From contig NZ_CP133470.1 in assembly GCF_031191205.1 (NCBI RefSeq), positions 689,501 through 753,500 on the forward strand: a DNA stretch of 64,000 nt, given 5' to 3'. Source of the DNA: Haemophilus parainfluenzae ATCC 33392 (GTDB lineage: Bacteria > Pseudomonadota > Gammaproteobacteria > Enterobacterales > Pasteurellaceae). Under the pieces are notes generated by a model, which was given only the letters and a program-made list of their open reading frames with translations, was not told where the DNA came from and ran no database searches. Every line of letters starts with the position of its first letter. The stretch's first letter is position 1. Below are positions 1 to 64,000 of the stretch, one piece after another. The position numbers were made by a program, and so were the translations under genes.

Positions 1-972
1 TAATTTATCCCCAAAAGCTAAAAATAATGGCTGTTCTAAAATAACTTCTGCCAAAGTGCGGTCATTTTTCATTGCATTTTTGCTTTCAAGCAAGGTAAGC
101 TTACCTGTCGTACGGCTTGCCGCATGATAAATGTGTACAGGCTGACTGTCTTTCAAATTTACTTCAGGTGTAATTTCAATGGTAATACGATCGGTTGGCT
201 CAAGCGGTTCTGAGGCTAACAACCAATCACCACGCTGCATTGGAATACGATCTAAATCAACGTTTAAATTGAGCGCTAAGCGTTGACCAGCCAAGCCTTT
301 TTCGCTCGGTTTATTCTGAGCATGAATATTTTTTACGCGAACCTTTTGTCCCGTAGAAAGGAAGAGTTCATCATCAATGGCCACCGTTCCCGCAAATGCA
401 GTCCCTGTTACCACTGTCCCCGCCCCTTTCACGCTAAAGACTCGGTCGATGGCGTAACGGAATGGTTTATCTATTTCAGCTAATTCAGGTAAATTGGCTA
501 AATAATCGCGTAACGAATCAATTCCTAAGCCTGTTTGTGCCGATGTAATAAAATAATGAGATTCAGCTAAGAATGGATAAGCCGTCTGAATTTGTGTTTT
601 TAATGCCTCAATTTGCTCATCTGTTGCTCGATCAGCCTTGGTAATCACCACCATGATTTCAGTAAATTGAAGCTGACGTAAAATCGCTAAGTGTTCTTTA
701 GTTTGTGCGGCAATCCCTTCATCGGCTGCAACAATAAGCATGGCATAATGCACACCACCAAGCCCGGCCAACATGTTGGCGAGAAACTTTTCATGGCCAG
801 GTACATCAATAAATCCAAGCACTTTCTCTTTTAAAGGCAAATAGGCATAGCCTAAATCAATGGTCATGCCACGTTTTTTTTCTTCCGGCAAATGGGCGGT
901 ATTCGTACCTGTCAGTGCTTTTAAAAGGGCTGTTTTACCATGATCGACGTGCCCTGATGTTACTATGATCAT
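1..972 (-). CDS. selB: Selenocysteine-specific translation elongation factor SelB (C-terminal part outside window)
   Basis: SelB is the GTPase that carries Sec-tRNA to UGA codons marked by a SECIS hairpin in formate dehydrogenase-type mRNAs. The visible 324 codons begin [20 protein letters not shown] and contain the G1 loop (GHVDHGKT), the DVPGHE G3 motif and a TKAD G4 motif, followed by the EF-Tu-like domains II and III. The C-terminal winged-helix domains that bind SECIS lie beyond base 1, so the gene is cut by the window edge and is not a pseudogene. The start ATG overlaps the selA stop (ATGA), indicating translational coupling in a selA-selB operon. An uptake signal lies in the coding sequence near base 54. 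Confidence 0.97.
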
Positions 973-2351
973 AATTTTTCCACCGTATCTAATAATGCTT
1001 TAAAGTCAGCCACGCTACGTAAATCTAACCAAATCTTTCCTTTTTCAACACGACCAATTATTGGTTGTTCTAACGCTTTGAATACTGTTAAAAGTGCGGT
1101 CAATTTTGCTTCTGTTTTTTCAGCAATCGTCACTGCAAAAGAAGGGATCGTCGCCATTGGTTGGGAACCACTCCCAATTTGAGCAAAACTTTCTTCAATC
1201 TCTACATGATAATCTTTTAAACGATTTGCTAAACAAGCTTTAAGTTGTTCCGCTTTTTCTTGTAATACATCCATTGACTGGGTAAGCAAATGCAAAGTTG
1301 GCAACGTTTCAGTAAGCTTTTCGGGCTGAAGATAAAGGCGCAATGTTGCCTCAAGTCCGGCTAAAATCACTTTATCGCAACGTAATACACGCTTTAATGG
1401 ATGAGCTTGTAACTGAGCAATCCACTCTTTTTTACCAACAATAATGCCAGCTTGTGTTCCGCCCAATAATTTATCACCCGAGAATGACACCAAGTTTACG
1501 CCTTGTGCAACTTTTTCTTGTACCGTTGGCTCATTTGGTAAATTATATTGGCTTAGATCAATCAATGCCCCACTACCCAGATCCGTAATAACAGGAATAT
1601 CAAATTCTCGCCCAAGATCAACCAACTCTTGTTCTGAAACCGAAGCAGTAAATCCACTAATATGATAGTTACTGCAATGTACTTTCATTAAGAAGGCGGT
1701 ATTTTCATTAATTGCTTGACGATAATCTTTCAAATGTGTGCGGTTTGTAGTTCCGACTTCAACCAGTTTACAGCCGGCTTGAGCCATAATGTCAGGGATG
1801 CGAAATGCGCCACCGATTTCAATTAACTCACCACGAGAAATAATCACTTCTTTATCTTTTGCAAAGGTGGCTAACATCAAGAGCACGGCTGCCGCATTAT
1901 TATTCACAATACATGCAGCTTCTGCACCTGTGAGTTGCGCAAGTAGTTCACTAATATAATTATCTCGATGACTGCGTTTGCCTTCTTCCAAATCATATTC
2001 CAGCGCAACGTTACCTTTCATCGCATGAAGTGCCGCTTGTTGTGCACTTTCAGCCCATAATGCTCGCCCTAAATTTGTATGTAATACCGTGCCCGTTAAG
2101 TTATGAACTGATTTAATCTGCACATGATTTTGTTGAGTTAATCGCTCTTGTAAATAATGCAATGTACTCGGATGATCGGCAAAAAAGTGCGGTAAGTTTT
2201 GGTGTTGTTTGATAAACTCGCGTCCTTCAGACAATAATTGGCGCAATTCACGTACAACGGCTGAATGACCAAATTCAGTTAAAAGCATTTCACCTTCTGG
2301 TGTTTTTAAAAATTTATCTACCGAAGGAAGTTGTTGAAAAAGTGCGGTCAT
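969..2351 (-). CDS. selA: L-seryl-tRNA(Sec) selenium transferase SelA
   Basis: SelA is a PLP enzyme that converts Ser-tRNA(Sec) to Sec-tRNA(Sec) with selenophosphate. At 460 residues it has the normal family length. The conserved [14 protein letters not shown] segment holds the lysine expected to bind PLP (about residue 295). The protein starts MTALFQQLP, and its first four codons are the complement of an uptake signal, so the DNA element forms the start of the gene. Its TGA stop overlaps the selB ATG. The selC tRNA starts 72 bases upstream on the opposite strand, so the selenocysteine machinery apart from selD is clustered here. Confidence 0.98.
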
Positions 2352-2423
2352 TTTTAATTCCTATTTCAAAATGGCGTTGAATTACGAACTAATTTACGCT
2401 AAAGTAACCGCAATTTCAATAAT

Positions 2424-2518
2424 GGAAGGTCGTCATCTCCGGTGAGGTGGCAGGACTTCAAATCCTGTTGGGGACGCCAGCGTTCCCGGGTGGGTTCAAC
2501 TCCCATGACCTTCCGCCA
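2424..2518 (+). tRNA. selC: tRNA-Sec (anticodon TCA)
   Basis: A 95-base tRNA including the encoded CCA. It begins GGAAGGTCGTC and ends GACCTTCCGCCA, which pair as an extended acceptor stem typical of tRNA-Sec. The anticodon TCA is at 2458-2460 in the loop CTTCAAA, and the long variable arm (GGGGACGCCAGCGTTCCC) follows. The sequence closely resembles Escherichia coli selC as I remember it. It is transcribed away from selA-selB. Predicted use is decoding of UGA in selenoproteins encoded elsewhere. Confidence 0.98.
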
Positions 2519-2609
2519 CACTTTTCTTCCTAACCAATATTCATCTTTTCTGAATATTCATATTTTTATTTTAAATTTCATTACAATTTTGCAATATTTC
2601 AGGTAAAGA

Positions 2610-2636
2610 AAAAGGCGTATCTTTCGATACGCCTTC
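2610..2636 (-). terminator. Rho-independent terminator of the str operon
   Basis: A perfect inverted repeat (AAGGCGTATC, loop TTTC, GATACGCCTT) lies 31 bases beyond the tuf stop. Read on the minus strand it is followed by a T-rich run (TTTTTCTTT). It is well placed to end the rpsL-rpsG-fusA-tuf transcript. Confidence 0.9.
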
Positions 2637-2666
2637 TTAATCTAACTGTTACAGTTAATACATCAA

Positions 2667-3863
<1,197 letters not shown>

Positions 3864-3916
3864 CTAGAAAATGCTCTATAAGCCATTCGACTTATAGAGC
3901 GGATTGTTACAAAAAA

Positions 3917-6019
3917 TTATTTTTTACGCGCTTCAATTACTGCAGCAGCAACACTTGTTGGCGCTTCAGCATATTTTAACGGTTCCATTGAGTATGATGC
4001 ACGACCTTGAGTTTGTGAACGTAAGTCTGTTGCATAACCGAACATTTCAGAAAGTGGAACTTCTGCATCGATTTTAACAACGAATTCGTTCGCTTCTTGA
4101 CCGTTAACCATAGCACGACGACGGCTTAAGTCACCGATTACATCACCCACATACTCAGGTGGAGTTTCTACTTCAACTTTCATGATTGGCTCAAGTAGAA
4201 CTGGGTTTGCTTTAGCGAACGCTGCTTTAAATGCTAAAGAAGCCGCTAATTTAAACGCTAATTCTGATGAGTCAACATCATGGTATGAACCGAAGTGTAA
4301 ACGTACACCAAGATCTACTACTGGGTAACCCGCTAATGGACCAGATTTAAGCTGTTCTTGGATACCTTTATCAACTGCAGGAATGTATTCACCAGGGATT
4401 ACACCACCTTTGATTTCGTTTACAAATTCGTAACCAGGACCTTCTGGATCTAATGGGTATAAGTCAATAACAACATGACCATATTGACCGCGACCACCAG
4501 ATTGTTTTGCGTGTTTACCTTCCACATCGTTAACACGAGTACGGATAGTTTCACGGTAAGATACTTGTGGTTTACCGATATTAGCTTCCACTTTGAACTC
4601 ACGTTTCATACGGTCAACGATGATGTCTAAGTGTAACTCACCCATACCAGAAATAATGGTTTCACCAGATTCTTCATCAGTGTGAACACGGAATGAAGGG
4701 TCTTCTTGAGCTAGACGACCTAACGCAAGACCCATTTTTTCTTGGTCAGCTTTAGTTTTAGGTTCTACTGCTACAGAGATTACTGGCTCTGGGAATTCCA
4801 TACGTTCAAGGATGATTGGTGCTTCGATTGCACATAATGTATCACCCGTAGTTACATCTTTTAAACCGATTGCTGCAGCGATATCGCCCGCACGAACTTC
4901 TTTGATTTCTTCACGTTTATTAGCGTGCATCTGTACGATACGACCAAAACGTTCACGTTTTTGACGTACAGAGTTTAATACTGTATCACCAGAGTTAATT
5001 ACACCTGAGTACACACGGAAGAAGGTTAAGTTACCTACGAATGGGTCAGTTGCAATTTTGAATGCTAATGAAGAGAACGGCTCATCATCGCTTGCGTGAC
5101 GTTCACCTTCAGTTTCATCTGGGTTGATACCTTTGATTGCTGGAATATCAGTTGGTGCTGGTAAGTATTCAACAACTGCATCAAGCATCGCTTGAACACC
5201 TTTGTTTTTGAATGCAGAACCACAAGTTACCAAGATGATTTCGTTTGCTAATACGCGTTGACGAAGACCTGCTTTGATTTCTTCTTCGCTTAAGTCTTCA
5301 CCACCAAGATATTTTTCCATTAATTCTTCAGTTGCTTCAGCTGCTGCATCAACAAGGTTTTGACGCCATTCTTCACACGCTGCTTGCATATCTGCCGGAA
5401 TATCTTCATAAGTGAAGGTCATACCTTGGTCAGCTTCGTTCCAGTTGATCGCTTTCATTTTGATCAAATCAACAACACCAGTGAAACTTTCTTCTGCACC
5501 GATTGGAAGTTGAAGAGGAACAGCATTCGCACCTAAACGAGTTTTAAGTTGTTCAACAACACGTAAGAAGTTAGCACCAGTACGGTCCATTTTGTTTACG
5601 AACGCAATACGTGGAACTTGATATTTGTTAGCTTGACGCCATACAGTTTCAGACTGAGGTTGAACACCACCAACTGCACAGTAAACCATTACCGCACCAT
5701 CAAGAACACGCATAGAACGTTCTACTTCAACAGTAAAGTCTACGTGTCCCGGGGTATCGATAACGTTGATACGGTGTTGTGGGAACTGTTGTGACATACC
5801 AGACCAGAATGCGGTAGTTGCCGCAGAGGTAATGGTAATACCACGCTCTTGTTCTTGTTCCATCCAGTCCATTGTTGCTGCACCATCGTGTACTTCACCA
5901 ATTTTGTGACTTACACCAGTGTAGAATAAGATACGTTCAGTGGTAGTAGTTTTACCAGCATCAATGTGCGCACTAATACCGATATTACGATATCTTTCAA
6001 TAGGGGTTGTACGAGCCAT
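3917..6019 (-). CDS. fusA: Translation elongation factor G
   Basis: EF-G is the GTPase that drives translocation and, with RRF, recycles ribosomes. At 700 residues it has the full bacterial length. G1 [15 protein letters not shown] is near residue 19, DTPGHVDF is G3 and NKMD is G4; the RGITI switch I motif is present. The C-terminal half carries the EF-G domain IV/V motifs, including GGRGQYGHV. It sits between rpsG and tuf in the usual str operon order. It is the housekeeping copy, with no sign of truncation or of a FusA2-type paralogue. Confidence 0.99.
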
Positions 6020-6103
6020 TATTATAACCTTGTTAAGTTTAATATCTGTTTATATAAGGGTAAGGCTTCATCGAGGATGAAGCCCTTAAATTTTAAAAGC
6101 GTA

Positions 6104-6637
<534 letters not shown>

Positions 6638-6720
6638 TTAAAGTGAGCTAATGTGATACTGGAGTTTCTGATTTAAATTTTTACTAATTTAGACGTTTGG
6701 CCTTACTTAACGGAGTTCCA

Positions 6721-7110
<390 letters not shown>

Positions 7111-7186
7111 TTAAATGTTATTCATAATAGAATGTTTGTTACAAAATCCATCTCTCCATCCAATAGACAGAAGAAATAGACGCTGA

Positions 7187-7215
7187 ATTTTAATGGTTTC
7201 GCCTAACATTGTCAA
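7187..7215 (-). promoter_or_regulatory. Sigma-70 promoter of the str operon
   Basis: On the minus strand there is a perfect -35 TTGACA (bases 7210-7215), a 17-base spacer and a -10 TAAAAT (7187-7192), about 90 bases before the rpsL ATG. Position and near-consensus match suit a highly expressed ribosomal operon. It is predicted from sequence only. Confidence 0.75.
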
Positions 7216-7353
7216 TATTTAAACAGAAATAGGATCGCAAAGGATCGCTTAGCAAAAAATTCAGATAAAACAGAACGCACTTTGCCAAATCAATTGCCTG
7301 TCTATGATGAGGGTTTTATAATTTCAAACAGAATTATTTTGTTGGCAATCATT

Positions 7354-8739
7354 ATGTTACGTTCATTTATTTTTCACTTACGTTATTTCTATCACAAAAA
7401 GCTTCGACAAACGCATCGTATCTCTCATAAAACACTCGAGTTTGTATGTTTACTGATTGGAGCGACGTTTGTTGCCCTCTTTTCCTTTGGATTTGCCAAG
7501 CTAGCCGATATTGGACTTGAATTTAATGCCTATTGGTCTGCTAAATACCCTCTCACCGTTTGGATCGTTTTACCGCTTGGTCTTGCTTTTCTCACCTGGT
7601 TTACCGCTAAATACACGCCTTATGTTGGCGGCAGCGGTATTCCACAAGTGATTGCCTCCATTAATCTTCCTTACAATGGCTATAAAACGAAACTGGTTAA
7701 ATTTCGCCAAACCATTTGGAAAATTCCACTTACTTTCTTTGCAATGGTTATCGGTGCGTCTGTTGGCCGTGAAGGCCCTTCTGTTCAAGTGGGTGCTGCA
7801 GTCATGCTCGCTTGGGGAAATTTCTGTCGTAAATATAACTTTGCTTTCCGTGGCTTAAGTACGAATGAACTTATCGCAACGGGTGCTGCAGGCGGTCTTG
7901 CCGCCGCATTTAATGCGCCTTTAGCTGGGGTAATTTTTGCCATCGAAGAACTTGGTCGAGGCGTGATGTTACGCTGGGAGCGACGCGTATTGCTCGGTGT
8001 ATTAGCGGCTGGTTTTATTTTAGTAGCGATTCAAGGCAATAGCCCTTACTTTCCTGCCTATAAAGGTGCAACAGCTATTCCCTATTTATATCTTTGGCTT
8101 GCTATTTGTGGCGTAATTTGTGGCGTACTGGGTGGTATATTTGGGCGACTCCTTGCAAAAGGATTAGCGGGACTCTCTCCACTCAAATGGCGTGATTGGA
8201 TTCGCAAACACCCTATTTACATTGCTTTATTGCTCGGTTTAATACTTGCCGCGATAGGGACCTACAGCGAAGGGCAAACCTATGGAACAGGTTATGATGT
8301 TGTCGCAAGAGCATTAGAAGGACAACTCGTTTCGCCTGAAGTGGGGATACTAAAACTCTTCGCAACGGTTACGACTTATTGGAATGGCATTGCGGGTGGG
8401 ATTTTTACCCCATCTCTCACCACCGGTGCTGGTATCGGCACTATGTTATGGGAAATCAGCAACGGCATGGTCGATCAACGTTTCTTGGTCATTTTATGTA
8501 TGGCCGCCTTCTTAGCTGGCGGCACACAATCTCCTGTGACCGCCAGCGTAGTGGTGATGGAAATGACAGGGGCTCAACCTGTGCTGATTTGGCTCTTGAT
8601 TTCCAGTATCATTGCCTCCATAATTTCGCGCCAATTTAGTCCGAAACCTTTTTACCACTTTGCGGCTGGACGTTTCCGTCAACGAATGCAGGAACAACAA
8701 GCAGAAGATCTTCGCCGTAACGAGATTCAAGAGAAATAA
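7354..8739 (+). CDS. ClC-family chloride channel / H+-Cl- exchanger
   Basis: An inner-membrane ClC protein of 461 residues with the three signature loops that form the anion path: GGSGIPQ near residue 92, GREGPSVQ near 138 and GGIFTPSL near 348. The glutamate in GREGP is the gating glutamate kept in proton-coupled exchangers. There are many hydrophobic segments and a charged C-terminal tail rich in Q and E. I prefer the ATG at 7354; an upstream in-frame TTG at 7282 would add 24 residues without family support, although neither start has a good ribosome binding site. dusA begins four bases after the stop, suggesting cotranscription. Confidence 0.9.
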   Translation: MLRSFIFHLRYFYHKKLRQTHRISHKTLEFVCLLIGATFVALFSFGFAKLADIGLEFNAYWSAKYPLTVWIVLPLGLAFLTWFTAKYTPYVGGSGIPQVIASINLPYNGYKTKLVKFRQTIWKIPLTFFAMVIGASVGREGPSVQVGAAVMLAWGNFCRKYNFAFRGLSTNELIATGAAGGLAAAFNAPLAGVIFAIEELGRGVMLRWERRVLLGVLAAGFILVAIQGNSPYFPAYKGATAIPYLYLWLAICGVICGVLGGIFGRLLAKGLAGLSPLKWRDWIRKHPIYIALLLGLILAAIGTYSEGQTYGTGYDVVARALEGQLVSPEVGILKLFATVTTYWNGIAGGIFTPSLTTGAGIGTMLWEISNGMVDQRFLVILCMAAFLAGGTQSPVTASVVVMEMTGAQPVLIWLLISSIIASIISRQFSPKPFYHFAAGRFRQRMQEQQAEDLRRNEIQEK

Positions 8740-8742
8740 AAA

Positions 8743-9729
8743 ATGTCAGAAAACCAACCGCACTTTTATCGTGGCCGCTTTTCCGTTGCGCCAATGCTAG
8801 ATTGGACGACTCGCCATTGTCGCTATTTTCATCGTCAATTTAGTAAAAATGCGTTGCTTTATACTGAAATGGTCACAGCTCCCGCCATTATTCATGCGAA
8901 ATACGATCATTTAGATTTTGATTTGCAAGAAAACCCGGTTGCCTTACAACTTGGCGGAAGCGACCCCGCACAGCTAAAACATTGTGCCAAATTAGCCGAA
9001 GAACGAGGCTATCATGAAATCAATCTGAATGTCGGCTGCCCTTCCGATCGCGTGCAAAACGGCATGTTTGGGGCATGTTTAATGGCAAAAGCCGATTTAG
9101 TAGCAGAATGTATTGCTGAAATGCAACGTGTCGTGAATATTCCTGTCACTGTGAAAACCCGCATTGGCATTGATGATTTGGATAGCTATCAATTTCTCTG
9201 CGACTTTATCAAAAAAGTTCATCATGCAGGTTGCCAAGAATTTATTGTTCACGCACGAAAAGCCTGGCTTTCAGGATTAAGCCCAAAAGAGAATCGCGAG
9301 ATTCCCCCTTTGGATTATGATCGCGTTTATCAATTAAAGAAAGACTTCCCGCAGTTGACCATTGCAATTAATGGCGGCATTAAAACCATCGAAGAAATGA
9401 AACATCATTTGCAATTTGTGGATGGCGTGATGGTTGGGCGTGAGGCTTATCAAAATCCATCGTTGCTAGGCTATGTTGATCAAATGCTTTTTGATGCTAA
9501 TGCGGATATCGTCACACCAAAACAAGCGGTGGAAGCCATGTTCCCTTATATTGAAAAACAACTGAGCCAAGGCGTTTATTTAAATCATATCGTTCGACAT
9601 ATGCTCGGTGCATTTCAAAACTGCAAAGGGGCAAGACAATGGCGACGCTATCTAAGTGAAAATGCCTTTAAACAAGGCGCGGGCATTGAAGTGGTTGAAA
9701 CGGCATTAAGCTTTGTGGAAACCAATTAA
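8743..9729 (+). CDS. dusA: tRNA-dihydrouridine synthase A
   Basis: An FMN enzyme that reduces uridines in the tRNA D-loop (U20/U20a in E. coli). At 328 residues it has the DusA opening [10 protein letters not shown], the block LQLGGSDP, and [12 protein letters not shown] with the catalytic cysteine (about residue 102). The extended [13 protein letters not shown] match distinguishes DusA from DusB and DusC. It follows the ClC gene by three bases and is followed by a paired uptake-signal hairpin that probably terminates both. Confidence 0.96.
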
Positions 9730-9742
9730 ATCTATAAAATGT

Positions 9743-9787
9743 AAAGTGCGGTCAGAATTTAACAGATTTTCTGACCGCACTTTTTTT
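9743..9787. terminator. Paired uptake-signal hairpin between dusA and ribB
   Basis: Two uptake signals in inverse orientation form 15-base perfect arms (AAAGTGCGGTCAGAA and TTCTGACCGCACTTT), followed by a T run on the plus strand. The genes converge here (dusA plus, ribB minus), so it may act in both directions. Use of such pairs as terminators is well known in Haemophilus. Confidence 0.88.
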
Positions 9788-9799
9788 CTGAGTATTTAA

Positions 9800-10447
9800 T
9801 TAGCAATGATGTTTTTGACGATACGCCACTAAATCTTCAATTGTTAACACTACATAACCAAATTTTTTCGCAAATTCGATAATTTCTGGTGCGCGAGCCA
9901 TAGTGCCATCATCATTCGTAATTTCACAAATCACCCCTGCCGGTTTAAAACCACTTAAACGCGCTAAATCAACTGAGGCTTCAGTATGACCGCGACGCGT
10001 TAAAACACCACCTTCTGCGGCACGTAATGGGAAAACATGTCCTGGACGGTGAAGATCTGTCGGTTTCGCCTGATCTGCAATCGCCGCTTTGATTGTGGTG
10101 ACACGATCTTGTGCCGATACACCTGTTGACACACCTTCTGCCGCTTCAATCGTCACGGTAAACGCGGTTTTATTCACGCTATTGTTATGCTCAACCATAG
10201 GTGGCAAATCAAGCTGTTTACATTGTTCATCGGTGATACATAAACACACGATACCGCTACCATAACGAATAAGTTTTGCCATTTGTTCTGGGGTAATGGT
10301 TTCTGCAGGGAAAATTAAATCGCCTTCATTTTCGCGATCTTCATCATCCAGTACCAATACGCCATTGCCTTGTTTGCATGCATTCAATGCGTTAATCACC
10401 CGTTCTTCTCCGGTCGCACCAAATGCAGATAAAATTGACTGATTCAT
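9800..10447 (-). CDS. ribB: 3,4-dihydroxy-2-butanone 4-phosphate synthase
   Basis: RibB makes the four-carbon precursor of riboflavin from ribulose 5-phosphate. The 215-residue protein starts [17 protein letters not shown] and has the catalytic acidic loop [13 protein letters not shown] and the [16 protein letters not shown] block. The start is placed 28 codons inside the longest frame because an AAGGAAATT ribosome binding site precedes it and the protein then has family length with no RibA fusion. An FMN riboswitch lies upstream, so end-product control is expected. Confidence 0.97.
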
Positions 10448-10512
10448 CGTAATTTCCTTTGTTGTTACGTTAAAATTAACCAGAATCAGGGCTGAGAAAT
10501 GCAAATAAATAG

Positions 10513-10537
10513 GACGGAATTGGGAACCCAATCCGTT
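10513..10537 (-). promoter_or_regulatory. Hairpin downstream of the FMN aptamer, probable expression platform
   Basis: Just past the aptamer in the transcript direction, CGGATTGGG and CCCAATTCCG form a hairpin with one bulged A. It is followed by TCCTATTTATTT, a weak U-rich run, so it could be an attenuator responding to FMN. The ribB start is about 65 bases further on. The mechanism (termination or a change in translation) is inferred. Confidence 0.55.
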
Positions 10538-10538
10538 T

Positions 10539-10709
10539 TATTCTCTTTCATCCAGACTATACTGTCGGCTTTGGAATTTCACCAAATCTGCTAACCTTAA
10601 AAGGACAAAGCGAAACAATTTTGTAAAAACTTAATCAAAATTGACCGCGCTTTTAAGTGCTCGTGGGCTGTCACCACCGGTAGGGAATTTCACCCTGCCC
10701 TGAGAATGC
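10539..10709 (-). promoter_or_regulatory. FMN riboswitch (RFN element) upstream of ribB
   Basis: On the minus strand the conserved RFN segments appear in order: ATTCTCAGGGCAGGGTGAAA, then CCCTACCGGTGGTGACAGCCC, then GCAGATTTGGTGAAATTCC and GCCGACAGTATAGTCTGGAT, ending in AAAGAGAAT, which pairs with the first segment to close P1. The aptamer binds FMN and turns riboflavin genes off. The region between the conserved blocks is expanded and contains a near-match to the uptake signal. Confidence 0.96.
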
Positions 10710-10793
10710 AGGCTGTAGTATAACGCAAAATGTCGCGGTAAAAAATCATTCAATGAAAAATGTTTTTATTTGCACAAAGATTGCATAAAATAG

Positions 10794-11948
<1,155 letters not shown>

Positions 11949-11949
11949 C

Positions 11950-12630
11950 ATGATTTTATTCGCAGGCGATCCGCACGGAAGTTATGAACATCTTTATCCT
12001 TTCGTGCAAGAAAATGACAACGTTGCCCTGATTATTTTGGGCGACTTGCAACTTTCTTCGCCTGATGAATTAGATAAACTCGCACAACATTGTGATATTT
12101 GGTTTATTCACGGTAATCATGACAGCAAAACTGTCGCCGCATTTGAGGCGATTTGGGGTACACATTGGAAATCGCGTAATTTGCATAATCGTGTTGTTGA
12201 AATCCAAGGTCAACGCATTGCCGGCTTAGGTGGCGTATTCCGAGGACAAATCTGGATGCCCCCCAATAAGCCGATGTATTTTGACCCTATCCACTATTGC
12301 CAATATAGCCCGCAAGAAAAAATTTGGCGTGGCGGTGTACCATTACGTCATCGCACGTCTATTTTCCCTTCTGATATCGAAGCCATTGAAAATGAACAAG
12401 CCGATATTTTAATTTGCCATGAAGCGCCTAAACCCCATCCAATGGGATTTCGTGTGATTAATCAACTCGCAGAAAAATTAGGGGTAAGACACGTTTTCCA
12501 TGGCCATCATCATGACAATGTCGAGTACAAGACAAATTTCCCTTATAAAATCACGAATGTCGGTTTTAGAAGTGTTACTGATGCACACGGAAATTATTTA
12601 TTAAAAACTATTGATGATCGAGAAAAATAA
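11950..12630 (+). CDS. Calcineurin-like metallophosphoesterase family protein
   Basis: A 226-residue cytoplasmic protein with metal-binding motifs of the calcineurin-like phosphoesterase fold in order: GDPHG near the N-terminus, GDLQ, GNHD and a C-terminal GHHHD. No signal peptide is visible. It starts one base after nadR, so it is probably cotranscribed with NAD salvage. That suggests a nucleotide or NAD-related phosphodiester substrate, but this is only a guess from position. Specific substrate unknown. Confidence 0.85.
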   Translation: MILFAGDPHGSYEHLYPFVQENDNVALIILGDLQLSSPDELDKLAQHCDIWFIHGNHDSKTVAAFEAIWGTHWKSRNLHNRVVEIQGQRIAGLGGVFRGQIWMPPNKPMYFDPIHYCQYSPQEKIWRGGVPLRHRTSIFPSDIEAIENEQADILICHEAPKPHPMGFRVINQLAEKLGVRHVFHGHHHDNVEYKTNFPYKITNVGFRSVTDAHGNYLLKTIDDREK

Positions 12631-12683
12631 CTGAGTTAGTTGTTAATTGTTTTTAATAAAAAGAAAAGTTTGAAGAGAGAAGA

Positions 12684-12760
12684 TGGCGCACCCGAAAGGA
12701 TTCGAACCTTTGACCGCTCGGTTCGTAGCCGAGTACTCTATCCAGCTGAGCTACGGGTGC
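12684..12760 (-). tRNA. tRNA-Arg (anticodon ACG), copy 2
   Basis: A 77-base tRNA with encoded CCA, starting GCACCCGTAGCTCAGCTGG on the minus strand. The anticodon loop reads CTACGAA. It is the last of three tRNA genes in transcription order. It differs from its neighbour by a base-pair exchange in the T stem. Confidence 0.97.
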
Positions 12761-12813
12761 GTAGTGATGTTTTATTATTCCTGACCATTTTAACTGATAG
12801 AGTCGATTTAAAA

Positions 12814-12890
12814 TGGCGCACCCGAGAGGATTCGAACCTCTGACCGCTCGGTTCGTAGCCGAGTACTCTATCCAGCTGAGCTACGGGTGC
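12814..12890 (-). tRNA. tRNA-Arg (anticodon ACG), copy 1
   Basis: A 77-base tRNA with encoded CCA and anticodon ACG, almost identical to the copy at 12684. The T stem reads GAGG/CCTC here where the other copy has AAGG/CCTT. The 53-base spacer between the copies is not conserved, so the duplication is not recent or the spacer has since diverged. Confidence 0.97.
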
Positions 12891-12914
12891 AGAATAAATA
12901 AAACTAACAACAAA

Positions 12915-13008
12915 TGGCGGTGAGAGAGGGATTCGAACCCTCGATGGAGTTTTTGACCCCATACTCCCTTAGCAGGGGAGCGCCTTCAGCCTACTCGGCC
13001 ATCTCACC
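12915..13008 (-). tRNA. tRNA-Ser (anticodon GCT)
   Basis: A tRNA with a long variable arm and encoded CCA. On the minus strand it starts GGTGAGATGGCCGAGTAGG, and the anticodon stem-loop CTCCCCTGCTAAGGGAG gives GCT. It is the first gene of a Ser-Arg-Arg cluster that is probably processed from one transcript. No genes other than the three tRNAs were seen between 12631 and 13168. Confidence 0.97.
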
Positions 13009-13111
13009 ACATTCGGTGTGTGGGCGGTATAATACGTTTTTTTGAAAATATGTCAAATCATTTTTTGAAAAAGCGATGTTGGTTGCTTGATTTATCTACA
13101 TTTTGCATAAA

Positions 13112-13155
13112 TAAAGTGCGGTTGAAAAAACAAATAAATTTCTCACCGTACTTTA
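13112..13155 (-). terminator. Imperfect uptake-signal hairpin after rep
   Basis: TAAAGTGCGGT is paired at a distance with ACCGTACTTTA, which differs from a perfect uptake signal by one base in its core. It lies 14 bases beyond the rep stop on the minus strand and probably terminates the waaA-coaD-rep operon, although the loop is long (about 22 bases). Confidence 0.55.
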
Positions 13156-13168
13156 ATTTTTATCATCT

Positions 13169-15181
13169 CTAGCCTTTTAAAATTGCCCGCAGACGATCAA
13201 GCTGACTAGAAGTTTGTTGTTGCTTCTGCTCTGCCGTTAATTTTGGCTTATCTTTTTCCCATTGCACATCATCTTGTGGCAACTCAGCCAAGAAACGACT
13301 CGGCTCTGGGCGAATTAACTCGCCAAACTGACGCCGTTCACGACAAAGAGAAAAAGTCAGCGTTTGTTGTGCCCTCGTGATGCCCACATAAGCTAGACGG
13401 CGTTCTTCTTCCACATTGTCTTCATCAATACTGGTTTGATGAGGCAAAATCCCCTCTTCCATACCGATTAAATACACATGGGGAAACTCTAAACCTTTGG
13501 AGGCATGCAGCGTCATCAATTGCACTTGATCACTCTCGTCATCGTCTTCGCCTCGCTCCATCATATCGCGCAAGGTTAAACGGGTAACCACTTGATTTAA
13601 AGTCATCGGCTCATTCACGTCATCGCCTTTGAGCATATCCCCTACCCAGCTAAATAAGGTTGCTACGTTTTTACTTTGCATTTCGGCGGCTTTCGGGCTG
13701 GTGGCATACTCATACAAATATTCTTCGTAATGCAATGAAGAAAGTAACGAACGCACAGCTGTTTCAGGATCAGAACGTAAACTTTGATCATTCAACTCCA
13801 CAATCCAACGACCAAATTTTTGCAACGCATCATAGGCTTTTGGCGTGACTCGTTGCATGAGTTCAAACTCAAAAATCGCCTCAAATAAGCTGATATGTTT
13901 TTCCTGTGCCAATTCGCCTAATTTTTGTAGAGTTGCTGTACCAATTTCCCGTTTTGGTGTATTCACGATACGCAAAAAGGCTGCATCATCATCTTGATTC
14001 ACCAACAAACGCAAGTAGGCCATCATGTCCTTAATTTCAGCACGGGAGAAAAAAGATGTTCCGCCAGAAATTTTGTATGGAATACGGTTTTGCATCAGCA
14101 CTTTTTCTAATAGACGGGATTGATGGTTACCGCGATATAAAATGGCATAATCCTTGAATTTGGTTTTACGGCTAAAACGATGAGCGATTAATTCCGCCAC
14201 AATCCGTTCGGCTTCATGCTCTTCATTTTTCGCTTCAATGACTTGCAGTTTTTCACCTTCGCCCAAGTTGGAAAAGAGCTTTTTGTCGAACACGTGTTCG
14301 TTGTTATCAATTAAAATGTTGGCACAATGCAAAATACGATGAGTGGAGCGGTAATTTTGTTCTAATTTAATGACTTGCAAACGCGGAAAATCATCACGCA
14401 AGCGCACCATATTTTGGGGACGAGCACCTCGCCAAGAATAAATGGATTGATCGTCATCCCCCACCACCGTAAAGCAAGCTCGCTCGCCTACCAGTAATTT
14501 AATCAGTTCATATTGGCTAGTATTGGTATCTTGATATTCATCCACCAACAAATAGCGGATTTTCTCCTGCCATTTTGACCGCACTTCTGCGTTCTGTTTG
14601 AAAAGTAAGGTCGGCAACATAATCAAGTCATCAAAATCTAACGCATTGTAAGCACGAATTTGCGCCGCATAACGCTCATAACATTTTGCAAAGGTTTGAT
14701 ATTTTGCATCTTTCGCTAAGGCATAAGCCTGTTTTGGCGAAACTAAATCATTCTTCCAATTGGAAATAACCGAGATTAATTCACGCAGTAAGTCTTTATC
14801 TTCCTGCAGCACATCTGCCGTCAGTTCTTTTAGTAAGGCAAGTTGATCGTGCTCATCAAACAAGGTCATATTGGATTTAAAGCCTAAAGCTTTATATTCC
14901 CGTTTGATAATGTCGAAACCTAAGGTATGGAAAGTAGAAACAATCAATCCTTTGGATTTTTCTTTACCAATGGAATGGGCTACACGCTCTTTCATTTCAC
15001 GAGCCGCTTTGTTGGTAAAGGTCACAGCGGCGATCTGTTTAGGCAAATAACCACAGTGTTCAATCAAATGAGCAATCTTATTGATGATCACGCGAGTTTT
15101 GCCCGAACCAGCGCCTGCCAGCACCAAGCAAGGTCCACTGACATATTCGACAGCCTGTTGTTGTTGAGGATTGAGTTTCAT
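13169..15181 (-). CDS. rep: ATP-dependent DNA helicase Rep
   Basis: A 670-residue superfamily 1A 3'-5' helicase that clears proteins ahead of the replication fork. It has the Q motif LNPQQQQAV, Walker [11 protein letters not shown] near residue 23, the FTNKAAREM motif, DEYQDTN (Walker B), [13 protein letters not shown] and the C-terminal motifs [11 protein letters not shown] and YVGITRAQ. Length and the [12 protein letters not shown] opening favour Rep over UvrD or PcrA. It starts 13 bases after the small lipoprotein gene and is the last gene of the operon. Confidence 0.96.
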
Positions 15182-15194
15182 ATCTTAATGCAAA

Positions 15195-15407
15195 TTAATT
15201 TGACCACGCATAAGGCAATAATGCGGTATCTAATAAAAATGACAGTGGCAAATCTAAAATAGGTAAGCCCCATTTTTGTGCCATCTCTAAATCATAAGCC
15301 GCACCTGCGTAAGGTGTGTATTTCTCCGATGGGTCAATTAATTTCACCACCGTACCACAACCAGTTAACGCTAAAAGTGCGGTTAAAATCAGAAGTGTTT
15401 TTTTCAT
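15195..15407 (-). CDS. YceK/YidQ-type small outer-membrane lipoprotein
   Basis: A 70-residue lipoprotein with the signal [18 protein letters not shown]; the lipobox LTGC makes Cys17 the acylation site. The mature part ([17 protein letters not shown]...[17 protein letters not shown]) matches the YceK/YidQ (DUF1375) pattern as I know it. The LTAL residues of the signal are encoded by an uptake signal. It overlaps coaD by four bases. Function unknown. Confidence 0.85.
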
Positions 15408-15880
15408 TCACGACGTGCTTTTAAGGCTAAATAGACGGCTTCCGGCACCAGTTCTTTTACATCGCCATGATGCAAATAAATTTCTCGTACAATCGTGGAA
15501 GACACAAACGCCCATCTTTCTGTTGGAGGGAAAAACAAACTATCCACACCATCGGTTAATAAACGGTTTAATGCAGCCAGTTGTAATTCATATTCAAAGT
15601 CCGTCGTTGTGCGCACGCCACGAATAATGGCAGTAATTTTTTTGGCTTTAATTTCATTCGCCAGTAAATCAGAGAATCCAAATACTTCCACATTAGACAA
15701 ATGAGCGACCGATTGACGCACGAGCTCAACGCGTTCTTCCAATGAGAACAATGGCTTTTTGCTCGGACTATTTGCAACCGCGACAAAAACTTTCGGGAAA
15801 ATGACCGCACTTCGCGCAATGATATCTAAATGCCCGTTGGTAATTGGGTCAAACGTGCCAGGGTAAATTACGCTTGTCAT
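15404..15880 (-). CDS. coaD: Phosphopantetheine adenylyltransferase
   Basis: CoaD adenylylates 4'-phosphopantetheine to dephospho-CoA, the penultimate step of CoA synthesis. At 158 residues it opens [21 protein letters not shown] with the TxGH nucleotidyltransferase motif and ends with the [12 protein letters not shown] block (the SSTxVR signature). It overlaps waaA upstream and the lipoprotein gene downstream by four bases each, so all are translated from one message. Linkage to waaA explains its older name kdtB. Confidence 0.97.
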
Positions 15881-17172
15881 TTATTGTTCTCCGAAATATT
15901 GGTTAAATAAGGATGAAGTAAATCTAAAAGACGCTGTAATGCGCCACGATTTTCAATTAATACCTCGTAGCCTGCATTGCCTAAACGTTGACGCGCCCCT
16001 TTCGAATTCAATAACTTATCAATAATCTCTGCCAATGCTTTTTCTGTTGAGTTGATTTGCAATACACCTTGTACTTCTAGCAACGAAGTAAAGACTTCAG
16101 GGAAATTGAAAGTATGCTTTCCGCTCACAACGGGTAATTTAAAGGCTAGAGGCTCGAGCGGATTATGTCCCCCGTGTTTGACCAGACTTCCGCCGACAAA
16201 CGCAATATCAGAAATACCATACATCAACATCAATTCACCCATGGTATCGCCCAGAATCACTTGGGTATTCTCTGAAGGAATCTCACCTGTTGAACGACGA
16301 ATAAAGTTAAAATTAGCTTTTTCAATTAAATCCGCCACCGGATTAAAACGCTCAGGATGGCGAGGCACCAGCAATAACAATAAGTTTGGATGTTTTTTTA
16401 GTAACAAATGATGCGCTTGTAAAATGAGCTCTTCTTCCCCTTCATGGGTGCTCGCGGCAATCCAAATTTGACGATCTTTCGCCCAGCTCTCATGAAGTGT
16501 CGCAATGTCTTTGAGTAATTCGTCACTGACCACAAGATCATATTTAATATTGCCAGTTAATTGCAGGCGATCTTTCTCATAACCTAACGCTAAATAACGC
16601 TTTCCACTAATACTATCTTGCGGTGCAATCAAGCTGATTTGAGAAAACATTCGTTGTAGATGTTGTTTGACTTTGCCATAACGTCTCGCTGAACGCGCAG
16701 AAAGACGAGCATTCGCCACAATGAAAGGAATATTTCGACGAGCCAAACAATCAATCAAATTTGGCCAAAGCTCCGTTTCAATCACGATGAATACTTTAGG
16801 CTGAATAAAATCAATAAAACGATTGATGACACAAGGTAAATCGTAAGGCAAATAACAATGCGTCACGCTATCCCCGAACGCGGCTTTTACGCGTTCAGAG
16901 CCTGTTGGTGTAACCGTTGTGAACGTGATTGGTAAATGTGGATATTCCTTCTGGATACGTTTTACTAGCGGTGTAGCGGCAATCACTTCCCCTACCGATG
17001 CAGCATGAATGACGAGCCCATCTTGCATGGGCCTAGCAAGATTCGCATAAATACCATATCGTTCGCCTAAACGCTTACGATAATTCGGCGCCTTGAGACT
17101 TCGTAGCAACATGAAGAACAGGACAAAAGGCTGAATCAAGTACATCAGGCAGGTATAAAAAAAACGCCACAT
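15877..17172 (-). CDS. waaA: 3-deoxy-D-manno-octulosonic acid (Kdo) transferase
   Basis: WaaA attaches Kdo to lipid A; the Haemophilus enzyme is known to add a single residue. At 431 residues it has an N-terminal hydrophobic anchor ([16 protein letters not shown]), the conserved [10 protein letters not shown] segment with the catalytic glutamate near residue 60, the ETELWPN motif and the C-terminal [10 protein letters not shown] motif. It is the first gene of the waaA-coaD-lipoprotein-rep operon and is divergent from lgtF, with 61 bases between the starts. Confidence 0.97.
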
Positions 17173-17233
17173 AAAATAAATTCGGTTATACTTACAAAAA
17201 TTTCAGCTAGTATAGCAAAAAAAGGATCAAAAT

Positions 17234-17992
17234 ATGCCAACAATTAGCGTTGCCATGATTGTCAAAAATGAAGCGGCAGATCTCGCTCAATGTCTCGATA
17301 CGGTAAAAGATTGGGTAGATGAAATCATTATCGTCGATTCAGGCAGTACTGATAATACTCAAGAAATCGCTGAACAATATGGTGCAAAATTTTATTCGCA
17401 CCCTGATTGGCCAGGCTTTGGCAAACAACGCCAACGAGCACAACAATATGTCACTAGCGATTATGTTTTATGGTTAGATGCCGATGAACGCGTCACGCCA
17501 AAACTTCTAGAATCCATTCAACAAGCAGTTCAACAAGATACGCCAAATACCGTTTATGATATTCCTCGTGTGAGTGGAGTGTTTGGGCGTGAGATTCGTC
17601 ATTCTGGTTGGTACCCCGATTATGTGGTGCGTTTATATCGCACAAATTATGCGGGATATAATGATTCTCTGGTACATGAAAAAGTGGTTTATCCTGAAAA
17701 TACGAAAGTACAGAAATTAACTGGCGATCTGGAGCATTTCACTTATAAAAGCATTCATCACTATTTGGTGAAATCCGCGGGCTATGCCAAAGCTTGGGCA
17801 GATCAACGCCAAGCCAAAGGTAAAAAAGCAACATTGTGGCAAGGTGTCAGTCATGCCATCGGATGCTTTGTCAAAATGTACATTTTAAAAGCCGGTTTCT
17901 TAGATGGAAAACAAGGTTTCCTGCTGGCGGTACTTTCGGCCCACTCCACCTTTGTGAAGTATGCTGATTTGTGGGAACGCGATCAACATTAA
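17234..17992 (+). CDS. lgtF: LPS core glycosyltransferase (GT2), LgtF/WaaE-like
   Basis: A 252-residue family 2 glycosyltransferase with an N-terminal nucleotide-sugar fold: [23 protein letters not shown] near residue 35, and the metal-binding DADE near residue 83 (WLDADERV). No membrane anchor is obvious apart from a hydrophobic stretch near the C-terminus. In H. influenzae the gene beside waaA is lgtF, which adds glucose to heptose I. I transfer that name from position and motifs, so the exact acceptor is inferred. A paired hairpin follows. Confidence 0.85.
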
Positions 17993-18000
17993 TCAAAAAC

Positions 18001-18033
18001 AAAAAGAGCGGTCAATTTTAACCGCTCTTTTTT
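18001..18033. terminator. Bidirectional terminator between lgtF and tpiA
   Basis: AAAAAGAGCGGT and ACCGCTCTTTTTT form a near-perfect hairpin with an A run on one side and a T run on the other. The core AAGAGCGGT is one base off the uptake signal. Confidence 0.9.
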
Positions 18034-18054
18034 ATTTCTTTAACGCAAGAAGAA

Positions 18055-18846
18055 TTAGTTTTTCGCTGCTGCCGCTGCTTTCACGATTACTGCAAACGCA
18101 GGCGCTTTAAGTGAAGCACCGCCCACTAATGCACCATCGATATCTGGTTGAGTGAATAATTCTGCTGCATTAGCGTCATTTACTGAACCACCGTATTGAA
18201 TGATCACTTGATCTGCTACAGCTTGTGATTTTGCTGCGATGTGACCACGGATAAATGCGTGAACAGCTTGAGCTTGTGCTGGAGTTGCTGATTTACCCGT
18301 ACCGATTGCCCAAATTGGTTCGTAAGCAATCACTGCACCATTAAATGCTTCTACACCTAATGCATTGATGACTGCATCAATTTGACGCGCACATACTTCT
18401 TCCGTTTTGCCCGCTTCGTTTTCTGCTTCAGTTTCACCAATACATAATACTGGTACTAAACCTGCTTCTTTTAATGCACCAAATTTTTTCGCCACAAATT
18501 CATCGCTTTCTTTGTGGTAAGTACGACGCTCAGAGTGACCGATAATGATGTATTTTGCACCAAAATCTTTTAACATTTCGCTAGAAATGTCACCGGTAAA
18601 TGCACCTTTCACATTGATATCTACGTTTTGTGCACCTAATTGAATCACACTTTTACCGCCACAGCTGCAACCACAACCAGAAAGTGCCGCTTCAGCCGTA
18701 CCTAAATACATAACAGGTGGGGCAATTGCCACATCACAACCTGTTACATCATGTAATTCTGCTTTTAATCCTTCGATTAATTCTTTGGTGAACGCTTTGG
18801 AACCGTTTAATTTCCAGTTACCCATTACTAAAGGACGACGTGCCAT
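18055..18846 (-). CDS. tpiA: Triosephosphate isomerase
   Basis: TpiA interconverts dihydroxyacetone phosphate and glyceraldehyde 3-phosphate. The 263-residue protein has GNWKLNGS with the catalytic lysine, IIGHSERR with the catalytic histidine, [15 protein letters not shown] with the catalytic glutamate and flexible loop 6, and the QYGGSV phosphate-binding motif. An unusual cysteine-rich insert, [11 protein letters not shown] (about residues 56-66), stands where the E. coli enzyme has a short loop. I recall the same insert in H. influenzae, so it is probably a lineage trait. Confidence 0.98.
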
Positions 18847-19045
18847 TTTTGTTTCTCCATATTGAATAAATAAAAAGTGTGTTTACTATACCAAACTTTA
18901 GGCAGATTTCTTTGTGCAAAATCACATTTTGAAATTTTTTTTGGGGAAATGATGATTATTTTGTGCTAAAAAGCTACAATCTACTGTACGGAACCGATAA
19001 AAAATAACCAATTTTATAAATAAACGGAAAATAGGTCTGGTAACA

Positions 19046-19480
19046 ATGAAAATTTTCAAAGCCGAACAATGGAATATAGAAGTGCTTGCTCCACTCTTTG
19101 AAGCCTATCGACTTGCCAACGGAATGAGTGAAAATCCTGACCGCACTTTAACCTTTCTTACGAATCGTATACGTTTTAATGAAAGCATGTTTTTTGTTGC
19201 TGTAAACGAAAACGCACAGGCGGTTGGTTTTGTTCAACTTTACCCTCGCTTATCTTCTTTACAACTACAACGCTATTGGCAATTAACTGATATTTTTGTC
19301 AAAGAAGATAAACATCAAACCGATATTTATGCAGCCCTTATTTCTAAAGCTAAAGAGTTTGTCCGTTATACACAATCTAACCGTTTAGTAGCGGAATTAA
19401 GCCAAACTCAACAGAATATCTTAGAACGCGAAGGATTTAAGCTAAACACGAAAAAAAGTTTGTTTGAATTAACTCTCTAA
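19046..19480 (+). CDS. GNAT-family N-acetyltransferase
   Basis: A 144-residue cytoplasmic protein with the GNAT layout: an N-terminal strand-helix ([21 protein letters not shown]), a central strand [19 protein letters not shown], and the segment [10 protein letters not shown] followed by a helix. The canonical Q/RxxGxG acetyl-CoA loop is poorly kept. The stop overlaps the xerC start (TAATG), so the two genes are coupled. Substrate unknown. An uptake signal complement lies near base 19140. Confidence 0.8.
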
Positions 19481-20367
19481 TGCATACGCTCCTCAATCAA
19501 TATTGGGATTACTTGAGAATTGAACGCCAATTAAGCCCACATACTCTCACCAATTATCAACATCAACTGAATGCGATTTTAGCGATTCTCGCTGAAAAAG
19601 GTATTCAGCACTGGCAGCAAGTAAATCCAAGCGTGGTTCGTCTTATTTTGGCAGAAAGTCGTAAGCACGGTTTAAAAGAAAAGAGCTTAGCATTGCGTTT
19701 GTCTGCTCTTCGTCAGTTTTTCAGCTATCTTGTGCATCAAGGGCAAATGAAAGTGAATCCGGCAACAGGCATCTCTGCGCCCAAACAAAGCAAGCATTTA
19801 CCGAAAAATATTGATGCTGAACAGGTCCAAAAATTGCTTTCAAATGACAGCAAAGATCCCATTGATTTGCGCGATCGTGCGATGATGGAGTTGATGTATA
19901 GCTCAGGGCTTCGATTATCTGAATTACAAGGCTTAAACCTCAATAGTATTAACACCCGTGTACGTGAAGTGAGAGTAATTGGTAAAGGAAACAAAGAACG
20001 TATTGTGCCTTTTGGACGTTATGCTTCTCATGCAATTCAACAATGGTTGAAAGTACGCCCTTTATTTAATCCTAAAGATGATGCCATTTTTGTGAGCCAA
20101 CAGGGAAATCGCCTTACTCATCGCTCTATTCAAAAACGAATGGAAAACTGGGGCATTCGCCAAGGATTAAACAGCCATCTCAATCCGCATAAACTGCGTC
20201 ACTCTTTTGCCACTCACATGCTAGAAGCGAGTTCAGATTTGCGGGCTGTTCAAGAACTTTTAGGGCACAGTAATTTATCCACCACGCAAATTTATACGCA
20301 TTTAAATTTCCAACATCTTGCTGAAGTGTATGATCAAGCCCATCCCCGAGCAAAACGAAAAAAATAA
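19480..20367 (+). CDS. xerC: Site-specific tyrosine recombinase XerC
   Basis: XerC, with XerD, resolves chromosome dimers at dif. The 295-residue protein has an N-terminal SAM-like DNA-binding domain ([23 protein letters not shown]) and a C-terminal catalytic domain with the active-site set: arginine in [12 protein letters not shown], lysine in [39 protein letters not shown] ending with the nucleophilic tyrosine. It overlaps the GNAT gene by one base. It is a housekeeping recombinase with no sign of an integrated element. Confidence 0.97.
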
Positions 20368-20369
20368 AC

Positions 20370-20409
20370 AAAGTGCGGTCAAAAATTGTCGTCTTTTTTA
20401 ACCGAACTT
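20370..20409 (+). terminator. Degenerate uptake-signal pair after xerC
   Basis: An uptake signal (AAAGTGCGGT) directly after the xerC stop faces ACCGAACTT, which has one core mismatch. It looks like a decayed uptake-signal terminator whose job is now done by the stronger hairpin just downstream. Confidence 0.45.
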
Positions 20410-20415
20410 CTAAAT

Positions 20416-20444
20416 AAAAAGGCTACCTTTTGGTAGCCTTTTTT
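20416..20444. terminator. Bidirectional terminator between xerC and lptD
   Basis: AAAAAGGCTACC, loop TTTT, GGTAGCCTTTTTT: a perfect hairpin with A and T runs on opposite sides, between convergent genes. Confidence 0.93.
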
Positions 20445-20451
20445 CATTTCA

Positions 20452-22794
20452 CTATAAGCTAAATGCCTGAATATAAGGAAGTTTACCTTTTTTCAACATT
20501 TCTTCAATACCGCTTTGGTGATCATTTTCACCTAAGCCACGTAATTCAAAGGTAACACCAATGCTGTTGTCATAAACCACTTGATCATCTCGTTGATTTT
20601 GTCGACTCGTTACATAACGTCTTGCCCCTACACCAACAGACCAACAGCACGAGTTATATTGCACACCCACATATTGCTCAACTGGCTTTTTCAATGCAAT
20701 ATCTTGATAATATTTTCCCACAAGCGCCCAATTATCTGAGACTTCCCATGCAGCAACGACACCGACCTGTTTAATGTCTTGTTGATAACGGTTTGCGGAA
20801 GCCCCCAAGTTTTGGTTGATATACTCTTTACTTGCGTAACGATAATTTAACTGAATCAGATTGTTCTTCATAGGGTTAAATTCCAAACTGCTATTCGCCA
20901 ATGAGGCTTTATCTAGCAACGTATCATATTGGTAGCTACCACGCCAATTCCATTTATCGCTAATTTTCCAGTTAGACTCCAAGGCCCAAGAAGAAGAGGA
21001 TTTTGGTGTACGATTACTCGGGTTATCATCAATTCTGGAGGCGGTTAAATAATAAATCTGTCCTGCTGAGAAGTTAAAACGCTCATCGGCATTTTTATCA
21101 TAAAAACGGGTTGTACCCCCAACTGTCACTTGGTTTGCAGATGAAATACGGTCTAAACCACTATAACGACGATCTCGGAACAAAGAATAATAATCTTGTT
21201 GAACTAATGCGGAATCATAACCAAAACCAAGGTAATTATTAACACGTTTTGAACCGATATTACTTTGATCTTTGTACGGTCGATACAAATATTGAACATG
21301 AGGTTCAAGCGTTTGTGTATAACCATCAAATAAGGTTTTGTTGCTCGCTAAAACCGTTTGCAAATCTACTTTTAATTGCGGCAATACCCGATTTACTGAT
21401 TTTTGTACGTCTTCCGCCGAAGAAGAAGAGCCTTTTTTCTGGTTATAATGGGTCGCGTAAAGTTTAGTCTCAATATTCAAGCTACCATATTTATTTGACA
21501 TCGCTGTCGCTAAACTTGGCTCAACATGAAAACGCCATGCTGTCGGCATCAAAGCGCTATCATTATCAAAGCGTACTGCTTGCGAAAATAATTTAAAATC
21601 GACCCAACCATTCGCCAAATCATTTTTGTAATAATTGAAGTCAATTTGTGGCATCGCACGATAAGGTCCGATATCGACTTCATCAAAAATCTGGAACTGA
21701 CGTGCGGAAATCGCGAAGTTGTAATTAGGTTTATAGTAAGCAATACGTGCGTATTGATTTGCATAACCATCAGTACTGTCACCATAATCTGAATCAAAAT
21801 CGGTGAAATAACGTTTATCACTTACCTTAGTGTAATCAACATTTAAACGCCAGTTTTCAAGAAAAGAGGAATTATGGTTCCAATAGAACAAATGACGCTT
21901 ACGATTATCACTGGTATATTCATCATAACGATCACGTCCCAAATATTCTCCTGCCAGTCTACCTTCACCAACCGGTGTTAAATAACGGAATTCACCATTT
22001 AGTTGCCAGCCACGATGTGACATATATTTTGGTGCAATCGTCGCATCATAATTTGGTGCAATATTCCAATAAATCGGTTGTTTATACCAATAACCATCAC
22101 GACTAGAATGACCAACAGTTGGCATTAATAAACCTGAACGGCGGCGATCACCAATTGGTAATTGTAGATAAGGGGTATAGAATACCGGCACACCTAATAC
22201 TTTAAAACGTGCATGCCAAAATTCGGCATATTCTTCTTTGATGTGCTGACGAATCTCGGAAGCATCTACCGTCCAAGCATTATCATCTGGCAAACAAGAG
22301 GTAAATGTCGCATTTTTCATTAAGCGGTAATTATCACCTAACTCAATTTCTTGTGCTTTACCACGACCTTGACGTCCTACAAGCTGGTAGTCTGCATCGG
22401 TTACGTTGCCGTTTTTGCTATCTAAATTAAAGTTTGCGTCATTCCCTAATAAATTGATTTGATTATCTTTGTAATCAAATCCGCCTCGCAAATAAGCCCA
22501 ACGTTGAGTTTGGTTACCCTCACCTGTTTGTTTGACTTCAACTGAATTTCCGACTAGATGGCGGTTTCCTTGTTTCAAATCCACATTGCCTTGATAAATC
22601 GCCTGAGTTGGCTGATTAATCTCTGCTTTATCTGCTTCAATATAAACCGGCAAATTATTGACATCACCTTTCACAACTTCCCCTGTAAAATGAGGCACAC
22701 CGAGTAAGCATTGAGCATGCAGATCTGCCAAACTTTGTTGGCTATAAAGTGCGGTCAGAATTGAGATTGAAATTAAGGTATATTTTTTATTCAT
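20452..22794 (-). CDS. lptD: LPS-assembly protein LptD
   Basis: LptD is the outer-membrane barrel that inserts LPS into the outer leaflet with LptE. The 780-residue precursor has a 23-residue signal ending SQQSLA, an N-terminal OstA/LptA-like domain ([27 protein letters not shown]), and a long barrel rich in aromatic beta strands. Cysteines occur early in the mature protein (HAQCLLG), in [10 protein letters not shown], and as the adjacent CC in [11 protein letters not shown]. The last fits the C-terminal pair of the known LptD disulphides. An uptake signal encodes LTAL in the signal peptide. Confidence 0.97.
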
Positions 22795-22840
22795 AATCAG
22801 TTCTTATTCAGATGAAATTAGACGGGATTATACTGGAATA

Positions 22841-24216
<1,376 letters not shown>

Positions 24217-24768
24217 TTATCCTTGTCTGAAAAGTTGGTTTGTGAGCAAATCGCGGATTTCCGATGGATTTTGTGCTTGACCAACCACTTCATCAAGCAC
24301 GGGAAAATCTGCCCCAAATTGGGAACGCACAGCATCTGCGTTGCGGCAAGGTGATTTACCGGTTAAGTTCGCGCTAGTCGAGGTGAGGGCAAAGCCTGTT
24401 TTTTCGCACAAGGCTTTGACGGCAGGATGAGTACATAAACGCACCGCAATGCTATTAAATTGCCCCGTCAGAAAATGTGGGACTTCTGCCTTTGCTGGCA
24501 CCACCCAGGTAATCGGATGATCGTATTGCGCCTGTAAGCGTGAAAGTTGTTCGTCAGACAAATGGGAAAAATCGATAAATTGCTGTAAAAAATGCAAGTT
24601 AGGCGCGACTAAAATAAGGCCTTTTTCAATCGGGCGTTGTTTTAAATCAAGCAATTTTCTGACCGCACTTTCACTTAGCGGATTACAGCCCAAACCGAAT
24701 ACCGCCTCAGTAGGATAGGCAACGACTTCGTCTTGCATTAAACAGGCGGCAATTTGTTGTATATTCAT
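24217..24768 (-). CDS. tsaC: Threonylcarbamoyl-AMP synthase TsaC (YrdC/RimN)
   Basis: TsaC makes threonylcarbamoyl-AMP for t6A37 modification of ANN-decoding tRNAs. The 183-residue protein has the short single-domain form. It carries the [15 protein letters not shown] opening, the LKQRP segment, and [12 protein letters not shown] and [13 protein letters not shown] near the C-terminus, all part of the YrdC nucleotide-binding pocket. It overlaps the zinc-finger gene by four bases; the same yrdD-tsaC-aroE order is known in enterobacteria. Confidence 0.96.
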
Positions 24769-25307
24769 TTTTCGTTCTCAAAAATATGTCGACAGCCTTT
24801 GTTCGCACATTGCCACACTTGCTGTTCGGCATTTTCACTTTTTAATAGTGCTAGTGGAAAATGGCATTGTGGGCAAGGCATGGCATAGGGTTTTGCCGGC
24901 AAGGAAAATTTGCAATGGGGAAAGTTATCGCAGCCATAAAAGATTTTCCCTTGTCGTCCACGGCGAGCAACTAAATGTCCTTTATGGCATTCCGGACAGT
25001 CAATAGATTGTTCTTCGTCTTGTTGCTCATGTACCACAAAATCACAATCGGGATAATGACTGCAACCAATAAACATCCCAAAAGCACCTTGTTTGAGTTG
25101 GAGTGGATTGCCACATTGTGGGCAGGTTTCATCAAGCTCTTTCAATACCTTATGTTCCACTTTATGCAAGGGACGCAAATAATCACAAGCGGGATATGCT
25201 GTACAACTTAAAAACAGCCCCTTTTTCCCCTGTTTCATTTGCAAAGGCGCGCCGCATTGTGGGCAATATTCTTCGTGTTTTGTGTGTTGGAAAAGGCTTT
25301 GACTCAT
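24765..25307 (-). CDS. Topoisomerase I-like C4 zinc-finger protein (YrdD)
   Basis: A 180-residue protein made almost wholly of four zinc-finger modules related to the topoisomerase I C-terminus. Their opening pairs are CPQCGAP, CPQCGNP, CPECHKG and CPQCHFP, each closed by a second cysteine pair (for example CTAYPAC, CSHYPDC, CDNFPHC). There is no topoisomerase catalytic domain. It probably binds single-stranded nucleic acid. It lies between an ABC-F ATPase gene (9-base gap) and tsaC (4-base overlap), in a translation-linked operon. Exact role unknown. Confidence 0.88.
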
Positions 25308-25316
25308 ACGCTGTCC

Positions 25317-27233
25317 CTATGCTTGTAGCATTGTTTCCAATTCTTCCTGGGCCGCTAACCAATCCATTTCGACTTCTTCCAATGCTTTCTTCACCTCTAC
25401 TTGCAGTGCCAAAAGTGCGGTCAATTTTTCTTTATTTTCTGCGCTGTAGAGTTCGGAATCAGCCAATTGGTTTTCAATTTCCGTAAGATTGGAGGAATGT
25501 TTATTCATTTTTTCCTCCAATTGAGAGATTTGTTTACGAAGAGGCGCAGTTTGTTGGCGAAGTTCGGCCTCGCGACGTTTTTGTTCCTTGCGGTTTTGCA
25601 TGGAATTTTCATTGTCGTCATTTTTCTCCGAGGATTTATTTTCTGGCGCACTATTTTGTTCATTCAGCCATTTTTGATAATCCTCTAAATCGCCTTTGAA
25701 TTCTTCCACTTTTTTATCGCGTACCAAATAGAATTCTTCCACGGTATTACGTAGTAGGTGACGATCATGGGAAACTACTACCAAAGATCCCTCGTAATCC
25801 ACCAGCGCTTCGGTTAATGCCTGACGCATATCCAAATCCAAATGGTTGGTTGGTTCATCGAGCAGTAATAAGTTTGGTCGTTGCCAAACAATCAGCGCTA
25901 GCACCAAACGGGCTTTTTCCCCACCGGAAAAGGCTTTCACCGCTTGATTAACTTTGTCACCATGGAATGCAAAACTCCCGAGGTAATCCCGTACCTGTTG
26001 CTCCGTTTGCTCTGGTGCGAGCTTCTGCATATGCCACAAGGCAGACTCATCTGCACGTAGCGTATCAAGCTGATGTTGAGCAAAATAGCCGAGTTGTACG
26101 CCTTTAGCTAATTGCACAGTACCGGAAAGCGCCGTGAGCTCTCCCGCTAATAATTTAATTAAGGTCGATTTCCCTGCACCATTTTTCCCTAACAAACCAA
26201 TGCGTGAACCCGGCACTAAATTCAGCTTAATTTTACTTAAAATTTCTACCGCACTTTCACCGTTACCATAACCTGCGCTCGCCTGTTCAATCATCACCAA
26301 GGGATTTGGCAAGGATTGTGGTGGACGAAATTCAAAGGTAAAAGGATTATCCACATAAGCCGGTGCAATCAGTTCCATGCGCTCTAAGGCTTTCATACGG
26401 CTTTGTGCTTGTTTGGCTTTGGTTGCTTTGGCTTTAAATCGATCGATATACTTTTGTAAATGAGATATCTTTTGTTGTTGCTGACGATACATCGCTGTTT
26501 GTTGTGCCAGTTTGGTTGCTCGTTGCACTTCAAAGGAGGAATAATCGCCCGTATATTCGTTGAGCTTCTGATTTTCGATATGAAGGATTTTCGTCACGAT
26601 CGGATCGAGAAAATCTCGGTCGTGGGAGATTAATACCAAAGTGCCTTGATATTGCACTAACCAACGTTCTAACCAAATAACTGCATCCAAATCCAAATGG
26701 TTAGTTGGCTCATCCAGTAATAATAAATCCGATGGACAAAGCAACGCTTGTGCCAAATTCAAGCGCATCCGCCAACCACCAGAGAAGGATTTCACCGGTT
26801 GAGCGATTTCGTCTTGGCTAAAGCCCAAACCATGTAATAAGGAAGCCGCACGAGATTGAATAGTCCAAGCATCTAAGGTTTCTAATTGCCCGTGAATGCG
26901 CGCAATTGCATGACCATCATTACGCTCATTTGCTTCGTCAAGTTCCTGCTGTAAGCGGCAATATTCGCGATCCCCTTGGATCACATAATCAATGGCGGGA
27001 ATATCCAATGCAGGCGTTTCTTGATTCACCCAAGATACTCGCCAGTTGGATGGATAAGTGACTTCGCCGCCCTCTGGCGTTAATTCTTTTTTTAATAGGG
27101 CAAAAAGAGAAGACTTACCACAACCATTCTTCCCCACCAAGCCGACTTTTTGTTTCGGATTGATGGTTGCCGTGGCATTTTCGAGCAATTCGGTTTGCCC
27201 GCGCTTTAGGGAAATATTATTAAATACAATCAT
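25317..27233 (-). CDS. yheS: ABC-F family ATPase YheS
   Basis: A 638-residue soluble protein with two ABC domains and no membrane segments, typical of ribosome-associated ABC-F ATPases. Domain 1 has GKNGCGKSSLF and FSGGWRMRLNLAQAL; domain 2 has GKNGAGKSTLIKLL and FSGGEKARLVLAL, each with an LLLDEPTNHLDL Walker B. The linker is rich in K, Q and A (about residues 240-290), and a charged coiled-coil tail follows domain 2. E. coli YheS helps stalled ribosomes. It heads the yheS-yrdD-tsaC-aroE-tag operon. Confidence 0.92.
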   Translation of the reverse strand: MIVFNNISLKRGQTELLENATATINPKQKVGLVGKNGCGKSSLFALLKKELTPEGGEVTYPSNWRVSWVNQETPALDIPAIDYVIQGDREYCRLQQELDEANERNDGHAIARIHGQLETLDAWTIQSRAASLLHGLGFSQDEIAQPVKSFSGGWRMRLNLAQALLCPSDLLLLDEPTNHLDLDAVIWLERWLVQYQGTLVLISHDRDFLDPIVTKILHIENQKLNEYTGDYSSFEVQRATKLAQQTAMYRQQQQKISHLQKYIDRFKAKATKAKQAQSRMKALERMELIAPAYVDNPFTFEFRPPQSLPNPLVMIEQASAGYGNGESAVEILSKIKLNLVPGSRIGLLGKNGAGKSTLIKLLAGELTALSGTVQLAKGVQLGYFAQHQLDTLRADESALWHMQKLAPEQTEQQVRDYLGSFAFHGDKVNQAVKAFSGGEKARLVLALIVWQRPNLLLLDEPTNHLDLDMRQALTEALVDYEGSLVVVSHDRHLLRNTVEEFYLVRDKKVEEFKGDLEDYQKWLNEQNSAPENKSSEKNDDNENSMQNRKEQKRREAELRQQTAPLRKQISQLEEKMNKHSSNLTEIENQLADSELYSAENKEKLTALLALQVEVKKALEEVEMDWLAAQEELETMLQA

Positions 27234-27373
27234 TTTTTCGAATACATCTGAATTTGTGCCTATTTTGCAATATTTTTCCTTTTCTCGGAACAGTCTATTC
27301 CAATTTTATCGATATTTCTGCCTGAAAAAAACATGTATAATGACGCTCAACAAATCAATCATGAGGAAATAAA

Positions 27374-28411
27374 ATGAAGCTCTCTATTCTTAATCTCGCC
27401 CCTGTTCGAGAAGGACAAACTTATTTGCAAGCCGTTGAGTCTATGGTAAGTCTTGCAAAACATGCTGAAAACATTGGCATTGAACGCTATTGGATTGCTG
27501 AGCATCATAATATGAAAAATTTGGTGAGTTCAGCGACCGCACTTTTAATTCAACATACGCTAGCCAATACAAAAACTTTGCGCGTGGGGTCAGGTGGTGT
27601 GATGTTACCGAATCATTCACCTTATGTGGTGGCTGAGCAATATGGTACACTAGAGACACTTTATCCAAACCGTGTTGAACTCGGTTTAGGCCGTGCACCT
27701 GGAACTGATATGCAAACGGCTGCGGCACTTCGTCGTGGACGAAACAGCCTAGATTTCCCTGCGGAAATTGCGGAACTTCGAGGTTACTTTAAAGATAGCA
27801 ATCCTGTTTCAGCTTATCCTTCCGCAGGCTTGAATATACCGTTTTATATTTTGGGTTCCAGCACCGAAAGTGCCTATCTTGCGGCAGAACTTGGCTTGCC
27901 TTATGCCTTTGCTTCACACTTTGCGCCACGCATGATGGAAATGGCGGTGGAGATTTACCGCAAAAACTTCAAACCATCGACCTATCTTGCTGAGCCTTAT
28001 GTTATCTTAGGTGTGAACGCGATTGTCGCTGAAACCGATAAAGAAGCAAGACAACTGGCGACGACACAAACACTATTTTTCTTAAATGTGGTCACTAACG
28101 CGCAACAAAATTTACAACCGCCTTTGGCATCAGAGGAAGATGTTTGGAAAGCCCAAATGCATGCCCAAAAGAAACCACACTTTGGTCCAGTCGATTTCGA
28201 GGAAATCCCGATTTACAACCAAGAGCGTGCTGTAGTGGAACAAATGACTGCTTGTTCGCTTATCGGTAGTCCTGAAAGCGTGGATTTTCAACTCAAGCAA
28301 TTACGTGAGCGGGTGCATTTTGATGAAATTATGGCAGTGAGCTATATTTTTGATGAACAAAAACAAACCCAATCTTACACGATGTTGAAAGCGATTGTGG
28401 ATAAGCAATAG
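27374..28411 (+). CDS. LLM-class flavin-dependent oxidoreductase (luciferase-like, YhbW type)
   Basis: A 345-residue TIM-barrel protein of the bacterial luciferase-like monooxygenase family. It opens LSILNLAPVREGQTYLQA, followed by AEHHNM, RVGSGGVMLPNHSPYVVAEQ and LGLGRAPGTD, the typical flavin-pocket segments of the YhbW/MsnO8 subgroup. The ATG follows a good AGGAAA site. It stands alone, with a paired uptake-signal terminator behind it. Substrate unknown. Confidence 0.9.
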   Translation: MKLSILNLAPVREGQTYLQAVESMVSLAKHAENIGIERYWIAEHHNMKNLVSSATALLIQHTLANTKTLRVGSGGVMLPNHSPYVVAEQYGTLETLYPNRVELGLGRAPGTDMQTAAALRRGRNSLDFPAEIAELRGYFKDSNPVSAYPSAGLNIPFYILGSSTESAYLAAELGLPYAFASHFAPRMMEMAVEIYRKNFKPSTYLAEPYVILGVNAIVAETDKEARQLATTQTLFFLNVVTNAQQNLQPPLASEEDVWKAQMHAQKKPHFGPVDFEEIPIYNQERAVVEQMTACSLIGSPESVDFQLKQLRERVHFDEIMAVSYIFDEQKQTQSYTMLKAIVDKQ

Positions 28412-28423
28412 CGAGACAAGAAG

Positions 28424-28452
28424 AAAAGTGCGGTAAATTTCACCGCACTTTA
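28424..28452. terminator. Paired uptake-signal hairpin
   Basis: AAAGTGCGGT and ACCGCACTTT with a 7-base loop lie between the convergent LLM oxidoreductase and glpE genes. Confidence 0.85.
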
Positions 28453-28464
28453 AATCAAAAAATA

Positions 28465-28782
28465 CTAATAAGCCGTTTCTATCGGTAAACCAGCTTTTAC
28501 CCAACCATCAAATCCACCAATGACACTAAACACATTTTCATAGCCTTGTTCAACGAGGAAAGTCGCCACATTTCGGCTGCTCACGCCATGATAACAACTC
28601 ACGATAATCGGGGAGTCAAAATCCACCAGTTCTTCAAATTGTAAAAAGCTTTGGTTAGTTAAATGAAACGCCCCTTTAGCATGGGAATAGGTAAAACGTT
28701 GAGGGTCCCGAACATCAGCAAGCATGGCGCCATTTTGCACCATTTCCCAAGCTTGTTCTGGGCTAATTTCTTTAAACGACAT
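28465..28782 (-). CDS. glpE: Thiosulfate sulfurtransferase GlpE (single-domain rhodanese)
   Basis: A 105-residue cytoplasmic rhodanese that moves sulfane sulfur from thiosulfate to acceptors such as cyanide or thioredoxin. The active-site loop CYHGVSS (about residues 64-70) holds the catalytic cysteine. ADVRDPQRF is the other family motif. The start MSFKEIS follows GGAACAAACC; the longer frame adds an unlikely leader. It overlaps the upstream EamA transporter gene by 11 bases, implying coupling. Confidence 0.94.
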
Positions 28783-29659
28783 GGTTTGTTCCTTTTGCGC
28801 GCTGTTTATACACGCCATCAAAAATAATCAGGCTCATCGCCAATACTAAACAAATGAATAACGGATAGCTGTCCGCATCCATTTCCTCTCCAATTAAAAA
28901 TGAAATAATCACCATCAAAATGGTTTCAACATAACCTAGAAGGCCAAGTAAATTCATTGGCAGCATATTGCTGGCAATCACGTAAGCAATCAATGCAGAG
29001 CCACTAATGAGCCCGAGCAATACCAATAATCCCCAAATATTAGGGTTTGATTCCTGTACAGTAGCAAAATCGGTTTGAAGGGCAAAGTAAACGCTAACTG
29101 GCAATAATGAGATCATTTCTAAGCAAAAAGCACCAAGATCGGTATTTTTCAGGGCTTTTCGTATCGAGAAGTACGTGGTATAACCCACACAGATAACAAT
29201 GGCTTCCCAAGATAACCCACCTTTTAGAATGATGTTAGAAATCACTCCGATTGCCGCAATTAATACCGCAATGAATTTTAATGTTGAAATTCGCTCTTTA
29301 AAAATGATCCGCCCCGCAGCCACCATCACAATTGGTAACAATAAATAACCAAAAGAAACACTTAAGGAGCTGCCATTATTAGGTGCCCATAAAAAGAGCC
29401 ACATTTGATACCCCATTAATGCGCCACAAATAATATAGGAAAGGGCAAAGAGCGGTCTATTTTTAATGCGTTTTAAATGCTCAACCAAAGCTTGTTTTTG
29501 TTTAAACATGATGACGGAAAGGGCAACGAAAGGGAATGTAAACAGCATTCGATAGCCGAAAATATCCGTGCCACTGAGCGGTTTCAGTAGCGTGGAAAAA
29601 TAATACATATAGCCAAATAAAAGCGAGGCTAAAAGTGAAATAAGTATGCCTCTTAACAT
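28772..29659 (-). CDS. EamA/RarD-family drug-metabolite transporter
   Basis: A 295-residue inner-membrane protein with about ten hydrophobic segments and two EamA-like halves. The opening [28 protein letters not shown] and the later [19 protein letters not shown] are of RarD type. The substrate is unknown; the older RarD name refers to a chloramphenicol phenotype in E. coli that should not be assumed here. It precedes and overlaps glpE. Confidence 0.85.
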
Positions 29660-29691
29660 AATAAATCCTTAGGTTAATTCTGCTTATTATT

Positions 29692-30570
29692 TTAGTCTAA
29701 CATCTCCCAAAATGCACGAATTAGGGGGTTCGCTAAATTTCTTTTTTGAACACAAACCCCTAAATCAAACGCCTCAACAGGATTGTCTAAATTTAAACGA
29801 GACACGTCTTTTGACATCGGGTTATTATCAATCACGACATCCGGCAACATCGCTAATCCAAAACCAAGTGCCACCATTGGCACGATCCCCTCATGCCCCG
29901 CCACTGTGGCATAAATTTTTGGATGCTTAATGTGTTTGCTACGTAGCCATTGTTCAATACGCTGGCGTGCCATTCCATCTAACGGCAAAATAAAAGGCAT
30001 CTGTTGCCAATTGATGGGTTCTTCCTGTAATAATTGTGTCGCTAAACAAGCCACGCGAGGTGCAATTAATGAAAGGGAAATATCATCAATCTTATAAAAT
30101 TCCAATCCTGTCGGTAGATTGTTAGGTTTTCCCGCCAAAGCGAGATCCACTTGTTCTGATTGGATGAATTGCACTGCAGAAGCGGGGTCACCTGTAGTGA
30201 GTTGAATTTCAACTTTCGGATAACGAGAACGAAATTTGGCTAATACCTGTGGCAAGTGACTGTATGAAGCGGTTACTGAGCAAAATAAGCGTAATTCTCC
30301 GCTTAATTCCGCTGAATTATCTCGCAGCTGACGCTTAAACTGTTGCCAGTTTTGCCATTCTGTTTTCGCAAATTGCAGAAATTTCTCGCCTTGTTCGGTT
30401 AAGCGCACTTGGCGATTATCACGAATAAATAAAGGTTGTTCTAATTCCTCTTCCATGCGTTGAATTTGGCGTGAAAGCGTAGACGGTGACATATGATTTT
30501 GCGTAGCGGTTTTAGCAAAATTTTGTGTATCAGCAAGATGAAGAAATATTTGAAGGTCTTGAAAGTTCAT
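29692..30570 (-). CDS. ilvY: LysR-type transcriptional activator IlvY
   Basis: IlvY activates the divergent ilvC in response to acetolactate-type inducers. The 292-residue protein opens MNFQDLQIFLHLADTQNFA, with a LysR helix-turn-helix (MSPSTLSRQIQRMEEELE) and a periplasmic-binding-protein-like effector domain. I start it at 30570 because this is the usual LysR N-terminus; the longer frame adds 17 residues without family support. The divergent ilvC neighbour, 192 bases away, is the main reason to name it IlvY. Confidence 0.93.
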   Translation of the reverse strand: MNFQDLQIFLHLADTQNFAKTATQNHMSPSTLSRQIQRMEEELEQPLFIRDNRQVRLTEQGEKFLQFAKTEWQNWQQFKRQLRDNSAELSGELRLFCSVTASYSHLPQVLAKFRSRYPKVEIQLTTGDPASAVQFIQSEQVDLALAGKPNNLPTGLEFYKIDDISLSLIAPRVACLATQLLQEEPINWQQMPFILPLDGMARQRIEQWLRSKHIKHPKIYATVAGHEGIVPMVALGFGLAMLPDVVIDNNPMSKDVSRLNLDNPVEAFDLGVCVQKRNLANPLIRAFWEMLD

Positions 30571-30631
30571 ATGTACCGTTAAAAGCAAATGACATTGCAA
30601 AAATTGCAACACTAAGTGCAAATAATATCAC

Positions 30632-30659
30632 TTTACGCAACAAATAAAAACCTTATAAT
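30632..30659 (+). promoter_or_regulatory. Candidate ilvC promoter
   Basis: TTTACG (30632-30637), a 16-base spacer and TATAAT (30654-30659) form a plausible sigma-70 promoter. The second TATAAT, 30 bases downstream, has only a poor -35 (CTTCAC), as expected if IlvY must help. Which one is used cannot be told from sequence. Confidence 0.5.
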
Positions 30660-30706
30660 CCACTTCACAACAAATAAAAACCTTATAATCCACTTCACAA
30701 CAAAAA
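30638..30706. repeat. Tandem 30-base duplication in the ilvY-ilvC promoter region
   Basis: Two perfect 30-base copies (30638-30667 and 30668-30697) are followed by a short third partial copy. Each copy contains TATAAT (30654-30659 and 30684-30689), so a -10-like box is duplicated between the divergent genes. No other gene is seen in this 192-base gap. Confidence 0.95.
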
Positions 30707-30762
30707 ACTATATTCAAACACAACCTCATACACATTAATCAACATCATAGAAAGGATGAAAA

Positions 30763-32244
30763 ATGGCTAACTATTTCAACACATTAAATTTACGCGAAAA
30801 ATTAGATCAATTAGGTCGTTGTCGTTTTATGGATCGCAGCGAATTCGCTGACGGTTGCAACTACTTAAAAGGCAAAAAAATCGTTATCGTAGGTTGTGGC
30901 GCACAAGGTTTAAACCAAGGTTTAAATATGCGTGACTCTGGCTTAGACATTTCTTATGCATTACGCCCTGAAGCGATTGCAGAAAAACGTGCATCATTCC
31001 AGCGTGCAACCGAGAACGGTTTTAAAGTGGGAACTTATCAAGAATTAATTCCAACTGCAGACTTAGTAATCAACTTAACACCAGACAAACAACACTCCAA
31101 AGTAGTGGCTGATGTAATGCCATTAATGAAAAAAGATTCTGCATTTGGTTACTCACACGGTTTCAACATTGTTGAAGTGGGTGAGCAAATCCGTGAAGAC
31201 ATCACTGTAGTGATGAGTGCACCAAAATGTCCAGGTACTGAAGTACGTGAAGAATACAAACGTGGTTTCGGTGTACCAACATTAATCGCAGTTCACCCAG
31301 CAAATGACCCACGTGGTGAAGGTATGGCAATTGCGAAAGCATGGGCGGCAGCAACTGGTGGTGACCGTGCTGGCGTATTAGAATCTTCATTCGTCGCAGA
31401 AGTAAAATCAGACTTAATGGGTGAACAAACCATTCTTTGCGGTATGTTACAAGCTGGTTCTATCGTATGTTACGACAAATTAGTTGCAAACGGTAAAGAT
31501 CCAGCATACGCAGGTAAATTGATCCAATACGGTTGGGAAACCATTACTGAAGCCTTAAAACAAGGCGGTATCACATTAATGATGGATCGCTTATCAAACA
31601 GCGCAAAATTACGTGCATTTGAACTTGCTGAGCAAATCAAAGAAAGCCTTGGTTTCTTATATTACAAACACATGGATGACATCATCAGCGGTCACTTCTC
31701 AGCAACCATGATGGCTGACTGGGCAAACGGTGACAAAGATTTATTCGCATGGCGTGAAGCAACCGGCAAAACTGCCTTTGAAAACGCACCAAAAGCAGAC
31801 GGCATCAAAATTTCTGAACAAGAATACTTTGATAACGGCGTGTTAATGGTAGCAATGGTGAAAGCAGGTGTTGAATTAGCCTTTGATGCAATGGTTGCAA
31901 GCGGTATCTATGAAGAATCAGCTTACTATGAATCACTTCACGAATTGCCGTTAATCGCTAACACTATCGCGCGTAAACGTTTATACGAAATGAATGTGGT
32001 AATTTCTGATACCGCAGAATACGGTAACTACTTATTCTCTAACGTAGCAACCCCTATTCTTGCAAAAGAAATAATCCCAGCCTTACAAAAAGGTGACTTA
32101 GGTGAGCCAACACCAGCAGTTGCTATCGATAACATCACCCTACGCGATGTAAACGATGCAATCCGTAACCACCCTGTTGAATTAATTGGTCAAGAGTTAC
32201 GTGGTTATATGACAGATATGAAACGTATCGCAGTTGCAGGTTAA
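30763..32244 (+). CDS. ilvC: Ketol-acid reductoisomerase (class II)
   Basis: IlvC converts acetolactate or acetohydroxybutyrate to the dihydroxy acids of the isoleucine-valine pathway using NADPH and Mg2+. At 493 residues it is the long class II form with a duplicated knotted domain. The Rossmann motif [18 protein letters not shown] (about residues 43-60) and the TPDKQHS segment mark the cofactor site. An AGAAAGGATG region provides the ribosome binding site. Codon use is strongly biased, suggesting high expression. Confidence 0.98.
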
Positions 32245-32264
32245 TACTTAAACCTATAAAATTT

Positions 32265-32297
32265 CGAGCCGATTTGCACAAACAAATCGGCTTTTCT
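32265..32297 (+). terminator. Terminator after ilvC
   Basis: AGCCGATTTG, loop CACAAA, CAAATCGGCT followed by TTTTC, 22 bases beyond the ilvC stop. Confidence 0.9.
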
Positions 32298-32342
32298 TAT
32301 TTTCAGTTAATATCGATAAATTAATAACTTAGGTAGTATTTT

Positions 32343-33035
32343 TTGAAAAAAATCAAAAATATAAAGACACCTTTTTCATCGAACGCGCTTCAGAAAAAGA
32401 ATCATAAAGGAACGTATCGTCGTCTACGTGCACTTTCTATCGCTGAAAGTCAGGTCATTTTATTTAACAAACCGTTTGATGTGCTGACACAATTCACCGA
32501 TGAAAATGGCAGAGCCACATTAAAAGATTTTATTATCATTCCAAATGTGTATGCGGCAGGGCGATTGGATCGTGATAGCGAAGGATTACTGATTTTAACG
32601 AATAATGGTGAAGTGCAGCATCGCTTGGCTGATCCTAAGTTTAAAACAGAAAAAACGTATTTTGCGCAAGTGGAAGGCATTCCTGAAGAGTCCGATTTAG
32701 ACAAGCTTCGTCAAGGCGTTGAATTGAAAGATGGAATGACGAAGCCGGCAAAAGTGCGGTTGATTTCTGAACCAGATTTTCTCTGGCCTCGCAATCCACC
32801 TATTCGTGAACGTCAAAGTATTCCAACGAGCTGGTTGGAAATCAAAATCAGTGAAGGGCGTAATCGACAAGTGCGTAGAATGACGGCACATATCGGCTTT
32901 CCGACATTACGACTTATCCGTTATCAAATGAGCCATTTAACACTTGATGGACTAAGTAATGGTGAATATCGCCGTTTGAATGAAGAAGAAATGCGTGCGT
33001 TATTCAAACAACTTCATTTAAATAACGCACGTTAA
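32343..33035 (+). CDS. rluE: 23S rRNA pseudouridine synthase RluE-like
   Basis: A 230-residue RsuA/RluBEF-family synthase; RluE makes pseudouridine 2457 in E. coli 23S rRNA. The catalytic aspartate is in [17 protein letters not shown] (about residue 78). [13 protein letters not shown] and [24 protein letters not shown] are family blocks. There is no S4 domain at the N-terminus, as in RluE. The frame can only start at a TTG (32343) because no ATG or GTG lies before the conserved region; AGGTAG 7 bases upstream is a moderate binding site. The basic N-terminal 25 residues are variable. Confidence 0.88.
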
Positions 33036-33037
33036 GA

Positions 33038-33847
33038 TTAGAAATGTTGAGCGGGTTGCGCGTTTTCCACTTGCACGAAGAAGCCTTTATCATTCAAGAT
33101 AATGCTGTAATCGGTAACATATTTAACGCCGTTGGTTTCCACTATCGCATTACAGCTGCGAATGCCTTGTTGTGGATAAGATTGCGTTTCACGGGCTTGC
33201 GAGATTTGTTTCACTGTCATTTGGGTGTTAGTGGCTGCTCCTTGTTTTTTGAAGGCATCAGATAATACCGCAAAAACTTTTGAATCATTACATCTTGGTA
33301 CGACGACAGATTTTGTCACCATACTCGCTGTTTTTTGTGCGACAGCATCTACTTTCTTTTCAGCCACTTTTTCAACAGCTTTTGGTTCCGCTTTCTTCAC
33401 TTCAGTTTTAACTGCGGGTGTTTTTTTAGCAATCATCTTTTCAGGTTTAGCTGATTCTTTAACTACACTCTGTTTGCTCTTAGCTGCAGCCTTTTTGTCT
33501 TTTACTACAGTTTGCTTCGTTTTTTCTACTGACTGTTTGCCTTTCGTTTTTGTCGGCTCTGCTTTAGCGGCTTTAGTTGTCGTTTTATTTTTTATTTTTT
33601 CTTTTTTTGTTACCGCTTTTTTTGCTTCCACAATTTTAGCTGGCTTTTTCGCTTCTGCTTTTTTAGCATCCGCTTTTTTATTAGCTGTTTTGGCTACGGT
33701 TTTAGGTGTGGTTGCTTTCTTGGCTTCCACTTTTTTAACTGCCGTTTTCACTGATTTAGTTTGAGTTGATTTTGCCGTATGATTTGGCGATGCTGCAAAG
33801 GCCAAAACAGGTAACAAGGCAAAAATCACCGCGAGTAATTTTTTCAT
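33038..33847 (-). CDS. Secreted lysine/alanine-rich low-complexity protein
   Basis: A 269-residue exported protein of unknown function. A signal peptide (MKKLLAVIFALLPVLAFA) is followed by about 160 residues of K/A/T/V-rich repeats such as KKAEAKKPAK, resembling histone H1 tails. The last 85 residues form a compact-looking domain with two cysteines (PRCNDSK and RSCNAIV) that could form a disulphide. It converges with rluE, two bases apart. The basic tail might bind LPS, peptidoglycan or DNA; this is only inference from charge. Confidence 0.75.
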   Translation of the reverse strand: MKKLLAVIFALLPVLAFAASPNHTAKSTQTKSVKTAVKKVEAKKATTPKTVAKTANKKADAKKAEAKKPAKIVEAKKAVTKKEKIKNKTTTKAAKAEPTKTKGKQSVEKTKQTVVKDKKAAAKSKQSVVKESAKPEKMIAKKTPAVKTEVKKAEPKAVEKVAEKKVDAVAQKTASMVTKSVVVPRCNDSKVFAVLSDAFKKQGAATNTQMTVKQISQARETQSYPQQGIRSCNAIVETNGVKYVTDYSIILNDKGFFVQVENAQPAQHF

Positions 33848-33865
33848 CCGTTCTTCTCCTTAAAC

Positions 33866-33896
33866 AAAAAGTGCGGTCAAAATTAACCGCACTTTG
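33866..33896 (-). terminator. Paired uptake-signal hairpin after gpmA
   Basis: AAAGTGCGGT and ACCGCACTTT with an 8-base loop, 16 bases past the gpmA stop on the minus strand. Confidence 0.85.
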
Positions 33897-33911
33897 AAAT
33901 TTATTTATAAA

Positions 33912-34595
33912 TTAAAGATAGTAGTGTTCTACGTAGTTTAATTTATCGTCAAGTTTTAACACTAACGGTTGACCGGTTGGGATTTCAAAATCCATGATTT
34001 CCGCATCAGAAATACCGATGATGTGTTTTGCTAATGCACGAAGTGAGTTACCGTGCGCCACCACTAAAACACGTTTACCTGAAAGCATTGCTGGAGCAAT
34101 TTGGTCTTCCCAGAATGGTAATGCGCGTTCTAAGGTTAATTTTAAGTTTTCTGCGTTTGGTACAACATCAGATGGGATGTTTGCATAACGACGGTCGTTA
34201 TGTGCAGAGTTTGGATCTTTCGGATCTAAATCTGGAGGAGAAATGTCATAAGAACGACGCCAGATATGAACTTGTTCGTCACCGTATTGTTCTGCGGTTG
34301 CTTTTTTATCTAAGCCTTGTAATGCACCGTAGTGACGCTCATTTAAACGCCAGTTTTTCACTTGAGGAATCCATAATTGGTGAGATTCTTCTAACACGAT
34401 GTTACAGGTTTTGATTGCACGAGTTAAAACAGAGGTGAAGGCGATATCAAATTCATAGCCTTTCTCGAACAATTTTTTACCCGCTGCTTTTGCTTCTTCT
34501 ACGCCGCGCTCGGTTAAATTCACATCACGCCAACCGGTGAATAAATTTTTTGCGTTCCACTCACTGAAACCGTGACGAATGAATACTAATTCCAT
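33912..34595 (-). CDS. gpmA: 2,3-bisphosphoglycerate-dependent phosphoglycerate mutase
   Basis: GpmA interconverts 3- and 2-phosphoglycerate through a phosphohistidine. The 227-residue protein opens [21 protein letters not shown] with the RHG catalytic histidine, and has [11 protein letters not shown] and AHGNSLRAL with the second histidine. Length and motifs fit the dPGM class rather than the Mn-dependent iPGM. It is followed by a paired uptake-signal hairpin and transcribed divergently from envC. Confidence 0.98.
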
Positions 34596-34782
34596 AAGGA
34601 TCTCCTAAGTATTAATAAAAAAATGAATGGCTCTGTTATAGCAAAAAATTGTTATGTTTAAAAGTAAAAAGGCGGCATTTACTGATCTTTCGCAAAAAAT
34701 CGCCTGTAAACTTTTAGCCACTCAAAAATAATGCTAGTATTTAAGCTTTATTCGTCCCTTAATTTCTCTCAAGTTTAGATGT

Positions 34783-36015
34783 ATGCAGCAAAGCAATCGT
34801 AGAAAAAAAATCTTATCAAAACTGACCGCACTTATGGCTTGCGGCCTGCTTGGCTTTTCATCTTTTGCGCAAGGCAACGATCTCAATCAAATTCAAAAAC
34901 AAATTAAACAACAAGAGTCAAAGATCGCCGAGCAAAAACGCGCACAAGCTAAACTCCAAGCTAGTCTTAAAGATCAAGAAAGCAAAATTAATAGCGTTGT
35001 CGGTGAATTGCGTGAAACAGAATTAAGCTTAAAAGAAATCCGCAAGCAAATGGCGGAAACCGAAAAGCAAATCAAGCAATTAGAAAAGCAAGAGCGCGTG
35101 CAAAAAGCCAAGCTTGCGAAGCAAATAGATGCCATTTATCGCTCAGGAGTCAATCCTTCTACCTTGGAAAGAATGCTTTCGGAAGATGCGAAAAAAGCGG
35201 AACGCATGAAAGTGTATTATCAGCACTTAAATCAAGTTCGCATTGATATGATTAACAATCTGAAAGCGACACAAGAGAATTTAGCGAAACAACGCGAAGC
35301 GATTTCAGGGCAACAAAAAAATCATCGCAATCAGCTTTCTACGCAAAAGAAACAGCAGCAAGAATTACAAAAAGCACAACAAGAACGTCAATCTACGTTA
35401 AATGAACTCAACAAAAACTTAACGAAAGATCAGAATAAACTGGAAACGTTGAAAGCGAACGAAAATGCCCTTCGCCAAGAAATTCAACGTGCTGAACAAG
35501 CCGCTCGTCAACAAGAACAACGTGAGCGTGAAGCCCTTGCGCAGAAAAAGCAAGAGGAAGAAAAACGAACCTCAAAACCTTATCAACCAACCGATCAAGA
35601 ACGTAAGTTGATTAACAGTACCAGTGGTTTAGGTACGGCTGCGCATCAATACAGTCGCCCAGTTTCTGGCCCGACGTTATATTCCTTTGGTTCAATCCAA
35701 GCGGGTGAAGTGCGCTGGAAAGGTATGGTTATCGGTGCACCAACGGGTACCTCGGTAAAAGCTATTGCTAGTGGTCGTGTCATTCTAGCGGGTCATCTTA
35801 ACGGCTATGGTTATATGGTGATTGTGAAACATGGCGACAGCGACTTGAGTTTATATGGTTTTAACCAAGCGGTATTTGTAAAACAAGGTCAGCTGGTATC
35901 TGCGGGACAAACCATCGCACAAGTGGGGAATACGGGTGAGATCTCTAAACCGGCACTTTACTTTGGTATCAGTCGTAAAGGGGTGCCTGTGAATCCAGCT
36001 GGGTGGATTAAATAA
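34783..36015 (+). CDS. envC: Murein hydrolase activator EnvC
   Basis: EnvC activates the amidases AmiA/AmiB at the division septum. The 410-residue protein has a signal peptide (ending SSFAQG), a long coiled coil rich in Q, K and E (about residues 30-255) and a C-terminal LytM domain. In the LytM domain the HxH metal motif is replaced by LYFGISRKG, so the domain is probably not catalytic, as in E. coli EnvC. An uptake signal encodes LTAL in the signal peptide. Its stop overlaps the next gene (TAATG). Confidence 0.94.
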   Translation: MQQSNRRKKILSKLTALMACGLLGFSSFAQGNDLNQIQKQIKQQESKIAEQKRAQAKLQASLKDQESKINSVVGELRETELSLKEIRKQMAETEKQIKQLEKQERVQKAKLAKQIDAIYRSGVNPSTLERMLSEDAKKAERMKVYYQHLNQVRIDMINNLKATQENLAKQREAISGQQKNHRNQLSTQKKQQQELQKAQQERQSTLNELNKNLTKDQNKLETLKANENALRQEIQRAEQAARQQEQREREALAQKKQEEEKRTSKPYQPTDQERKLINSTSGLGTAAHQYSRPVSGPTLYSFGSIQAGEVRWKGMVIGAPTGTSVKAIASGRVILAGHLNGYGYMVIVKHGDSDLSLYGFNQAVFVKQGQLVSAGQTIAQVGNTGEISKPALYFGISRKGVPVNPAGWIK

Positions 36016-36857
36016 TGGCAAGGTTCTTTCAAAGTGCGGTCAAAAATACGATCATTTTTTCAACCGCACTTTTCTCTGCGTTTACTTTTGCACAAGGCAA
36101 GTTAGCTATTGTAATTGATGACATTGGCTATCATCCGAAAGAAGATGCCGAAGTTTTAGCCATGCCAAAAGAAATCTCCGTTGCGATCATTCCTGCTGCG
36201 CCCTATGCCAAAATTCGCAATCAAGAAGCGAAAGCACAAAATCACGATATTCTCATTCATATGCCGATGCAGCCTGTCAGCAATATTAAAATTGAAGAAG
36301 GTGGTTTGACTTTAGGCTTGTCTGAAGCGCAAGTGAATGAGCGAGTGAAAAAAGCGAAAGCTATTGTGCCCAATGCTATCGGAATGAATAATCATATGGG
36401 CAGTGCAGCCACAGCCGATGCCACATTAATGACCTATTTAATGACCGCACTTCGCGAGCAGCATTTATTCTTTTTAGATAGCCGTACTATCGGGAAATCA
36501 GTCGCGGGAAAAATAGCAAAAGAGCAAGGCGTACGTGTATTAGATCGCCATATCTTTTTAGATGACAGTGATAATTTAGTGGATGTGCAACGCCAATTTC
36601 AAAGTGCAATTCAATATGCGCGTAAACATGGCACAGCCATTGCTATTGGGCACCCTCGTCCAAATACCGTAGCTGTATTAAAATCAGGAATAAAAAATTT
36701 ACCTGATGATATTCAATTAGTCGGCATGGGAAGTTTATGGCGAAATGAAAAAATCTTGCCTCCTAAACCATTTATCTTAATTTTTAATGATATTCCTGCG
36801 CCAACTTCAGTCGCGCCGTTTGAGCCAATCCCTTTACTACGGGGTGTGCCAAGATAA
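36015..36857 (+). CDS. Divergent polysaccharide deacetylase family protein (YibQ)
   Basis: A 280-residue exported protein with a signal peptide ending FTFAQG and a NodB-like fold: LAIVIDDIGYHP, HMPMQP, GMNNHMGSAAT, FFLDSRT and IAIGHPRP. This matches the YibQ/divergent polysaccharide deacetylase 2 family, whose substrate is unknown. It overlaps envC by one base and the pairing is conserved in gammaproteobacteria, suggesting a cell-wall role. Two uptake signals in opposite orientation lie inside the signal-peptide codons (SAVKN and STALFSA). Confidence 0.9.
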   Translation: MARFFQSAVKNTIIFSTALFSAFTFAQGKLAIVIDDIGYHPKEDAEVLAMPKEISVAIIPAAPYAKIRNQEAKAQNHDILIHMPMQPVSNIKIEEGGLTLGLSEAQVNERVKKAKAIVPNAIGMNNHMGSAATADATLMTYLMTALREQHLFFLDSRTIGKSVAGKIAKEQGVRVLDRHIFLDDSDNLVDVQRQFQSAIQYARKHGTAIAIGHPRPNTVAVLKSGIKNLPDDIQLVGMGSLWRNEKILPPKPFILIFNDIPAPTSVAPFEPIPLLRGVPR

Positions 36858-36859
36858 AC

Positions 36860-36891
36860 AAAAAGTGCGGTCAACATTGACCGCACTTTTT
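36860..36891. terminator. Perfect paired uptake-signal hairpin
   Basis: 15-base perfect arms AAAAAGTGCGGTCAA and TTGACCGCACTTTTT with a two-base centre, between the convergent yibQ-like and narP genes. Confidence 0.92.
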
Positions 36892-36907
36892 ACGTTTTGA
36901 AACTTGC

Positions 36908-37537
36908 CTATCGACCATTTCGTTCAAAGAACAAGACAGTTGCCGCAACACGTGAATGCACGTTAAGTTTACGCAGTAAATTACGAATATGCACTTTAAC
37001 TGTTTCTTCAGAAATGAAAAGCTGACCTGCAATTTGTTTGTTGGATAAACCTGTCGCGATTAAACGTAACACATCCATTTCACGATCGGTGAGTGAATCC
37101 ATTGGATCAACAGTATGTTTACGTTCTAACAGTAAATTTTTGATCGAATCACTTAAAATCACTTCACCTTGTGCAATACGTTTAATTTGCTCAAGTAACA
37201 CATCTGGCTCGGTATCTTTCAATAGATAGCCATCAGCACCAGCATCAATGAGCGTGAAAATATCATTTTTCGCATCAGAGACAGTTAAGATCAAAATTCG
37301 TGCATCAACGCCTTCCGCACGCAAGCCTTTAAGGGTATCTAAACCGGAAAGGCCTTTCATATTCAGATCTAAAATGATTAAATCCGGGGATTCTTGAATC
37401 GCAATGGAAATACCTTCTGTACCGCTTCCTACATCGGCAACAACTTCAAAATTCTCTTCTAATTCAACTAATTGTTTGATACCACGACGCATTAATGGAT
37501 GGTCGTCGATAATTAATACTTTTAACTTTTCTTGCAT
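36908..37537 (-). CDS. narP: NarL-family response regulator NarP
   Basis: A 209-residue two-component regulator with a receiver domain (KVLIIDDHPLMRRGIKQL; the phospho-accepting aspartate is in LIILDLNMKG, about residue 59) and a C-terminal LuxR-type helix-turn-helix (LTDREMDVLRLIATGLSNKQIA). H. influenzae has narP with narQ, and NarP controls anaerobic nitrate/nitrite respiration genes. The start is at 37537, after GGAG, rather than 12 bases upstream. No sensor kinase gene is adjacent. Assignment as NarP instead of NarL relies on lineage knowledge. Confidence 0.9.
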   Translation of the reverse strand: MQEKLKVLIIDDHPLMRRGIKQLVELEENFEVVADVGSGTEGISIAIQESPDLIILDLNMKGLSGLDTLKGLRAEGVDARILILTVSDAKNDIFTLIDAGADGYLLKDTEPDVLLEQIKRIAQGEVILSDSIKNLLLERKHTVDPMDSLTDREMDVLRLIATGLSNKQIAGQLFISEETVKVHIRNLLRKLNVHSRVAATVLFFERNGR

Positions 37538-37718
37538 AATTTTCTCCAAGAGATGAGAGGACGCACATTCTATCGCCTGAAGGCGAAAACGTCCACAGCC
37601 TTAGATTATTTCTCAATAGATTTTCAAAAGAAGGGATTCTATCGGGATTTTGCCTATCTTCCAATGCATATTTGTAGATATACTTCATTTATCTCAAACA
37701 ATACTTGTTTTGATTTAG

Positions 37719-40223
37719 CTAGTCGCAACTCCTTTTGCTTTTAAATTTGAACGGCATGATATGCATACCGCTTTCTGTCAGATGCAATTGATAAAATTGC
37801 GGGTAATTAAAATTCCGCTGCACCATTTTATACGGATTTTTACAACCTTTCGAGCCGAGTGATTGATAAATCTGATTTACTTCACGGACCTTGTCATCTT
37901 TTGAACCTTCACATTGACGATAAATTTCGAGACGATTCTTTTCATCTAACAAATAGACGTTAAAGCTATTATCGGCATTATCTTCAAAGAAAAATTGTAA
38001 AAAACCTTCACTGGCAAACAAATCAATTTCAGGTGGATATCGGCGTCCCTCAGGGATAATTTCTTTCTCTTCCAATTGAGTTGGCAAAACGTCTTCAAAA
38101 TTGACTGCACTTTCTTTTCCGCCTTCAATAGGTTGCAAACTGATCCCTTTTTCCTCAAAAAAGAATTGCCAGTTTTTCCCTGCTACACGTAAACGAGAAT
38201 GCGTTGTTGGACGACTATCCCCCAATTGAATACTAATACAACGATTGACTAACGCACTCACTAAGTTTCGCAACGTACGATTGTAGTGTTTACTGTAACA
38301 GAAAACCTGTACAGAACGCGGCTGATTTACACCCTGATCAATTTTATTAGAAAGCACTTTTAAGGCAAGCAAAATCGCATTCTGCCCTTCAAAATGTAAA
38401 GTTCGAATTTCATTCCATACATTACGGTAAGTGAAATCAATGCTGCCGACCAAGCTCTGTTCTAATTGACCAAAACTGAACAAATCACTCGGCGAGATAT
38501 TTGATTTAAGTTCTTCAACTTGTGCTGTCGGGTCATTTACTAAGTTCACTGCAATAAACAAATCTCGGATTTCACACTGCGAAGAAAGTGCCTCATTTGT
38601 AGGAGCTTGACCATTTGTATGGGGGAAAAACAATCGCAAATCAGCGACAAAATTACGTAAAGTGAGCTGGTCGATATTTTGACTAATTAGATGTAAACAC
38701 GTTTCAGCGGTCAGCAAGCGATTAAAATAAGCCCATGCAACAACTTTATTTAAACTTTCCCCATATTCAATCACGCGTTCTTTCGAGAACATAATATGAT
38801 TTGGCGGCTGATTCACCAGATACCACCCATCCTTAAAATTCTTATTACCGTGAACTTCGATAAATGTGAGGTGATCTTCCGCTAAATTATGCGAAATCTG
38901 TGAATTCAGTAGCGTAATTTTACCTGGCAGCTCTTCAAATGCGGTATAAAGCTTACGAGAAAGTACCGTAATATCTTGCGGAATTACGCTAGAATTAATT
39001 TTATGTTTACGCGCAAAATCCACTAGATTTCGATAACTCATCATCAAGAAATTCACCAAATTATTGTGACTTTCTTTCACCCGTTTGATTTTCCAATTTG
39101 GACGCTGATCTAATTCTTCAATACGTTCTTTTAACCAACCCCATTCTTGGGCCATCATTTTCATATAAGAAATACGCCAGTTTGAGGCGTGATATAACGC
39201 AAAGTCTTCCGTCGCCTTCACATAAAAACAAGAGCGTACAAAATCAAGGCGCTTAAATTCTGAATGTGCGGTCAAATATTGGCTAATTCTCTCTAGAATC
39301 GCAATATAAGGGTCAAAATGATGTGCAGCGGTACTACGACCGGAAAGTAAATCTTCTTTAAATTGACGAGCAATTAAATGGGCATTTGGGTATTCTTGGG
39401 CATAGGTTTCCAACAATAAGATTTTCATCACCGATTTATACGGTGAATCGATACCTTTATACAGTTGCCATAAGCTCGCACCAAAATATTCACTGGCAGA
39501 AAATTGCCCTAACCCGCCAAAATCAACCCAATCATTTGGATTAAGCTCACCTTCCGCCACTAAACGCGCAACTTCGGCTTCATATTGTTTTTCATCTTCC
39601 ACCCACAAGTGGAGCCACAATAATGGCTTACCCGCAAGGCGTACAGCGGAACGATAAAACTCTTCCAATAACAACATATATTGGGCAGAACCACTGTTTT
39701 CTTTGGTTAATGGATCGGAATAACGCTCATTACGGAAGCGTTTTTGCGTCATCAAATAAAAATGCATTTCCACATGAAATGTGGATGCCCATTGGGTGAT
39801 TTTCTTCGTTTTTTCCGCTAAGCGCTGCTGATCTTGCTCAGATAAATCATCTTGATGGCAGATCCAAATATCCAAATCTGAAGCTGAAGTTTGGCTAATG
39901 GAGCCAAAACTACCCATCACATAAATACCCAAGATCGGTGCAAAAACAGCATCAGAATTGACCGCACTTTGCACACTTGCTGCAAGTTCAGGATGTTCTT
40001 TTGAGAGAAAACCTTGCTGATAATTGGAAAGGATAAAATCAGAAATGCCTACTGGAGCATCTTCTACATAACCCGGCAAAGCTGAATGATTAAGATGCAA
40101 CAACAGAGGCAACAAAGAGACGATGTGTCGGAATGCATCACCAGAGCCCAGCAATGCTCGATCAAAACGACGTTTATCTAGCGTTTCAATACATTTTCGG
40201 GCTTGAGTGAGATCGTATTTCAA
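37719..40223 (-). CDS. cyaA: Class I adenylate cyclase
   Basis: CyaA makes cAMP, the CRP coactivator that also controls competence in Haemophilus. The 834-residue protein has the N-terminal catalytic domain with GSFGSISQTSASDLDIWICHQD (about residues 104-125), whose aspartates bind metal, and a C-terminal glucose-sensing region. It starts with TTG after a good AGGA site. E. coli cyaA also uses TTG, which keeps synthesis low. It is divergent from hemC across 136 bases, as in enterobacteria. Confidence 0.97.
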   Translation of the reverse strand: MKYDLTQARKCIETLDKRRFDRALLGSGDAFRHIVSLLPLLLHLNHSALPGYVEDAPVGISDFILSNYQQGFLSKEHPELAASVQSAVNSDAVFAPILGIYVMGSFGSISQTSASDLDIWICHQDDLSEQDQQRLAEKTKKITQWASTFHVEMHFYLMTQKRFRNERYSDPLTKENSGSAQYMLLLEEFYRSAVRLAGKPLLWLHLWVEDEKQYEAEVARLVAEGELNPNDWVDFGGLGQFSASEYFGASLWQLYKGIDSPYKSVMKILLLETYAQEYPNAHLIARQFKEDLLSGRSTAAHHFDPYIAILERISQYLTAHSEFKRLDFVRSCFYVKATEDFALYHASNWRISYMKMMAQEWGWLKERIEELDQRPNWKIKRVKESHNNLVNFLMMSYRNLVDFARKHKINSSVIPQDITVLSRKLYTAFEELPGKITLLNSQISHNLAEDHLTFIEVHGNKNFKDGWYLVNQPPNHIMFSKERVIEYGESLNKVVAWAYFNRLLTAETCLHLISQNIDQLTLRNFVADLRLFFPHTNGQAPTNEALSSQCEIRDLFIAVNLVNDPTAQVEELKSNISPSDLFSFGQLEQSLVGSIDFTYRNVWNEIRTLHFEGQNAILLALKVLSNKIDQGVNQPRSVQVFCYSKHYNRTLRNLVSALVNRCISIQLGDSRPTTHSRLRVAGKNWQFFFEEKGISLQPIEGGKESAVNFEDVLPTQLEEKEIIPEGRRYPPEIDLFASEGFLQFFFEDNADNSFNVYLLDEKNRLEIYRQCEGSKDDKVREVNQIYQSLGSKGCKNPYKMVQRNFNYPQFYQLHLTESGMHIMPFKFKSKRSCD

Positions 40224-40359
40224 GGCTTCCTACCTATCACCAAATAACTGGCGTTACTGTACCACTTACCTACTCAGAAATCAAAAATTTAAATGATCTG
40301 ACTTTTTGCCCTAAAAATGGTAGCATAGGTCACATTTTCATTAAAAATCAGCGGTATTT

Positions 40360-41292
40360 ATGGCAGTACTTAAAACCTTAAAAATTGCGACCCGTCAAAG
40401 CCCTTTAGCCCTTTGGCAAGCTAATTTTGTGAAAGATCAATTAGAAAAATTTCACCCAACACTTTCTGTTGAATTAGTTCCTATGGTAACAAAAGGCGAT
40501 GTAATCTTAGATTCACCTTTAGCTAAAATTGGTGGAAAAGGCTTATTTGTTAAAGAGTTAGAAAACGCTTTACTCGAAAAACGTGCCGATATTGCTGTCC
40601 ATTCAATGAAAGACGTACCGATGGAGTTTCCAGAAGGTTTAGGATTAAGCGTGATCTGTAAACGCGAAGATCCACGTGATGCTTTCGTATCCAATACATA
40701 CCGCTCATTAGATGATTTGCCCCAAGGTGCTATCGTTGGAACATCAAGCTTACGTCGTCAATGCCAATTAAAACAATTACGCCCAGATCTTGATATTCGC
40801 TCTTTACGTGGCAATGTGGGAACCCGATTAAGTAAATTAGACAATGGCGAATACGATGCCATTATTTTAGCCTCGGCCGGCTTAATTCGTTTAGGGCTAG
40901 CAGAACGTATTGCCTCATTTATTGAAGTGGAACAATCTTTACCGGCTGCCGGACAAGGCGCAGTGGGCATTGAGTGCCGTGTTGATGATGAAGAAGTGAA
41001 AGCATTACTAGCTCCACTTTCAGATGCGACTACGACGACTTGTGTTTTGGCTGAGCGTGCAATGAATACCCGCTTACAAGGCGGCTGCCAAGTGCCAATT
41101 GGTGGATACGCCATTGAGCAAAATGGTGAAATTTTCTTGCGTGCTCTTGTCGGAGAAACCGATGGCTCAGCGATTATTCGTGCGGAAGGTAAAAGTGCGG
41201 TTGAAAATGCCGAAGCATTAGGCGTGAGCATTGCAGAACAACTTCTAGCACAAGGCGCAGATAAGATTCTGGCGAAGATTTATTCAGCATAG
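40360..41292 (+). CDS. hemC: Porphobilinogen deaminase (hydroxymethylbilane synthase)
   Basis: HemC polymerises four porphobilinogens to hydroxymethylbilane. The 310-residue protein has the [12 protein letters not shown] opening, the VHSMKDVP loop, [11 protein letters not shown] and RGNVGTRL for substrate binding, and the QGGCQVPIG motif whose cysteine (about residue 243) holds the dipyrromethane cofactor. All catalytic motifs are intact. H. influenzae lacks this gene and needs haem; its presence argues for a haem-independent species. Confidence 0.98.
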
Positions 41293-41301
41293 GAAATTAC
41301 C

Positions 41302-42063
41302 ATGGCCGTACTAGTCACTCGCCCCGATGAACGAGGAAAAGCCCTAGTTGACCAGCTAAATCAAGCCGGTGTAGTTGCCTTGCATTTGCCTTTGCTTTCT
41401 ATTGAAGCGGGTGCTGAGTTGGCACAATTACCGACAAAACTTAATCAGCTAAAAAGCGGTGATTATGTGTTTTTGGTATCCCAAAGTGCGGTCGATTTTG
41501 CGGATAAAACCCTGAAAGATATTGGCTTTAACTGGCGTCAAGATTTACAATACTTTACAGTTGGACATAGAACGGCACAGCATTTTTCCTGTCAAACTGA
41601 ATGCACTGTTCGTTATCCAATTACATCAGAAAATACCGAAGGTGTGCTAAATTTACCGCAAATGACAGAATTAACAGATAAAAACTTGTTAATTTTACGT
41701 GGCAACGGCGGACGAGAATTACTACGCGAACAAGCCGAATTACGTGGTGCAACCGTTGATACTATTGAATGTTACCAACGCACACCGATTAGTTATAATA
41801 ACGAAGAGCAAACCAGTATTTGTATTCGTTCTGGTGTACAAACCCTTGTGGTCACGAGCCTTGAAATTTTACAGGCGTTAATCGAATTTGTGCCTGAAAA
41901 TGAACAAAATTGGCTAAAAAATTGCTGTTTAGTCACGGTAAGCCAACGCATTGCTGATGTTGCAATACAACAAGGTTGGCATAATGTGGTGGTTTCCGCG
42001 GGTGCGGACAATCAAAGTTTACTTAATACCTTACTTAATGAAGTAACTCCCCTTTCTCACTAA
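41302..42063 (+). CDS. hemD: Uroporphyrinogen-III synthase
   Basis: HemD closes hydroxymethylbilane into uroporphyrinogen III. The 253-residue protein shows the two-lobed HemD pattern: AVLVTRPDERGKALVDQLNQAG near the start, FVSQ-like VFLVSQSAVDF, ILRGNGGRELL in the middle and VTVSQRIADVA near the end. Sequence in this family is poorly conserved, and the position between hemC and hemX makes the call firm. It starts nine bases after hemC. Confidence 0.95.
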   Translation: MAVLVTRPDERGKALVDQLNQAGVVALHLPLLSIEAGAELAQLPTKLNQLKSGDYVFLVSQSAVDFADKTLKDIGFNWRQDLQYFTVGHRTAQHFSCQTECTVRYPITSENTEGVLNLPQMTELTDKNLLILRGNGGRELLREQAELRGATVDTIECYQRTPISYNNEEQTSICIRSGVQTLVVTSLEILQALIEFVPENEQNWLKNCCLVTVSQRIADVAIQQGWHNVVVSAGADNQSLLNTLLNEVTPLSH

Positions 42064-42072
42064 GGAAAAGAT

Positions 42073-43371
42073 ATGGCGAAAGAGAAATTAACCCCTGAAA
42101 CGACAGATGAAATCCAAGCAACTGATGCAGTGGAAATTCAAACTGAAGATCGCGAGCCTGTTGCGCCACGTACACAAACCGTTGTGAAGAAAAGTGGTAC
42201 TGGATTAAGTTTATTGGCCATTCTCATTGCACTTGGCGTGGGTGGTGCAGGTTATTATTTTGGTCAACAACAAGTGGATGAATTCCAACAAAAATTGACC
42301 GCACTTGAAGCTCAAATCAATAATAAAACGGTGGTTTCAGCACCTGCTCAAGACGTAAAATTTGATACCACACAACTTACCCAATTAGAGTCTGCGAATA
42401 AAGCAACGCAAGACAAAATTGCCCAAGTAGAAGAGCTAATCAATGCTAAATCACACGAGTTAGTTGGCTTACAATCACAAATTAATAAAGTGAGCGTGCA
42501 AGCTAATGCTCAACAACCTACTGATTGGTTATTCTCAGAAGCGGATTTCTTGCTCAGCAATGCATTGCGTAAATTAGTGTTAGATAATGACGTGGATACA
42601 GCGGTTTCACTCTTAAAACTCGCTGATGAAACCCTTGCTAAAGTAAATAACTCACAATCCGCAGCTATTCGTAGCGCCATTAATCAAGATCTGAAACAAC
42701 TTCTCTCCGTAGCTGGCGTGGATCAAAATGCGGTCATGCAAAAATTATCGCAATTAGCCAATACGGTTGATGAATTACCAGTGTTAGATGTGAATTTCGG
42801 TGATGATCAAAATGCAACAAAATTATCGGATTCCCTTTCAGATTGGGCTGAAAATGCAGAAAAAAGCGCAACCTCATTCTTAAATCACTTTATTCGCATT
42901 TCACCAAAACATGGTGCGGATCGCAAAGAATTATTAGCACCAAACCAAGATATCTACTTGCGTGAAAATATTCGTTTACGCTTACAATTAGCGATTATGG
43001 CAGTGCCTCGTCAACAAAACGAGCTTTATAAACAATCTTTAGAAGCCGTTGCATCTTGGATTCGTAGCTATTTTGATACCAATGCTGAAGTGACTCAAAG
43101 TTTCTTAAAATCAGTGGATGAATTATCTGAAGTATCCATCTATGTAGATGTACCAAGCCAATTACAAAGCTTAAGCATGCTTGATAAGTACTTGAATCGT
43201 ACACCTTTAGATGTTCAAAAAGTGGAAATTGAAGCAGAAAAAGCAGTGGATAATTCACCAAGAAAAGAAGAAGTAAAACCAGCACCTGAAGCGAAAGCGG
43301 AAGAGCCAAAAGCTGAAGAAAAACCCGCTGAAGCACCAGCTGCACAACCGGCAACTGAACCCCAACAATAA
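42073..43371 (+). CDS. hemX: HemX-like inner-membrane protein
   Basis: A 432-residue protein with one transmembrane helix (LSLLAILIALGVGGAGYYFG, about residues 42-61) after an acidic cytoplasmic N-terminus. A coiled coil and a large periplasmic helical domain (FSEADFLLSNALRKLVLDND) follow, and the tail is low-complexity K/E/P/A. This is the HemX family; it was once annotated as a uroporphyrinogen methylase but has no such motif. It lies nine bases after hemD. Role unproven. An uptake signal encodes LTALEA in the coiled coil. Confidence 0.92.
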   Translation: MAKEKLTPETTDEIQATDAVEIQTEDREPVAPRTQTVVKKSGTGLSLLAILIALGVGGAGYYFGQQQVDEFQQKLTALEAQINNKTVVSAPAQDVKFDTTQLTQLESANKATQDKIAQVEELINAKSHELVGLQSQINKVSVQANAQQPTDWLFSEADFLLSNALRKLVLDNDVDTAVSLLKLADETLAKVNNSQSAAIRSAINQDLKQLLSVAGVDQNAVMQKLSQLANTVDELPVLDVNFGDDQNATKLSDSLSDWAENAEKSATSFLNHFIRISPKHGADRKELLAPNQDIYLRENIRLRLQLAIMAVPRQQNELYKQSLEAVASWIRSYFDTNAEVTQSFLKSVDELSEVSIYVDVPSQLQSLSMLDKYLNRTPLDVQKVEIEAEKAVDNSPRKEEVKPAPEAKAEEPKAEEKPAEAPAAQPATEPQQ

Positions 43372-43380
43372 GGATAGATA

Positions 43381-44667
43381 ATGTTTAGAGTTCTCTTTTT
43401 AATGATCGCCTTACTTGCCGGATTAATTGCAGGGCCTTACCTCTCCGGTCAGCAAGGTTATGTCAGAATTGAAACAGCAAACACCATATATGAAATGTCG
43501 CTCACCACATTAGTCATTTTCTTTGTGGTCGCACTTGCGATAATTTATACATTAGAGTGGATTGTTACCCGTTTCTTCCGTTTAAGTAGCAATACCTATA
43601 ACTGGTTTTCTCGCCGTAAACGTGTGAAAGCACAACGTCAAACCCTTGAAGGCTTGATGAAAATGAATGAGGGTGATTATGCCAAGGCTGAAAAACTGAT
43701 TGGTAAAAACGCGAAACATTCTGCAGAGCCAGTATTGAATCTGATTAAAGCCGCAGAAGCTGCTCAACAACGTGGTGATGAATTCAGCGCAAACCGTTAT
43801 TTGATTGAGGCGACGGAGCTTGCCGGTTCAGATAATCTATTAGTCGAAATTGCCCGTACTCGTATTTTATTACAACAAAATAAATTACCGGCTGCGCGTA
43901 GTTCCGTCGATAGCTTACTTGAAATGTCAGATCGTAACAAAGAAGTATTAAAACTTGCTGCTGAAATTTATAGCCGTTCCAAAGCTTATCAAGCACTTGA
44001 TGGCATCTTAGATTTAATCGAAGGTTCTGGTTTATTCTCAGCAGAAGAATTTAAAGCGCTTCAACAAGAAACTGAAAATGGCTTGTTAGATGAGAAAATG
44101 AATGAAGAAGGCGTTGAAGGCTTGCTCGCATGGTGGGAAGCTCAGCCACGTCGTCGTCGCAATGATTTAGAGTTAAAAACCGCTTTAATTCAACGCTTAA
44201 TTGATTGTAACGATCATGAGTCAGCTTACGAATTCACGCTTGAAATCATGAAGAAATTGGGTGATAACACTCCAATCAGCCCTGAGCTTTGCACGCAAAT
44301 TACTCGTTTACAAGCAGAAGATAACAGCAAACTTCTCAAACTCGTAGAAAAACGTGCAAAACGTGCCGATGAAAGCCAACGTTGTTGCCTCAATCGTGCA
44401 TTAGGCTATCTTTATGTGCGTAATAACGATTTTGCTAAAGCAGCAGAAGCATTTAAAGAAGTCACAGCTTGCCCAACCCAGCTTCAACCAAATGATGTCA
44501 TGATGGCGTCTTATGTATTCGAACAAGCTGGTGACAAAGCAGCAGCGGAAAAAATTCGTCAGGACAGTTTAAAATCAGCCATGTCTATTCAGGACAAACC
44601 CGCTGAAACACAAACTGAAGCAAAAACAGACGAAGAACCAACCGCACTTATCGCAAAACGTGATTAA
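43381..44667 (+). CDS. hemY: HemY-like TPR membrane protein
   Basis: A 428-residue inner-membrane protein with two N-terminal transmembrane segments ([20 protein letters not shown] and [18 protein letters not shown]). They are followed by tetratricopeptide-type helical repeats (for example [23 protein letters not shown]). It is the proteobacterial HemY family and is unrelated to the Bacillus protoporphyrinogen oxidase of that name. It ends the hemCDXY operon and has a strong terminator behind it. Confidence 0.93.
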
Positions 44668-44678
44668 AATAAATAACG

Positions 44679-44706
44679 ACGGGGCTAAGTAAAGCCCCGT
44701 TTTTTA
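44679..44706 (+). terminator. Terminator of the hemCDXY operon
   Basis: ACGGGGCT, loop AAGTAA, AGCCCCGT followed by a T run. Confidence 0.95.
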
Positions 44707-44840
44707 TTACTTCACCCTCACTGATCTCATTTAAAACACATCTCTTATTACATTTCATTATAAATAATGCATTTCCATTCTTTTCTCGTCGTTTCAAAAT
44801 TTTTTACTATATCGTCAAGCAAACGATTAAATTATAAAAA

Positions 44841-45500
44841 ATGAATTGGGATTATATTTTAAGTGTCACGCCACGTTTTATCCACGCCACGCTGATGACG
44901 CTTCATCTCGCCTTTTGGGGCATTTTATTGTCGCTGGTGATTGGTGTGATTTGTGCTGTGATTACCACCTACAAAGTAAAATCATTAACTTGGCTAGTAA
45001 AAGGCTATATCGAGCTTTCTCGTAATACGCCTTTATTAATTCAAGTGTTTTTTCTCTATTTTGGGCTTTCTAAAATTGGACTGAAATTAGATGGGTTTAC
45101 TTGCGGTATTATCGGCCTGGCATTTTTAGGTGGAAGCTATATGGCAGAAGCTATTCGAGGAGGTCTAGAAGCCGTATCAAAAGGACAAATTGAATCAGCC
45201 TTAAGTATCGGATTAACTCCTTTTCAAGCTTTTCGCTATGTCATTTTCCCACAAGCCTTTGCGATTGCTACCCCTGCAATTGGCGCAAATTGTTTGTTCT
45301 TAATGAAAGAAACCTCTGTGATCAGTGCCGTTGCTGTTGCTGAACTCATGTTTGTCGCGAAAGAAGTCATCGGGCTCGATTACAAAACTAATGAAGCCTT
45401 ATTTTTATTAGTGGTGTTTTATTTGATCATTCTATTACCGATGTCTCTGTTCATCAGTTATTTAGAACGCCGTACTCGGAGAGCAAAATATGGGACTTGA
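44841..45500 (+). CDS. Polar amino acid ABC transporter, permease subunit 1
   Basis: A 219-residue inner-membrane permease of the His/Glu/Gln/Arg type with about five hydrophobic segments. The cytoplasmic coupling loop EAIRGGLEAVSKGQIESALSIG is the EAA motif that docks on the ATPase. SRNTPLLIQVFFLYFGL is another family block. It overlaps the second permease by 11 bases. No clear ribosome binding site precedes its ATG. Confidence 0.93.
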   Translation: MNWDYILSVTPRFIHATLMTLHLAFWGILLSLVIGVICAVITTYKVKSLTWLVKGYIELSRNTPLLIQVFFLYFGLSKIGLKLDGFTCGIIGLAFLGGSYMAEAIRGGLEAVSKGQIESALSIGLTPFQAFRYVIFPQAFAIATPAIGANCLFLMKETSVISAVAVAELMFVAKEVIGLDYKTNEALFLLVVFYLIILLPMSLFISYLERRTRRAKYGT

Positions 45501-46158
45501 GTTATTATTCCAAGGCAGCAACATTGAACGCTTGCTCAACGGTTTATGGGTAACAGCTGAAATTGCATTCGTTTCTGTCTTCTTCGCCTGTATTTTAGGT
45601 GTCATTTTTGGCGTAATCATGACAAGCAGAAATCCCATTATTAAAGCCATCTGCCGCTTTTATTTAGAATTTGTACGCATCATTCCATTATTAGCGTTAC
45701 TTTTTCTCGCTTATTTCGGTTTAGCAAAATGGTTTGATATTCACTTAGATGGCATTTCTGTATGTATTTTGGTGTTTATTTTCTGGGGAACGGCAGAAAT
45801 GGGCGATTTAGTGCGTGGCGCATTGACTTCCATTGAAAAACATCAAGTAGAATCAGCCTACGCTTTAGGTTTAACGCCGTTTCAAACCTTTGTGTATATT
45901 TTACTTCCGCAAAGTTTAAAACGTGTGACACCAAGTGCTATTAACCTCTTTACTCGCATGGTAAAAACCAGCTCTTTGGCGATGTTAATTGGTGTGGTTG
46001 AAGTAATTAAAGTCGGTCAACAAATTATCGAGCATTCATTATTTAGTAATCAATCAGCGGCGCTTTGGATTTACAGTGTTATTTTCGGTTTATATTTTGT
46101 GATTTGTTACCCGCTATCCTTATTTTCCCGTTATTTAGAAACCCGTTGGGAAAGTTAA
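45490..46158 (+). CDS. Polar amino acid ABC transporter, permease subunit 2
   Basis: A 222-residue permease of the same family as its neighbour, with the ALTSIEKHQVESAYALGLTP coupling loop and VRIIPLLALLFLAYFGL. The two probably form a heterodimer. It overlaps the first permease and is followed by the ATPase gene after 18 bases. Confidence 0.93.
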   Translation: MGLELLFQGSNIERLLNGLWVTAEIAFVSVFFACILGVIFGVIMTSRNPIIKAICRFYLEFVRIIPLLALLFLAYFGLAKWFDIHLDGISVCILVFIFWGTAEMGDLVRGALTSIEKHQVESAYALGLTPFQTFVYILLPQSLKRVTPSAINLFTRMVKTSSLAMLIGVVEVIKVGQQIIEHSLFSNQSAALWIYSVIFGLYFVICYPLSLFSRYLETRWES

Positions 46159-46176
46159 TTTTTATTAGGAAAACAC

Positions 46177-46941
46177 ATGGCGTTATTAGAAATTAAAAAC
46201 CTCGTCAAAAATTACGGTGATGTAGAAGCACTCAAAGGCATCAATCTTTCTATAGAGAAAGGCGAAGTTGTCGTTATTTTAGGTCCATCGGGTTGTGGTA
46301 AAAGTACTTTTTTACGCTGCCTAAATGGGCTAGAGGAAATAAAGAGCGGTCATATTTTGCTGCAAAATGCAGGCGAATTAGGCAAAGACATTCCTTGGGT
46401 CAAAGCGCGTCAACGCATCGGGATGGTATTCCAAAGTTATGAACTCTTCGCTCATTTATCAGTGATTGACAATATTTTACTCGGCCCTTTAAAAGTACAA
46501 AAACGCGATCGTGCTGAAGCTGAAAAACAAGCCGATGAGTTACTTAAACGTGTAGGTTTATATGACCGAAAAAATGCCTATCCACGTGAATTATCCGGTG
46601 GGCAAAAACAGCGAATTGCCATTGTTCGTTCACTTTGCATGAACCCTGAAATTATTCTGTTTGATGAAGTCACTGCTGCCCTTGACCCTGAAATGGTACG
46701 TGAAGTACTTGATGTAATTTTAGGTCTTGCAAAAGATGGTATGACGATGCTCATCGTTACCCATGAAATGAACTTTGCCCGTCAAGTGGCTAATCGCATC
46801 GTGTTTATGGATAAAGGGCAAATCATTGAACAGGCAAAACCGGAAGATTTCTTCACGAATCCAACCACGGATCGTGCGAAAACATTCTTAAATATCTTAA
46901 ATTATGAACCGAGAGGAACAAACTATGAAGAAAACATTTAA
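46177..46941 (+). CDS. Polar amino acid ABC transporter, ATP-binding subunit
   Basis: A 254-residue ABC ATPase of the GlnQ/HisP type: Walker A GPSGCGKSTFL near residue 34, Q loop VFQSYELF, signature LSGGQKQRIAIVRSL, Walker B IILFDEVTAALDPE and switch histidine in VTHEM. Its 3' end overlaps the binding-protein gene by 17 bases. Substrate specificity cannot be read from this subunit. Confidence 0.95.
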   Translation: MALLEIKNLVKNYGDVEALKGINLSIEKGEVVVILGPSGCGKSTFLRCLNGLEEIKSGHILLQNAGELGKDIPWVKARQRIGMVFQSYELFAHLSVIDNILLGPLKVQKRDRAEAEKQADELLKRVGLYDRKNAYPRELSGGQKQRIAIVRSLCMNPEIILFDEVTAALDPEMVREVLDVILGLAKDGMTMLIVTHEMNFARQVANRIVFMDKGQIIEQAKPEDFFTNPTTDRAKTFLNILNYEPRGTNYEENI

Positions 46942-47782
46942 AACATTGACCGCACTTTTAGCCACTGCCACCTTAGCATTTAGCTTAACTGCGTGTAATG
47001 ATAAAGAGCCCGCTAAAGAGGGGGCAAAAACAGTTTCAAGCCTTGAGCAAATACAAAAAGATGGCAAAGTGCGCATTGGTGTATTTAGCGATAAACCACC
47101 ATTTGGTTATGTAGATGCGCAAGGCAAAAGCCAAGGCTTTGATGTTGAAATTGGTAAAGCGATCGGTAAAGATTTATTAGGTGATGAAAACAAAGTGGAA
47201 TTTGTTTTAGTGGATGCCGCAAACCGTGCTGAATACTTACTTTCTAAGAAAGTTGATATTATTCTCGCCAACTTTACTGTAACCCCAGCACGTAAAGAAG
47301 TGGTGGATTTTGCGAATCCATACATGAAAGTAGCACTCGGTGTCGTCTCAAAAGATGGCTCAGTGATTACGGATCTTGAACAATTAAAAGGCAAAACTTT
47401 AATCGTAGATAAAGGTACTACTGCTGATATTTTCTTCACCAAAAACTATCCAGATGTGAAGTTATTGAAATTCGAACAAAATACCGAAACCTTTGAAGCC
47501 TTACGTGATGGTCGTGGTGATGCATTATCTAATGACAATACCTTCTTATTCGCTTGGGCAAAACAAAATCCAGGTTATACCGTGGGCGTAAAAAACTTTG
47601 GTGATCAAGATGTTATTGCACCAGCTGTTCGCAAAGATGCACCTGAATTGTTAAATTGGTTAAATAACGAAATCCAAACTCTAGGCAAAGATGGGCGTTT
47701 AAAACAAGCTTACGAAAAAACCTTATTGCCAGTTTATGGTGATACTGTTAGCGAAAGCGATATCGTGGTTGAATATAAATAA
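46925..47782 (+). CDS. Polar amino acid ABC transporter, substrate-binding lipoprotein
   Basis: A 285-residue lipoprotein: signal MKKTFKTLTALLATATLAF with lipobox LTAC (Cys24). The mature part is a class 3 amino acid binding protein (KVRIGVFSDKPPFGYVDAQGKSQGFDVEIGK is split here as KVRIGVFSDKPPFGYVD then GFDVEIGKAIG), resembling PEB1-type aspartate/glutamate binders by memory. The start is placed at the ATG after GAGGAAC. An uptake signal encodes LTALLA in the signal peptide. A weak hairpin (CACTTCCCC/GGGGAAGTG) follows near 47795-47824. Confidence 0.9.
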   Translation: MKKTFKTLTALLATATLAFSLTACNDKEPAKEGAKTVSSLEQIQKDGKVRIGVFSDKPPFGYVDAQGKSQGFDVEIGKAIGKDLLGDENKVEFVLVDAANRAEYLLSKKVDIILANFTVTPARKEVVDFANPYMKVALGVVSKDGSVITDLEQLKGKTLIVDKGTTADIFFTKNYPDVKLLKFEQNTETFEALRDGRGDALSNDNTFLFAWAKQNPGYTVGVKNFGDQDVIAPAVRKDAPELLNWLNNEIQTLGKDGRLKQAYEKTLLPVYGDTVSESDIVVEYK

Positions 47783-47792
47783 TTTAACCCCA

Positions 47793-47828
47793 TTCACTTC
47801 CCCTATAATTTTCCCACTGGGGAAGTGA
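47793..47828. terminator. Probable bidirectional terminator hairpin
   Basis: TTCACTTCCCC and GGGGAAGTGAA form an 11-base perfect stem with a 14-base loop between the convergent binding-protein and glycosylase genes. The T run is weak on both sides. Confidence 0.6.
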
Positions 47829-47836
47829 AAACTCCT

Positions 47837-48235
47837 TTATTTTTGACCGCTCTTTGGAAGATGCGGTGTAAATCTCGCCTTTAATGGCATTCGTTCCAGA
47901 ATACGTTCCCGATTAATCTGCAATGCAGCCTCTGTGGCCTCATAGTCCAACCATAAACTTGGGTCATCGGGTAATGTTTCATTCCAAATATACTGCACGT
48001 TAAAGCCTCGGGCTTTACATTCCGCATGTAATGCATCATACCGTTTCTTTAAAAATGCCAATTTATTAAAGAAAAAACGCACATGCCCTTCCCCTAACTT
48101 ATATTCTGCTGGCTGTCCTTTTAAGTGATATTTACCTTTCGCTACGGCATTAGGAATACGGGTTAATTCACGATGTTCAGCTAAAAGATGTTGATCACAA
48201 AGCTCCTCAGGCGGAACAAGATTAATTCGAGTCAT
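47837..48235 (-). CDS. Pyrimidine dimer DNA glycosylase (T4 endonuclease V-like)
   Basis: A 132-residue homologue of T4 DenV, which starts base excision repair of UV-induced pyrimidine dimers. It begins MTRINLV; in T4 the amino group of Thr2 is the nucleophile, so I start the gene here, four codons inside the longest frame. RELTR places glutamate at residue 23 and arginines at 22 and 26, matching the T4 catalytic and binding residues. LGEGHVRFFFNKLAFLKKR aligns with the T4 LGAGHVTFFYDKLEFLRKR region. It is a single gene with no phage genes beside it. Confidence 0.92.
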   Translation of the reverse strand: MTRINLVPPEELCDQHLLAEHRELTRIPNAVAKGKYHLKGQPAEYKLGEGHVRFFFNKLAFLKKRYDALHAECKARGFNVQYIWNETLPDDPSLWLDYEATEAALQINRERILERMPLKARFTPHLPKSGQK

Positions 48236-48495
48236 AAACGATACCAAAGAAAAAGAAACATAGTACGGGGCGTAAAGGTATTTGTCTATTATTTACCTAT
48301 CTCTTTAAGAAATATCCTAGCATTTTAGACAGATATTTATCCGAGTGTTTTAATAAAGTATTGATCTATTCTAAATACACAGTATGATCGTTCTAACCTT
48401 AACGACTTATTATGGTTCACAAGAGCAATATTCATAATTTAAAGTGAATAAAGAAGATACCATAAAAAATATTTCATACTTTTGAGACATTCCAA

Positions 48496-48894
48496 ATGGG
48501 AATCCTACTCTTTTTAACGCATTTCGCCATGTTGTTATTTAGTGCTTATTTCTGGTTCAACTTTGGCGTGCGTTGGGTGCAAGTCATTGGTTATAATTTA
48601 GCATTAAACGATCCTGTGGCTAAGAGTCTAAATCATTCTATTAATATCTATTTTAGACTTATTGCCATTACCACTTTTAGCTATCTCTTTTTTGCTATTT
48701 TTCGACGTTTTTATCGTCGCTTTGCGATGTTGCTATGGATAGCGAAAGCTGGGGTATTCAGGAAATATTTATTTAATTTGAATGGGCTACAAGGCACCAA
48801 TTATGATGGCATATTCCAAACCTCATCGGTTTATATTTATTTTTTATGCCCATTATTGTTAAGTTTATTATCCTATCTTTATTGTAAGAAATAA
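48496..48894 (+). CDS. Hypothetical inner-membrane protein
   Basis: A 132-residue protein that I do not recognise. It has three probable membrane segments: GILLFLTHFAMLLFSAYFWF at the start, LIAITTFSYLFFAIF in the middle and YIYFLCPLLLSLLSYLY at the end. A basic loop (RRFYRRF) follows the second segment. It is the first of a row of unknown membrane or secreted proteins. The 260 bases before it (48236-48495) are A+T-rich, with nothing I can name. Confidence 0.6.
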   Translation: MGILLFLTHFAMLLFSAYFWFNFGVRWVQVIGYNLALNDPVAKSLNHSINIYFRLIAITTFSYLFFAIFRRFYRRFAMLLWIAKAGVFRKYLFNLNGLQGTNYDGIFQTSSVYIYFLCPLLLSLLSYLYCKK

Positions 48895-48991
48895 AACAAG
48901 TAAACTAATAACCTAGCAATTCAAAAGGGTTTGCAAGCGGTTAAATTTTGTAGGAATTTTACCAATTCCGCCATTCAACAAGAAATTCAAC

Positions 48992-49432
48992 ATGAAAAAA
49001 TTATTTGTATTCGCTTTATGTACTTTCTCTGTTTCTAGCTTTGCCTTAACCCCGCGAATAGAAACAGCATCAAACTCAGACTCTTTTATCAGTTTTCGCA
49101 CGGCTAATGATGCTATTTATTGCTCTGGCGACCTTCCTGGTCTAAACCCCAAAGTTGAATGTGTTACTAAAATTAAAGGAAAACCGATTTTACCGCGTCC
49201 GAAAGATTGTGAATTCGAATGGGGCGAGCTATTTTCTGTTGGCGCGACAGGAAAGGCTTCACTTGTTTGTGCAAGTGATACCCCCGCTGTACCAGACTCA
49301 CCAATCTTAAAAGATGGTGAAACAATTAAAGGCAAAGGCTGGCAATGCACTGCTTCGGGCGATTCATTAACTTGTTCAAATAAAGAAAAACACGGTTTTA
49401 AAATTAGCCAAGCAAAACAAAAATTGTTTTAG
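48992..49432 (+). CDS. Secreted cysteine-rich protein, DUF6636-like
   Basis: A 146-residue exported protein. The signal peptide is MKKLFVFALCTFSVSSFA. The mature part has six cysteines, with the pattern F-x-S/T-x(6)-C, DCEFEWG, LVCASDT and a closing WQCTASGDSLTCSNKEKHGF. This pattern matches what I remember of DUF6636 proteins, of unknown function. The signal is nearly the same as that of the gene at 50595. A partial uptake signal lies downstream near 49482. Confidence 0.7.
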   Translation: MKKLFVFALCTFSVSSFALTPRIETASNSDSFISFRTANDAIYCSGDLPGLNPKVECVTKIKGKPILPRPKDCEFEWGELFSVGATGKASLVCASDTPAVPDSPILKDGETIKGKGWQCTASGDSLTCSNKEKHGFKISQAKQKLF

Positions 49433-49523
49433 CTTGCAGCGTATTTGAAAAATACACAATACGTTAATTGCCTTACTACAAGAGCGGTCAAATTTTTCTC
49501 ACTTTTTACAAGGAACACCAATC

Positions 49524-50522
49524 ATGAAAAAGTCTCTTCTCTTAACGATTCTTTGTCTTCCATTTATGGCTCAAGCTAACGACAGTACGGGAACAGTCTC
49601 TACTGGTGGTGTGGAATATATTAAAAATGAGCATATTGCGATGCAAAAAGAAAACCTATTTATCAGCCAAGATAAAATTAAGGTGGAATATGAATATCGC
49701 AATCTGACCGATAAAGACATTACTGAGACGGTGCTATTCCCATTACCGGAAGTGATGCTGCACGATTACGGTGATTTTGCTGACACCCAAAGTTTAATCA
49801 ATTCTTTTAAGATTTATGCGAATGGCAAAGAAATCAAACCGACGACTCATGTACGCGCGTTCTTTTACGAAACCAAAAATGCAGATGATGCAGAGAAAAG
49901 AGAATTGGTTTCTCACGATGTCACGGACATTCTTCGTGCCTGTGGTTTAACTGAAGAAGAGTTAATGGAGCCTTGGTTGCGTAAATCTGATTCGGCAAAT
50001 AAGAAAATCTTGAAATGTCAGGATCCACGTCTTGCTAAATATTCATACAAAGACTTTGAGGATAGCCAGGATATCACTTGGGGTGGACAAATCATTTATA
50101 GCTGGCAACAAACCTTTAAAGCCAATTCGATTACTCAAATTCAGCACGAATATCTCCCTCTTTTAGGATCTGGCATGGGGCTTCATGATCTCGTGGATTA
50201 TAAAAAGTTTGCCGATACTTTTTGTATTGATCCATCATTTAAAAAATCAGTAAAAGCAAAATCTAATCAAGGGATATACTACCGTGAGCTAGGTTATATT
50301 CTCAAAACTGGAGCAAACTGGGCAAAACCTATTGCGGATTTTACGCTTACCATTGAAAGACCCAAAGATCAGATTGTTTCTTTCTGCTGGAAAGGTAAAG
50401 GCGAAGTGAAAAAAGTACTGCAAAATGACAAAGTTGTGCAATATCAAGTAAAAGAAAAAGACTTCTTACCACAGCATGATTTAGATGTGCTATATGGTAT
50501 AGATGCAAAGTTTTTTAACTAA
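49524..50522 (+). CDS. Secreted DUF4424-like protein
   Basis: A 332-residue exported protein with signal MKKSLLLTILCLPFMAQA. The mature part reads like DUF4424: GGVEYIKNEHIAMQKENLFIS, then EYEYRNLTDKDITETVLFPLPEV, later TIERPKDQIVSFCWKGKGEV. Such proteins are predicted periplasmic beta-rich domains of unknown role. It has a good AAGGAAC ribosome binding site and lies between two small secreted-protein genes, probably in one transcription unit with short gaps of 72-91 bases. Confidence 0.75.
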   Translation: MKKSLLLTILCLPFMAQANDSTGTVSTGGVEYIKNEHIAMQKENLFISQDKIKVEYEYRNLTDKDITETVLFPLPEVMLHDYGDFADTQSLINSFKIYANGKEIKPTTHVRAFFYETKNADDAEKRELVSHDVTDILRACGLTEEELMEPWLRKSDSANKKILKCQDPRLAKYSYKDFEDSQDITWGGQIIYSWQQTFKANSITQIQHEYLPLLGSGMGLHDLVDYKKFADTFCIDPSFKKSVKAKSNQGIYYRELGYILKTGANWAKPIADFTLTIERPKDQIVSFCWKGKGEVKKVLQNDKVVQYQVKEKDFLPQHDLDVLYGIDAKFFN

Positions 50523-50594
50523 AAGCTTGCTTAGTAATATGCTTTTACAATAAAGAGAAGACAAACCTCACAGAATTTTTCACAAGAAATAAAA

Positions 50595-51029
50595 ATGAAA
50601 AAATTACTTACATTAGCTTTATGTGCTTTATCCGTTTCGGCTTTTGCAACAACACCTTCAATCGAAGATCAAATGTCGTATCCACCACAACCGCCACTTC
50701 TAGATTTTCCTAATTGGTGGAGTGTAATTGCTTATAATCCACAAAATGGTGCTTTTGGTTATGGCGAGGGAGATATGATAAAGCCTGCTCAAAATAAAGC
50801 ACTAAAGGATTGTGAGCTTGCTTCAAATGATGCAAATAAACAACATTGTCAAATTGTCACAGAAGCTAATCATGCTTGTGTTGCATTGGCAACAGGAGAC
50901 TCTCCTGAAAAATATGCCGCAGTTCGCAAGTTCAGAATGAAGCTAGAAGAAGTTGAACAAGAAGCCTTAGCAGCTTGTAAAATGAATTCAGCGAATTGCT
51001 CAATCACCTTCTCTGCTTGCGGAAAATAA
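50595..51029 (+). CDS. Secreted small protein, DUF4189-like
   Basis: A 144-residue exported protein with signal MKKLLTLALCALSVSAFA. The mature part has WWSVIAYNPQNGAFGYGEG followed by four regularly spaced cysteines (KDCELAS, KQHCQIV, NHACVALA, AACKMNSANCSITFSACGK has more), which fits the DUF4189 pattern. Function unknown. Its leader is almost identical to that of the gene at 48992 although the mature domains are unrelated. Confidence 0.7.
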   Translation: MKKLLTLALCALSVSAFATTPSIEDQMSYPPQPPLLDFPNWWSVIAYNPQNGAFGYGEGDMIKPAQNKALKDCELASNDANKQHCQIVTEANHACVALATGDSPEKYAAVRKFRMKLEEVEQEALAACKMNSANCSITFSACGK

Positions 51030-51049
51030 TCTTAAAAAAGGAACGCTCT

Positions 51050-51817
51050 ATGAAAAAAACCTTACTTTGCCTTTGTCTCTTTTCTTCTGCCGCTTATGCT
51101 AACCAATGTGAAATCATCGATAGAGAATTAGCAGCAAGTTATTCAGAGATGAAAACCTACGGCAGCTATAACGAAAACAATGAAGAAAAATACCAGTCTT
51201 CAGAAAAACGTTTTAAAGAGGCGTTAGCCAAAATTGAAAATTTAGAAGGCAAATTCTGCGATTGGGAAAAAGCACCTAAAGCGGGGGTTGGCGTGCTCAC
51301 GTCAAAAGACAATAAGCTTCAGATTCTGACTTGGGATTGGCAATCTGGCGGCACAATGCACGAATATGGTAGCATTTGGCGTTATCAGTTACCTAACGGC
51401 ACTTGGAAAACGGAATTTAATGAGTTAGACTCTGATTCTGATATAACCAGCCTAACAGCCCCTAAATTGAATGGAAAACCTTACTATTTTGTAGAAACTG
51501 CTAACATCTACAGTCAATGCCATCATGCACTCGCAGCGAAATTTTATCAAATTACAGAAAAAGGTTTAGAAGAAGCTAATCTGATTCAAGGTAAAGCACC
51601 GACTTCTAATATTGGTGTATCGTATATCTCATATACGAATAATGATTTACCAAAATCAAATGCCTATTTTGATTACGACTTGAAAAATAACCGCTTTAGC
51701 TTCCCGCTCGTACATGAATTTGAAGAGACCTGTGGTAACGGGAAAATGACCCCTGAACGCATTTATTATCGTTTTGATGGCAAACACTTTGTAAAAGAGA
51801 AAAAAACTAAAAAATAG
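51050..51817 (+). CDS. Hypothetical secreted protein
   Basis: A 255-residue exported protein that I do not recognise. The signal is MKKTLLCLCLFSSAAYA; the ATG follows AAAAAAGGAAC, so the 18-residue upstream extension is rejected. The mature part starts with a charged helical region (about residues 20-65). A beta-rich region follows, with conserved-looking WDWQSGGTMHEYGSIWRYQLPNG and cysteines at NQCEII, KFCDW, SQCHH and EETCGN. It lies 20 bases after the DUF4189-like gene. Confidence 0.65.
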   Translation: MKKTLLCLCLFSSAAYANQCEIIDRELAASYSEMKTYGSYNENNEEKYQSSEKRFKEALAKIENLEGKFCDWEKAPKAGVGVLTSKDNKLQILTWDWQSGGTMHEYGSIWRYQLPNGTWKTEFNELDSDSDITSLTAPKLNGKPYYFVETANIYSQCHHALAAKFYQITEKGLEEANLIQGKAPTSNIGVSYISYTNNDLPKSNAYFDYDLKNNRFSFPLVHEFEETCGNGKMTPERIYYRFDGKHFVKEKKTKK

Positions 51818-51835
51818 ATCTATTCCTGTACTCAC

Positions 51836-51879
51836 ATAAAAAAGGGGCTCGAATCCTTATTAAAGGATCCCCCCTTTAA
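51836..51879 (+). terminator. Imperfect terminator-like hairpin
   Basis: AAAGGGG followed by GAATCCTT pairs with AAGGATC and CCCCTTT with a small mismatch. It sits just before the next gene, so it may end the secreted-protein cluster. There is no clean T run. Confidence 0.45.
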
Positions 51880-51889
51880 GGAAACAGTG

Positions 51890-52378
51890 ATGTCTGTAAA
51901 AACATTTGAAAAATTGACCGCACTTTTAGATAAACATCAAGCACACTACCGTGTGGTTGAGCATCCGACTGCAGGAAAATCAGAGGAAGTGGCTAAAATC
52001 CGTGGTACAGAATTAGGACAAGGGGCAAAAGCGCTAGTATGCAAAGTGAAAGGAAATGGCGTAAAACAAGCGGTATTAGTTATATTGCCAGCCGATCAAC
52101 AATCTGATTTGAGTAAAGTAGCGGCCTATTTAGGTGGTACGAAAGCCTCGCTTGCCAGCCCTGCAGAAGTAGATACCTTAACAGACTGTGTATTTGGTGC
52201 AATTCCGCCTTTTAGCTTTCATCCTGATTTGTTGCTAATTGCTGATCCTAGCTTACTGTCTCGTTATGATGAATTAGCATTTAATGCAGGTACGTTAGAA
52301 CGCTCTATTATTCTCAATACACAAGATTATGCCTCAATCATTCAGCCCACATTAGTGGATGTAATAAAAACCGAATAG
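51890..52378 (+). CDS. YbaK/ProX-type aminoacyl-tRNA deacylase domain protein
   Basis: A 162-residue stand-alone editing domain related to the ProRS INS domain (YbaK, YeaK, ProXp). HYRVVEHPTAGKSEEVAKIRGTELGQGAKALVCKV and FGAIPPFSFHPDLLLIADPSLL are the family blocks; the lysine in AKALVCKV is the one that usually contacts the tRNA end. It probably hydrolyses a mischarged tRNA, but the amino acid is unknown. The ATG at 51890 follows AAGGAAAC; a GTG lies just before it. An uptake signal encodes LTALLDK. Confidence 0.85.
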   Translation: MSVKTFEKLTALLDKHQAHYRVVEHPTAGKSEEVAKIRGTELGQGAKALVCKVKGNGVKQAVLVILPADQQSDLSKVAAYLGGTKASLASPAEVDTLTDCVFGAIPPFSFHPDLLLIADPSLLSRYDELAFNAGTLERSIILNTQDYASIIQPTLVDVIKTE

Positions 52379-52445
52379 AGAAAAGATTGGTTGTCTTTCA
52401 TTTGATTGATACAATGCTTCCGTTTTTCTATTAATTGGACATCTC

Positions 52446-52847
52446 ATGAAAAAATATCTTAAAGCATTTATTCTTTTTCCGTTGATTATTCAAATTATTG
52501 GCACTGTTGCCTTAACATTCTCGAATAATGATACTGATCAAATTCAGAGCTCAGTGCTTTCTGTCTTTATTGTGGCTGCAGTGCCGACTTTTCTCATTAC
52601 GCTTTGGGCGGCATTTCACCGTTATGCAAGCTACAATGTGAAAGCTATTGCATTAATTGCAGGATTAATCGGATTTAGTTATACCGTCGTGGCAGGATTC
52701 TTTTATGCGACCCTAGTTAATGACATGGGATTTGGCGAATGGTTACGCGCTGGAGGATTAGAAATCACCTGCTTAATGGCTGCAGGTTTGGCACTTTATT
52801 CTGTTATGGTACTACCGCTCTTATTACCTAAAGAACGCCCACTATAA
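52446..52847 (+). CDS. Hypothetical inner-membrane protein, four helices
   Basis: A 133-residue protein with four hydrophobic segments (AFILFPLIIQIIGTVALTF, SVFIVAAVPTFLITLWAAF, IALIAGLIGFSYTVVAGFFY, CLMAAGLALYSVMVLPLLL). I do not recognise its family. It has the usual positive ends (MKKYLK and KERPL). Its stop overlaps the convergent tusB stop by six bases. Confidence 0.65.
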   Translation: MKKYLKAFILFPLIIQIIGTVALTFSNNDTDQIQSSVLSVFIVAAVPTFLITLWAAFHRYASYNVKAIALIAGLIGFSYTVVAGFFYATLVNDMGFGEWLRAGGLEITCLMAAGLALYSVMVLPLLLPKERPL

Positions 52848-53129
52848 GGCGATTTGAGGCGAATATTGAGCAGTTAAATCCACCAAATCTGTTAATGAAA
52901 TTGACCGCACTTGATTGTTTTCTGGCAAAAGTGCGGTTAAATTTCGGGCTAAAACATCCTGTTCCAACATAAAACATTGTCCTTTGCATTGAGTAAACAT
53001 TTCTCCGTACTTTACCGCTAGTAACACACCGTCTTGCCATAAAACCACCGCATCATTTTCCGTGATTTCAGTCAAATAACGTTGAAGTTCTGTCTCAGAA
53101 TAATGAGCTTGAGAAAAGGTATAAAGCAT
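52842..53129 (-). CDS. tusB: Sulfurtransferase complex subunit TusB
   Basis: Part of the TusBCD complex, which relays sulfur from TusA to TusE and MnmA for 2-thiouridine in tRNA. The 95-residue protein opens MLYTFSQAHYS and has the DsrH-like fold pattern (VVLWQDGVLLAV). It follows tusC by eight bases, and its identity rests mostly on the tusDCB order. An uptake signal lies in the middle (about 52931). Confidence 0.9.
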   Translation of the reverse strand: MLYTFSQAHYSETELQRYLTEITENDAVVLWQDGVLLAVKYGEMFTQCKGQCFMLEQDVLARNLTALLPENNQVRSISLTDLVDLTAQYSPQIAL

Positions 53130-53137
53130 AATATTCC

Positions 53138-53497
53138 TTAAAACGTAAACACTTTTTCTGCTTGGCTAAGTTTATTGATCAGCGAAGTGCGGTCAATTTT
53201 TTCAGCAGATATAATGAGTTGTTCAGCTTGCAAATTGTATTGGTCGAGCGAATTAGCACAAACAAAGCGCTGTTCAATATCGTATAAATCTAATAATTTA
53301 AAGGTACGAATAAAATCTTTTTGTAACAATAACTCAGGATGTTGCCCATCGAGTAAATTTAATACGCCATCATCGATAAAAAAGACACCAATTTCCTCTT
53401 CATCACAAAATGCTGTTGCCGCGAGTAAAGCATCTAAGCCTTCACGAGAAATTGCGTTTCCATGCGGTGCGGTACGAAATAAGAATGCCAGCTTCAT
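53138..53497 (-). CDS. tusC: Sulfurtransferase complex subunit TusC
   Basis: A 119-residue DsrF-like subunit: MKLAFLFRTAPHGNAISREGLDALLAATAF, then GVFFIDDGVLNLLDGQHPE. It overlaps tusD by four bases. It has no catalytic cysteine of its own and probably has a structural role in the TusBCD hexamer. Confidence 0.93.
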   Translation of the reverse strand: MKLAFLFRTAPHGNAISREGLDALLAATAFCDEEEIGVFFIDDGVLNLLDGQHPELLLQKDFIRTFKLLDLYDIEQRFVCANSLDQYNLQAEQLIISAEKIDRTSLINKLSQAEKVFTF

Positions 53498-53874
53498 AAT
53501 GTCACCACCCGATCTGCTTTTAATGCCATCGCCATAAACTCGCCTAAGCCTGCAGTCTTAAAACCTTCTGCCAAATTGGTTTTATCAGTCTCTTTTGCCG
53601 TAAGTGAATCCACTACGCCACGACGTTGTGAAGCGGCTACACATAAATGCAAAGGAATATGATGTTGCGCTGAAAAGGCTTGCCAAGCTTGCGTGAGATT
53701 AAATTCATCATTGGCAGGATAAACCAAGCCATTGCCATTACTCACCCCCTCTTGGAAAAAGAAAATTTGGCTAATGGCATGCCCTTTTTCAAGTAAAGCT
53801 TGGGCGAATTGATAGGCAAGAAAAGCCCCTTGTTTTCCATAAACAGGACTTTTCACGGCGAGAACATAGTTCAT
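53494..53874 (-). CDS. tusD: Sulfurtransferase complex subunit TusD
   Basis: The 126-residue catalytic subunit. The cysteine in HLCVAASQRRGV (about residue 77) is the persulfide carrier known from E. coli Cys78. The opening MNYVLAVKSPVYGKQGAF is typical of DsrE-like proteins. Its start shares a base with the yheO stop. Confidence 0.94.
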   Translation of the reverse strand: MNYVLAVKSPVYGKQGAFLAYQFAQALLEKGHAISQIFFFQEGVSNGNGLVYPANDEFNLTQAWQAFSAQHHIPLHLCVAASQRRGVVDSLTAKETDKTNLAEGFKTAGLGEFMAMALKADRVVTL

Positions 53875-54539
53875 TACTCTTGCTCTTGTTTGATTTGACG
53901 AATATATAAATACACGGTGTGGCGAGAAATCGCGAGGCGATCCGCCACTAAATTGATCGCATCTTTAATATCAAAAATGCCTTTTTCGTAAAGTGAAATC
54001 ACAATCTGACGGTTCTTATTATTGTTTGAAACCGAGCGATCTGCATTTACTTCTTCAATGGTTTTTTCTACCGTTTGTGCCACCAATTCTTCCACTGAAC
54101 TTGCAAAATTGACGGAAGAGGTTTCATTTTGTTCTTGCGTTGGCATAAACGCCTGCATAAATTGAGAAACCGGCACATCCAAATTAATATTGATACAAAG
54201 TAAACCAATAATACGTTGCTTACTATTTCGAATCGCGATGGTCACAGACTTCATCAATACATTGCCTTTCGCACGCGTGAAATAAGGCTTAGACACACTC
54301 TCACTTTGCATATTACGCAAAGATTTCAAGGCTAAATCCGTAATCGGGGAACCCACTTGGCGATTGGTATTATGCCCATTGGCAATACAAATGGCGGAAT
54401 GTTCAATGTCTTCTAAAGAGTGTAAGACGATTTCACAATGCTCGCCAATCAACGCGCTCACGCCATCAACTACCGCTTTATAGGAAATCAGAATGGTACG
54501 ATCTTCATCGGTGAAAGGTTGTCTATCGGTTAGTATCAT
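53874..54539 (-). CDS. yheO: YheO-like PAS/helix-turn-helix transcriptional regulator
   Basis: A 221-residue DNA-binding protein with an N-terminal YheO/PAS-like domain (HCEIVLHSLEDIEHSAICIANGH), a central linker and a C-terminal helix-turn-helix (DAINLVADRLAISRHTVYLYIRQIKQE). It is placed before tusDCB as in E. coli. Targets are unknown. It overlaps tusD by one base. Confidence 0.9.
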   Translation of the reverse strand: MILTDRQPFTDEDRTILISYKAVVDGVSALIGEHCEIVLHSLEDIEHSAICIANGHNTNRQVGSPITDLALKSLRNMQSESVSKPYFTRAKGNVLMKSVTIAIRNSKQRIIGLLCININLDVPVSQFMQAFMPTQEQNETSSVNFASSVEELVAQTVEKTIEEVNADRSVSNNNKNRQIVISLYEKGIFDIKDAINLVADRLAISRHTVYLYIRQIKQEQE

Positions 54540-54563
54540 TTTTCAAATCTGGTAGGGAAAATG

Positions 54564-54590
54564 ACCGCACTTTGGATAAAGTGCGGTTGA
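54564..54590 (-). terminator. Paired uptake-signal hairpin after fkpA
   Basis: ACCGCACTTT, loop GGAT, AAAGTGCGGT: a perfect 10-base stem between fkpA and yheO. It may limit read-through into the yheO-tus operon. Confidence 0.85.
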
Positions 54591-54598
54591 ATTAAGGA

Positions 54599-55321
54599 TT
54601 ATTTTTTAGGATTAACGTCTAATACTTCAACTTCAAAGTAAAGCGTTGCATCAGGTGGAATTGAATCGCCCGCACCTTGTTTACCATAAGCTAATTCAGG
54701 TGGAATCACTAATTCAATTTTGCCACCTTTCTTCACTAACTGAAGGCCTTCAGTCCAACCTTTAATCACTTGGTTTAATTTAAACTCAACCGGTTGACCA
54801 CGTTCAACAGAGCTATCAAATACTTTACCATCCGGTAATTTACCAGTGTAATGTACTTTTACGATATCTGTTGCTTTAATCGCCTCGCCTTTACCCGCTT
54901 CAGTGATTTTGTAAAGTAAGCCATCTTTGGTGCTTTTCACGCCATCTTTTTTCGCAAATTCAGCGCGGTATTTATCGCCTTCTTCTTTTGCAGCTTTCGC
55001 TTGTTGTTCTACTTTTGCTTTCGCCGCAGACACTAATTGCTCTTGAATGCCATCTAAGGTTTTTTGAATTTTTTCGTCTTTACGAACATCAACTTTACCT
55101 TCTAATGCATCTTTTAAGCCATCTAAAATACGCGCATTGTCGTATTGAATGACTTCTTTTTGAGCATCCACTAAATCTTTTACTTGGTTACCCATTAATG
55201 CACCTACAGCATAAGACGCATCACTTGCGCTTGGCGCTGCTTTATCTTCTGCAAAAACAGAACCTGAAACAACCGCACTTACCATAAGCGCAGCAAGAGA
55301 AAGCTTTTGAATTTTCAACAT
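54599..55321 (-). CDS. fkpA: FKBP-type peptidyl-prolyl isomerase FkpA
   Basis: A periplasmic folding catalyst and chaperone. The 240-residue precursor has a 24-residue signal ending SGSVFA, an N-terminal dimerisation helix region (SYAVGALMGNQVKDL onward, with long Q/K/A helices) and a C-terminal FKBP domain with VHYTGKLPDGKVFDSS, GWTEGLQLVKKGGK and PELAYGKQGAGDSIPPDATLYF. It is divergent from slyX, as in E. coli. Confidence 0.96.
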   Translation of the reverse strand: MLKIQKLSLAALMVSAVVSGSVFAEDKAAPSASDASYAVGALMGNQVKDLVDAQKEVIQYDNARILDGLKDALEGKVDVRKDEKIQKTLDGIQEQLVSAAKAKVEQQAKAAKEEGDKYRAEFAKKDGVKSTKDGLLYKITEAGKGEAIKATDIVKVHYTGKLPDGKVFDSSVERGQPVEFKLNQVIKGWTEGLQLVKKGGKIELVIPPELAYGKQGAGDSIPPDATLYFEVEVLDVNPKK

Positions 55322-55415
55322 TTTGCTTGATCCTTTATAATAGAAACAGAATAGCGAATAGGTTAAATCGGATTGACCAAATTCACAACATTTTTTTAAA
55401 AATTAGAGAAATTTT

Positions 55416-55637
55416 ATGCAAAATCAACAAATTTTAGAAGATCGCATTGCTGAACTTGAAATGAAAATTGCGTTTCAAGAACAACTTTTAGACGAGCTAA
55501 ACCAAGCATTAGTTCAACAACAGTTTGATATGGATAAAATTCAACTTCAACTCCGCTATCTCGCCGGCAAATTAAAAGATATTCAACCTTCTAATATTGC
55601 CAGCCAAGCAGAAGAAACACCGCCTCCGCATTATTAA
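55416..55637 (+). CDS. slyX: SlyX protein
   Basis: A 73-residue coiled-coil protein: [28 protein letters not shown], ending PPPHY like E. coli SlyX. Function unknown. It lies next to and divergent from fkpA, as in E. coli. Confidence 0.95.
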
Positions 55638-55663
55638 AATGTAATAAAACCATATTTTATCTA

Positions 55664-55687
55664 AATGCGTGATCTTCATCACAAATT
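55664..55687 (+). promoter_or_regulatory. CRP-like binding site upstream of the ABC importer
   Basis: GTGATCTTCATCAC (55669-55682) is a perfect GTGA-N6-TCAC core within AAATGC...AAATT flanks, close to the CRP consensus. It lies about 90 bases before the first gene of the operon. Confidence 0.75.
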
Positions 55688-55774
55688 CATAAAAAATATT
55701 TTTATTTTATTGAAAAAATAACCAAGTGTTTTATGGTTACCTCTATCGTTGTAAGCCAAATAGAGGATGTAAAA

Positions 55775-56845
55775 ATGGCAAAATTAGAAATAAAAAATAT
55801 TACAAAAAAATTTGGTGACTTTTACGCAGCAAATAATATTACTTTTACCGCTGAAGAAGGCGAGTTTGTCACCTTATTAGGACCAAGTGGCTGTGGTAAA
55901 ACCTCCTTATTAAAATTAATCGCTGGATTTCATGTAGCTGACGAAGGTGAAATCCTTATCGGAGGAAAAAATGTTAACCATGTTCCTCCAGAAAAACGCA
56001 ATACAGCCATGTGTTTCCAATCTTATGCCCTTTTCCCTCACCTCAACGTTTCTCACAATATTTGCTATGGTTTAAAGCAACGTAAAATTGATATTGAAGA
56101 ACAAAAACAGCGTTTAAATCTCGCATTGAAACAAATGGATTTAGAATTTCATAAATTGAAATTACCCAATGAGCTTTCTGGAGGCCAACAACAACGTGTC
56201 GCATTAGCCAGAGCCATGGTAACTCGTCCAGATGTGATTTTATTTGATGAGCCGCTTTCTAACTTAGATGCTAAATTACGCGAAAATGTACGTTTTGAAA
56301 TAAAACAACTCTCAAAGCAATATAATTTGACTAGCATTTACGTGACTCACGATCAGGCTGAAGCCCTAACCATGTCAGATAAAATCATCGTGTTAAATAA
56401 GGGCTCTATTGAGCAAATTGGCTCACCTCAAGATATTTATCATCATCCTAAAAACCGCTTTGTGGCAGATTTTATTGGAATTGCCAATATCACGGAAGCC
56501 AATGTGAAAAACATCGGTGACAATCTTTATGCAGTTAGTTCTATTTTTGGCGATTTCACCGTATTTTCTGAGAAAAAACCGGAATCAGAACGAATTTATA
56601 TTTGCTTTCGACCAGAAGACATTGAATTGTTACCAAACGCACAAACGGAAGCGGAAAACCAAATTACAGTAGATATCATTAACACCGCTTTTATGGGCAA
56701 TATCACGGAAGTGCAAGGCATCATTAAACGTAATGATGAAGAGAAAAAATTACGTCTTCAACTAACAAAATGCCCGAATTTGAGCGATAAACTCACCTTT
56801 ACGATTCCCCGCCATGCGATTAAATTCTTGGAGTCCGTAAAATGA
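55775..56845 (+). CDS. PotA-like ABC transporter ATP-binding protein
   Basis: A 356-residue ABC ATPase with a C-terminal TOBE domain, like PotA/FbpC/MalK-type importers. Walker A GPSGCGKTSLL is near residue 38, Q loop CFQSYALFPHL, signature LSGGQQQRVALARAM, Walker B VILFDEPLSNLD and YVTHDQAEAL. The start at 55775 follows AGAGGA and replaces the longer 370-codon frame. The stop overlaps the first permease start (ATGA). The substrate is unknown, but a CRP-like site upstream suggests a carbon source. Confidence 0.93.
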   Translation: MAKLEIKNITKKFGDFYAANNITFTAEEGEFVTLLGPSGCGKTSLLKLIAGFHVADEGEILIGGKNVNHVPPEKRNTAMCFQSYALFPHLNVSHNICYGLKQRKIDIEEQKQRLNLALKQMDLEFHKLKLPNELSGGQQQRVALARAMVTRPDVILFDEPLSNLDAKLRENVRFEIKQLSKQYNLTSIYVTHDQAEALTMSDKIIVLNKGSIEQIGSPQDIYHHPKNRFVADFIGIANITEANVKNIGDNLYAVSSIFGDFTVFSEKKPESERIYICFRPEDIELLPNAQTEAENQITVDIINTAFMGNITEVQGIIKRNDEEKKLRLQLTKCPNLSDKLTFTIPRHAIKFLESVK

Positions 56846-57711
56846 AAAGTCTCAAAAATGATGTAAAAGCATGGTTATTGCTATGCAGCGGTTTAGGTAC
56901 GATCCTATTTTTAATGGGATCTACGTTCTACATTGTCGTCTCTCAAAGCCTTGGTTTATACAGTATGGGCGGGGAAGAAAGCCAATTTAGTTTGGAGTAT
57001 TGGCAAGCCGTATTAAATAGTCCTGTATTCCAAAATTCGTATATTTATTCCGTAAAAGTGTCTTTACTAGGGGCGATTTTATCCATCATCGTGGCTTATC
57101 CCATTGCCATGTGGTTGCGTAAAAAATTACCAGCCAAGGTAACAATTATAACTATCTTGCGGGCGCCTATGTTGGTACCTGGATTAGTTGCAGCCTTCTT
57201 GTTCGTCAATATGATTTCTTACCACGGCATTCTTAACGAAGTATTCGTTTATTTAGGCATTTGGGACGAACCGAAAACCCTACAAAATGACGAATTTGGC
57301 TGGGGGGTAGTAATTTTACAAATGTGGAAAAACATTCCTTTTGCTTTAATTCTTATTGGTGGCGCGGTTAATTCGTTGAAAACCGATTTATTAGATGCCG
57401 CTGCAAATTTAGGTTCGAATCCTTGGCAACGTTTTCGTTATGTGATCTTCCCTCTAACCTTAGGTGCAGTACAAGTTTCCTTTATTTTAATATTTATCGG
57501 CGCACTCGGTGATTTCGCCTTTTATAGCATTGCCGGTCCTCGCAGTACCTATTCTTTAGCGCGTTTAATGCAAATGTCTGCCTATGAATTTGAAGAATGG
57601 AATCAAAGTGCGGTCATGGCATTAACGATTATGTTGACCTCTGCCTTCTTCACCATCCTAGTGTCATTATTGATTAAACCATTAGCCGTCAAACGTGGAG
57701 AAGTCAAATGA
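56842..57711 (+). CDS. PotB-like ABC transporter permease
   Basis: A 289-residue permease of the spermidine/iron/phosphonate (MOI) class with about six hydrophobic segments and the coupling loop DAAANLGSNPWQRFRYVIFPL. It overlaps the ATPase and the second permease by four bases each. The two permeases are separate genes here; in AfuABC and FbpABC systems they are fused, which argues against an iron or AfuB identity. Confidence 0.9.
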   Translation: MKSLKNDVKAWLLLCSGLGTILFLMGSTFYIVVSQSLGLYSMGGEESQFSLEYWQAVLNSPVFQNSYIYSVKVSLLGAILSIIVAYPIAMWLRKKLPAKVTIITILRAPMLVPGLVAAFLFVNMISYHGILNEVFVYLGIWDEPKTLQNDEFGWGVVILQMWKNIPFALILIGGAVNSLKTDLLDAAANLGSNPWQRFRYVIFPLTLGAVQVSFILIFIGALGDFAFYSIAGPRSTYSLARLMQMSAYEFEEWNQSAVMALTIMLTSAFFTILVSLLIKPLAVKRGEVK

Positions 57712-58559
57712 ATAGTTCCGCACAAATCACAACGAAAAATGGTCGATTAATCGCACGTATTTCCTTAATTTTCTTTATTCTTGCTAATTTTATTTGGTTA
57801 TTCTTACCCTTTTTAATGGCAGGTTTATGGTCATTGGTAGATCCCGCTAAACCGTGGAGTTATCCAGATATTTTCCCTCAATCATTATCTTTTGAGCGTT
57901 GGAAAATTGTATGGGAAACCACCTCTTTACCTGAAGCAATGTTTAATAGCTATACCATTGCGCCTACGGTTTCTCTGATCACGATTTTACTCTCTCTCCC
58001 AACAGCTTATGCATTTGGACGTATGGAGTTTAGAGGTAAAAAATTAGCCGAATTATTGACACTGATTCCATTGGTTATTCCAGGCATGATTATTGCCCTA
58101 TTCTTTAGCCGTATGTTATTGGATTTAAATATTAATAATCCATTCATCGGTATTGTTATTGGGCATGTTGTACTCACGTTACCTTATGCTATTCGGATTT
58201 TATCCGCGGGCTTTTCTTCTGTCCCACAAGATCTCATTGATGCTAGCCGTGACTTAGGTGCATCTAAATTTACCGTTTTCAAAGACGTGTATATGCCGAT
58301 GTTAAAACCCAGTTTTTTAGCATCAATTATTTTCTGTTTAGTGAAAAGTATTGAAGAGTTTGCTATCGCTTTCGTTATCGGCTCACCAGACTTTATTACC
58401 GTGCCAACCATTTTATATTCCTTCCTCGGTTATTCTTTTATTCGTCCGAATGCAGCCGTTGTATCGATTATTTTGTTGGTACCAAACATTATTTTGATGA
58501 TGATTATCGAAAAATTGTTGAAAGGGAATTATCTCTCTCAATCCACAGGAAAAGCATAA
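57708..58559 (+). CDS. PotC-like ABC transporter permease
   Basis: A 283-residue permease with the loop DASRDLGASKFTVFKDVYMPMLKPS and about six membrane segments. It pairs with the preceding permease. A 19-base gap with a good CAAGGAG site separates it from the binding-protein gene. Confidence 0.9.
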   Translation: MNSSAQITTKNGRLIARISLIFFILANFIWLFLPFLMAGLWSLVDPAKPWSYPDIFPQSLSFERWKIVWETTSLPEAMFNSYTIAPTVSLITILLSLPTAYAFGRMEFRGKKLAELLTLIPLVIPGMIIALFFSRMLLDLNINNPFIGIVIGHVVLTLPYAIRILSAGFSSVPQDLIDASRDLGASKFTVFKDVYMPMLKPSFLASIIFCLVKSIEEFAIAFVIGSPDFITVPTILYSFLGYSFIRPNAAVVSIILLVPNIILMMIIEKLLKGNYLSQSTGKA

Positions 58560-58578
58560 TTTTCACAAGGAGCATCTT

Positions 58579-59670
58579 ATGCAAAAAAATATCCGTAAAC
58601 TTTTATCCATTGGTCTTACCGCTGCTGCCTTAGCTGTCAGTAATTTTGCTTCAGCTTCCACGGACTTAAGTGGTAAATCTTGGAGTGAAATCGAAGAACT
58701 GGCCAAAAAAGAAGGAAAATTGACAGTTAGCGTTTGGTATTTGCAGCCGCAATTCCGTAATTTTGTCAAAGAATTTGAAAATCAATACGGCATTAAAGTC
58801 AAAGTACCTGAAGGCACCTTGGACGGTAATATCAATAAACTGATTGCTGAAAAAAATCTAGAAACCGGCAAAATGGATGTGGTTGTGTTAAATGCTGACC
58901 GTTTAGGCAACGTAGCGAAAAATGACATTCTTGTAAAACTCAATAACTTACCAAATTTCGATAAATTAAATCACCACTTACAAGGTGTTGAATTAGGCGA
59001 TATGGCTTTAGGTTACTGGGGTAATCAAACCGGTCTAGCTTATGATCCTATGCGAATTAAAGAAGAGGAATTGCCACAATCTTGGGCAGACATGGAAAGC
59101 TATATTGATAAAAATCCAAAAAAATTCGGCTATTCAGATCCAAATGGCGGCAGCTCGGGTAATGCCTTCATTCAACGAGCTTTAGTGTACATCAATGGTG
59201 ATTATGATTATCGTACCGATAAAATCGATGAAGCACAAATTGCTAATTGGAAGAAAACCTGGGATTGGTTCAGTAGTAAAAAAGATGCGCTAATCCGTAC
59301 CGCTTCGAATGCTGATAGTTTAACCCGTTTAAACGACGGTGAGTTAGTAATTGTCTCCGCATGGCAAGATCACTTGTTCAGCTTGCAAAAACAAGGTGCA
59401 ATTACTGACCGTTTAAAATTCTATGTACCAAAATTTGGAATGCCTGGTGGTGGTAATGTTGTAACCGTAGCAAAAAATGCGCCGAACCCAGCCGCATCAC
59501 TTGTTTTCGTGCATTGGATTACTTCACCTGAAGTACAACAAAAATTAAACCAAGAATTCGGTGTTCGTCCACTCAATAGTGAATCTGGTTTGAAAGATAC
59601 TATTTTCTTCTCAACACCATGGCGTAAAGCCGAAATGGAAGCCTTCACGAAAGAGGTTATTTCGAGATAA
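58579..59670 (+). CDS. Periplasmic substrate-binding protein of the PotD/YnjB-like ABC system
   Basis: A 363-residue class II binding protein with a signal peptide ending NFASASTDL. GKLTVSVWYLQPQFRNFVKEFENQYGIKV is a typical first strand-helix, and KMDVVVLNADRLGNVAKN and GYWGNQTGLAYDP line the likely cleft. The C-terminal APNPAASLVFVHWITSPEVQQKLNQ is shared by iron, polyamine and sugar-phosphate binders. No iron-binding tyrosine pair is evident. Substrate unknown. Confidence 0.85.
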   Translation: MQKNIRKLLSIGLTAAALAVSNFASASTDLSGKSWSEIEELAKKEGKLTVSVWYLQPQFRNFVKEFENQYGIKVKVPEGTLDGNINKLIAEKNLETGKMDVVVLNADRLGNVAKNDILVKLNNLPNFDKLNHHLQGVELGDMALGYWGNQTGLAYDPMRIKEEELPQSWADMESYIDKNPKKFGYSDPNGGSSGNAFIQRALVYINGDYDYRTDKIDEAQIANWKKTWDWFSSKKDALIRTASNADSLTRLNDGELVIVSAWQDHLFSLQKQGAITDRLKFYVPKFGMPGGGNVVTVAKNAPNPAASLVFVHWITSPEVQQKLNQEFGVRPLNSESGLKDTIFFSTPWRKAEMEAFTKEVISR

Positions 59671-59675
59671 ACAAC

Positions 59676-59702
59676 AAACCGCACTTTAACGTGCGGTTTA
59701 CT
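59676..59702. terminator. Terminator with uptake-signal core after the ABC operon
   Basis: AAACCGCAC, loop TTTAAC, GTGCGGTTT, then ACTTTTAT. It lies between convergent genes and shares the uptake-signal core. Confidence 0.85.
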
Positions 59703-59740
59703 TTTATAGGCTAATAAAGTGCGGTCAGTTTTAACCACAT

Positions 59741-61126
59741 TTACAACCAAACAAAATAAGTCATGCTGCCGATAATGGCGATACAGAATAGATTTAAAAT
59801 CAAACCGACTTTCGCCATATCAAGTTGTTTCACATTGCCTGTTGCAAACACAATAGCATTTGGCGGTGTGGCGATTGGTAGCATAAATGCACAACTTGCC
59901 CCACAAGCGATAATTGCGGCTAAAGCGATAGGCGGTAAATTCATGGATTGTGCCACTGAAATCACAATTGGCATAATCAATGCAGCACTGGCGGTATTCG
60001 ATGTAAATTCTGTTAGGAAAATAATAAATGCGGTTATCACAAAGCAAAGTACCCAAAGCGGTTTGGTTTGTACAAACTGAACGATGCTATCCGCCATAAT
60101 CTTACTGGCACCCGAATCTTTCATCACGATACTGAGTGTTAAACCACCACCGAATAAAACGAGCACGCCCCATTCAACACGTTCTTGGATTTCTTTCCAG
60201 CTTGCCACACCTGAGATACAAATAAAGATCACCACACATAGTGCAATAACCGTATCAAAGTTTTCGATTTTTTTCGGCAATTCAAGAAGAGAGCTAATCC
60301 ATGGATTTAGAAGAGAACTGAAAAGCAGCATAATCGCCATGCCGATAAAGATCAGTAAAGTAATGATATTTTTTCGATTAAAGCTGACTTTCTCAAGTGA
60401 CGGATTAAATTCCACAGAAAAGTCTGGACGTAAAATTACCCATAAAGAAAAAATCATTGAAGGCACAAGTAAGACCATCACTGGAAAGCCGTAACCTAGC
60501 CATTCCGTGAAAGTCACTGGAATTTGAGATGCCAAAATCGCATTCGGCGCACTGCCCACTAAGGTACCAATACCACCAATACTGGCACTAAATGCCATAC
60601 CTAATAACACGAAGGCATACAACCGATGATTTTTCTCTGCATTGATACCTTTTAACATCCCCATCGTAAGCGGCAACATCATCGCTGCTACGGCGGTGTT
60701 GTTAATCCACATAGAAAGAAATGTAGTTGCAGTAAACAGATAGGTGATAGAAAGTTTTAAGTTTCCTTTGGCTAAACGGATAATGTAATTCGCAATAATC
60801 TTATCTAGATTCTGAATTTGTAACACCGCAGCCACCACAAATCCCCCAAAGAACATATAAATAATTGGGGTAGAGAATGGTGCAAGCGCTTTTTGTGTAT
60901 TAATCAAACCTAATCCAATGGCCACAACAGGCACCATAAGGGATGTCACGGTAATATTAAAGGCTTCCGTTAACCATAAAATACCAATAAAAATCAGCAG
61001 GGCTAACCCGCGGTTCTCTTGGGAAGAAAACGGCAGTATTTTGATTAATACCAACATGAAGACAAAGTCTAAGGAAAGAATAAGAAGACTTTTATATTTA
61101 GAGAGAAAGGTTTGTTGAGTTTGCAT
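59741..61126 (-). CDS. DASS/SLC13-family sodium-coupled anion (dicarboxylate-type) transporter
   Basis: A 461-residue inner-membrane carrier of the divalent anion:Na+ symporter family. It has the two family hairpin motifs: FLSMWINNTAVAAMMLP (NNT, first half) and FTSNTASAALIMP (SNT, second half), which form the sodium and carboxylate sites in VcINDY. Many hydrophobic segments are present. The start at 61126 follows AGGAGA; an upstream TTG is rejected. Length is the same as I recall for H. influenzae HI0608. The substrate is probably succinate, malate, fumarate or a related sugar acid. Confidence 0.92.
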   Translation of the reverse strand: MQTQQTFLSKYKSLLILSLDFVFMLVLIKILPFSSQENRGLALLIFIGILWLTEAFNITVTSLMVPVVAIGLGLINTQKALAPFSTPIIYMFFGGFVVAAVLQIQNLDKIIANYIIRLAKGNLKLSITYLFTATTFLSMWINNTAVAAMMLPLTMGMLKGINAEKNHRLYAFVLLGMAFSASIGGIGTLVGSAPNAILASQIPVTFTEWLGYGFPVMVLLVPSMIFSLWVILRPDFSVEFNPSLEKVSFNRKNIITLLIFIGMAIMLLFSSLLNPWISSLLELPKKIENFDTVIALCVVIFICISGVASWKEIQERVEWGVLVLFGGGLTLSIVMKDSGASKIMADSIVQFVQTKPLWVLCFVITAFIIFLTEFTSNTASAALIMPIVISVAQSMNLPPIALAAIIACGASCAFMLPIATPPNAIVFATGNVKQLDMAKVGLILNLFCIAIIGSMTYFVWL

Positions 61127-61206
61127 ATACAATCTCCTATAAAACGATAGGGGAGATCATTAATTAGCATTTAACCGAAAAAATTGAAACATATTTTTAA
61201 CAAATT

Positions 61207-61222
61207 TGTGACATGCTTCAAA
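61207..61222 (-). promoter_or_regulatory. Possible CRP site upstream of the DASS transporter
   Basis: TGTGACATGCTTCAAA matches TGTGA-N6-TCACA with two mismatches in the right half. It lies about 80 bases upstream of the DASS start. The half-site alone is weak evidence. Confidence 0.4.
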
Positions 61223-61241
61223 CTATTTTTGTATAAACAAC

Positions 61242-61266
61242 AAACCGCACCTAAAAGTGCGGTCTG
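61242..61266 (-). terminator. Terminator after the MFS transporter
   Basis: AACCGCAC, short loop, GTGCGGT: an uptake-signal-type hairpin 16 bases beyond the MFS stop in the minus direction, followed by T-rich sequence (TTTGTTGTTT). Confidence 0.75.
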
Positions 61267-61281
61267 TTTTGCTTTCGTTTT

Positions 61282-62508
61282 TTATCGTTGCACACGTGCT
61301 TGAATACGTTCTGGCAATCTTAATCCAACGAGAGCAACAAGGACAATTGTCCAGAATAAGGTCACATACACAAGGGCTGAACCAAGTCCGACTCTTTCGC
61401 TAAGTGCGGCGGCAATCACTGGAGACACCCCTCCACCAATCGCGGCGAAGTTATAGATGAAACCAATACCTGTGCTTCGCATTTCAGCTGGGAAGAAAGT
61501 CGCCATATATTTTGGTACTAAACCGGCAATCCCTAAGTTAGTTGCGAGTAAGAAGAAGAGCAGTGCACCAAGCGCTAATACATTATTTTCCGGCAAATAG
61601 AATACTGGGAAGAGGAAGAAAAGTGATAACAATAAGCTATATACAAAGGTTTTCTTCTCACCCAATTTGTCCCCGATAAAGCCTGCAATTAAAGTACCGA
61701 TAAGAATACCAAAGCCCGCCCAGAACATCAGTGATTTCACATTTTCAGCATAGCCGTTTTCTTTGAGGTAAAGTGGAAGTAAGCCCACTACCGGCCAGTT
61801 TACGGAGAAAATAGAATAACAAACTAAGAAAATAATTAAGGTAATTGGTAATTGTTTTTTAGTGAATAGGTCAGTAAGTGGAACTTTATTCACTTTACCC
61901 GCCGCTTTTGCTTGTGCCCATTCTTCACTTTCAGGTGCATGGCGACGAACATAAAGCACTAAGGCGACTGGCGCTAAACCGATGAAGAAAGCCATACGCC
62001 AACCATAAGTTTGAGACACCCAAGGGATCACTTGAGAAGCAAGAATATTACCAATAGAGAAGCCACTTACTAAAAATGCACTGGCTTTTGTACGTAAATG
62101 TTGTGGCCAACTTTCAATGGCATAAGAGGAAGAACAAGCATATTCACCCGCCATCCCCATACCGATAATCATACGGAAAATGAAAAGCCAAATATAACTG
62201 GTGGATAGGCCGCACAAGAATGTGCCAACGGAATACGTGATAATGGAAACAATCATCGCCAAACGGCGGCCATATTTATCGGCAAAGCTACCAAAAATCG
62301 CCCCACCTAATGGACGAGCCACAAAGGCCGCAAGTAATAATGTGGATGTTTCCGTTGTGCTCATGGCGAATTCTTTTTGAATATCCAAAAGCACATAAGT
62401 GATAAGCATATAATCGAAGCCATCAAAAACATAACCTAACCAAGCCGCAAATAACGCTTTTTTTTGCGTAGGACTGACTTCTTTATACCATGGTAGTGAT
62501 GTTGTCAT
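61282..62508 (-). CDS. NanT-like MFS transporter (sugar-acid:H+ symporter type)
   Basis: A 408-residue MFS protein with about twelve membrane segments. LPWYKEVSPTQKKALFAAWLGYVFDGFDYMLI resembles sialate and aromatic-acid transporters; FGSFADKYGRRLAM is the MFS loop 2-3 motif, and MGMAGEYACSSSYAIESWPQHLRTKASAFLVSGFSIG closely follows the NanT pattern. It is about 90 residues shorter than E. coli NanT, which has two extra segments. A CRP-like site and a GntR-type palindrome lie upstream, and the regulator gene is divergent. Confidence 0.88.
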   Translation of the reverse strand: MTTSLPWYKEVSPTQKKALFAAWLGYVFDGFDYMLITYVLLDIQKEFAMSTTETSTLLLAAFVARPLGGAIFGSFADKYGRRLAMIVSIITYSVGTFLCGLSTSYIWLFIFRMIIGMGMAGEYACSSSYAIESWPQHLRTKASAFLVSGFSIGNILASQVIPWVSQTYGWRMAFFIGLAPVALVLYVRRHAPESEEWAQAKAAGKVNKVPLTDLFTKKQLPITLIIFLVCYSIFSVNWPVVGLLPLYLKENGYAENVKSLMFWAGFGILIGTLIAGFIGDKLGEKKTFVYSLLLSLFFLFPVFYLPENNVLALGALLFFLLATNLGIAGLVPKYMATFFPAEMRSTGIGFIYNFAAIGGGVSPVIAAALSERVGLGSALVYVTLFWTIVLVALVGLRLPERIQARVQR

Positions 62509-62539
62509 AACAACCTCCTTTCCTTGTATTTGAGAATTT

Positions 62540-62555
62540 TGTGGTTTAGATCACA
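62540..62555 (-). promoter_or_regulatory. CRP-like site upstream of the MFS gene
   Basis: TGTGGTTTAGATCACA matches TGTGA-N6-TCACA with one mismatch. It is 32 bases upstream of the MFS start codon on the plus-strand numbering, so the promoter must overlap or lie beyond it. Confidence 0.65.
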
Positions 62556-62582
62556 GAATTTAAAATCACTGCTAATTTCTGC

Positions 62583-62610
62583 TTGCATAAATAAAGATAA
62601 GACGTATGAT
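62583..62610 (+). promoter_or_regulatory. Candidate promoter of the GntR-family regulator gene
   Basis: TTGCAT (62583-62588), a 16-base spacer and TATGAT (62605-62610). The -10 box lies within the palindrome described separately, so regulator binding would block it. Confidence 0.55.
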
Positions 62611-62617
62611 GTCTTAT
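62597..62617. promoter_or_regulatory. Perfect palindrome, probable operator of the GntR/FCD regulator
   Basis: ATAAGAC, a 7-base spacer GTATGAT, and GTCTTAT form perfect arms. It lies in the divergent region between the MFS gene and the regulator gene and overlaps the regulator -10 box, which is the expected place for an autoregulatory operator. Confidence 0.65.
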
Positions 62618-62670
62618 GTCAATTAAAGAGAATGAGAGCTGGATCACAAATTCAGAAAATAGATTAGAAA

Positions 62671-63393
62671 ATGAGAACAGAAATGAAAAAAACAAGTAAA
62701 AAAGAAGCAAGTCTCGTTTTACAGGATAAAATCAAATCACTCATCATCAAACAAAATCTTAAATCTGGCGATTTGATGCCAACAGAAAATGAGTTGATTG
62801 AACAACTTGGTGTGAGCCGTTCCAGTTTGCGTGAGGCCATTAAATCTTTAGAGGCGCTACACATTTTAGACATTCGCCATGGCGTCGGCACCTTTGTGAG
62901 TGAATCCTCTCTTGTACCAATGATCCGTGGATTAAGCTTTCACACCCAGCTGAATTTACATAATGATCATAATCAGCTGATTAATATTTTGGATATTCGG
63001 GAAATTTTGGAATACGGTTTCGCTCCGATGGTTTTAGGAAAAATTAGCCAAGAACAGACCGCACTTTTGCAAAAATCAGTGGCCAATATGGAAAAAAATG
63101 CCCGTGAGCAAAAATTTTCGCCTAAAGATGAGTACCACATTCATTTAAAACTTTATGAACCATTAAATAACCCGTTACTGATTCAGTATTTAGATGCGTT
63201 TTGGCAAATTTATCAGCAAGTAGAAAAAGGCCTACCGCCACCAACACTTTCTCCTGAAAAATTAGCCATGCAACACCGTGAATTAATTGATGCGGTAGAA
63301 GCACATGATTTGGTACGCATGCAACGCGCGATCTTGCAATATTTCCAAAGTATTCGCCAACGCTTACAACAAGGAGGGCATGATGCAAACTAA
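62671..63393 (+). CDS. GntR/FadR-family (FCD domain) transcriptional regulator
   Basis: A 240-residue regulator: an N-terminal winged helix (QNLKSGDLMPTENELIEQLGVSRSSLREAIKSLEALHILDIRHGVGTFV) and a C-terminal all-helical FCD domain with DIREILEYGF, DEYHIHLKLYEPL and QHRELIDAVEAHD, the aspartate/histidine pattern that often binds metal and a carboxylate or sugar-acid ligand. An alternative ATG lies four codons in (62683); neither has a strong binding site. It is divergent from the MFS gene and overlaps the oxidoreductase gene. Confidence 0.9.
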   Translation: MRTEMKKTSKKEASLVLQDKIKSLIIKQNLKSGDLMPTENELIEQLGVSRSSLREAIKSLEALHILDIRHGVGTFVSESSLVPMIRGLSFHTQLNLHNDHNQLINILDIREILEYGFAPMVLGKISQEQTALLQKSVANMEKNAREQKFSPKDEYHIHLKLYEPLNNPLLIQYLDAFWQIYQQVEKGLPPPTLSPEKLAMQHRELIDAVEAHDLVRMQRAILQYFQSIRQRLQQGGHDAN

Positions 63394-64000
63394 TGGACTA
63401 AACATTGCCTTAATCGGCTGCGGCTTTTTTGGCGTTCAGTTGGCTTCCGCATTTGATAAAGCCCAAGCAAACTTAATTGCGGTGACCGATATCAATCCTT
63501 CTCTTGCACAAAAACTTGCAGATCAATACGGCAGCCAAGCCTTTTTTAGTGTGGAAGAAATGTTGGCTGAAACCAAACCTGATTTAGTGGTTATCGCCAC
63601 ACCAAACTACGCCCATTATTCTCCGGCTATTTTGGCGTTAAACGCTGGCTGTCATGTCTTTATTGAAACGCCTTTTACCTTAAGCTCTTCTCAAGGCCAA
63701 CATTTACGCCGTCTTGCCGAAGAAAAAGGCAAATTCATTTTTGTGGGCCATTTAGAACGTACATTACCTGGCATGTTGAAAGTCAAAGCGGCTTTAGAAC
63801 AAGGAAAATTAGGCCGCATTACGGTAGCTCGTGCCATGCGTCAGCGTTGGATTGAAAATCTACCAAACAAAGAATGGTGGAAATTAGATGCCAATCTTAC
63901 GGGCGGCGAGCTTTTCCACCTTATTCACGAACTGGATTTACTCTGTTGGTTATTAGGCGATATTGAGGCGGTCTTTGCTCAAGCGGCTAATCAAGCGCAT
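63383..64000 (+). CDS. Gfo/Idh/MocA-family oxidoreductase (C-terminal part outside window)
   Basis: A NAD(P)-dependent sugar or sugar-acid oxidoreductase, cut by the window end after 206 codons from the chosen start. The Rossmann motif ALIGCGFFGVQLA is near the N-terminus. VIATPNYAHYSPAILALNAGCHVFIE follows, and RQRWIENL and GGELFHLIHELDLLCWLLG are in the second domain, where HELD carries the usual active-site aspartate and histidine. The lysine of the EKP motif is replaced: the sequence reads IETPFTL. The start follows AAGGAGGG; the ATG at 63380 is also possible. Overlap with the regulator gene implies one transcription unit. Confidence 0.9.
   Translation, partial: MQTNGLNIALIGCGFFGVQLASAFDKAQANLIAVTDINPSLAQKLADQYGSQAFFSVEEMLAETKPDLVVIATPNYAHYSPAILALNAGCHVFIETPFTLSSSQGQHLRRLAEEKGKFIFVGHLERTLPGMLKVKAALEQGKLGRITVARAMRQRWIENLPNKEWWKLDANLTGGELFHLIHELDLLCWLLGDIEAVFAQAANQAH

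Follow-up and report, generated by a model that had tools for sequence, protein, structure and literature searches.

A compact gene cluster at the end of the 64,000-nucleotide stretch of Haemophilus parainfluenzae DNA analysed here (the window) raises the question of which compound it serves and how it is controlled. An earlier note, made from the letters alone, had described an MFS carrier divergent from a GntR/FCD regulator whose gene overlaps that of a Gfo/Idh/MocA oxidoreductase, and had proposed a sugar-acid-type substrate while stating that no known pathway name fits. The layout is confirmed in every part by open reading frames and Pfam matches, and comprises the following features (L003 coordinates are those of the same-genome continuation):

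61282-62508, minus strand: nanX, MFS transporter, predicted importer of 2,7-anhydro-Neu5Ac (Pfam MFS_1 and Sugar_tr)
62540-62555, plus strand: CRP-like site TGTGG-N6-TCACA, one mismatch, between the operator and nanX
62594-62622, minus strand: sigma-70-like promoter TTGACA-17-TATCTT from a promoter scan, directed towards nanX and spanning the operator
62597-62617, strandless: candidate operator ATAAGAC-GTATGAT-GTCTTAT, an exact 7-7-7 palindrome with core AGACRTATGATGTCT
62633-62648, plus strand: CRP-like site TGAGA-N6-TCACA, one mismatch, between the operator and the regulator gene
62671-63393 (start at 62671 or 62683), plus strand: GntR/FCD regulator (Pfam GntR and FCD)
63380 or 63383 (ATG) to 64456 (L003:4957), plus strand: Gfo1, Gfo/Idh/MocA protein (Pfam GFO_IDH_MocA)
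64467-65573 (L003:4968-6074), plus strand, beyond the window: NanOx/NanY, the second Gfo/Idh/MocA gene

The 3' end of the regulator gene overlaps the start of Gfo1 by 14 bp (ATG 63380) or 11 bp (ATG 63383), and the window's end cuts Gfo1. Extension past position 64000, a check that the earlier note had suggested, places a further gene ten bases after Gfo1 and starting 467 bases past the window end; it is NanOx/NanY, the last gene of a regulator-Gfo1-NanOx operon. Its product matches the RgNanOx structure 6z3b (E 2.7e-189) and E. coli YjhC (E 9.5e-173; structure 6o15) over nearly the full length. With 66.3% identity to E. coli NanY over 365 residues, it lies above both similarity thresholds taken from papers for NanOx/NanY membership (at least 49% or at least 60% identity). 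An NCBIfam search of the gene returned no NanOx model, only inositol and other dehydrogenases below cut-off. Equivalents of RgNanOx K93, K163, H175, H176 and H178 are all present in the alignment (5/5), and mutation of each of these is reported to have abolished activity (PMC7535918). The same source describes NanOx of another Haemophilus species as active in converting 2,7-anhydro-Neu5Ac to Neu5Ac.

The carrier had been called NanT-like. Its identity to E. coli NanX is 50% and that to NanT 44%, and it does not have the 52-residue stretch that gives NanT its extra two helices. At the positions of EcNanX R63, L228, N232, T268 and L321 it has R, I, N, T and L, so that it carries NanX-type residues, with isoleucine for L228 as a conservative departure, and the NanT letter at 0/4 of the sites that PMC13398819 gives as discriminating the two carriers. 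Its best NCBIfam match, PRK12307, scores 503 bits against a cut-off of 637. We predict that it imports 2,7-anhydro-Neu5Ac, and perhaps also Neu5Ac2en.

A name for the pathway is therefore at hand after all, the next gene being a NanOx/YjhC orthologue and the carrier NanX-type, and the suggested sugar acid would be 2,7-anhydro-Neu5Ac. The genes nanE-nanK-rpiR-nanA-nagB-nagA lie together elsewhere in the genome (G000 about 1373300-1378900; L089:6310-11917); within the 18 kb read there, no siaPQM genes accompany them. Because of NanOx, the NanX-type carrier and these nan/nag genes, we conclude that the locus is very probably an anhydro-sialic acid scavenging cluster; a predicted local repressor, probable CRP stimulation and a selected Gfo1 complete the reading. 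The predicted route is strongly supported by sequence comparison: 2,7-anhydro-Neu5Ac released by the intramolecular trans-sialidases of other organisms would be imported by NanX, NanOx would turn it into Neu5Ac with NAD+, and the products of nanA, nanK, nanE, nagA and nagB, encoded elsewhere in the genome, would degrade the Neu5Ac. No match to the BNR_2 sialidase family (PF13088), the sole sialidase family searched, is present in the genome. Lactate, glycolate and glucuronate pathways were considered and rejected, as the regulator's matches to LldR, GlcC and UxuR are far below cut-offs; more generally, non-sialate sugar-acid pathways are rejected because the NanOx gene settles the pathway.

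The substrate and enzymes of the NanX/NanOx system are already known and are not novel here. As far as our literature searches went, two things are new: a regulator dedicated to the locus, with an operator of its own and a changed effector site, and the lysine-less NanOx paralogue that accompanies it. Among the papers listed by searches on the regulator, Gfo1 or NanOx in Pasteurellaceae, none was recognisable as describing the regulator or Gfo1; 'nanox' occurs once in a 2026 Pasteurellaceae taxonomy paper (PMC13076348).

How widely the cluster is shared was examined in 140 Pasteurellaceae genomes (Gfo1 at E <=8.1e-114, regulator at E <=7e-82, NanOx at E <=1.2e-199). Gfo1 is found in 33 of them, the regulator in the same 33, and NanOx in 38 including all 33; genomes G068, G069, G070, G098 and G076 have NanOx without the other two, truncated in G076. 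In 33/33, NanOx and Gfo1 share a contig and are no more than about 7 kb apart, whether the importer is NanX or of the ABC type. Full-length NanX is present in 16/33 genomes, with a fragment in G076, outside the 33. In all nine loci that were opened among the other 17 genomes, an ABC set stands directly before NanOx and divergent from regulator-Gfo1; gene order, size and initial letters were the basis for reading it as an ATPase, a binding protein and two permeases. The ATPase of the G051 set is in two frames; the G105 set, the only one scanned with Pfam, consists of a MalK-type ATPase, an SBP_bac_1 protein and two BPD_transp_1 permeases. The transporter has thus been swapped and the core kept. 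A scan of named genomes gave 54 loci, 21 of them from Pasteurellaceae, with NanX in 8 and relatives of the G105 ABC set in 13; regulator, Gfo1 and NanOx are present in 21/21, the locus end cutting NanOx in most ABC-type loci. Three named H. parainfluenzae loci are 98-100% identical to the four proteins of the window's locus. Among 394 genomes drawn from the order, Gfo1 (E <=1e-45) occurs in four, all Pasteurellaceae.

Two side observations concern the surroundings of the cluster in the genus. A decayed same-genus locus in G076 (L077; G076:C5:50000-66000), at 7431-8703, has truncated NanX and NanOx, and a regulator or Gfo1 orthologue was not found there. In the present genome, the two genes after nanOx (window-equivalent 65760-67153; L003:6261-7654) match the PADLOC candidate-defence models PDC-M15A and PDC-M15B (E about 2e-32 and 2e-29); locus L117 of a named H. 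parainfluenzae lacks them at the corresponding position. The earlier note had staked its reading on downstream genes of carbon metabolism: the operon's last gene agrees with this, although the genes after it look unrelated, including, by eye, those beyond the PDC-M15A/B pair.

The intergenic region between nanX and the regulator bears on control. The perfect 7-7-7 palindrome proposed there is exact at 62597-62617, and ATAAGAC-N7-GTCTTAT is the sole match in the window at up to two mismatches (0.23 expected). Since 19/100 shuffles had at least one match, the palindrome in the window alone is not decisive. Conservation is more telling: among the 31 upstream regions compared (from all of the 33 genomes except G023 and G052), the core AGACRTATGATGTCT, at up to two mismatches, lies upstream of the regulator orthologue in 30, compared with a mean of 0.10 of 31 and a largest count of 1 in 100 dinucleotide shuffles. 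The one region without the core, from G086, is also without a CRP site, and its layout differs. The core is found at two places in 10/15 ABC-type regions. In its own 2.14 Mb genome it has a single site at 0-1 mismatches; a genome-wide palindrome regulon was rejected on this count, with four more sites at two mismatches and 2 in a reversed control.

The sole scanner-called promoter across the palindrome reads towards nanX, not the regulator. TTGACA-17-TATCTT matches the consensus at 10/12 positions, which is weak alone (2 sites found and 0.8 expected in shuffles); its hexamers and spacing are exact in 15/16 MFS-type relatives. Because this promoter spans the palindrome, one bound repressor could shut nanX and, presumably, the regulator operon as well. 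We predict that the GntR/FCD protein locally represses nanX as well as the operon that encodes it, and that it would do so by binding the one conserved palindrome in the divergent intergenic region.

A CRP-like site had also been claimed, and the intergenic region contains two, each with one mismatch to the tested consensus TGTGA-N6-TCACA, as expected of candidate members of the CRP regulon. The number of such sites in the window is unremarkable alone (4 found, 2.1 expected). Sites with up to one mismatch recur, however, in the regions of 26/31 relatives (15/16 MFS-type and 11/15 ABC-type), set against a mean of 0.47 and a largest count of 3 in shuffled regions, and two sites are present in 14/16 MFS-type regions. 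By our own count, the sites are not at canonical distances from the nanX-directed promoter. With site conservation observed, CRP-cAMP would probably bind and stimulate expression. The picture of a compact catabolic locus under local GntR/FCD and probably CRP control thus appears sound, with a conserved operator.

What the regulator senses can be approached by comparison with E. coli NanR. The nearest NCBIfam models are LldR and NanR, both far below cut-offs; on the NanR model PRK03837 the regulator scores 87.5 bits against a cut-off of 260. By eye, the window's intergenic region has no GGTATA repeat of the (GGTATA)n NanR operator, and the conserved motif is AGACRTATGATGTCT. In E. coli NanR, Asp172, His176, His222 and His244 are reported as zinc ligands, the zinc contacting the carboxyl and a hydroxyl of Neu5Ac, and Arg128 forms a salt bridge with Neu5Ac (PMC8012715). 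At D172, H176, H222, H244 and R128 the window's regulator has E, H, H, Y and R, a departure from the NanR ligand set. Among 31 Pasteurellaceae regulators, Arg128 is kept in 31/31, Asp172 is replaced by Glu in 31/31 and His244 by Tyr in 31/31; His176 is kept in 29 and is Gln in 2, and His222 is kept in 14, including the window's, and is Tyr in 17. Three actinobacterial relatives keep all five residues (R, D, H, H, H). The NanR contacts 165, 168, 203, 214, 215 and 218 differ in most members, Pasteurellaceae and actinobacterial alike.

Some metal binding may remain, because His222 is kept in 14/31 and position 172 is Glu in 31/31. 2,7-Anhydro-Neu5Ac has no free anomeric hydroxyl, and a changed metal site would therefore fit an anhydro effector. 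With the carboxylate arginine of NanR kept and the zinc ligand His244 lost, we infer that the effector is probably the anhydro-sialate itself. An ancestral effector is hard to trace, as the regulator's and Gfo1's relatives in actinobacteria, which keep ancestral residues, are found in loci whose substrate is unproven. According to PMC7315737, neither 2,7-AN nor 2,3-EN seems to relieve E. coli NanR; the present locus would offer a small dedicated regulator with one operator for the study of anhydro-sialate sensing.

The remaining question is Gfo1. The oxidoreductase in the window had been taken for the oxidising enzyme; it is instead a divergent paralogue of NanOx without the catalytic lysine, and not the pathway enzyme. 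In the 31 genomes read of the 33, the EKP lysine position of Gfo1 is T in 28, V in 2, P in 1 and K in none, and the aligned Gfo1 rows P0047 and P0053 have T at the motif position. In the tree Gfo1 is the sister clade of NanOx. A decaying pseudogene is rejected by a dN/dS of 0.050 in the least saturated pair, and Gfo1 is yet under purifying selection. An inositol or UDP-GlcNAc dehydrogenase is rejected as well, the matches being below cut-off and such structures scoring lower than NanOx. We therefore take Gfo1 to be, in all likelihood, a selected protein of the NanOx fold that lost its catalytic lysine, and consider three roles for it, in order of preference an altered enzyme, a co-regulator of the repressor and a partner subunit of NanOx.

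The role that we favour, tentatively and at a little under an even chance, is catalytic: although it lacks the EKP lysine, Gfo1 would be an active enzyme whose chemistry has changed, and its substrate would be some other sialate, such as an anhydro form with a different linkage or an intermediate that NanOx releases. With few exceptions Gfo1 keeps the GxGxxG loop, the acidic residue that follows strand two of the NAD fold, the equivalents of K163 and H178 and a conserved WWK...GG..H/N.IHELD pocket. Its predicted fold resembles that of RgNanOx over the full length in an alignment-based model, which replaced a single-sequence prediction (pLDDT 44.9), and this, with the low dN/dS, is consistent with catalysis. 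Actinobacterial relatives carry the EKP lysine and, in Rhodococcus, sit in sialate-like catabolic loci. However, the lysine is absent from Gfo1 in 31/31, the K93A variant of RgNanOx lost both activity and NAD+ binding (PMC7535918), and the protein evolves faster than NanOx: in 18 more distant genomes, identity to the window's copy is 51-57% for Gfo1 and 76-87% for NanOx.

The second role, which we consider rather unlikely, is that of a ligand-binding co-regulator of the GntR/FCD repressor that reports anhydro-sialate or the NAD(H) state. Yeast Gal80 offers a comparison for a protein of this kind. Regulator and Gfo1 genes occur in exactly the same 33/140 genomes, adjacent by coordinates in 33/33 and overlapping in 27/30 measured loci; the 5/38 genomes that have NanOx without one of them are without both; and both proteins have lost ligand or catalytic residues that are kept in the actinobacterial relatives read. 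Operon neighbours of regulators are usually enzymes, however, and this regulator, which keeps Arg128, may sense its ligand directly; among the papers listed in a literature search, none dealt with a Gal80-like Gfo/Idh/MocA/EKP protein. A fuller version, in which anhydro-sialate sensing in Pasteurellaceae is split between a zinc-eroded GntR/FCD repressor and a dead NanOx-like Gfo1 as its ligand-binding co-regulator, seems doubtful to us. If true, a paralogue of a catabolic enzyme would have become a ligand-binding co-regulator of its own pathway.

Gfo1 could also, though we judge this unlikely, have no catalytic function and serve as a partner subunit through which NanOx is activated or stabilised. 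Its presence solely where NanOx is present (33/33) and its position as sister clade would suit such a role, and dead paralogues that activate a live one are known (PMC3663545). But in the nine ABC-type loci opened Gfo1 is in the regulator's operon and not in that of NanOx, and no Gfo1-like partner accompanies the activity of RgNanOx, of E. coli NanY or of a Haemophilus NanOx. Altered chemistry thus remains the preferred role, and the conserved lysine-less paralogue poses a defined, testable question.

The diet served by the locus depends on which other importers the genome encodes. Other MFS matches of the carrier in the genome are at most 30% identical, and a Pfam search found no match to the TRAP protein DctP (PF03480) anywhere in the genome. 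An SSS-type SiaT was rejected: the three SSS proteins are PanF, PutP and a PRK10484-type protein, and the SiaT structure 5nv9 scores only 81 bits. A SatA-type importer was likewise rejected for the SBP_bac_5-like neighbour at L003:8433-10109, which is HbpA/DppA-like (3m8u, E 4.6e-269) and matches structure 5z99, which we take to be SatA, at only E 3.9e-33. Across these MFS, DctP, SSS and SBP_bac_5-like candidates, no sialate importer besides NanX was recognised, and the genome may hold a Neu5Ac importer of another kind. Also beside nanX, at 55733-59670 and 59741-61132 of the window, are a DASS-family anion symporter gene and an ABC importer set, made up of an ATPase, two permeases and a binding protein as judged by eye from the ORF list.

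That the carrier and enzymes handle Neu5Ac or Neu5Ac2en, with NanOx merely clearing by-products, is very unlikely: NanOx/YjhC hydrates Neu5Ac2en too, E. coli YjhB is credited with both dehydrated forms (2,7-AN and Neu5Ac2en; PMC7315737) and Neu5Ac might enter through this carrier for want of another recognised importer, but the carrier has NanT-type residues at none of the four sites and the two characterised NanX proteins, from E. coli and Salmonella, are reported to support growth on 2,7-AN only (PMC10955332). We thus retain 2,7-anhydro-Neu5Ac as the predicted substrate. A nameless-looking locus gains a name and a substrate, and the bacterium, a common commensal of humans, is predicted to be able to live on sialic acid in a form that other bacteria release; as the genome revealed no recognisable Neu5Ac importer, its sialate diet may consist mainly of anhydro-sialate.

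Compared with known sialate systems, the locus combines familiar parts in a different arrangement. The R. gnavus nan cluster (SAT2/SatXYZ ABC importer, NanOx, IT-sialidase) shares NanOx; among the relatives that have ABC sets, the scanned G105 set has an SBP_bac_1 binding protein, the Pfam class of the ST7 anhydro-Neu5Ac importers (PMC8754123). The present genome differs in having no BNR_2 match, a different regulator and an MFS importer. Relative to RgNanOx (6z3b) and YjhC (6o15), Gfo1 has neither the EKP lysine nor an equivalent of H176, and is only about 25% identical. The H. influenzae regulator SiaR is of the RpiR type and its importer of the TRAP type, whereas here we find GntR/FCD, MFS and no DctP match in the genome. 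Shared with the H. influenzae nan/siaPT system are sialate genes under a local repressor plus CRP and a divergent intergenic region, where CRP and SiaR are described as acting together on the nan and siaPT operons (PMC2946308).

The nan clusters of Actinomycetia are reported to include fadR (COG2186) in nearly all cases and nanOx in a few (PMC8754123). Relatives of the regulator and Gfo1 are present in Streptosporangium, Microbacterium and Leifsonia loci; there, in contrast to the Pasteurellaceae, Gfo1 keeps the lysine and the regulator its zinc histidines. Rhodococcus loci L136, L137, L139 and L140 have two or three Gfo/Idh/MocA genes followed by NanA-/NanE-like and in places NanK-like genes. 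In Paenibacillus (L142, L144, L146 and L147, near 6000-7100), EKP-bearing NanOx-like proteins, 42-45% identical to NanOx/NanY, are encoded near sugar-type ABC permeases.

With E. coli nanXY (yjhBC) the locus shares an MFS NanX and a NanOx/NanY for 2,7-anhydro-Neu5Ac, a set of core nan genes that lies apart from it in the genome, and GntR/FCD control. In E. coli several nan operons have NanR as their common regulator, whereas the regulator here would be a dedicated, in-locus one with its own operator that is not (GGTATA)n, in a divergent layout that includes an extra, lysine-less NanOx paralogue.
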